NCBI GenBank assembly: GCA_021767745.1
Contig: JAASSS010000006.1
Span: 1-34,611 of the forward strand
Origin: Pseudomonadota bacterium
GTDB taxonomy: Bacteria; Pseudomonadota; Gammaproteobacteria; UBA5335
DNA length: 34,611 nucleotides
Direction: 5' to 3'
Shown here: positions 1-34,611 of the stretch, in pieces
Numbering within the stretch: position 1 is the stretch's first letter
Layout: every line of letters starts with the position of its first letter
Notes under the pieces: model-generated
Told to the model about the DNA's origin: nothing
The model's input: only the letters and a program-made list of their open reading frames with translations
The model's database searches: none
Translations under genes and position numbers: made by a program

Positions 1-662
1 ACGGCCTGCGCGGCGGCGGTGTCCCATTCGCTGGTGGGCCCGAGGCGGGGGTAGATGTCGGCCTCGCCCTCGGCGATCAGGCAGATCTTCAGTGAGCTGC
101 CGATGCTGCGCACGCTGGGCTCGCCGAAGTGCCGCAGATAGGCATCGATCGCCGCCGAGCGGTGGCTGCGGCTGGCAACGGCCACCAGGGCCTGCGGATC
201 GGCGGGGCGCACACGGATGACCCGTCGCTCGCCGTCGGCCGTCAGCTTGTGCGCCTGCCCGCCGCGGGCCGCCAGATACATGCTGCCCCCGACCGGCACG
301 TAGACGACTCCCAGCACCGGCTCGCCGTGCTCGATGAGCGCGACATTGACGGTGAATTCGCCATTGCGGTTGATGAACTCCTTGGTCCCGTCCAGCGGGT
401 CGATCAGCCAGTACCGCGTCCAGCTCTGCCGCTCCGAGTAGGGGATGGCCGCCGCTTCCTCGGAAAGCACCGGGATGGCGGGCGTCAGGGCGCCGAGGCC
501 GCGCACCAGGATCCGATGCGAGGCGGTGTCCGCGGCGGTCAGCGGGGAGTCGTCGGCCTTGGTCTCCACGGTGATCGGATCGCCGTAGATCGCCAGGATG
601 GCATCGCCTGCCTCGCGGGCCAGCTGCGCCACCGGCTCCAGATAACTCTCCAGCTCGCTCAT
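1..662 (-). CDS. cysQ: 3'(2'),5'-bisphosphate nucleotidase CysQ (partial, C-terminus cut by window edge)
   Basis: About 220 N-terminal residues are present, with the C-terminus beyond position 1. The enzyme removes the 3' phosphate from PAP/PAPS, recycling the by-product of sulfate assimilation and of sulfotransferases. It belongs to the Mg-dependent, Li-sensitive inositol monophosphatase superfamily. Visible motifs are the metal-binding WLIDPLDGTKEF, the downstream NGEFTVNVAL, and near the cut end GPTSEWDTAAAQA, the CysQ form of the second metal motif. The early SEEAA supplies the first metal-site glutamate. The ATG at 660-662 directly abuts the rhlB stop (TGA|ATG), so the two genes are probably co-transcribed. 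A PAPS sulfotransferase at 24770-25906 would generate this enzyme's PAP substrate. Identification is secure; only the end is missing. Confidence 0.95.
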   Translation of the reverse strand, partial: MSELESYLEPVAQLAREAGDAILAIYGDPITVETKADDSPLTAADTASHRILVRGLGALTPAIPVLSEEAAAIPYSERQSWTRYWLIDPLDGTKEFINRNGEFTVNVALIEHGEPVLGVVYVPVGGSMYLAARGGQAHKLTADGERRVIRVRPADPQALVAVASRSHRSAAIDAYLRHFGEPSVRSIGSSLKICLIAEGEADIYPRLGPTSEWDTAAAQA

Positions 663-1922
663 TCAGTCGGATCCTTGTGCAGTGGCAGGGGGGCGACGAC
701 GGCCGCGCCGGGGGGTGGCGGCCGACGCACTGCGCGTGGCCGGCGCCGGGGTCACCAGTGTCGCCGGCAGCGGCGTGACCTCGATCTTCTCACCGATATA
801 GTCTTCGATCTCCGGCAGCGAGTAGCAGTAGCGCTCGCAGCACAGCGCGATGGCCTCGCCGGTGCTGCCGGCGCGCGCCGTGCGGCCGATCCGATGCACG
901 TAGTCCTGCGCATCCTGCGGCAGGTCGTAGTTGATCACGTGCGAGACGTCGGGAATGTGCAGGCCCCGGGCCGCCACGTCCGTCGCCACCAGCACGTCGA
1001 GTTCGCCGGCGTCGAAGCGCTGCAGCAGGCGTTCCCGCTTCTGCTGGGGCACATCACCGCTCAGCAGCCCGGCACGATAGTCGTTGCCACGCAGGTAGCG
1101 ATGGACGCGATCGCAGTCCCGCTTGGTATTGCAGAAGATCATCACCCGGCCCTGATCGATTTCGCCCAGCAGGGTCAGCAGCGCCGGGATCTTGTCCTCG
1201 TCGGCCACGTGATAGAGCCGCTGGCGTGCGCCCGCCGCGGTCCGCCTGGCCGGATCGATGCGCACCAGTTGCGGCGCGTTCATATGCTCGTAGGCGAGCT
1301 CGGTCACCCGGTAGGAGAGCGTCGCCGAGAACAGCAGGTTCAGCCGCGTATCGGTGGGCGGCAGGCGCCGCAGCAGATAGCGAATGTCGCGGATGAAGCC
1401 GAGATCGAACATGCGATCGGCCTCGTCCAGCACGACCACCTCGGTGTGCCGGAAGTCGAACACGCGCTGTTTGAAGTAGTCGATGATGCGCCCGGGCGTG
1501 CCGATCAGCAGATCGACGCCGCTGGCGATCTGCTCGCGCTGCTGCTGATAGCCCGTGCCGCCGTAGGCCACCACCGGCACCAGCCCGGTGCCGGCAGCCA
1601 GCGCCTCGGCGTCCTTGTGGATCTGCGCGGCGAGTTCCCGCGTCGGCGCCAGGATCAGCGCACGGGGCTGATTCGCCCGCCGCTCGGGCGGTGCCGGTCG
1701 CTGCAGCAGTCGCTGCAGGGTGCCGAACAGGAAGGCGGCGGTCTTGCCCGTGCCGGTCTGCGCCTCGCCGGCGACATCCCTGTCCTGCAGGAGCAGGGGC
1801 AGGGTGGCCGCCTGGATCGGTGTGCAGTGGCTGAAGCCCGCTGCCGCGGCACTGGCCAGCAGTAGCGGGTGCAGCGGCAGCTGCGCCAGGGCGAGCTCGG
1901 TGGTGAGCGCGTTTTGCGTCAT
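663..1922 (-). CDS. rhlB: DEAD-box ATP-dependent RNA helicase RhlB
   Basis: A 419-aa DEAD-box helicase; E. coli RhlB is of similar size. RhlB unwinds structured RNA for RNase E/PNPase in the degradosome. Motifs in order: CTPIQ Q-motif (about 33-37), Walker A AQTGTGKT (54-61), PTRELA (93-98), TPGR, DEAD (166-169), SAT (199-201), and the C-terminal ATDVAARGLHIP and HRIGRTARAG. RhlB rather than RhlE is indicated by the wording of the N-terminal third, by DEADRMFDLGF with LLFSATLSYRV following, and by its position divergent from trxA-rho, the usual gammaproteobacterial arrangement. The C-terminal tail is Arg/Pro-rich and disordered, as in RNA-binding tails of the family. The start ATG at 1922 gives the family N-terminus. 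cysQ follows with no gap. Confidence 0.95.
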   Translation of the reverse strand: MTQNALTTELALAQLPLHPLLLASAAAAGFSHCTPIQAATLPLLLQDRDVAGEAQTGTGKTAAFLFGTLQRLLQRPAPPERRANQPRALILAPTRELAAQIHKDAEALAAGTGLVPVVAYGGTGYQQQREQIASGVDLLIGTPGRIIDYFKQRVFDFRHTEVVVLDEADRMFDLGFIRDIRYLLRRLPPTDTRLNLLFSATLSYRVTELAYEHMNAPQLVRIDPARRTAAGARQRLYHVADEDKIPALLTLLGEIDQGRVMIFCNTKRDCDRVHRYLRGNDYRAGLLSGDVPQQKRERLLQRFDAGELDVLVATDVAARGLHIPDVSHVINYDLPQDAQDYVHRIGRTARAGSTGEAIALCCERYCYSLPEIEDYIGEKIEVTPLPATLVTPAPATRSASAATPRRGRRRPPATAQGSD

Positions 1923-2005
1923 CGGCGATTCAGGGTGGAGGGCGCCGCGGCAGGTATTGGCGCGACGCCTGAAATAAGGGAGAATGCGCGTTCAAGGCGA
2001 AGGAC

Positions 2006-2088
2006 TTGCATCCGGCCGTATCCGGCCGTATCGTTCTGAGCAAGTGCAGCGCATCACGCATTGACTGCACATTCTGCCTGAATTCCAT
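2006..2088 (+). promoter_or_regulatory. Candidate trxA(-rho) promoter region
   Basis: Two weak sigma-70-like candidates lie upstream of trxA. The first is TTGCAT (2006-2011), 17-bp spacer, TATCGT (2029-2034); its spacer contains the tandem repeat at 2011-2030. The second has a better -35, TTGACT (2061-2066), but a poor -10, TTCCAT (2083-2088, 16-bp spacer). A promoter is expected in this 251-bp divergent gap between rhlB and trxA. Which candidate is used cannot be told from sequence. No convincing promoter for rhlB was seen on the other strand. Confidence 0.3.
2011..2030. repeat. Perfect tandem duplication of a 10-bp unit
   Basis: TCCGGCCGTA occurs twice in direct succession, followed by TCG, the start of a third copy. 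Ten base pairs is close to one helical turn, so both copies face the same side of the DNA. It sits in the rhlB-trxA divergent region and could be an operator or simple slippage. Confidence 0.8.
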
Positions 2089-2173
2089 ACCCGGCGTCAT
2101 GCGCCAACCCACCTTCCGCTGCGCGGGGCGTACAACGCGTCTCTCGTATCGTCTCAACGGAGAACCACTGCCT

Positions 2174-2500
2174 GTGAGCGGCGAGATAGTCAAAGTCACC
2201 GATGATTCCTTCGACAGCGAGGTCCTGCAGGCCGGTCAGCCCGTGCTGGTCGACTACTGGGCCGAATGGTGCGGCCCGTGCAAGATGATTGCGCCGCTGC
2301 TCGAGGAAATCGCCGAGGAGTACGGCGACCGGCTGAAAGTGGCCAAGCTGAACATCGACGAGAACCCCGATACGCCGCCCAAGTACGGCATTCGCGGGAT
2401 CCCGACCCTGATGCTGTTCAAGCAGGGTGAGGTCGAGGCCACCAAGGTCGGCGCGCTGTCCAAGTCGCAGCTGACGGCCTTCCTCGACAGCAACATCTGA
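2174..2500 (+). CDS. trxA: Thioredoxin 1
   Basis: A 108-aa cytoplasmic thioredoxin that reduces disulfides in ribonucleotide reductase, PAPS reductase and other targets, and is itself reduced by TrxB. The active site WCGPC has its cysteines at residues 33 and 36. The cis-proline loop [11 protein letters not shown] and the C-terminal VGALSKSQL match E. coli thioredoxin almost word for word. The reading frame stays open far upstream, but the family N-terminus begins at the GTG at 2174. This start is preceded by GGAGA at 2159-2163, a good ribosome binding site with about 10 nt spacing. The gene is divergent from rhlB and followed by rho, the classical order in this class. Confidence 0.95.
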
Positions 2501-2628
2501 CCGCCATGGCTGCAGGCCGTCGCCAGCGCAGGCCGGCGCGCGCCGCGCAAGGTTCCGCCAATCCCAACGTGGACGATGATGCGTTCGACAACGACATCGT
2601 CGTGGCAGAGAATCCTTCGGGTGCGTCC

Positions 2629-3887
<1,259 letters not shown>

Positions 3888-3888
<1 letters not shown>

Positions 3889-4550
3889 TGACCCGCAAGA
3901 CGCTCGAGCTAACGCCGGCGTTGCACGACTACCTGCTGGCGCACTCGCTGCGTGAGCCCCCGGTGCTGGCGCAGCTGAGGGCAGAGACCGCCCAGTTGGC
4001 GCTCTCGCGCATGCAGATCGCGCCGGAGCAGGGGCAGTTCCTCGCGCTGCTGGCGCGGCTGATCGGCGCGCGCCGCACCTTGGAGGTCGGCGTCTTCACC
4101 GGTTACAGCGCGTTGTCGGTGGCGCTGGCGCTGCCGCCGGGTGGGCAGGTGGTCGGCTGCGATACCAGCGCCGAATGGACGGCGGTGGCGCAGGCCTACT
4201 TCGCCCGCGCCGGCGTGGCCGAGCGGCTCGACCTGCGGTTGGCCCCGGCCCGGCAGACACTCGATGCCCTGATCCTCGACGGCCAGAGCGGGCGCTTCGA
4301 CTTCGCCTTCATCGACGCCGACAAGACCGGCTATGCCGACTACTACGAGCGTTGCCTGCGGCTGGTGCGGCCGGGAGGTGTGATCGCCATCGACAATACG
4401 CTCTGGGACGGCAAGGTGGCAGAGCCTGCCGCAAACGACGCCGATACCCGGGCACTGCGCCGCTTCAATCGGGCACTGCATCAGGACGAGCGGATCGACC
4501 TATCCCTGTTGCCGCTGGCCGATGGCGTCACCATCGCGCGGCGGCGTTAG
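3888..4550 (+). CDS. Class I SAM-dependent O-methyltransferase (catechol/caffeoyl-CoA OMT type)
   Basis: A 220-aa soluble methyltransferase of the Methyltransf_3 family (YrrM/caffeoyl-CoA O-methyltransferase type). It transfers methyl from S-adenosylmethionine to a hydroxyl, usually of a catechol, with a divalent metal. The SAM-binding motif I is LEVGVFTGYSALSVAL. The metal and post-motif region is FAFIDADKTGYADYY, followed by PGGVIAIDNTLWDGKV. The length is standard for bacterial members. The start shares one base with the rho stop (TGATG), suggesting translational coupling and read-through from trxA-rho. The actual substrate cannot be deduced. Its stop TAG overlaps the antisense stop of the ATP-grasp gene by 3 nt. 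Confidence 0.88.
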
Positions 4551-5518
4551 TCGGTCGCCTCTGCCGGGGTGGGGCCGGCGAAGAGCTGGCGCGCCAGTGC
4601 CACCCGTTCGCCTGCGGCTGCCGGAATCGACTCCAGTTGCTCGATGCGGGCCAGGCGGTGGCGCAGGCCGGCGCGGTTGGCGAGCTGAATGTTGAGGCCG
4701 GGCCGCGCATTCAGCTCCAGGATCAGCGGGCCCCGGTCCCGGTCCAGCACCAGATCCACGCCGAGATAGCCCAGCCCCGCCAAATCGTGGCAGCGTGCGG
4801 CGAGCTCCAGCAGCTTCGGCCACTGGGGAATGGTCAGGCCGACGATGCTATGGCCGGTATCCGGATGTTCCTGCGCCAGCAGGTTCTGCAGCACGCCCGT
4901 TCGGGTCATGCCGCTGGCGATGTCGATGCCGACGCCGATCGCCCCCTGATGCAGGTTGGCCCGACCGTCGGAGGCCCGCGTCGGCAGGCGGATCATCGCC
5001 ATGGCCGGTATGCCGAGAAAGACCAGGATGCGCACGTCCGGCACACCGCGATAGCTGACCGGGTCGAACACCGGGTCGAAATTGACGCGATACTCGATCA
5101 TCGCCTGATCGGGCAGCCCGCCAAGGCTGTACATACCGCTCAGGATGTTCGAGACGTGGAAGCGCAGGTCCTCCAGCCGCAGCAGGCTGCCGTCGCCGCG
5201 GACGAAGGCCTCGTTGCGCCGACCGACGATCACCAGGATGCCGTCGCCGCCACTGCCGTGCGCCGGCTTGATGACGAAGTCCTGATGCTGCGCCAGCAGC
5301 GCGCCCAAACGCCGGGCCTGGTGCTCGGTCTCCACCACGCCGTAGAGCGGCGGGACCGACATCTGCGCCCGCTGCGCCAGTTCCTTGGTGCGCCGCTTGT
5401 CGTCCACCAGTGGGTACTGGCGCCGGCGGTTGTAGCGCGCGATGTAATCGCCATTGCGCCCGTTCATGCCCAGCAGCCCCAGCTGGCGCAGGCGGCGCGG
5501 CGAAGCGAGCAGCGCCAT
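4547..5518 (-). CDS. RimK-related alpha-L-glutamate ligase-like ATP-grasp protein
   Basis: A 323-aa ATP-grasp enzyme of the RimK-related ligase family, which links a carboxylate to an amine by way of an acylphosphate. The glycine-rich ATP loop VIKPAHGSGGDGI lies at 82-94. Lys42/Arg43 lie in the DDKRRTKEL segment typical of this subfamily. The metal-binding end of the fold is LILELNARPGLNIQLAN near residue 285. No signal peptide or membrane segment is seen, so it is cytoplasmic. It starts 1 nt inside the stop of the preceding 7TM gene (TAATG) behind a GAGGA site. Proteins of this subfamily typically sit beside the 7TM transglutaminase-like protein and the retropepsin-like protease, as here. 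The peptide or polymer it modifies is unknown; RimK's own substrate, ribosomal protein S6, should not be assumed. Confidence 0.88.
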   Translation of the reverse strand: MALLASPRRLRQLGLLGMNGRNGDYIARYNRRRQYPLVDDKRRTKELAQRAQMSVPPLYGVVETEHQARRLGALLAQHQDFVIKPAHGSGGDGILVIVGRRNEAFVRGDGSLLRLEDLRFHVSNILSGMYSLGGLPDQAMIEYRVNFDPVFDPVSYRGVPDVRILVFLGIPAMAMIRLPTRASDGRANLHQGAIGVGIDIASGMTRTGVLQNLLAQEHPDTGHSIVGLTIPQWPKLLELAARCHDLAGLGYLGVDLVLDRDRGPLILELNARPGLNIQLANRAGLRHRLARIEQLESIPAAAGERVALARQLFAGPTPAEATD

Positions 5519-7047
5519 TACCAGTCCTCGCCCGCCGCGCGGAAGCGGCGCAGTTCGCTCAGCCGATAGCCGGTATAGCGGCCGAGCAGCAGGGTGATGG
5601 CCAGGACCACGAGCAGCAGTTCGGGGAACACTGCCATCAGATAGCCGAGCAGCGGCCAGGCCATCACCAGATAGCCCAGGCTGGCGACCACCAGACTGCC
5701 GATGCCCTGCTGCAGCGCCTCGGCCGGACCGTGCTCCTCCCAGATGATCGACATGCGCTCGATGGTCATCGCGAGGATCACCATCGGGAACAGTGCGACC
5801 GACAGGCCCCGCTCCAGACCGAGTTGATGGGTCAGCAGACTCAGGCCGAACATCAGCAGCACGACGATGATCAGTACCGAGGCCAGCCGCGGTACCAGCA
5901 GGAGCTTCAGCTCCTCCAGGTAGAAGCGCAGCAGCAGGCCGGCCGCCACCAGCGTGCTGAACATGACGATGCCCCAGAGCAGCTGGGTTTCGCGGAACGC
6001 CAGCGCAATCAGGATCGGCATGAAGGTGCCAAAGGTCTTTACGCCCACCAGGTTGCGCAGCAGCACCACCAGCAGGGCGCCGATCGGCACGAGAAACAGG
6101 ATGCGGTAGAGATTCTGCGTCTGCACCGGCAGCTGCAGGATCGAAAACGCGGCGATGGGCGAGTGCGAGGCCAGCGTCTGCTCCATGGCCACCTCGAGCA
6201 TGGGCTCGTAGGTGCGGGCCAGGGCGAACTCGACGCGTGGTTGCTGCCCCCCCTCCAGGGCGATCAGCGGTTCGGCGCCGGTGTGCCAGAGCAGGGTCTG
6301 CGGCGGCAGTCCGGGTTCGGCGGTGACCGGATCGTAGGTCAGCCAGCGCGAGCCGTTGTGGACCTGCAGCAGCAGGCGTGGGGTGAGGTTGCTGGCATTC
6401 TCCGTCAGCGGCAGCGCCAGCGCCGGTCGGGCGGGAATGCCGCGGGTGGCCAGGATGTCGATCAACTGCTGCACCCAGGCACGCGGGGTCTTTGCCTGCT
6501 CCTGCAGAATCCGCACGTCCTCCTCGGGCGTGGCATCGTTCAGCAGCAGGACCAGTTCGCGGGCGAAGCTGGCCACGTCCGCAGACTGTTCACGCACCCG
6601 GTCGGTCAGACCGCGCACCAAGCCGCGCATCGGCGGCGTGAGCGTCGGCTCGACCGGCGGCGGCGGGCTGGGCGCCGCGGCTTCGCCGCCATTGACGTAG
6701 CGGTCGATCACGGCGCGGTAGTAGAGCGTCTGCTGGCCACGCGCACGCCGAATGGTGAAATGCGCCCGCCGGGCGCCGTCCGACTCCTCCGTCGTGATGC
6801 CGTAGTTCGGCGCGATGAAGTCCTCATCGAGGATCACGTAGCCGGGCGGCGACTCGGGTATGGCCAGCGCCGCCTGCACCGGCCGACCACGTTCGGCGAG
6901 GAAGTCGACACGCGCCTCCACCGTCCACAGGGCCCGCTCGGCGTCCGGATCGAGCGGGTAGTTGAGGACCTGCGTCTTGTACAGAAACAGCCCGATCCCG
7001 GCCAGCGTCAGGGTCAGCGCCAGCAGCGGCAGATGCAGCGATCTCAC
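5518..7047 (-). CDS. Inactive transglutaminase-like domain fused to 7 TM helices (UUP1 family)
   Basis: A 509-aa inner-membrane protein. One N-terminal membrane segment (about 5-23) is followed by a roughly 290-residue extracytoplasmic part. A Pro-rich linker (about 125-140) separates its N-terminal portion from a transglutaminase-like fold at about 140-250. The Cys-His-Asp triad is not evident: this domain has no cysteine, hence 'inactive'. From about 315 to the C-terminus come closely spaced hydrophobic helices forming the 7TM block. Start is GTG at 7047, preceded by GAGGA, overlapping the protease gene by 4 nt. The domain order matches the Transglut_i_TM/7TM_transglut families known from comparative genomics. 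It probably binds a peptide or wall-derived ligand on the outside and signals or transports. No function has been firmly assigned as far as I can judge. Confidence 0.88.
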   Translation of the reverse strand: MRSLHLPLLALTLTLAGIGLFLYKTQVLNYPLDPDAERALWTVEARVDFLAERGRPVQAALAIPESPPGYVILDEDFIAPNYGITTEESDGARRAHFTIRRARGQQTLYYRAVIDRYVNGGEAAAPSPPPPVEPTLTPPMRGLVRGLTDRVREQSADVASFARELVLLLNDATPEEDVRILQEQAKTPRAWVQQLIDILATRGIPARPALALPLTENASNLTPRLLLQVHNGSRWLTYDPVTAEPGLPPQTLLWHTGAEPLIALEGGQQPRVEFALARTYEPMLEVAMEQTLASHSPIAAFSILQLPVQTQNLYRILFLVPIGALLVVLLRNLVGVKTFGTFMPILIALAFRETQLLWGIVMFSTLVAAGLLLRFYLEELKLLLVPRLASVLIIVVLLMFGLSLLTHQLGLERGLSVALFPMVILAMTIERMSIIWEEHGPAEALQQGIGSLVVASLGYLVMAWPLLGYLMAVFPELLLVVLAITLLLGRYTGYRLSELRRFRAAGEDW

Positions 7048-7610
7048 GGCGCCGCGTCCTCGTCGGCGCGCTCGGCCGGCGGCTCAGTGGACGGACATTC
7101 CGGCTGCGTCAGGTAGCGCGCGGCGGGATCGACCACCGCCACGTCCCGCAGGAAGCGGCGCCCGAGCAGGGCCGGGTAGGTGAGTTCGTCGCGGTCGATC
7201 AGGCTGAACTGCGCATGGTGGCGCTGCCCGTTCAGACAGAACGGCAGATTGACCACGGCCCGCCGTTGATCCTTGCCGGAGTGGCGGGCGATGCGCACGC
7301 GGCGTTCGATCGGTGCCTCGATCTGTACCGCGTCGCGACCGCCGTGATCGAAGTCGAAGCGGACCCAGTGCTCGCCATCGCGCTCGAACTCCTCGATGTT
7401 GTCGGCGTGCAACGAGGCGGTGTTGGCGCCGGTGTCCAGGCGCGCCTTCAGCGTCAGGCCCTCCGGTAGCAGCACGATCTTCTCGACATAGCCCATCAGG
7501 GTGCGACCGGACAGATCGACGCCCTCCCGGTCGGCAGCAAGGCTAACGCCCGCCGCGAGCAGCAGGCCGACCAGCAGGCCAGTACGAAGCAGACTCCTCA
7601 CACGCAGCAT
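7044..7610 (-). CDS. Periplasmic retropepsin-like 'ATP-dependent zinc protease' family protein
   Basis: A 188-aa protein with a cleavable-looking signal peptide (hydrophobic 11-24, ending VSLAA at about 26), so it is exported. The family is annotated as putative ATP-dependent zinc protease, but the visible motif LDTGANTASLHA (D59-T60-G61) is that of single-domain aspartic proteases of the retropepsin type. The second flap-like motif LLGRRFLRDVAVVDP is also typical. No HExxH zinc motif is present. The ATG at 7610 immediately follows the purD stop (TGA|ATG), with GGGAGG inside the purD end serving as ribosome binding site, so it is translated from the purine operon message. It forms a module with the next two genes; a peptide cut by this protease and ligated by the ATP-grasp enzyme is a reasonable inference. 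Confidence 0.87.
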   Translation of the reverse strand: MLRVRSLLRTGLLVGLLLAAGVSLAADREGVDLSGRTLMGYVEKIVLLPEGLTLKARLDTGANTASLHADNIEEFERDGEHWVRFDFDHGGRDAVQIEAPIERRVRIARHSGKDQRRAVVNLPFCLNGQRHHAQFSLIDRDELTYPALLGRRFLRDVAVVDPAARYLTQPECPSTEPPAERADEDAAP

Positions 7611-8894
7611 TCAATCCTCCCGAGCGAGTGCGCGATGACCGATATCCCGGCGGCAGAAGGCCCCCTCCCAGCCGATTCGATCGACGCGGGCATAGGCGCG
7701 ATCGCGCGCCTCGCGCAGGGTGGGGCCGAGGCCGGTGACGCACAGTACGCGTCCTCCGGCAGTAACGATGCGATCACCCGCCAGGCGGGTGCCGGCATGA
7801 AAGACCAGCGTCTCGGGCAGATCCGCCGCCAGGCCCTCGATCGCGTCGCCGCGACGGGTCTGCGCCGGATAGCCGGCGGCGGCCATGACGACGCCGAGCG
7901 CGGGTTCCGGCCGCCAGCGTGCCTCGGCGGCGGCCAACTCGCCCGCCAGCGCCGCCCGGCACAGGGCCGGCAGATCGCTGGCCAGCCGCGGCAGCACCAC
8001 CTGTGCCTCCGGATCGCCGAAGCGACAGTTGAACTCCAGCACCCGCGGCGCGCCGGCGGGATCGATCATCACGCCGGCATAAAGGAAGCCCCGGTAGCGC
8101 AAGCCCTCGGCCGCCAGGCCGCGGGCCGTGGGCAGCATGACCTCGCGCATGATCCGCGCGTGCACCGCCGGCGTGACCACCGGGGCCGGCGAATAGGCGC
8201 CCATGCCGCCGGTGTTCGGGCCGCGATCGCCCTCGTCGCGGGCCTTGTGGTCCTGTGAACTCGCCAGCGGCAGGATGTCGGTGCCATCGACCAGGGCGAT
8301 GAAGCTCGCCTCCTCGCCTTGCAGGAATTCCTCCACCACGATGTGCCGGCCGGCCTCGCCGAATGCCGCATCGCGCAGCATGGCCGCGGCCGCCTGGCAC
8401 GCCTGTTCCCGGCGGGTGGCGATCACCACGCCCTTGCCGGCGGCCAGGCCGCTGGCCTTGACCACCACCGGCAGCGCCACCGTCTCCAGATAGGCCAGCG
8501 CCGGCTCCAGCGCCTCGAAGCTCGCGTGCTGCGCCGTCGGAATCCGGTGGCGGACCATGAACTCCTTGCTGAACACCTTGGAACCTTCCAGCGCGGCGGC
8601 GGCGGCCGAAGGGCCGAAGCACGCCAGGCCCGCCGCGGTGAAGCGATCGACGATACCGGCGACCAGCGGCTGTTCGGGGCCGACGATCGTCAGGTCGATG
8701 CCGGTGCGTTCGGCGAAGGCGACCAGGCCGTCCAGATCACTGCTGTCGATGGCCACGTTCTCCACGCCTGGCTCGCGGGCGGTGCCGGCGTTGCCCGGCG
8801 CGACGTACACCGTCCGTCCCGGCATCTGCGCACAATGCCAGGCCAGCGCATGCTCGCGCCCGCCGGCGCCTACGATCAGGATCTTGTCGCTCAT
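7611..8894 (-). CDS. purD: Phosphoribosylamine-glycine ligase (GAR synthetase)
   Basis: A 427-aa cytoplasmic ATP-grasp enzyme catalysing the second step of de novo purine synthesis: phosphoribosylamine + glycine + ATP to glycinamide ribonucleotide. The N-terminal [15 protein letters not shown] is diagnostic. The middle contains [15 protein letters not shown], the ATP-binding loop, and [10 protein letters not shown]. The signature [13 protein letters not shown] lies near residue 290. Length matches E. coli PurD (429 aa). It lies 30 nt downstream of purH on the same strand, the usual purHD pair. Unusually, the next gene (the retropepsin-like protease) begins at the base after its stop. Confidence 0.97.
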
Positions 8895-8924
8895 GAGAAG
8901 GCTCGTTCGTCGGCCGCCGGCCGA

Positions 8925-10514
8925 TCAGTGGCGGAAGTGGCGAATCCCGGTGAAGATCATCGCGATGTCGTGGGCGTCCGCGGCCGCGATGACCTGCGCG
9001 TCCCGCATTGAGCCGCCGGGTTGGATGACCGCGCGGATGCCGGCCTCGGCGGCGGCGTCGATGCCGTCGCGAAAGGGGAAGAAGGCATCCGAGGCCATGA
9101 CCGCGCCGGCCACCTGCAGCCCCTCGTCGGCCGCCTTGATCGCAGCGATACGCGCGCTGTACACCCGGCTCATCTGCCCGGCGCCGATGCCGACAGTGCG
9201 TTGGTCACGCGCGTAGACGATGGCGTTCGACTTCACGTATTTCGCGACGCGCCAGGCAAAGGCCAGATCGGCCTGCTCCGCCGCCGAGGGCGCCCGCCGG
9301 GTGACCACGCGCATCGCATCCGGCGCCAGCTGCGCCGTGTCGGCCGTCTGCACCAGCATGCCACCGCTGATGGCATGCCACTGCAGCGGCGCGGCAGCCG
9401 CCGGCTGACCCAGGGCGAGCACCCGCAGGTTCGGCTTGCCGGCGAACACTTCGGCCGCTGCCGGCGTGATCTCCGGCGCCAGGATCACCTCCGCGAACTG
9501 GCGTTCGACGATCCGCCGAGCCAGCTCCCCCGGCAGTGGCCGATTGAAGGCGAGGATACCGCCGAAGGCGGAGGTGGGGTCGGTCGCGAAGGCGGCGTCA
9601 TAGGCGGCCGAGAGCGATTCGGCCAGCGCCACGCCGCAGGGATTGGCGTGCTTGACGATTACGCAGGCCGGGCGGTCCAGCTCCAGCACGCAGGCCAGCG
9701 CCGCGTCGGCATCGGCGAGATTGTTGTAGGAGAGCGCCTTGCCCTGCAGTTGCCTGGCACCGGCCAGCGTACCCTCGGCGGTCACGCCGGCCTCGCGGTA
9801 GAGCGCGGCCTGCTGATGCGGATTTTCTCCGTAGCGGAGCGCTTGCACGCGCTGCCAGCGCGGCATCAGTGCCGCCGGCAGCGTCGCCTCGCTCGCCACC
9901 GGTTCGGCGTCGAGCTGCGCCAGGTACGCTGCGACGGCGGCATCGTACGCCGCCGTGTGGGCGAAGGCCTTGGCGGCCAGCTGCCGGCGCCAGGCGCTAC
10001 CGGGCCCTTCGCCGCGGCCGAGGGCGGCGATCAGTGCGTCGTAGTCGGCGGCATCGACGATGGCCGTGACGCGCTCGTGATTCTTCGCCGCCGCGCGCAG
10101 CATGGCGGGGCCGCCGATGTCGATCTGCTCGATGGCCACCGCCGGCGTGCAGCCGGGCCGCGCGATCGTCTCGCTGAAGGGATAGAGGTTGACCACCAGC
10201 AGGTCGATCGGCGGGATGTCCCGCTCGCGCATCACCGCCTCGTCCTCGTCACGACGGCCGAGCAGCCCGCCGTGGATCCGCGGGTGCAGCGTCTTCACGC
10301 GTCCGCCCATGATCTCCGGTGCGCCGGTGTAGGCGCTTACCTCGACCACGTTCACCCCCGCTGCGCGCAGCGCCTGGGCGGTACCGCCGGTGGAGAGCAC
10401 TTCCACCCCCGCCTGCTGCAGCGCAAGACCCAGCGGTTCCAGACCGCGCTTGTCGGAGACGCTGAGCAGGGCGCGGCGGATGGGTGCGGTCACGGCCGGT
10501 TCAGCCGCGGGCAT
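8925..10514 (-). CDS. purH: Bifunctional AICAR formyltransferase / IMP cyclohydrolase
   Basis: A 529-aa bifunctional enzyme for the last two steps of IMP synthesis. The N-terminal MGS-like cyclohydrolase domain (about 10-150) has [23 protein letters not shown] and the conserved [16 protein letters not shown]. The C-terminal transformylase domain has [13 protein letters not shown], the catalytic KHANPCGVA and [12 protein letters not shown]. Length equals the E. coli protein. The first ATG (10514) lies 14 nt inside the end of fis and has no evident ribosome binding site. A GTG at 10493 just after the fis stop is an alternative. Either way translation is likely coupled to fis. The order fis-purH-purD is common in Pseudomonas-type gammaproteobacteria. 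Confidence 0.97.
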
Positions 10515-10788
10515 CGTAGTGGGCCAGTCGTTTGCGCAGCGTGGCGCGATTCATGCCGAGCATGGAGGCGGCGACGGTCATGTTGCCCTGCGCTTCCTGC
10601 AGCACCCGCCGCAGCAGTGGCTCCTCGACCTCGCGCATTACCAGCGCGTGCAGGTCGCTCGGGCGCTGTCCGTTCAGATCGTGAAAGAAATTGTCCAGCA
10701 CTTGTTCCACACAGGCGCGCAGGGAGGGGCGCTCGGCGGCGGCTGCGCTGTCGACGGCTGACGCCGTCGATGCCGCATCCTTGTTCAT
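10501..10788 (-). CDS. fis: DNA-binding nucleoid regulator Fis
   Basis: A 95-aa Fis protein, a dimeric DNA-bending factor that activates stable RNA promoters and organises the nucleoid. The N-terminal tail is Ala-rich. The core has [17 protein letters not shown] and [17 protein letters not shown]. The C-terminal helix-turn-helix [20 protein letters not shown] closely resembles E. coli Fis. GAGGAAAAC precedes the ATG as a ribosome binding site. In most gammaproteobacteria fis follows dusB; here the gene before it is the DUF3426 protein and no dusB is seen. The 74-bp gap upstream (10789-10862) holds only a short GC hairpin and no strong promoter that I can recognise. Confidence 0.95.
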
Positions 10789-10862
10789 GTTGTTTTCCTC
10801 GCGCGCCGGGTCATGTCATGGCCGGTGGCGGACGCAGCCCGCCGGCCGGAAGGCCGAACATC

Positions 10863-11636
10863 TTAATCAGCCTCGCCGCCGGCACCAACCGCTGTCGGCG
10901 GCCGCAGCAGGAAGCGATAGCCTGCCACCTCGCGGGCGGGTGCTGGCAGAGCCAGCTGCACCGCCAGCTCACCGCCCGGTGGCAGCCGGATAGCGCCGGG
11001 CGGTGTCGCGGTGGGTGCCGCAAGATATCGCTGCGGACCGAAACGCTCGCGTGCCAGGGCGGCGCCGTTGCGATCCTCCAGTGTCAGCTCGATCACCGGC
11101 AGTGGCTGTGCCGCATTGCCGCGGTTGATCAGCCGCGCGGCGAACGCCAGCTCGCCGGCATCGTCGCCAGTGCGGGTCAGCCGGTGGCCGCGCAGATCGA
11201 GGGCGGCCGGATCGAAGCCGGCGGGTGAGGCGCAGGGCAGCCCGAGCCGCGCGCCGGCACGGCAGCCGGCCTCGGCCAGCAGGCTGACGCCCGGCAGTTG
11301 CGCCAGCGGTGGTCGGAGCGCGTAGGCCAGCAGTAGCAGCAGCGTCAGCAGCGCGCCGAGCAGCACCAGCCGCCGCCGGCTGCCCGCCCCGCGACGCTCG
11401 TCGGCAGGCGCCGGCCAGGCCTCTTCCACGACGCCGGACGGTACGGGGGGTAGCCCGGCAGTGGCGCTGCTCCAGCCGGGCGCGAGCGGCCAGTCATCCG
11501 CAGCCTGGCGGACGATCCGCGGCAGGGCGTCGAACAGCGCCCCGCAATGCCGGCAGGCAACGAGGCCGCCCTCGAGCTGCAGTTGCGCCGGCGAAACCGG
11601 ATTGGTCTGGTCGCATTCCGGGCACCGGGCAGGCAT
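10863..11636 (-). CDS. Zinc-ribbon DUF3426 membrane protein
   Basis: A 257-aa protein with an N-terminal MJ0042-type zinc ribbon (cysteines at 5 and 8, then CRHCG near 33-37). A Pro/Ala linker leads to one transmembrane helix (about 90-107, LLLLLAYAL core). A C-terminal DUF3426 domain on the far side has the immunoglobulin-like wording LAFAARLINRGNAAQPLPVI. This architecture recurs next to prmA in many gammaproteobacteria. Its function is unknown; a membrane-anchored, metal-binding scaffold is all that can be said. The start shares one base with the prmA stop (TGATG). Confidence 0.88.
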   Translation of the reverse strand: MPARCPECDQTNPVSPAQLQLEGGLVACRHCGALFDALPRIVRQAADDWPLAPGWSSATAGLPPVPSGVVEEAWPAPADERRGAGSRRRLVLLGALLTLLLLLAYALRPPLAQLPGVSLLAEAGCRAGARLGLPCASPAGFDPAALDLRGHRLTRTGDDAGELAFAARLINRGNAAQPLPVIELTLEDRNGAALARERFGPQRYLAAPTATPPGAIRLPPGGELAVQLALPAPAREVAGYRFLLRPPTAVGAGGEAD

Positions 11637-12529
11637 CAGGTACCGGCGGCGGCCGTGCCGGTGAGCAACGCCCAGCCTTCGTCGAGTTGCGCCGGCGCCA
11701 GCTGCAGCGCGGCGTAGCTCTTGCCGAGGGCCTCGACCTGCGCCGTGGTGATGCCGGACAGGCCGACACGTCCGCCGGGCCGCAGTCGCGCCAGCAGCGC
11801 CGGCGCCAGGGCCCGCAGGGGGTTGAGCAGGATGTTCGCCAGCACGAGGTCGAAGTCGCCGTCCGGCGCCGATGCCGGCAGCGACGCCGTGAGCTGGCCC
11901 TCACGCTGGTTGAGCGCCGCATTCGCCTGCGTGGCGCGCACCGCCTGCGGGTCGATGTCCACCGCGTGCACCGTCGCCGCGCCGAGCGCCAGTGCCGCCA
12001 GGCCGAGGACGCCGGAGCCGCAGCCGTAGTCCAGCACGCGCGCGCCGCGCAGGGCGCCCTCGGCCCCGAGTGCGTCGAGCCAGGTCAGGCACAGTCGGGT
12101 GGTCGGATGCGTGCCGGTACCGAAGGCGAGGCCCGGGTCGAGCCAGACGGTGACGGCGTCGGCGGGCGGCTCGCGGTGGGTCGGGCACACCGCGAGCCGG
12201 CGACCGTAGCGCAGCGGTTGCAGGCCGGACTGGATCTGGGCCTGCCAGTCGGCAGCGGCGATGTGCCGGCGCGCCGCCGGCGCGAGGCCGACCAGCGCCG
12301 GCTCCCGGCGCAGCGCCAGTTCCACCAGATCGAGGTCGGTCCCCGCCTCGAACAACGCCGTCAGCTGGTTGTGCACCCAGGCTGGATGCGTGCCCGGCGG
12401 CGGCTCGAACAGGGCCTGTTCATCCGCGGACTGGGTGGTGATAGCGAGCGCGCCGAGCGCCTCCAGCGCCGCCTCCAGCACCGACGCCGTGGTGGCATCG
12501 ACCGCAAAGGACAGTTCCTGCCAGGCCAT
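11636..12529 (-). CDS. prmA: Ribosomal protein L11 methyltransferase PrmA
   Basis: A 297-aa SAM-dependent enzyme that trimethylates several amines of ribosomal protein L11. The N-terminal L11-recognition domain begins MAWQELSFAVD. The catalytic domain contains FGTGTHPTTRLCLTWLD, the SAM motif VLDYGCGSGVLGLAAL, AVDIDPQAV and the active-site LVLANILLNPL. The frame is open further upstream to 12583, but the family N-terminus starts at the ATG at 12527-12529, preceded by GGGGAA. It lies 10 nt after accC, in the standard accB-accC-prmA order. Confidence 0.95.
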   Translation of the reverse strand: MAWQELSFAVDATTASVLEAALEALGALAITTQSADEQALFEPPPGTHPAWVHNQLTALFEAGTDLDLVELALRREPALVGLAPAARRHIAAADWQAQIQSGLQPLRYGRRLAVCPTHREPPADAVTVWLDPGLAFGTGTHPTTRLCLTWLDALGAEGALRGARVLDYGCGSGVLGLAALALGAATVHAVDIDPQAVRATQANAALNQREGQLTASLPASAPDGDFDLVLANILLNPLRALAPALLARLRPGGRVGLSGITTAQVEALGKSYAALQLAPAQLDEGWALLTGTAAAGT

Positions 12530-12539
12530 TGGCGTTCCC

Positions 12540-13880
12540 CTACAGCCCGAGCTTGTGCTCCAGGAAGTGGATATCGGTGCCACCGGCGACGAACGCCGGG
12601 TCCTGCATCAGCTCGCGGTGCAGCGGGGCGTTGGTCGCCACCCCGTCCACGACCAATTCGCCGAGGGCCGAGGCCATGCGCGCGATCGCCCGCTCCCGCG
12701 TCGGCCCGCGGGCCAGCAGCTTGCCGATGAGCGAATCGTAGTACGGCGGCACCACGTAGTCGTTGTAGAGGTGCGAATCCATGCGGATGCCGGGGCCGCC
12801 GGGCGCGTGGTAGTCGGTCACCTTGCCCGGCGAGGGCAGGAAGTTGCGTGGATCCTCCGCGTTGATGCGGCACTCGATCGCATGCCCCCGCCACTCCACC
12901 TGTTCCTGGCGCAGGGCGAGCGGCTCGCCGGCAGCGATGCCGATCTGCGTGGTGACGATGTCGATGTCGGTGATCAGTTCGGTCACCGGGTGCTCGACCT
13001 GCACGCGCGTGTTCATCTCGATGAAGTAGAACTCGCCGTTCTCGTAAAGGAACTCGAAGGTGCCGGCACCGCGATAGCCGATGCGCTGGCAGGCCTCGAT
13101 GCAGATCGATCCCATGTGATCGCGCTGCTGCTGGCTGATGCCGGGTGCGGGCGCCTCCTCGATGATCTTCTGGTGTCGCCGCTGGATCGAGCAGTCGCGT
13201 TCGCCGAGGTGGATGACGTTGCCGTGCGTATCGGCCAGCACCTGGAACTCGATGTGCCGCGGCTTCTCGAGGTACTTCTCCATGTACACCGTGCCGTCGC
13301 CGAACGCCGCCGCCGCCTCGGTGCGGGTCAGCGAGATGGCGCTGGCCAGGTGGCCGGCGCTGTGCACGACCCGCATGCCGCGCCCGCCGCCGCCCGCAGC
13401 GGCCTTGATCAGCACCGGGAAGCCGATCTGCTGCGCCAGCGCGAGGTTTTCCTCGGCGTCATCGCCCAGCGGCCCACCCGAGCCCGGCACGCAGGGGACG
13501 CCGGCCGCCTGCATCGTCCGGATGGCCGAGACCTTGTCGCCCATCAGGCGGATGGTCTCCGGTCGCGGACCGATGAAGGTGAAGCCGCTCTGCTCGACCC
13601 GCTCGGCGAAATCGGCGTTCTCGGCGAGAAAGCCATAGCCGGGATGGATCGCCTCCGCGTCGGTCACTTCCGCGGCGGAGATGATCGCCGGCATGTTGAG
13701 GTAGCTCTCGGCCGCCGCCGGCGGACCGATGCACACCGACTCGTCCGCCAGCAGCACGTGCTGCTGCTGGCGGTCGGCGGTGGAATGCACGGCCACGGTG
13801 CGGATGCCCAGCTCCCGGCAGGCCCGCAGGATGCGCAGGGCGATTTCGCCGCGGTTGGCGATCACGATCTTCCGGAACAT
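12540..13880 (-). CDS. accC: Acetyl-CoA carboxylase, biotin carboxylase subunit
   Basis: A 446-aa ATP-grasp biotin carboxylase that carboxylates biotin on AccB, the first half of malonyl-CoA formation. The N-terminal [20 protein letters not shown] is nearly universal. The ATP loop [14 protein letters not shown], the [15 protein letters not shown] segment and the catalytic [16 protein letters not shown] are all present, as is the C-terminal [12 protein letters not shown]. Length matches E. coli AccC (449 aa). It is separated by 7 nt from accB upstream and is co-transcribed with it. Confidence 0.98.
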
Positions 13881-13887
13881 GCGATGC

Positions 13888-14352
13888 CTACTCGATGACC
13901 AGTAGCGTCTGACCGAACTCGACCGGCTGGCCGTTCTCCACCAGGATCGCGACCACCTTGCCTGCCTGCTCGGCCTCGATCGGGTTCATCATCTTCATCG
14001 CCTCGATGATGCACAGCGTCTGGCCGGCCTCGACCTGCTGGCCGATTTCCACGAACGGCGGCGAGGTGGGCGCTGGCGCCCGGTAGAAGGTGCCGACCAT
14101 CGGCGCGGTGACCGGCGTGCCGGGTGGCAGCGCCGGCTGAGCCGGTTCCTCCACGAGGTCGGCAGCGGTGATCGCCGCGGGCGGCAGCGTCGGCGGCGCC
14201 GCCGACGCTGCCGACGCCGCGGGCACTGGCGCGACCGCCGCCGGTGCATGCCGGCTGATGCGTACGCTGTCCTCGCCTTCCTTGATCTCCAGCTCGTCGA
14301 GGTGGGACGCCTCGAGCAGTTCGATCAGTTTCTTGACCTTGCGGATATCCAT
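13888..14352 (-). CDS. accB: Acetyl-CoA carboxylase biotin carboxyl carrier protein (BCCP)
   Basis: A 154-aa biotin carrier of acetyl-CoA carboxylase. The N-terminal helix region [14 protein letters not shown] matches BCCP, followed by [14 protein letters not shown] long Ala/Pro-rich flexible linker spans about 36-78. The C-terminal biotinyl domain contains the thumb-like [17 protein letters not shown] and the [12 protein letters not shown] motif, whose lysine is biotinylated by BirA. The linker's coding sequence contains a perfect 32-bp palindrome (listed separately). In related species accB autoregulates its operon; nothing here shows that directly. It lies between aroQ (17 nt upstream) and accC. 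Confidence 0.97.
14182..14213. repeat. Perfect 32-bp palindrome within the accB linker
   Basis: Two 16-nt arms (14182-14197 and 14198-14213) are exact reverse complements with no spacer. The outer base pair is C14182-G14213; the next pair out mismatches. It encodes part of the Ala/Pro linker of AccB. In mRNA it would form a very stable, almost all-GC hairpin. The centre is GGCGCC. Confidence 0.9.
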
Positions 14353-14369
14353 GGCTGTCGCTTTCCGTG

Positions 14370-14831
14370 CTAGGGCGCCGCGGGATCGGCGGCTGGATCG
14401 AGCCGGCGGACGGCGGCCTGCAGCGCGAGCTCATAGCCCTGGGCGCCGAGGCCACAGATCACACCGCTCGCCAGATCCGAAAAATACGAATGTCGCCGAA
14501 AGGCTTCGCGGGCGTGGATGTTGGAGAGGTGAATCTCGATGAATGGCAGGCCGGTGGCCGCCAGCGCGTCGCGCAGCGCCACGCTGGTATGCGTGAGGCC
14601 CGCCGGGTTGATCAGGATGAAGTCGATCGCCTCGTCCATGGCGGCGTGGAGGCGCTCGATCAGTGCGCTCTCGGCGTTGCTCTGGAAGGCCACCAGGCGA
14701 TGCCCGGCCTGACTCGCCAGCCCGGCCAGGCGCTGCTCGATCGCCGCCAGCGTGGTGGCGCCGTAGTGCGCCGGCTCGCGGCGGCCGAGCAGGTCGAGAT
14801 TGGGGCCGTTCAGGAGCAGAATCGACGCCAT
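14370..14831 (-). CDS. aroQ: 3-dehydroquinate dehydratase, type II
   Basis: A 153-aa dodecameric type II dehydroquinase, which dehydrates 3-dehydroquinate in the shikimate pathway. The family N-terminus [17 protein letters not shown] is present, with the catalytic arginine (17 or 18) and tyrosine (Y23) in RREPAHYG. The active-site segments [18 protein letters not shown] and [15 protein letters not shown] follow, then [15 protein letters not shown]. The frame is open upstream to 14975, but the conserved start is the ATG at 14829-14831. It heads the aroQ-accB-accC-prmA series, a common arrangement, behind a candidate promoter at 14947-14975. Confidence 0.96.
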
Positions 14832-14946
14832 GGGGAATCGCACATCCTTGCGGCTTGCGCCGCCGGACGATCGGGTCCGGTGGGGCCGGCTGGTGTTGAG
14901 TGTCGGGTCGCTTCTCAGAGCCCGCAGGCCGGGCGACGTGGCGCCT

Positions 14947-14975
14947 ATTCTGGCCGGGCCGGGCGCGTCAGGCAA
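14947..14975 (-). promoter_or_regulatory. Candidate sigma-70 promoter for aroQ-accB-accC
   Basis: Read on the minus strand: TTGCCT (14975-14970), a 17-bp spacer, CAGAAT (14952-14947). Each hexamer matches consensus at four of six positions. It lies in the 189-bp gap between the TlpA gene and aroQ, about 115 nt before the aroQ start, leaving room for a leader. Plausible but not proven. Confidence 0.4.
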
Positions 14976-15020
14976 CCGCAGGGCGCACGATTCGGGCAGA
15001 TGCCTGCACGCTGGCCGAAG

Positions 15021-15581
15021 TTAGCGTTCCGCCGGTGTGAGCCCGGCCTCGCGTAGCCACTCCGCCAGCTGTTCTGCCTGCAGCAGCCCCATGTGCTGCG
15101 CGGCGATCGTGCCGTCCGGACGCACCAGCACCGTGTAGGGAATGCCGCCTTGCCGGTTGCCGTAGGCGCGGGTCAGGGTGATGCCCTCGTCACCGGCGAG
15201 CAGCAGCGGGTAGTCGATGCCCATCTCGTCGCGATAGGCACGCACCGCCGGCGCCAGGTCCAGAGCGATGCCGATCACGGTCAGGCCCTGCTCGCGATAG
15301 CGGGTGTAGGTCGCGTTCAGCAGCGGGATCTCCTCGCGACACGGTCCGCACCAGGGCGCCCAGAAGTTGATCAGCCGCAACTGCCCCTCCCAGGACGCCA
15401 GGGTGCGCGGCTCGCCGTCCAGGTCCGCCAGCGTGAAGGCGGGCGCCGGCGCACCGACGATCTCGCCATCGATGGCCGGGGCGGCCGGGGGCTCGCGATG
15501 CTGACGCGCCAGCAGGGCCCCCAGGATGGCGGCCAGCAGAGCCACCACGACGATCGACAGCTGTTGGCGGGAGACGCTCAT
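15021..15581 (-). CDS. TlpA/ResA-type membrane-anchored thioredoxin
   Basis: A 186-aa protein with one N-terminal membrane anchor (about 9-25) and a periplasmic thioredoxin fold. The redox motif FWAPWCGPC has cysteines at 78 and 81. The cis-proline region is GGIPYTVLVRPDG, and the C-terminal helix ends LREAGLTP. It belongs to the AhpC/TSA-Redoxin TlpA/ResA group, which reduces disulfides in the periplasm, for example apocytochrome c. Its ATG overlaps the dsbD stop by 4 nt (ATGA), and DsbD is the natural electron donor, so the pair probably acts as one reducing pathway. The exact client proteins cannot be deduced. Confidence 0.9.
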   Translation of the reverse strand: MSVSRQQLSIVVVALLAAILGALLARQHREPPAAPAIDGEIVGAPAPAFTLADLDGEPRTLASWEGQLRLINFWAPWCGPCREEIPLLNATYTRYREQGLTVIGIALDLAPAVRAYRDEMGIDYPLLLAGDEGITLTRAYGNRQGGIPYTVLVRPDGTIAAQHMGLLQAEQLAEWLREAGLTPAER

Positions 15582-17443
15582 GGTGACTCCGATAGCGCGA
15601 GTTCGAGCCGGCGCAGGAAGGCGTCGGGCCCGGCATAACCGTACAGACGATGATCGCTGCGCTCACGGCCGTCGGCACCGAAGATCAGCAGTGCCGGCGG
15701 GCCGGGTACGCCGAGCGCACGCAGCAGGGCACGATCCTCGGCATCGTTCGCCGTCACGTCCGCCTGCAGTCGCGCCAATGGTGCCAGCCGCGCGATGACC
15801 TGCGGATCGCGGAAGGTGCTGCGGGCCATGCGCACGCAATCCACGCACCAGTCGGCGTAGAAGTCCAGCACCACCGGCTGGCCGGCCTCGCGGGCCGCGG
15901 CCAGTGCCTGCTCGAGCTCGGCGACCGAGGCCACAGGACGGAACGCGACCTTCGCAGCGCCTGTTTGCTGGCCGGCCGGCAGCGCCAGCGGCGGCCAGAG
16001 CCGGTCGCCGCCGCGCGCGCCGGCCAGCAGCCAGATCAGGCCCCAGGCCAGCAGCACCAGGGCGAGCCCCTGACGCAGCCGGCCGACGCGCGTCATGCCG
16101 GGTGTCAGCGCGCCGGCCAGCACGGCGGTCAGGATGGCGAGCCCGCCCCAGGCGGCGACGCTGGCCCAGCCGGGCAGCAGGCGGCCGAGCAGCCAGAGCG
16201 CCACGCCCAGCAGCAACAGGCCGAACAGGCTCTCGATCGCCGCCATCCATTGCCCGGCTCGCGGCAGCAACGCGCCGGCACCGAGTCCGACCAGCAGCAG
16301 TGGCGCGCCCATGCCGAGGCTGAGCGCGAACAGCGCCGACCCGCCCAGCAGGGCATCGCCGGTCTGGCCGATGTAGACCAGGGCGCCGGCAAGCGGCGCC
16401 GCCACGCAGGGGCCGACGATCAGTGCCGACAGCGCGCCCATCACGCCCACGCCGAGATAGCTGCCGCCACGCTGGCGGGCGGAGAGCTGTTGCAGGCGCC
16501 CGGCCAGGCGGCTCGGCAGCTGGATCGTATACAGCCCGAGCAGGCCCAGTGCCAACAGCACGAAGATGGCGCTGAAGCCGATCAGCACCGCCGGGTGCTG
16601 GGCATAGGCCTGCAGGTTGGCGCCGAACAGCCCGGCCAGTATCCCGGCGGCGGTGTAGGTCAGCGCCATGGCCAGCACATAGGCTGCGGACAGCGCGAAG
16701 GCCCGGCCGCGCCCGGCCTGCTCGCCGATGATCACGGCGGACAGGATGGGCACCATCGGCAGCACGCAGGGCGTGAAGGCCAGCAGCAGGCCGAGGCCGA
16801 AAAAGGTCAGCAGGATCGGCCCCAGCGAGCCGGCTTCCAGCAGCCGCGCCAGCCGGGAGGACGCCGCCGGCGACGGCGGCTGCGCGGCCGGGGCGCGTGC
16901 CGCCGCCGGTGGCCTCGCTGCCGGCGGCGCCGAGGCCGAGGCCGTGGCCGCCGGCAGCCAGTCAGCCAGGTCCAGCACGCGCTCGGCGGGCGGGTAGCAG
17001 ATGCCGCGCTCGGCGCAACCCTGCCAGCGCACGGTCAGTGTGCCGGTCCGCGTGGGCAGTTCCAGCTCCGCGGAAACCGGTTCGGTGTAAACGGCCGTGC
17101 GGCCGAAGTAGGGATCGTCCTTGGGCGTACCGGCCGGGAGGCGGACCCGGCCGCCGGCAAGCAGGTCGATCGGTGCGGCGTCGGCGTCCGCCGGCTGCAG
17201 CATGAAGGCGAAGGCGTGCCGGTAGAGGTAATAGCCGGACTGGACCTGCCAGCGCACGATCAGCCGATCGGCCGCGGGCGCCTCGATCTCCAGCGGGAAG
17301 GCCTGCTCGGCCTGCAGGAACGGGTTCGCCCGGCGCTCGAACAGCCGGTCCAGATCCACCGCCGCGACCGCACCGGGCAGCAGCACCAGCAGCGCCAGCA
17401 GCAGGACCGGCAGCGCGCACTGCCAGCGCCTCAGTCGCGGCAT
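15578..17443 (-). CDS. dsbD: Thiol:disulfide interchange protein DsbD
   Basis: A 621-aa inner-membrane protein carrying electrons from cytoplasmic thioredoxin to periplasmic acceptors. The signal peptide is about 1-28. The periplasmic alpha domain has the cysteine pair GCAERGICYPP (C143, C149). An Ala/Pro linker (about 165-195) leads to the 8-TM beta domain, with its conserved cysteines in FTPCVLPMVPI (C226) and VGPCVAAP (C346). The C-terminal gamma thioredoxin domain has FYADWCVDC (C533, C536). All three redox pairs are intact. The start overlaps the end of cutA by 13 nt, with GGAGG just upstream, the classical cutA-dsbD order. trxA at 2174 encodes the likely cytoplasmic donor. Confidence 0.96.
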   Translation of the reverse strand: MPRLRRWQCALPVLLLALLVLLPGAVAAVDLDRLFERRANPFLQAEQAFPLEIEAPAADRLIVRWQVQSGYYLYRHAFAFMLQPADADAAPIDLLAGGRVRLPAGTPKDDPYFGRTAVYTEPVSAELELPTRTGTLTVRWQGCAERGICYPPAERVLDLADWLPAATASASAPPAARPPAAARAPAAQPPSPAASSRLARLLEAGSLGPILLTFFGLGLLLAFTPCVLPMVPILSAVIIGEQAGRGRAFALSAAYVLAMALTYTAAGILAGLFGANLQAYAQHPAVLIGFSAIFVLLALGLLGLYTIQLPSRLAGRLQQLSARQRGGSYLGVGVMGALSALIVGPCVAAPLAGALVYIGQTGDALLGGSALFALSLGMGAPLLLVGLGAGALLPRAGQWMAAIESLFGLLLLGVALWLLGRLLPGWASVAAWGGLAILTAVLAGALTPGMTRVGRLRQGLALVLLAWGLIWLLAGARGGDRLWPPLALPAGQQTGAAKVAFRPVASVAELEQALAAAREAGQPVVLDFYADWCVDCVRMARSTFRDPQVIARLAPLARLQADVTANDAEDRALLRALGVPGPPALLIFGADGRERSDHRLYGYAGPDAFLRRLELALSESP

Positions 17444-17769
17444 TCATCCTCCAGCCAGCCGAGATAGGCGGGCAGACCCGCGCTGACCGGCAGCGCGATG
17501 ATCTCCGGCACGTCGTAGGGATGCGCCGCGGCGAGTAGCCGCTCCAGGGCCTCGTAGCGCGGCCGGGTGGTCTTGATCAGCAGCGTCACCTCGTGCTCAC
17601 GCTCGATCCGGCCCTGCCAGCGGTACAGCGACTGCACGCCCGGCAGCACGTTGACGCAGGCCGCCAGCCGGTGCTGCAGGAGCTGCTGCGCCAGCTCGAT
17701 GGCAACGGCCTGGTCGGGGCAGTTGCACAGCACGAGCATCGGTGAGGGGAGCGAATCGGTCATGGTCAT
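17431..17769 (-). CDS. cutA: Divalent-cation tolerance protein CutA
   Basis: A 112-aa small trimeric protein of the CutA1 family, of ferredoxin-like fold and structurally related to PII. Characteristic segments are LAACVNVLPGVQSLYRW, the downstream EVTLLIKTT and HPYDVPEIIALPV. E. coli CutA was linked to copper tolerance, but its biochemical role is unsettled. Length is normal. It is the first of fourteen consecutive minus-strand genes and overlaps dsbD. The start at 17769 is followed in frame by a second ATG two codons later, which could also serve. Confidence 0.94.
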   Translation of the reverse strand: MTMTDSLPSPMLVLCNCPDQAVAIELAQQLLQHRLAACVNVLPGVQSLYRWQGRIEREHEVTLLIKTTRPRYEALERLLAAAHPYDVPEIIALPVSAGLPAYLGWLEDECRD

Positions 17770-17821
17770 CGGTCGGCGGCGAGCGCAGGAACAAGGACCG
17801 GTCGCCGGCAGGATCGCTTGC

Positions 17822-17827
17822 AGTATA
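17822..17827 (-). promoter_or_regulatory. Possible -10 element of the cutA-dsbD operon
   Basis: TATACT on the minus strand (five of six consensus bases) lies about 53 nt before the cutA start. No good -35 element is found at the right distance, so it may depend on an activator. It is an unusually AT-rich word in a GC-rich gap shared with the divergent groES promoter. Confidence 0.3.
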
Positions 17828-17896
17828 CCCGCTCGCCCGCAGCCGGGCGCGCCGCCGCCGGGGGCGGATTGTCATGCCCGCGACATCGCCCTGGTC

Positions 17897-17924
17897 TTGA
17901 CGCTCCGGGCCTCGTCACTATCAT
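17897..17924 (+). promoter_or_regulatory. Sigma-70-type promoter of groES-groEL
   Basis: TTGACG (17897-17902), 16-bp spacer, TATCAT (17919-17924). The last base of the -10 box is the first base of the CIRCE operator, so bound repressor would cover the start site. No sigma-32 consensus was recognised. Confidence 0.75.
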
Positions 17925-17950
17925 TGGCACTCACTCGGGGGGAGTGCTAA
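17924..17950 (+). promoter_or_regulatory. CIRCE operator (HrcA binding site)
   Basis: TTGGCACTC-N9-GAGTGCTAA matches the CIRCE consensus TTAGCACTC-N9-GAGTGCTAA with a single mismatch in the left arm. It sits directly after the -10 box and 44 nt before groES. In known cases the HrcA repressor binds here and is released on heat stress because it needs GroEL to stay active. hrcA itself is not in this window. Confidence 0.93.
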
Positions 17951-17994
17951 CACCTCCGTGGCCACAACCTGTTCGTTTCTAAGGAGAGACGTCG

Positions 17995-19975
<1,981 letters not shown>

Positions 19976-20000
19976 TCCACCACGCCGTTCCGGCAGATCG

Positions 20001-20031
20001 CAGGCCCCGCTCACGCGGGGCCTGTTTTTTT
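20001..20031 (+). terminator. Rho-independent terminator of groES-groEL
   Basis: A 10-bp stem (CAGGCCCCGC, 20001-20010, with GCGGGGCCTG, 20015-20024), a TCAC loop and a run of seven T (20025-20031). This is the clearest intrinsic terminator in the window. Confidence 0.95.
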
Positions 20032-20117
20032 GTGCCATCCGGCGGCAACGGCGTTGCAATGCGGTCGTCACCGGTGCCCACTAGGCTGCCGGCAACCTCG
20101 GAGCCCGGATCCTCGTC

Positions 20118-22448
20118 ATGCAGTCACGCCACGCTTCCGCTCTCGCCGGCCTTGTGCTGCTGACCGGCGTTCCCGTCGCCGGCGCCGTGATCATCAACGA
20201 GGCACTGGTCAGCATGACCGGGGTCGACGATGCCGAATACATCGAGCTGTTCGGCGCGCCCGACACCGCGCTCGCCGGGCTCTCGATCATCGGCGTGGAG
20301 GGCGATGCGGGCAGCGGGCCGGGCGGCATCGACTTCCGCTACGACTTTCCGGCCGGTGCCGTGCTGGGCCCAAACGGCTTCCTGCTGCTCGGCAACCCGA
20401 CGGGCCTGGCGCGCGCCTACGCGGTGACGCCGGATCTCGCGATCGGCGCCAACAGCCTGGAGAACAGCAGCGTGACGCTGGCGCTGGTGCAGACCGCGAG
20501 CCTGACCGGGGGCAGTGTGAGCGGCGGTGAGGTCGTGCTCGACGCCTTCGGCCTGACCGACGGTGATGCGGGTGACATCTTCTTCTTCGCCGCGCCGGTG
20601 ATCGGGCCGGACGGCAGCTTCTTTCCCGCCGGTGCGCGCCGCCTTGCCGACGGGCTCGATACCGACACACCAGCCGATTTCGTCTTCGCCGACTTCAACC
20701 TGGGCCCGGCCAATACGCCGGTATCCGGCGGCACCGGCGCGGGTGGCGAGTCCGTGCCCATCTACGAAATCCAGGGCGCCGGCGTGCGCGCCGCGCTTGC
20801 GGGCGAGACCATCACGACCACCGGCGTGGTCACCGCGCTGGCCGGGCGCGACTTCTGGCTGCAGGACCCGCAGGGCGATGCGGATCCCCAGACCTCCGAC
20901 GGTATCCTCGTCGATCTGCCCGGCAACTCGTCACTTCCGGCCGTCGCCGTCGGCGATGCCGTCGAGCTGACCGCGGTGGTCGACGAGCAGCAGTTCGGCG
21001 ACGCGCTGCCGCGCACGCGCCTGACCGGCGTATCGGCCCTGACCGTGGTGGCGACCGGCACTCCACTGCCGGCACCGGTAGTGCTGACCGACCTGCCGGA
21101 CGAAAGCCTCGTCGATGGCATCGACTTCTGGGAGCGGCTGGAGGGCATGCGCGTCTCGCTCACCAACGGCGTGGTGGTGGCACCGACCACGCGCTTCGGC
21201 GAATTCGCCGCCATCACACCGGCCGACGCGCGGGCGCTTTCCGGCTACCTGCCCACCCATCACGCGTTGCGGCTGCGCCCGCTGGGCGAGAACGTCGTCG
21301 ACTACAACCCCGAGCGAATCCTGATCGACGATGCCACCCTGCAGACGCCGCCGCAGGTGGTGCCGGGCGATCGGGTCCGTCAGCTGATCGGCGTGGTGGA
21401 CTACACCTTCGGCAACTACAAGCTGCAGCCGACGAGCCTCGAGCTCGACATCGCGCCGGTGCCTACGGCGCCGGTGAGCGAACGCGGCCCCGCCGGGCGC
21501 GACGCGACGCGCATCACCAGCTGGAACGTCGAGAACCTGTTCGACCTGCAGGATGCGCCGGGCAAGGACGATGGCTCCAGTACGCCCAGCGCTGCGGCGC
21601 TGGAGACTCAGCTCGCCAAGCTGGCACTCGCGCTGCGCATCGAGCTCGAACTGCCGGCCGTGCTCATCGTGCAGGAGGTGGAGAACACGGCCATCCTCCA
21701 GACGCTGGGTGATCGAGTGAACGCCGCCGCCGGCACCGCCTACACCGCCACCTCGTTCGAGACCAGCGATGGGCGCGGCATCGAGGTCGGCTTCCTGTGG
21801 GACGCCGATCGGATCGAGTTGCTGGAAGCGTTCCAGCTCGCCGGCCCGGCAGTGAGTGCCGCCTTCGGGCCGCAGAGCGCGAGCCCGGGCCGAGAGCCGC
21901 TGGTTGGCCGCTTCCGGATCGGCGGTGCCGAGGTGACGATCATCGGCAACCACTTCAAGAGCAAGGGCGGCGATGGGGCGCTGTTCGGCGCGACACAGCC
22001 GCCGGTCCGGGTGACCGAGGAGCAGCGCAAGGCGCAGGCACGGGCGGTGCGCGACTACGTCGACCAGCGGCTGGCCAGCGATCCGGCCGCGCTGCTGATG
22101 GTGGCGGGCGATCTGAACGATTTCCAGTTCGGCGAGCCGGGCGAGGGCGGGGATCATCCGGTAGCGATTCTGGAAGGCACCGGGCGGGCCGACATCCCCC
22201 TCTACAATCTCGTGCGGCTGGAGCGCCCTGACCAGCGCTACACCTTCGTCTTCGACGGCAACAGCCAGGTGCTCGATCACATGCTGGTCAGTCCGGCGCT
22301 GCTCAAGCGGTTGCGCGGGGTGGACATCCTGCATTTCAACGCCGGCTGGCCGGATGCGCTGGGTGATCTGGCCGACACTCCGCTGCGCGCCGCCGATCAC
22401 GATGCCGTCGAGGGCCGCTTTCACCTGGGTCCCTCGCACCGCCGCTAG
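20118..22448 (+). CDS. Secreted lamin-tail / endonuclease-exonuclease-phosphatase protein (ExeM/NucH-like)
   Basis: A 776-aa extracellular nuclease-like protein. A signal peptide (about 1-23, ending VAGA) is followed by a lamin-tail domain (about 24-170, AVIINEALVSMTG, DDAEYIELFG). An OB-fold-like region at about 215-330 has TTTGVVTALAGRDFWLQD, the form seen in ExeM-type nucleases. The C-terminal endonuclease/exonuclease/phosphatase domain starts near 465 (RITSWNVENLFDL), with QEVEN, NHFKSKGGD (about 610), the catalytic AGDLNDF (about 662) and the closing ADHDAVEGRF (about 760). The key metal-binding Glu, Asp-Asn and Asp-His residues appear intact, so an active enzyme is expected, probably degrading extracellular DNA. 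No PEP-CTERM or LPXTG-like tail is seen. It stands alone behind the groEL terminator; its promoter is not obvious. Confidence 0.88.
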   Translation: MQSRHASALAGLVLLTGVPVAGAVIINEALVSMTGVDDAEYIELFGAPDTALAGLSIIGVEGDAGSGPGGIDFRYDFPAGAVLGPNGFLLLGNPTGLARAYAVTPDLAIGANSLENSSVTLALVQTASLTGGSVSGGEVVLDAFGLTDGDAGDIFFFAAPVIGPDGSFFPAGARRLADGLDTDTPADFVFADFNLGPANTPVSGGTGAGGESVPIYEIQGAGVRAALAGETITTTGVVTALAGRDFWLQDPQGDADPQTSDGILVDLPGNSSLPAVAVGDAVELTAVVDEQQFGDALPRTRLTGVSALTVVATGTPLPAPVVLTDLPDESLVDGIDFWERLEGMRVSLTNGVVVAPTTRFGEFAAITPADARALSGYLPTHHALRLRPLGENVVDYNPERILIDDATLQTPPQVVPGDRVRQLIGVVDYTFGNYKLQPTSLELDIAPVPTAPVSERGPAGRDATRITSWNVENLFDLQDAPGKDDGSSTPSAAALETQLAKLALALRIELELPAVLIVQEVENTAILQTLGDRVNAAAGTAYTATSFETSDGRGIEVGFLWDADRIELLEAFQLAGPAVSAAFGPQSASPGREPLVGRFRIGGAEVTIIGNHFKSKGGDGALFGATQPPVRVTEEQRKAQARAVRDYVDQRLASDPAALLMVAGDLNDFQFGEPGEGGDHPVAILEGTGRADIPLYNLVRLERPDQRYTFVFDGNSQVLDHMLVSPALLKRLRGVDILHFNAGWPDALGDLADTPLRAADHDAVEGRFHLGPSHRR

Positions 22449-22464
22449 CGCACCCCGGGTGGAA

Positions 22465-22493
22465 CGCCTCGCGAGCCATGACACCGCGAGGCG
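22465..22493. terminator. Hairpin between convergent nuclease and Bax-like genes
   Basis: CGCCTCGCG (22465-22473) and CGCGAGGCG (22485-22493) form a 9-bp GC stem with an 11-nt loop, filling most of the 45-bp convergent gap. There is no T-tract on either side, so it may act as a Rho-assisted or mRNA-protecting structure rather than an intrinsic terminator. Confidence 0.45.
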
Positions 22494-23366
22494 CTATGGA
22501 GCCGTCAGCGCCTCCGGACAGCCGGGCCAGTGGTGGGTGCGGCAGCTGGCGATCGCGTCCAGATGATTGAGCTGGCGGGTACGAATCACGCTTTCGATCT
22601 CCGCCGTCGGGTGTGGGTCGAAGGCGTGAGGCGGCAGCGCGGCAAGCAGCGCCAGCCCCGCAAGCGGCTGCCGTGCCCGCCGCCGTTCGGCACGCGCCTG
22701 CCGGAAGGCCAGATAGGCCGGGTGGGTGTTGTAGCGGTGCAGTTCGCCGGCCACCGCCTCCGCCGCACTGCCAAATCGCTGCCAGCGGTAGTGGCGCCCG
22801 GCCGGGCGGGTCGGCGGCAGGGCGCCGCAGTCCGGCGTGTGGCACAGCCGGCGGAACAGATTGTGCAGCGCCAGCATTTGCTCGTGATGGCCCCAGCGCG
22901 TTACCAGCGCCGCATGCGCGAGCGGCAGGGAAGGTGGCACCACGTCCACCCGTGCGGCGAGGCGCCGAAAGCTGCCCTGCGACTGCCAGTCCTGCGGTGG
23001 CAGCCGGTACCGGCTCGCCAGGCCCGCCAGCCAGTCGAGTTCGGCCGGCGTCAGCGGCTGGCGCGTGCGTAGGCGTTCGAGCCGGCGCCGATCGGCGAGG
23101 ATCGCGGCGTTGTGGTGCTCGAGCGGCGCGTGCACGAACTGCAGTAGCTGCTCGCGGCGGCGCCGTTCGGAGGTGAAGGCCGCCCAGTCGATCGAGTCAG
23201 GTGGCGGGGCCGCTGCGCGCAGTGCCGCCGGCATCACGGCCGGTGCCGGCAGTCGCGCCGATGCCGGCCGGTCCAGCACCTGCCAGACCAGCGCGACGAC
23301 GGGCAGGGCAAGCAGCAGCAGGCTGAGGCGCGCGAGCCAGACCGGCTCGGGGGCGCCAGTGCTCAT
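22494..23366 (-). CDS. Bax-like glucosaminidase-domain protein lacking the catalytic glutamate
   Basis: A 290-aa protein with an N-terminal membrane anchor (about 11-30) and an extracytoplasmic Bax/GH73-type domain (about 115-270). Recognisable parts are VVPPSLPLAHAALVTRWG, HNLFRRLCHTPDCGALP, the HRYNTHPAYLAFRQAR segment and LAGLALLAALPP. In active GH73 enzymes the first motif reads like AQAALESGWG with a catalytic Glu; here that position is Val155 and the neighbours are also changed. The fold is therefore conserved but hydrolysis is doubtful. The ATG at 23366 overlaps the hydrolase stop (ATGA); the longer open frame to 23483 lies inside that gene. It is the last gene of the exporter operon. 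It may bind peptidoglycan without cutting it. Confidence 0.75.
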   Translation of the reverse strand: MSTGAPEPVWLARLSLLLLALPVVALVWQVLDRPASARLPAPAVMPAALRAAAPPPDSIDWAAFTSERRRREQLLQFVHAPLEHHNAAILADRRRLERLRTRQPLTPAELDWLAGLASRYRLPPQDWQSQGSFRRLAARVDVVPPSLPLAHAALVTRWGHHEQMLALHNLFRRLCHTPDCGALPPTRPAGRHYRWQRFGSAAEAVAGELHRYNTHPAYLAFRQARAERRRARQPLAGLALLAALPPHAFDPHPTAEIESVIRTRQLNHLDAIASCRTHHWPGCPEALTAP

Positions 23367-24331
23367 TGCCCGGGGGCCGTGACGATCTGCCGGGGCAGGG
23401 CTGTGTCCAGGAAGGCGGTGATGCTGTCGGCCACCAGCGCCGGCCGCTCCAGTTGCATGAAATGCCCGCACGGGCCGAACCACTGCTGGCGGCTGGCCGG
23501 ATGTGGGCAGTCGCGGCGGGCGCCGACGAACATGCCGGGACCGATGCAGCCGTCCCCGCTGCCGGCGAGCACCAACACCGGCTGCTCGATCCGGCCGAGC
23601 AGCAGGCGCAGGGTACGGGCCCAGCGGCGCGGGCCGCTATGGGCGGGATTGAGCAGGCTGCGGTAGTAGCCGATCGCCTGCTCGAGGGTCGGCGCCGGCG
23701 ACAGCAGCCGTTGCGCCGCCACCCGGGCGGGCTCCTCGCGCGGCAGCATCGGCGACCAGCGCCGCCAGAGGCGGGCGAGGTAGCGCAGACGGCGGCGCTG
23801 CAGCCAGCCGACGATGCCGGGCAGCTGCAGATAGAGCATGTAGCGCGAGCGCCAGAGCTGGGCGGGCGTCAGATGCCGCAGGAAGGTGCGGATCGGCGGT
23901 ACTGCCGCCAGCACTGCCGCCTCGATGCGGCATGCCGGCCGCGGTGTGTGGCGCTGGCGAGCCAGCAGCAGCTGGGCGAGGATCGACCCCCAGTCGTGGC
24001 CGACCAGCACCACCGGCTCCGGCGCTGCCACGGCTGCCAGCCACTGCTCCAGCTGCCCGGCGGCGGCCAGCAAGTCGCTCGGCGGCGGTAGCGTCGATTC
24101 GCCGTAGCCGGGCAGGTACGGCGCCAGGACCCGATAGCCGGCGGCTGCCAGGCGCGGCGCCAGAGCGGCGAAGCTGGCTGGGGAGTCGGGGAAGCCATGG
24201 AGCAGGACCAGCGTCGGCCCCTCGCCCCAGGCGTGATGGGCCATGCTGCCCTCGGGCAGGGCGGTCCGCTGGATCGGCGGTAGCGAGGATGGCACGAGGC
24301 CGGGCGCCTGGCCCTCGGCCTCAGCAGTCAC
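23363..24331 (-). CDS. Alpha/beta-hydrolase, epoxide hydrolase / haloalkane dehalogenase type
   Basis: A 322-aa alpha/beta-hydrolase. The oxyanion-hole motif HGFP is at 45-48, the nucleophile elbow GHDWGS has Asp113, the acid is probably Asp260 (SGDGCIGP) and the base His290 (CGHFM). An aspartate nucleophile with HGFP marks the epoxide hydrolase/dehalogenase branch rather than serine esterases. The cap domain (about 150-230) carries several tyrosines (SRYMLYLQLPG) that could activate an epoxide. No signal peptide is seen. The start at 24331 overlaps DUF3617 by 11 nt; Met30 is an alternative. Its substrate is unknown. It lies between the DUF3617 and Bax-like genes in a coupled operon. Confidence 0.85.
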   Translation of the reverse strand: MTAEAEGQAPGLVPSSLPPIQRTALPEGSMAHHAWGEGPTLVLLHGFPDSPASFAALAPRLAAAGYRVLAPYLPGYGESTLPPPSDLLAAAGQLEQWLAAVAAPEPVVLVGHDWGSILAQLLLARQRHTPRPACRIEAAVLAAVPPIRTFLRHLTPAQLWRSRYMLYLQLPGIVGWLQRRRLRYLARLWRRWSPMLPREEPARVAAQRLLSPAPTLEQAIGYYRSLLNPAHSGPRRWARTLRLLLGRIEQPVLVLAGSGDGCIGPGMFVGARRDCPHPASRQQWFGPCGHFMQLERPALVADSITAFLDTALPRQIVTAPGQ

Positions 24332-24743
24332 CGATGCGCTTGCCCTCGGACGTCACCGTCATGGTGACTGGCATGGGGCCGCTGGCCTGCATCGTCATCT
24401 CGCTGCTTGCTGTGTTCCCACGCACGATCACATGGCCGACGGTGTCCATCTCCATGCCTTGGCTGGCGCACTTGGCCTGCCAGTCCAGCCGGTCGCCCTG
24501 CCGGCTGGACTCGAGCATGCTGCACTCGAGCCCCTGCGTCATCTGCGCTGGATTGAACGACTCGTCGGGTGCCACGCACTGCTCCTGGGTCTGCTGACGA
24601 TTGAGCATCGGCAGCGAGCTTTCGATCGTAGTCTGAATCCGCCACAGTCCGGCGGGCAACGGCATTTCGTCGGCCACGGCCGGGGTGAGGGCGATCAGCA
24701 GCAGGCCGGCGCAGGCCGGCAGATATCTCGACGGTTGGCGCAT
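24321..24743 (-). CDS. DUF3617 family periplasmic protein
   Basis: A 140-aa exported protein. The signal peptide is 1 to about 24 (LLLIALTPAVADE). The body begins LPAGLWRIQTTIE, typical of DUF3617, and has conserved cysteines in EQCVAPDES, GLECSML, QAKCASQG and the C-terminal KRIGDC, suggesting two disulfides. Its many Met residues in the C-terminal strand region (SSEMTMQASGPMPVTMTV) are notable and normal for the family. Function is unknown. It is located 26 nt after the sulfotransferase stop and overlaps the hydrolase start, so it is part of the same transcript. Confidence 0.82.
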   Translation of the reverse strand: MRQPSRYLPACAGLLLIALTPAVADEMPLPAGLWRIQTTIESSLPMLNRQQTQEQCVAPDESFNPAQMTQGLECSMLESSRQGDRLDWQAKCASQGMEMDTVGHVIVRGNTASSEMTMQASGPMPVTMTVTSEGKRIGDC

Positions 24744-24769
24744 GGATGTCTCGCGTCAGGATGATGAGT

Positions 24770-25906
24770 TCAGCCGGCTGCGGCAACCGCTCGAGCAGGT
24801 GCCTCGCCTCGGCGCTCGTAACCGAAGGCGTCGAACACCGGTCCGGCGACCTCGTTGACCATCCGGTAGACCTCGGGGTCATCCCGGTGTTTGTTCTTCT
24901 GGTAGTCCTGCTGGGAGGCCAGGTAGCTCTTGAAGTGAGGTTCGGCCTGCGCCCAGCCGGGCAGGCCCAGCGTTTCGTAGATGCGTCGCAGGGTGCCGAG
25001 GCCATCGCGATCCAGCTCATCGTAGCTGACTTCCACCAGTTGGCCGGCCGGGATCTGCGAACGCTCGTCCAGATAGCGCTGCATGATGCGGCCGTAGACG
25101 TAGAGCACGGTGTCGTCGCGCTCGCGCGGCGACAGACGCTGGACGGCGTAGGTGTTCTCCATCTTTTCATACAGATGGCGGGTCGAGCGGAACACCTGGT
25201 AGGGGTCGCGGTGCAGGAAGATGAACTTCGCGCCCGGGTAGAGCCGGGTCAGCAGTGCCACCCGGCCGGTGCTCGGCGGATTCTTCAGCAGGATGGGCTT
25301 GTCGTGCAGCATCGTCGCCTGCTGCAGGATGAACTTGTGCAGCGCCGCATATTCCTCGGCCGCCGCCGGGGCGTTCTCGAACAGCACGGTGCGCTCGAAG
25401 ATCTCGCGGGTGTGGCGCAGGTACATCCAGTGGAAGTACATCGCGGTGTCACTGCGGGAGGCGACCGCGAACTCCTCTTCCTGCGCCATGTCCACGCCCA
25501 CCGGCAGATTGTCCATCGGCCGGCGCATCGTCGGCAGGATGCCGCCCAGCTTCTCCAGCCATCGGGCCAGCACGAACAGGGCACTGCTGCCGGCGGCCTC
25601 GACGTTCGTGATGGAGGCGAAGCGCGGATCCTGATCCATCAGGTAGTGCAGGTGCGTCGTACCGCTGCGCCAGTGGCCGATGATCATCACCGGTGGTTCG
25701 GCGATCTCCACCTGCCGGACCTTGTCGTCGTAGTAGCGTTCTTCCAGATACCGGAGCGGGCCGAGCAGGCGATTCATCACACGTGTGTAGCGCAGGCGCC
25801 AGCGAAGGTCGGGGTCGACCTCGCGGCCGGCGATGACGCCATTGAGCACATCGCGCTTGGCCGAAATGAACGGCGAGGCGATTGGCGGGATTTCCATATC
25901 CAGCAT
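24770..25906 (-). CDS. PAPS-dependent sulfotransferase family protein
   Basis: A 378-aa cytoplasmic sulfotransferase of the Sulfotransfer_3 type. The 5'-phosphosulfate loop MIIGHWRSGTTHLHYLMD is at 74-91, and the 3'-phosphate-binding segment FIFLHRDPYQVFRSTRHLY is at about 228-246. A conserved-looking ILLKNPPS lies between. Such enzymes move sulfate from PAPS to a hydroxyl of a sugar, lipid or small molecule; the acceptor here is unknown. The frame is open to 26125, inside the upstream permease gene. I chose the ATG at 25906 because it clears that gene by 41 nt and leaves the family's N-terminus; Met4 (25897) is also possible. Its by-product PAP is the substrate of CysQ (1-662). Confidence 0.86.
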   Translation of the reverse strand: MLDMEIPPIASPFISAKRDVLNGVIAGREVDPDLRWRLRYTRVMNRLLGPLRYLEERYYDDKVRQVEIAEPPVMIIGHWRSGTTHLHYLMDQDPRFASITNVEAAGSSALFVLARWLEKLGGILPTMRRPMDNLPVGVDMAQEEEFAVASRSDTAMYFHWMYLRHTREIFERTVLFENAPAAAEEYAALHKFILQQATMLHDKPILLKNPPSTGRVALLTRLYPGAKFIFLHRDPYQVFRSTRHLYEKMENTYAVQRLSPRERDDTVLYVYGRIMQRYLDERSQIPAGQLVEVSYDELDRDGLGTLRRIYETLGLPGWAQAEPHFKSYLASQQDYQKNKHRDDPEVYRMVNEVAGPVFDAFGYERRGEAPARAVAAAG

Positions 25907-25947
25907 GATGTTTTCCGCAGGCAGGGTGGGGGGATCAGGGCATCGTT

Positions 25948-27069
25948 CTAGCCAGTCACCGCCAGCGCCCGGCGGAAGCGATACAGGCTGACCGCAAAAA
26001 ATAGCATACCGATGCCGAAGGTCGCGGCGAAGCGCGGCCAGAGCACGTCGATGCCGGCGCCACGGAACAGGATAGCCTGCGCAAAGTGAACGAAGTGTGT
26101 CGAGGGCACGGCCTGCATCACCCACTGCAGCAGCCTCGGCATGCTTTCCAGCGGTGTATTGCCACCGGACAGCAGATTCATCGGCAACACGATGAGGATG
26201 AACAGCAGGCCGAGCTGCGGCATGGAGCGGGCGAGCGTGCCGAGGAAGATGCCGAGCGCGGTGGCGAAGAACAGATACAGCACGACGCCGCCGACGAACA
26301 GTGCCGGCGAGCCGACCAGCGGGACGCCGACCAGCCCTCGGATGACGACTAGCAGCGAGACGATCACGGCCAGCACGATCACCAGTCCGTTGGCCCAGAC
26401 CTTGGCGATCATGATCTCCGCCGGCCGCAGCGGCATCACCAGCAGGTGTTCGATCGTGCCGTGCTCGCGCTCGCGGATCAACGCCGCGCCGCTCAGCAGC
26501 ACCGCCAGCATCGTCACGTTATTGATCAGCGCCATCACCCCGGTGAACCAGCCGCTTTCCAGGGCCGGATTGAAGGCGAAGCGCGTCTCCAGCGCGATCG
26601 GCAGGGGCTGGCGGGGCACCTGCAGGTAGTCGGCCACCTCTGCCGCGATGATGTTCTGGATGTAGTTGGCGCCAAGGCCCGCCTGCATCATCGCCGTGGC
26701 ATCGATGACGATCTGGATCTGCGGCTGGCGGTTCGCGCGCAGGTCCGCCGCCAGTCCCGCCGGCAGCACCACCACGAAGGTGACGCGGGCATGCTCCAGC
26801 GCGTCGTCCAGCTCGGCGAACTCGAGGTAGCGCGCCGGCTTGAACTCCGGTGGCAGAAAGGCCGCCGCGATGCGCCGGCTCAGCACGGAATGATCCTCGT
26901 CCACCACGCCGACCGCGGCATTGTGCAGATCGTGCTGCAGTCCGGTGGCCTGGCTGTACACCGAGAAGGTGAACGAATAGATCACGAACAGCAGCATGAA
27001 GCGGTCGTAGCGGATGCTGCGCAGTTCCTTGAGCCCCAGCCAGAGCACGTTGCGCAGATCCAGCATCAT
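25948..27069 (-). CDS. yhhJ: ABC-2 type transporter permease (YhhJ-like)
   Basis: A 373-aa inner-membrane permease. The N-terminal helix is about 25-42, followed by a large external loop to about 175 (YIQNIIAAEVADYL), then five helices. The conserved region INNVTMLAVLLSGAALIRER, then HGTIEHLLVMPLRPAEI, matches E. coli YhhJ closely, as does RSMPQLGLLFILIVLPMNLL. It overlaps the rbbA-like stop by 1 nt (TGATG). With the preceding HlyD and RbbA-like genes it makes a complete YhiI-RbbA-YhhJ exporter. The substrate is unknown. Confidence 0.92.
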   Translation of the reverse strand: MMLDLRNVLWLGLKELRSIRYDRFMLLFVIYSFTFSVYSQATGLQHDLHNAAVGVVDEDHSVLSRRIAAAFLPPEFKPARYLEFAELDDALEHARVTFVVVLPAGLAADLRANRQPQIQIVIDATAMMQAGLGANYIQNIIAAEVADYLQVPRQPLPIALETRFAFNPALESGWFTGVMALINNVTMLAVLLSGAALIREREHGTIEHLLVMPLRPAEIMIAKVWANGLVIVLAVIVSLLVVIRGLVGVPLVGSPALFVGGVVLYLFFATALGIFLGTLARSMPQLGLLFILIVLPMNLLSGGNTPLESMPRLLQWVMQAVPSTHFVHFAQAILFRGAGIDVLWPRFAATFGIGMLFFAVSLYRFRRALAVTG

Positions 27070-29825
27070 CAGGGCGCCTGTCGACGGAGCGAGATTAGGC
27101 TCAGCAGCAGCAGCGTCGGCGCGAAGGCGGCCAGCGGCAGCAGGAAGGGCATCAGATCGACCAGCGAGAGGCCCTTGGCGAAGGCGCCGACGCTGATCTT
27201 GACGAAATACGTCGTCGGAAACAGCTGGCCGATGAGCTGACTGCTGCCCTCCAGGCTCGAGACCGGCTGCAGCATGCCGGAGTAGTGCACCGCCGGCATC
27301 ATCGTGACGATGGCGGTACCGAACAGCGCCGCGATCTGCGTGCGGGTGAAGGCCGACATCAGCAGACCGATGGCCGTGGTCGCCGCCACATAGGCCAGTG
27401 CGCCGAGCGTCAGCCCCAGCAGGCTGCCCTTGAGCGGCACGCCGAACGGCCAGCGCGCCATGGCGGTCATCAGTGCGAAGTTGATCATGCCGACCGCCAC
27501 GTAGGGCAGCTGTTTGCCGAGCAGGAACTCAAGCCGCCCGGCCGGAGTGACATAGAGGTTGGTGATCGAGCCGAGCTCCTTCTCCCGGACCACGGCAAGC
27601 GCCATCAGGATCGACGGAATGAACACCAGCAGCAGCGCGATCACCGCGGGCACCATGGCATTGATGCTCTCGAAGGCCTGGTTGTAGCGAAAGCGCGGTT
27701 CCAGCCGGACGGGCAGAGCGGTGGCAGGGGTCGCGGCTGCCGGCAGCGGCCGCAGCGCCAGCTCCCGCGCCAGGAAGTCCAGGTGTGCCCCCTGCAGGTA
27801 GCCGGCGACCGTCTCCGCCCGGAACGGCATGGCGCCATCGATCCAGGCCGCGATCTCCGTCCGGCTGCCGCGCCGCAGGCTGCGGCCGAAGCCCGGGGGG
27901 ATCTCCAGCGCCACCGTCAGCTCGCCGGTCTGCAGCCGCCGCTGCATCTGCGCCTCGTCGCGCAGCGGTGGCCGGGGGATGAAGTAGCGCGAACCAGCCA
28001 GGTTCTCGACATAGGCGCGGCTTTCGGGCGTGTCGTCACGGTCGAGCACGGCGAACGGCAGGTCCTCCACGTCCAGCGAGATGCCGTAGCCGAAGATGAG
28101 CATCAGCAGCGCCGTGCCGACCAGCGCCACGGACAGGCGGATCGGGTCGCGCAGCAGCGCCAGGCTTTCGCGATAGAGGAACGCTCGCATCCGCCGGCCG
28201 CTGAACGGCCAGCGCCGCGGTGGCCGGCCGGCTGGTGTAACGGCCGGCGGCACTGGTCCGGATGCCGGCATCTCGGCGGGTGTGTCCGCCTCGCCGGCGG
28301 CCTCCTGCAGATAGTCGACGAAGGCCGTTTCCAGATCCGGCGCCCCGCGCGCCGCCTGCAGCGCGGCCGGCGTATCGCTGGCCAGGACGCGCCCGGCGTG
28401 CATCAGCGAGATCCGGTCGCAGCGCTCGGCCTCGTTCATGAAGTGCGTGGAGATGAAGATCGTCACGCCGCGCTCGCGGGAGAGCGAGACCAGCAGCTGC
28501 CAGAACCGGTCCCGCGCGATCGGATCCACGCCGGAGGTCGGCTCATCGAGGATCAGCAGGTCCGGCTCGTGGATCACCGCCACCGCCAGCGACAGCCGCT
28601 GGCGCACGCCGAGCGGCAGGTCGGCCGGCAGCGCGTCGGCGTGCCGCGTGAGACCGAAGGTCTCCAGCAGTGTCGGCAGGCGCTCGCGCAGCGTGGCGGC
28701 CGACAGGTGGAACAGCCGGCCGTGCAGCGCCAGGTTCTGGCGCACCGTCAGCTCCTCGTAGAGCGAAAAGGCCTGCGTCATGTAGCCCACGCGCCGGCGC
28801 ATCGCCAGTGAGGTTTTCGCCACGCGCTCTCCGAACAGCCAGGCCTCGCCAGCGGAAGCGGGCAGCAGGCCGGTCAGCATCTTCATCGTCGTGGTCTTGC
28901 CGCAGCCGTTCGAGCCGAGAAAGCCGAAGATCTCGCCGCGGCCGATGCGAAAGCTGACTCCATCGACGGCGATGAAGTCGCCGAACCGGCGCGTCAGCTC
29001 GGTGGCGATGATCACCGGCTCCTCCGTGTCGGCCGGCCGTGGCGGAATCGTCAGTGCCCGGTGGCCGCGCCGCACCGCTGCCGGCAGCAGGGCGATGAAG
29101 GCGGCTTCCAGCGACTCGGCACCGGTGCGCTCACGCAGCGCCTCGGCCGTGCCCGTGGCCAGCACGCGGCCGTCGTGCATCGCGATCAGCGTGTCGAAGC
29201 GAGCGGCCTCCTCCATATAGGCGGTGGCGACGATCACGCTCATCTGCGGGCGCTCCGTACGAATCCGTTCGATCAGCGCCCAGAACTGCTGGCGCGAGAG
29301 CGGGTCGACGCCGGTCGTCGGCTCGTCCAGCACCAGCAGGTCGGGATCGTGGATCAGCGCGCAGCACAGGCCGAGCTTCTGCTTCATGCCGCCGGACAGC
29401 TTGGCGGCCAGCCGGTCGGGAAATCCGGCCAGCCCGGTGGCGCGCAGCAGCGTTCGGATCCGTGCCCGCCGTTCGGCCGGCGGCTGGCCGAACAGGCGAC
29501 CGAAGACGTGCAGGTTCTCCGCTACCGTGAGGTCGCCGTAGAGATTGCGACCGAGGCCCTGGGGCATGTAGGCGATGCGTGCGCAGACGCGGTTGCGGTG
29601 GCCGGCGCTGCGCATGTCGCCGCCGAATACCTGCACCTCGCCGGCCTGGATGCGACGGGCCCCGGTGAGCAGGCCGAGCAGCGTGGACTTGCCGACGCCG
29701 TCCGGGCCGATGAGTGCCAGCGTGCGCCCCGCCGGCAGCGTCAGCGATACCGCCTCCAGCGCCTGCGTCTGGCCATAGCGGTGGGACAGCTCCCGCACCG
29801 CCACGATCGGCGGCGAACCGCTCAT
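27069..29825 (-). CDS. rbbA: RbbA/YhiH-type fused ABC transporter: two ATPase domains plus ABC-2 permease
   Basis: A 918-aa fusion matching E. coli RbbA (911 aa) along its length. NBD1 has Walker [10 protein letters not shown] (40-48), signature LSGGMKQK (143-150) and Walker [17 protein letters not shown]2 has Walker [10 protein letters not shown] (304-312), a degenerate signature [10 protein letters not shown] (about 403-412, also degenerate in RbbA) and [14 protein letters not shown] Pro-rich linker (about 530-560) leads to a six-helix ABC-2 permease with a large external loop and [14 protein letters not shown]. coli RbbA was described as a ribosome-associated ATPase, but the architecture is that of an exporter. 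The ATG at 29825 overlaps the HlyD stop (ATGA). Confidence 0.94.
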
Positions 29826-30883
29826 GGCGCCGTGGCGGAGGATTCGGGGGGCGGCGTCGGCGCGTCGGGCGAGGGCGATGGGGGCGCGGCTGGTGCGGCC
29901 GGCTGGGTCAGCCGGGACTCCAGCCATGCCGGCCAGGGCGCCTGCGGATCCAGCCGCACGTAGCCAACGCCGGTCACGCCCGTCTTGACGCGGTCGATGC
30001 TGCGCCGCAGCAGCGCCTCGGGCACGCGCAGCTTCACCCGGAACATGAGTTTCTCGCGCTCCGAGCGCGTCTCCACTTCCTTGGGCGTGAACTGGGCCTC
30101 GGGCGAGACGAAGCTCACCTGGGCCGGCAGCGGCAGGTCGGGCAGCGCGTCGAGCACGATCCGCGCCTCGCTGCCGACCGGCAGCCGCGCGGCGGCGGCG
30201 GCGGGCAGGAAGATCGTCATGTAGACGTCGGTCAGGTCCAGCAGCGTGAGGACGCGCCCACCCGCGGGCAGCACCTCGCCCGGCTCGGCCAGCCGATACA
30301 GCACGCGGCCGTCGATCGGCGCATCGAGGCGGGTTTCCGCCAGCCGCACGCGCAGCTGTTCGACCGTCGCCTCGGCAGCCAGGACCGCTTCTCTTGCCGC
30401 CTGCAGCTGGAATTCACTGGCCCGTGCCGCCGAGCGGGCGGCGCTGGCCCGGGTGCGCAGCTCGTCGAGCCGCTGCGCCGGGATGTAGCCGTCCTTGGCG
30501 AGCTGCTCACTGCGCCGTACGTCGCGATCGGCGAGGGCCAGCTCGCTGCGCCGCTGTTCCAGCTGGCTGGCGGCCGAGGCCATGGTCCGCTCCAGCTGGC
30601 GCGCCTGGGCCTCGGCCTGACGCAGCTGTGCCTGCAGTTCGGCCGGATCCAGCCGGGCCACCTCCTGACCGCGCGCGACCACGTCGCCCTCGGCGACCGT
30701 GATCTCCAGCAGTCGGCCCGGGTATTTCGTCGCGACGTCGACCTCGTCGGCTTCCACGCGGCCATTGCCGGCGATGAAACCCGGCGGGAGTTCGCCGTCG
30801 CCGTCAAGCCAGTGATAGCCGCCGATGGTGGCGAACACGAGTAGTCCCAGGGCGCCCAGAACGAGCAGCCAGGTGCGCGACAT
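29822..30883 (-). CDS. yhiI: HlyD-family membrane-fusion (periplasmic adaptor) protein
   Basis: A 353-aa adaptor with an N-terminal membrane anchor (about 5-22). A split lipoyl domain follows ([19 protein letters not shown], and [20 protein letters not shown]). An alpha-hairpin/coiled coil lies between (about 83-190, Ala/Glu/Arg-rich), then a beta-barrel with [20 protein letters not shown], typical of YhiI/YbhG-type adaptors. The C-terminal tail is Pro/Ala-rich. It links the inner-membrane ABC part to an outer-membrane channel that is not encoded here. AAGGAG precedes the ATG. It is the first gene of the exporter operon, behind the FNR-like promoter at 30932-30973. Confidence 0.92.
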
Positions 30884-30931
30884 CAGCCTCTCCTTGCCCA
30901 GTGGGACGGTTGCCGCAGCCGCCCCGGTGCC

Positions 30932-30973
30932 AGTCTAGTCCGGACGGTCTGGCGGGGGCATGACGCAGATCAA
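30932..30973 (-). promoter_or_regulatory. FNR/ANR-type box and class II promoter of the exporter operon
   Basis: On the minus strand TTGATCTGCGTCAT (30973-30960) matches the FNR/FixK-type box TTGAT-N4-RTCAA except at the last base. A -10 element TAGACT occupies 30937-30932. Placing the start at about 30925 puts the box centre at -41.5, the standard class II position in which the activator replaces a -35 element; indeed none is seen. The hlyD start is 42 nt downstream. Confidence 0.55.
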
Positions 30974-30977
30974 GCCG

Positions 30978-31364
30978 TCACAGGCGGCGCCGATCGATGC
31001 TGTAGGCGCCCGGGCCGAGCAGTAGCACCGCCACCGCCGTCAGCAGATAGAACGCCTGTAGCTCCAGTCGCCAGCCACCGGTCTGGCTCAACATGAAGAA
31101 GTGCTCGCCGTGCGCCAGCACCAGGGCGAACAGCATGTTGCCGACGATCAGCAGCGCGCCGAGCGGCGTCAGCCAGCCGACCAGCACGAGCAGGGCTCCG
31201 ACCACTTCGCCGAGATAGACGCCCCAGGCGAGCACCTCCGGCAGGCCGCGGGCGGCGAGCATGCCGGCAATGGGCTCGATCCCGTGGATCATCTTGTCGA
31301 TGCCATGCAGCAGCAGCAGGCCGCCGAGGGTAAGACGAAGAATCAGTCGGCCGAGATCGTCCAT
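30978..31364 (-). CDS. DoxX family membrane protein
   Basis: A 128-aa four-helix inner-membrane protein of the DoxX/DoxD group. The first helix ILRLTLGGLLLLHGIDK carries the typical LHG motif. VYLGEVVGALLVLVGWLTP, then ALLIVGNMLFALVLAHG, then AFYLLTAVAVLLLGPGAYSID follow. Members are linked to thiol or quinone redox in some bacteria (DoxDA, MRC complex), but no single role can be assigned. The frame begins upstream at 31397, but Met at 31364 has AGGAG at 8 nt and gives the family N-terminus. It is transcribed towards the exporter operon, separated from it by 94 bp, and is divergent from the gene at 31502. Confidence 0.88.
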   Translation of the reverse strand: MDDLGRLILRLTLGGLLLLHGIDKMIHGIEPIAGMLAARGLPEVLAWGVYLGEVVGALLVLVGWLTPLGALLIVGNMLFALVLAHGEHFFMLSQTGGWRLELQAFYLLTAVAVLLLGPGAYSIDRRRL

Positions 31365-31420
31365 GCGCAAGACTCCTGTGGATCCGGGATTGACCATCGC
31401 CGCCGCGGCGCGGCGGTTCC

Positions 31421-31463
31421 TGCTACCGTAGCATCGCCGCGCGGACCGTGGCCGTCGCGACGG
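31421..31463. promoter_or_regulatory. Two palindromes in the DoxX/four-helix protein divergent region
   Basis: TGCTACCGTAGCA (31421-31433) is an inverted repeat with 6-bp arms around one base. CCGTCGCGACGG (31452-31463) is a perfect 12-bp palindrome, itself nested in a second inverted pair GGACCGT/ACGGTCC (31443-31449 and 31460-31466). They lie in the middle of the 137-bp divergent gap, a usual place for operators. No regulator can be named. Confidence 0.35.
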
Positions 31464-31501
31464 TCCGACCGCCGGGCAGCACTGGCCGATAAGGAGAGGG
31501 G

Positions 31502-31897
31502 ATGAACGAGGGACGCAAGCTCACGCTGCTGCGTGTGGTGATGGCGGTGGTCGGCGTGTCGCTGCTGGTCGCCACGCCCATCGGGCTGGATCTGTGGCCG
31601 GCAGGCTTTCGCTGGATGAATCCGGCGCCGCATCCGCCATACGAACACATGATCTGGGCGATGTTCGCCGCCAACGGCATTGCGCTGCTGATGGCGGTCC
31701 GGGATCCGGTGCGCAACCGCATCATCATCGACTTCACCATCATTTCCATGGCGCTGCACGGCCTGGTGATGGCCTGGGACGCCATCGCCTACGGCGAGCC
31801 GATGCACCTGATCGGCGACGTGCCGGCCCTGCTGCTGCTGGCATTGCTGTTCTTCTGGCTGCGTCCGCACCAGCCGGACGTGCTCGTACGCGGTTGA
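31502..31897 (+). CDS. Small four-TM membrane protein, DUF6632-like
   Basis: A 131-aa hydrophobic protein with four predicted helices (about 8-28, 50-66, 74-95, 102-118). Notable parts are HPPYEHMIWAMFAANGIALL, AVRDPVRNRIIIDFTI and HGLVMAWDAI, then LIGDVPALLLLALLF. The pattern of an RDP loop, an in-helix His and a GDVP motif resembles the DUF6632 family; I am moderately sure of that name. No enzyme motif is seen. AAGGAG precedes the ATG. It is divergent from DoxX, another four-helix protein, and may share regulation with it. Confidence 0.75.
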   Translation: MNEGRKLTLLRVVMAVVGVSLLVATPIGLDLWPAGFRWMNPAPHPPYEHMIWAMFAANGIALLMAVRDPVRNRIIIDFTIISMALHGLVMAWDAIAYGEPMHLIGDVPALLLLALLFFWLRPHQPDVLVRG

Positions 31898-32209
31898 CCT
31901 CGAACCGGAGTGGCATTGTTTCGCGCCCGGCAGACGCCGCCGGGGCCGAACGAGGCCGCGGCATGGCGATTCGCTGTCGCAGGGCCTGCAGGCCCGTGCC
32001 GCGATGCCAGACACGGTTCGGCAAGCGCGCCTGACCGGCAACGACCCGGGCGGCTCGGCGGCGACATCGGCCGGCGGGCAGGAGCGGCTGCGGCCGGCGC
32101 CGCAGACGCCGGGGCGGTCACGTCGCGGCGCGGTTGCGTAGGATGTGAAGCCGGCATCGCCGGAGTTCCACCCGGCCATGTCCCAAGGCCAAGACCCGGA
32201 GCCTCAACC
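31898..32209. other. 312-bp region without a recognisable gene
   Basis: GC-rich intergenic stretch between the four-helix protein and the lipoprotein. Open frames across it have no family resemblance and repetitive Ala/Pro/Arg composition, as expected by chance at this base composition. It holds a perfect 14-bp palindrome GGGCCTGCAGGCCC but no T-tract terminator, and no convincing promoter, although one for the lipoprotein gene should lie near its end. Confidence 0.6.
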
Positions 32210-32605
32210 ATGCCGAAGACGCCGCGCCCGTCACGCCGCCCAGCGCTCCGCCTCGCCACCGGCCTCGTGCTGCTCATGGCCGGCGCGTTGCTGGGCTGTA
32301 CCGGAATCATGCACGGCACCATCGTCGGCACTGCCGGCGAGCCACTGGCCGATGCGCCGGTGCGCCTGGCCTGTGCCGATCGTGTCTACGAAACGCGCAC
32401 CGATGCCGAGGGCCGCTACCGGCTCGCCACGCCCGAGACCGGCGCCTGCAACCTGCAGGTGCTGACGCCCGCGCCCGACCCGGAACTCACCGCCGCCGCC
32501 ACGGCGCCGGTTTATGCCTTCCCGCACCGCACCGAATACAACTTCACGCTGCAGCCGACGCCGGCCGGGCCGACGCTGGCGCCCGAAGCGCGCGATCGTT
32601 ACTGA
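32210..32605 (+). CDS. Small lipoprotein with carboxypeptidase-regulatory-like fold
   Basis: A 131-aa exported lipoprotein. Arg-rich n-region, hydrophobic core LRLATGLVLLMAGA and lipobox LLGC with Cys30 as the lipidated residue. The mature part reads as a short carboxypeptidase regulatory-like (transthyretin-like) beta-sandwich: GTIVGTAGEPLADAPVRL, then RTDAEGRYRLATPETGAC. There are two further cysteines, possibly a disulfide. The frame is open to 31910, but Met at 32210 has GGAG at 8 nt and starts the signal sequence. Function unknown; such domains often mediate surface binding. Confidence 0.75.
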   Translation: MPKTPRPSRRPALRLATGLVLLMAGALLGCTGIMHGTIVGTAGEPLADAPVRLACADRVYETRTDAEGRYRLATPETGACNLQVLTPAPDPELTAAATAPVYAFPHRTEYNFTLQPTPAGPTLAPEARDRY

Positions 32606-32639
32606 GCGGGTGCCGGGCTTACCCGGCGGGGACGCTCAG
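32602..32639. terminator. Nested hairpin between convergent lipoprotein and oxidoreductase genes
   Basis: Outer stem CTGAGCG (32602-32608) with CGCTCAG (32633-32639); inner stem GCCGGG (32612-32617) with CCCGGC (32622-32627) around CTTA. It spans both stop codons. It lacks a T-tract, so it is a probable bidirectional end structure rather than a classical terminator. Confidence 0.45.
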
Positions 32640-33919
32640 CGATCCGCCAGCGCCCGCACCCCGCGCCACTCGTTGGCGAGATAGCCGATCATGCCGCGCA
32701 GCGGGCCCATCTGCGGATCCGGCGCCTCCCCTCGACCGATGCGCAGCAGCTGCACGCAGTACCAGCCCTGCGCATACATGTGGTTGAAGTTGCGAATGCG
32801 GTTGATGCGACTGGCCGGCCCGAGCACGCCGGGACCGATGCGCAGGCGGTCCTCGTGGCGCGGCGCGCCGTCGACTTCGCCGGCCAGCAGCTGGTTCGGC
32901 AGCGCCGGGGCGACACACAGGGGCCGGCCGAGCCCGATCACATCGAGCGCATCGTCGGCCAGCGCCCGGTTCATGCCCGCCAGGCTGCGAAAGCCACCGG
33001 TCACCATCAGCGGGATGTGGCAGCGCTCGCGCATCCGTTCGGCGTAGTCCAGGAAGTACGCTTCGCGCTCGACGGTGCTCTGCGCCTTCGCCGGTGCCGG
33101 ACCATCTTCCGCGCCGGTGCCGAAGAACGAGAGCTGCTCGTAGGTGCCGCCGGAGATTTCCAGCAGGTCCACGCCAGCCGTCTCCAGCCAGCCCGCTACC
33201 TGCATGGACTCCGCGTCGGTGAAGCCGCCGCGCTGAAAGTCGGCGGAGTTCAGCTTCACGCAGATCGGATACGCCGCGCCGAGCTCGCTGCGCAGCGTGT
33301 GGACCAGCGTCAGCAGCAGGCGGGCGCGGTTCTCGAGGCTGCCGCCCCAGCGGTCGGTGCGGTGATTGGCGCGCGGCGAGAGGAATTCGCTCAGCAGGTA
33401 CCCGTGCGCGGCATGCAGCTGCACACCGGTGAAGCCCGTCCGCTGCGCCAGGCGGGCGGCGCGGGTGAAGCGCTCGATGACATCCTCGATCTCGGCCTCG
33501 GTCAGCGCCCGCGGCTTGCCGAAGGCGCCGCCCGGCAGCTTCACCGGCACGGCGGAGGGCCCCACCGGCGCCGAGTTCAGGTACCGAATGGTCTGGCGCC
33601 CGGCGTGGCTGAGCTGCATCCAGAGCTGGTTGCCACCGACCGTGCCGGCTTCGGCCATGGCGGCCAGCGCCGCCTCGCCGCCGTTGTCGTCGATGGCGAT
33701 GTTGCCCGGCCGCTCCAGGTAGCGGCGGTCGACCTGCACATTGCCGGTGATGACCAGTCCGGCGCCGCCCTCGGACCACGCCCGATACAGTCGCTGGTGT
33801 GCCGGCGTCGCCCGATTGTGCCCGTCACTTAGGCCCTCGGTGAGCGCGGCCTTGGCCAGACGGTTCTTCAGCTGCACGCCGCAGGGCAGTGTCAGCGGCG
33901 AGGCGATCGTCGTGGTCAT
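32636..33919 (-). CDS. NADH:flavin oxidoreductase, Old Yellow Enzyme type
   Basis: A 427-aa FMN-dependent TIM-barrel oxidoreductase. The N-terminal ASPLTLPCGVQLKNRLAKAA is typical. HAAHGYLLSEFLSPRANHR (from about 169) and DRWGGSLENRARLL are the family signature with the catalytic histidine pair region. The phosphate-binding end VTGGFRSLAGMNRAL and VIGLGRPLC follow. It lacks the C-terminal 4Fe-4S/FAD/NAD part of 2,4-dienoyl-CoA reductases, so it is a single-domain ene-reductase of unknown substrate. The frame is open to 34117 inside pqqE; the ATG at 33919 follows AAGGAG and is chosen. Confidence 0.9.
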   Translation of the reverse strand: MTTTIASPLTLPCGVQLKNRLAKAALTEGLSDGHNRATPAHQRLYRAWSEGGAGLVITGNVQVDRRYLERPGNIAIDDNGGEAALAAMAEAGTVGGNQLWMQLSHAGRQTIRYLNSAPVGPSAVPVKLPGGAFGKPRALTEAEIEDVIERFTRAARLAQRTGFTGVQLHAAHGYLLSEFLSPRANHRTDRWGGSLENRARLLLTLVHTLRSELGAAYPICVKLNSADFQRGGFTDAESMQVAGWLETAGVDLLEISGGTYEQLSFFGTGAEDGPAPAKAQSTVEREAYFLDYAERMRERCHIPLMVTGGFRSLAGMNRALADDALDVIGLGRPLCVAPALPNQLLAGEVDGAPRHEDRLRIGPGVLGPASRINRIRNFNHMYAQGWYCVQLLRIGRGEAPDPQMGPLRGMIGYLANEWRGVRALADR

Positions 33920-33963
33920 CGCGTCAGCTCCTTGTGTGCCGGGACCCGCCGCCGGCGCGAGGG

Positions 33964-33969
33964 AGTCTA
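33964..33969 (-). promoter_or_regulatory. Possible -10 element of the oxidoreductase gene
   Basis: TAGACT on the minus strand, 45 nt before the oxidoreductase start. The surrounding octamer ACTAGACT is the same as at the exporter -10 (30932-30939 region). There is no good -35. CTAG is normally rare, so the sharing is notable, but this is a weak prediction. Confidence 0.25.
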
Positions 33970-33986
33970 GTACAGGCGCCGCGCGC

Positions 33987-34611
33987 TCAGCGGCTGGCGT
34001 TCTGCGGGCGGCGGAAGACCAGCGGCGCCGGCGCCGCGGCGTCGGCCTGCTCGGCGGCGGCGAGTACCGCGGCGTGTGCCGGCGAGCGATCGCAGGCGGG
34101 ATCGGTGGCCTCGGCATCGCCGGTCAGCAAATAGGCCTGACAGCGGCAGCCGCCGAAGTCCTGGCCCTTCTCCGGGCAGCTGCGGCAGGGTTCGGGTAGC
34201 CAGTCGGTGCCGCGAAAGCGCTGGAAAGCCGGATCGTCCTGCCAGATTTCGGCGATCGTCCGCTCGCGCACGTTGGGGAAGTGCAGCCCCGGCAGGACGC
34301 GCGCGGCGTGGCAGGGCAGGGCAGTCCCGTCCGGCGCCACGTTCAACGCCAGTCGGCCCCAGCCGTGCATGCATGCCTTGGGCCGGCCTTCGTAGTAGTC
34401 GGGCACGACGTAGTAGACCTGCATGCCGCGGGTATGAGCGGCGCGAAACGCCGCCACCGCCTGTTCCGCCTCGGCCAGCTGGCCGCGCGTGGGCAGCAGC
34501 GCCTGCCGGTTCTGCAGCGCCCAGCCATAGTACTGGGCGGTCGCCAGCTCGACGTAGTCCGCCTCCAGCCGCTCGGCCAAGGCGAGCATCGCTCCGACCT
34601 GATGCAGATTC
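33987..34611 (-). CDS. pqqE: PqqA peptide cyclase PqqE (partial, C-terminal part)
   Basis: About 207 C-terminal residues; the radical-SAM N-terminal half with CxxxCxxC lies beyond position 34611. PqqE joins Glu and Tyr in the PqqA peptide, the first step in making the redox cofactor PQQ. The visible part is the end of the barrel (ELATAQYYGWALQNR) and the SPASM domain with its auxiliary cluster cysteines: ACMHGWG, ALPCHAA, then WLPEPCRSCPEKG, GGCRCQAY and DPACDRS. These match PqqE specifically among SPASM proteins. The C-terminal tail after about DPACDRSP is Ala-rich. Other pqq genes are expected just outside the window, upstream of this gene. Confidence 0.93.
   Translation of the reverse strand, partial: NLHQVGAMLALAERLEADYVELATAQYYGWALQNRQALLPTRGQLAEAEQAVAAFRAAHTRGMQVYYVVPDYYEGRPKACMHGWGRLALNVAPDGTALPCHAARVLPGLHFPNVRERTIAEIWQDDPAFQRFRGTDWLPEPCRSCPEKGQDFGGCRCQAYLLTGDAEATDPACDRSPAHAAVLAAAEQADAAAPAPLVFRRPQNASR

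Follow-up and report, generated by a model that had tools for sequence, protein, structure and literature searches.

A Bax-like protein that has lost the GH73 catalytic glutamate within an intact reading frame

The window, i.e. the whole 34,611-nucleotide stretch of gammaproteobacterial DNA that was analysed, contains a Bax-like gene whose product has valine in place of the glutamate that acts as general acid in GH73 peptidoglycan hydrolases. Judged from the residues it has lost, the protein is very probably non-catalytic. The pattern of what has been kept makes it reasonably likely that the gene is still selected, and a role as the partner of another protein, suggested by analogy, is put forward tentatively. 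The interpretation as a whole, that this is a non-hydrolytic, membrane-anchored derivative of Bax with a fold that is still selected and that perhaps, as a guess, serves a protein partner, seems to us evenly poised. The evidence comes from a single draft assembly, the one genome of this genus.

The gene and its product

The features of the gene and protein are as follows.

22494..23366, minus strand: Bax-like open reading frame without the catalytic glutamate, 290 amino acids, assigned by homology, predicted model and matches to GH73 structures
22902..22904, minus strand: codon 155, GTA (Val), replacing the family Glu
22851..22916, minus strand: cleft motif block, residues 151-172 (family QAA-ES-WG-SRFA-...-FG), from the Bax family alignment
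22605..22631, minus strand: C-terminal cleft motif, residues 246-254 (family YS...Y), from the Bax family alignment
22827..22844, minus strand: hairpin cysteine pair C175/C180 (CxxxxCG), kept; putative disulfide
22518..22544, minus strand: C-terminal cysteine pair C275/C283, present also in the orthologue of genome G001; putative disulfide
23274..23345, minus strand: N-terminal hydrophobic helix, residues 8-31, from the sequence and from helix H8-31 of the model

The sequence-only reading had described an intact frame coupled to its neighbour, and this is confirmed: the 290-residue frame is unbroken, and its ATG start overlaps the stop codon of the upstream hydrolase gene (ATGA). Residues 150-159 read AHAALVTRWG, such that the motif glutamate is indeed Val155, encoded by GTA, and the following Ser-Gly is Thr-Arg. 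The form AQAALESGWG, which had been taken as the normal motif, does occur in the family, but as one of several variants. The downstream segments reported as kept are all present (N169-L170-F171, C180-G181 and N213-R222). The loss of the glutamate was thus described correctly but understated, since E155V is accompanied by Q151H, S156T, S161H, R162E, F163Q, A164M and G172R in the same block, by Y247H, S248A and Y253P in the C-terminal motif, and by Glu in place of the Tyr208 of the Bax family consensus.

Helix 8-31 is probably a membrane anchor or signal. All four cysteines are common to the protein and its orthologue in G001, a genome of another genus in the same family. The hairpin pattern CxxxxCG is found in 124 of 176 sequences, while a simple tail pattern detects the C-terminal pair in only three of the 176 (the window, G001 and L022).

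Family membership and predicted fold

Residues 63-244 match the NCBIfam model PRK10356 'protein bax' (NF007681) with an E value of 6.7e-19, and the score of 68 bits lies below the cut-off of 193, which is passed by none of the five proteins found in the window's order (those of G001, G006, G007 and G008 also fall below it). The Pfam Glucosaminidase model (PF01832) gives 17.9 bits against a cut-off of 30.2; the proteins of G001, G006 and G007 pass (44-64 bits), and that of G008 falls short at 26.6. The match to the Bax of G001 spans residues 6-286 at about one-third identity. The protein resembles Bax in the homology of residues 63-244, the CxxxxCG hairpin, the NTHxAY segment and most scaffold columns, but differs from it in the replacement of the catalytic glutamate and of most cleft columns.

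A comparison of the sequence with those of solved structures returned a single, unrelated match (E 1.6). An AlphaFold2 model (m8dd71f12b9d7; pLDDT 88.4, pTM 0.79) was built from an alignment of the window protein with 59 of the 80 named loci listed in the searches below, and because this family alignment was supplied, the model indicates compatibility with the fold and not its stability. The best structural alignment is to Auto (3fi7; Z 12.6, rmsd 3.1 over 142 residues), with AtlA (Z 11.8) and FlgJ (Z 10.2) also matched; the top 17 rows have Z scores of at least 5.0 and are nearly all wall-lytic by title, while the next, unrelated, reach 3.3 or less. Foldseek placed the same families on top, although none with E below 0.001 (best 0.041). 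The protein is hence predicted to have the lysozyme-like GH73 fold.

In sequence alignments, the Bax family motif falls on the catalytic helix in FlgJ, Auto and LytB. Relative to these enzymes and AtlE, with which it would share its fold, the window protein lacks the general-acid glutamate of that helix (Val155), has arginine for the glycine after NLF, and has lost the YS/YASD (or YATD) cleft motif, which is His247-Ala248. As for the second carboxylate carried on the beta-hairpin in the FlgJ/Auto subgroup, the window protein has no glutamate in residues 182-198, but the same stretch of the glutamate-bearing rows L004 and L008 lacks one too.

Rarity of the glutamate loss

Bax-like proteins were sought in the order (nine genomes, five with a match) and in the class (matches in 61 of 274 genomes, and in 86 of 369 in a larger draw that overlapped the first), and a separate search for relatives gave a match in nine of 56 genomes. 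Nine open reading frames identical to existing rows were merged, and two sequences (L077 and L215) stop short of the catalytic position. Some of the 94 readable rows are fragments, and a few are weak matches that may represent other GH73 proteins (e.g. L078 and L079, with survey E values of 1.1e-7 and 8.8e-5), and the survey model could miss proteins still more degenerate. Glutamate occupies the catalytic position in 92 of these 94 survey sequences from the window's order and class, which implies that Val155 is not ordinary variation at this site. The two exceptions are the window protein and the protein of G008, a genome of the same order, which has glutamine. Outside the order the residue is glutamate in 89 of 89 cases, and inside it in three of five. 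A Fisher test of the order against the rest (2/5 glutamate-less versus 0/62, p = 0.0045) preceded the addition of 27 further glutamate-bearing rows, ignores kinship and is descriptive only.

Among the matches listed, glutamate was also present in all 80 named loci, a biased count in that one of the two scan patterns used there required it; the named relatives are, by title, mostly Gammaproteobacteria. A named genome collection searched with the window/G001 alignment yielded no relative, and a plasmid search gave eight records, all below 60% identity and none covering 80% of the query. A narrow search of the open-access literature turned up no description of a naturally occurring GH73 protein that lacks the general-acid glutamate. 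Loss of the residue throughout the genome was considered and rejected, as the other GH73-type protein of the window's genome (L181, G000:C76:20009-20413) keeps it in the motif LETGWG; from this motif the protein is presumably FlgJ-like.

Distribution of the changes between cleft and scaffold

Conserved columns were defined as those at least 85% identical in 82 full-length proteins outside the order (n = 34), a count that left out nine fragmentary or weak rows and the five order members; an earlier count had left out six such rows, the window and G008. The window protein keeps 20 of the 34 columns and differs at 14, the lowest value among the compared rows, for which the median is 33. G006, G007 and G008, which belong to the other family of the order, come next, their proteins keeping 25-26 columns. 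The columns kept in the window protein include N86, R93, Y120, L136, R139, D141, P144, W158-G159, F171, G181, P184, N213, R222, R225, L240 and L244.

The losses are concentrated in the two cleft motif blocks, where 11 of 15 columns have changed, compared with 3 of the 19 others (Fisher p = 0.0013). The blocks (151-172 and 246-254) were drawn with the alignment already in view; under groupings tried earlier, p was 8e-5 when Y208 was included and 5e-4 when it was not. The same comparison is not significant in G008 (6/15 versus 3/19, p = 0.14), nor in the glutamate-bearing proteins of G006 and G007.

Genomic context

The neighbouring genes of interest are as follows.

23363..24331, minus strand: alpha/beta hydrolase, directly upstream of bax with the ATGA overlap; the same neighbour is found in G001
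18329..19975, plus strand: gene that we take from its sequence to be groEL, near bax in G001 too
24770..26125, minus strand: gene of the sulfotransferase family, farther upstream, same strand as bax

A 776-residue protein with an endonuclease/exonuclease/phosphatase domain is encoded between groEL and bax (20118-22448, plus strand), which is not so in G001. By eye, the hydrolase retains the motif GHDWGS, presumably the nucleophile motif of the haloalkane dehalogenase and epoxide hydrolase types; hence the bax-hydrolase pair, taken together, gives no impression of decay.

G001 has the same gene order, groEL(+), bax(-), hydrolase(-), and its Bax motif reads AANESAWG, with the glutamate kept. Such an orthologue had been named in the sequence-only reading as the mark of a strain-specific mutation in the window. 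The orthologue exists, but a single mutation of that kind does not describe the difference, since the two proteins are only about one-third identical and most of a motif has changed. The sequence-only reading also asked whether orthologues beside the same hydrolase and sulfotransferase lack the residue: the one beside the hydrolase has it, and no sulfotransferase match (at E 1e-8) lies beside bax in the available flanks of the compared loci, such that the sulfotransferase does not appear to belong to the shared pair. A hydrolase match at the same threshold was likewise absent from beside bax in the available flanks of the 80 named loci among the matches listed. In a third genus of the family, no bax was found in four genomes, two of them at least 95% complete, while two of the four have the hydrolase, with no bax among the open reading frames beside it. 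Its apparent absence from a sister genus makes bax seem dispensable in the window's family.

Phylogeny and the number of losses

In a quick tree of 71 rows, the window protein lies in an open fork, and its end branch, at 3.01, is much the longest (median 0.69). Constraining it to group with G001 gave a tree that scored 12.7 log units above the one from the unconstrained search (p-AU = 0.75), which is consistent with orthology and stops short of proving a clade. A clade uniting the window protein with those of the other family (G006, G007 and G008) was not rejected either (p = 0.394).

The second glutamate-less protein, that of G008 (L017, G008:C25, 1721-2626, minus strand), comes from this other family and has Gln188, encoded by CAA; the genome is a draft with 6% contamination and the contig is 4.2 kb long. 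Both proteins lack the catalytic glutamate, but unlike the window protein, that of G008 keeps Ser161, Ala164 and Gly172 and has other gene neighbours. It falls in a clade with G006 and G007, both of which bear glutamate. Joining it to the window protein made the tree 17.4 log units worse without being rejected (p-AU = 0.189). As the glutamate is kept in the nearest relatives (G001, G006 and G007), and given the kinship of the genomes, the simplest account is of two separate losses, one in the window's genus and one in G008.

Some further peculiarities of this family were observed. The Bax of G007 (L018, 300-1172, minus strand) and that of G006 (L016, 9976-10848, plus strand), which keep the glutamate, have valine for the conserved glutamine preceding it and tryptophan for the conserved Tyr247 in YS; their hairpin is also shortened. 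By eye, the G008 gene adjoins one whose product resembles the neighbour of the G006 gene.

Selection or decay

The ancestor was probably a normal Bax, which the gene at the same place in G001 still seems to encode. Once catalysis had been given up, selection would have been lifted from the substrate cleft but would have persisted on the cysteine pairs and the helical scaffold. The result would be a membrane-anchored, presumably periplasmic protein that has the GH73/Bax fold but has ceased to cleave peptidoglycan. The kept fold might then most plausibly let it regulate another protein of the envelope, or act as its partner, as DipM docks on autolysins.

The main rival is relaxed selection on the way to gene loss, whereby bax is dispensable, catalysis has gone, and the intact frame merely reflects too little time; this is a real possibility, if one held at less than even strength. 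The longest end branch of the tree is expected under relaxed selection as well and so counts against the preferred interpretation, as does the lack of a significant cleft-versus-rest contrast in G008. The sister genus in which no bax was found, yet in which two of the four genomes have the hydrolase, also fits with a gene being lost, and the high G+C content (0.70) makes chance stop codons rarer. Against decay stand the concentration of losses in the cleft motifs, the retained start overlap, length and four cysteines, and a G+C content by codon position (0.79/0.56/0.85) like that of the hydrolase gene (0.77/0.56/0.89). Furthermore, neutral substitution of this gene was simulated without indels, 400 times per setting, and 2-8% of runs were free of stop codons at the setting that altered one third of the residues, a result that is suggestive rather than decisive. 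Together with the better preservation of scaffold than of cleft and with the retained overlap at the start codon, the simulation argues for selection on the fold after the loss of catalysis. Hence the proposal of the sequence-only reading that this is a pseudo-enzyme and not a decayed gene is, with the glutamate absent, the frame intact and coupled, and the scaffold columns kept better than the cleft, the better reading, albeit short of proof.

Expected consequences for catalysis and glycan binding

The roles of the altered positions can be gauged from characterised GH73 enzymes. The motif glutamate of StFlgJ, Glu184, is the general acid/base (PMC4752226). In LytB, Glu585 was the sole acid found essential in an alanine scan, with the D657A mutant slowed and none of the other acids in or near the groove essential (PMC4633669). 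Glu138 of AtlE is described as the only residue common to the compared GH73 and lysozyme structures, and its alanine mutant is inactive (PMC5330529). In docked models of LytB, Phe601 contacts and helps to hold GlcNAc, Gly602 contacts MurNAc, and Ser656 of the YASD tetrad is a glycan contact (PMC4633669). Phe171 and Gly172 of the Bax family match LytB Phe601 and Gly602 by their ungapped offsets from the glutamate (+16 and +17), and the YS motif marks the site of Ser656; these equivalences rest on offset or motif rather than on superposed coordinates. On this basis cutting and sugar holding should both be affected, given the loss of the glutamate, the arginine at position 172 and the His247-Ala248 that replaces YS.

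This bears on the idea, advanced in the sequence-only reading, that the protein binds the wall, its old cleft holding glycan without cutting it. The retention of Phe171, the equivalent of the GlcNAc-holding Phe601, together with Asn169, Trp158-Gly159 and Asn213, would suit such a function. However, the likely binding residues have been lost along with the acid: the equivalents of Gly602 and Ser656 are Arg172 and Ala248, SRFA has become HEQM, and Tyr208 is glutamate. The wall-contact positions having gone together with the catalytic one, the term 'wall-binding' is unsupported, and we regard this function as improbable.

Still less likely is that the protein remains a hydrolase with Glu162 or Glu208, which replace the conserved Arg162 and Tyr208, standing in for residue 155. 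By its offset (+7), Glu162 corresponds to AtlE Glu145, which is reported to lie 14 Å from Glu138 and was not found to assist catalysis (PMC5330529), and the LytB results above offer no precedent for another essential acid in the groove. An assembly or sequencing artefact is equally implausible: the assembly is a single draft in 184 contigs and 82% complete, but the changes extend over 14 columns in distant motifs with the frame unbroken. A frameshift was examined by eye and rejected, as neither of the remaining minus-strand frames recovers the motif, save for a short string, GPSRAN, in one of them, whose resemblance to SRFA was taken as chance.

Comparison with other inactive wall enzymes and significance

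Catalytically dead relatives of wall hydrolases are represented by EnvC, NlpD and ActS. These proteins are described as activating amidases, and DipM, a catalytically dead LytM protein, is reported to dock on autolysins (PMC10336132). The window protein may work like them, in that a wall-hydrolase fold would be reused as a docking or regulatory domain, but their LytM fold is unrelated to its own. A bolder proposal is that Bax has become non-catalytic at least twice in one order and that the emptied cleft is now a protein-docking groove controlling another wall enzyme, the GH73 counterpart of the dead LytM regulators; this is speculative, and we consider it unlikely.

The chief interest to specialists is the apparently repeated loss of a near-fixed residue within one small order. 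With bax kept in some members and, it would seem, missing from others and twice inactivated, this order would offer a natural series for studying roles of Bax besides cutting. If the protein is indeed made and folded, GH73 would join the wall-hydrolase folds that have been reused without catalysis.
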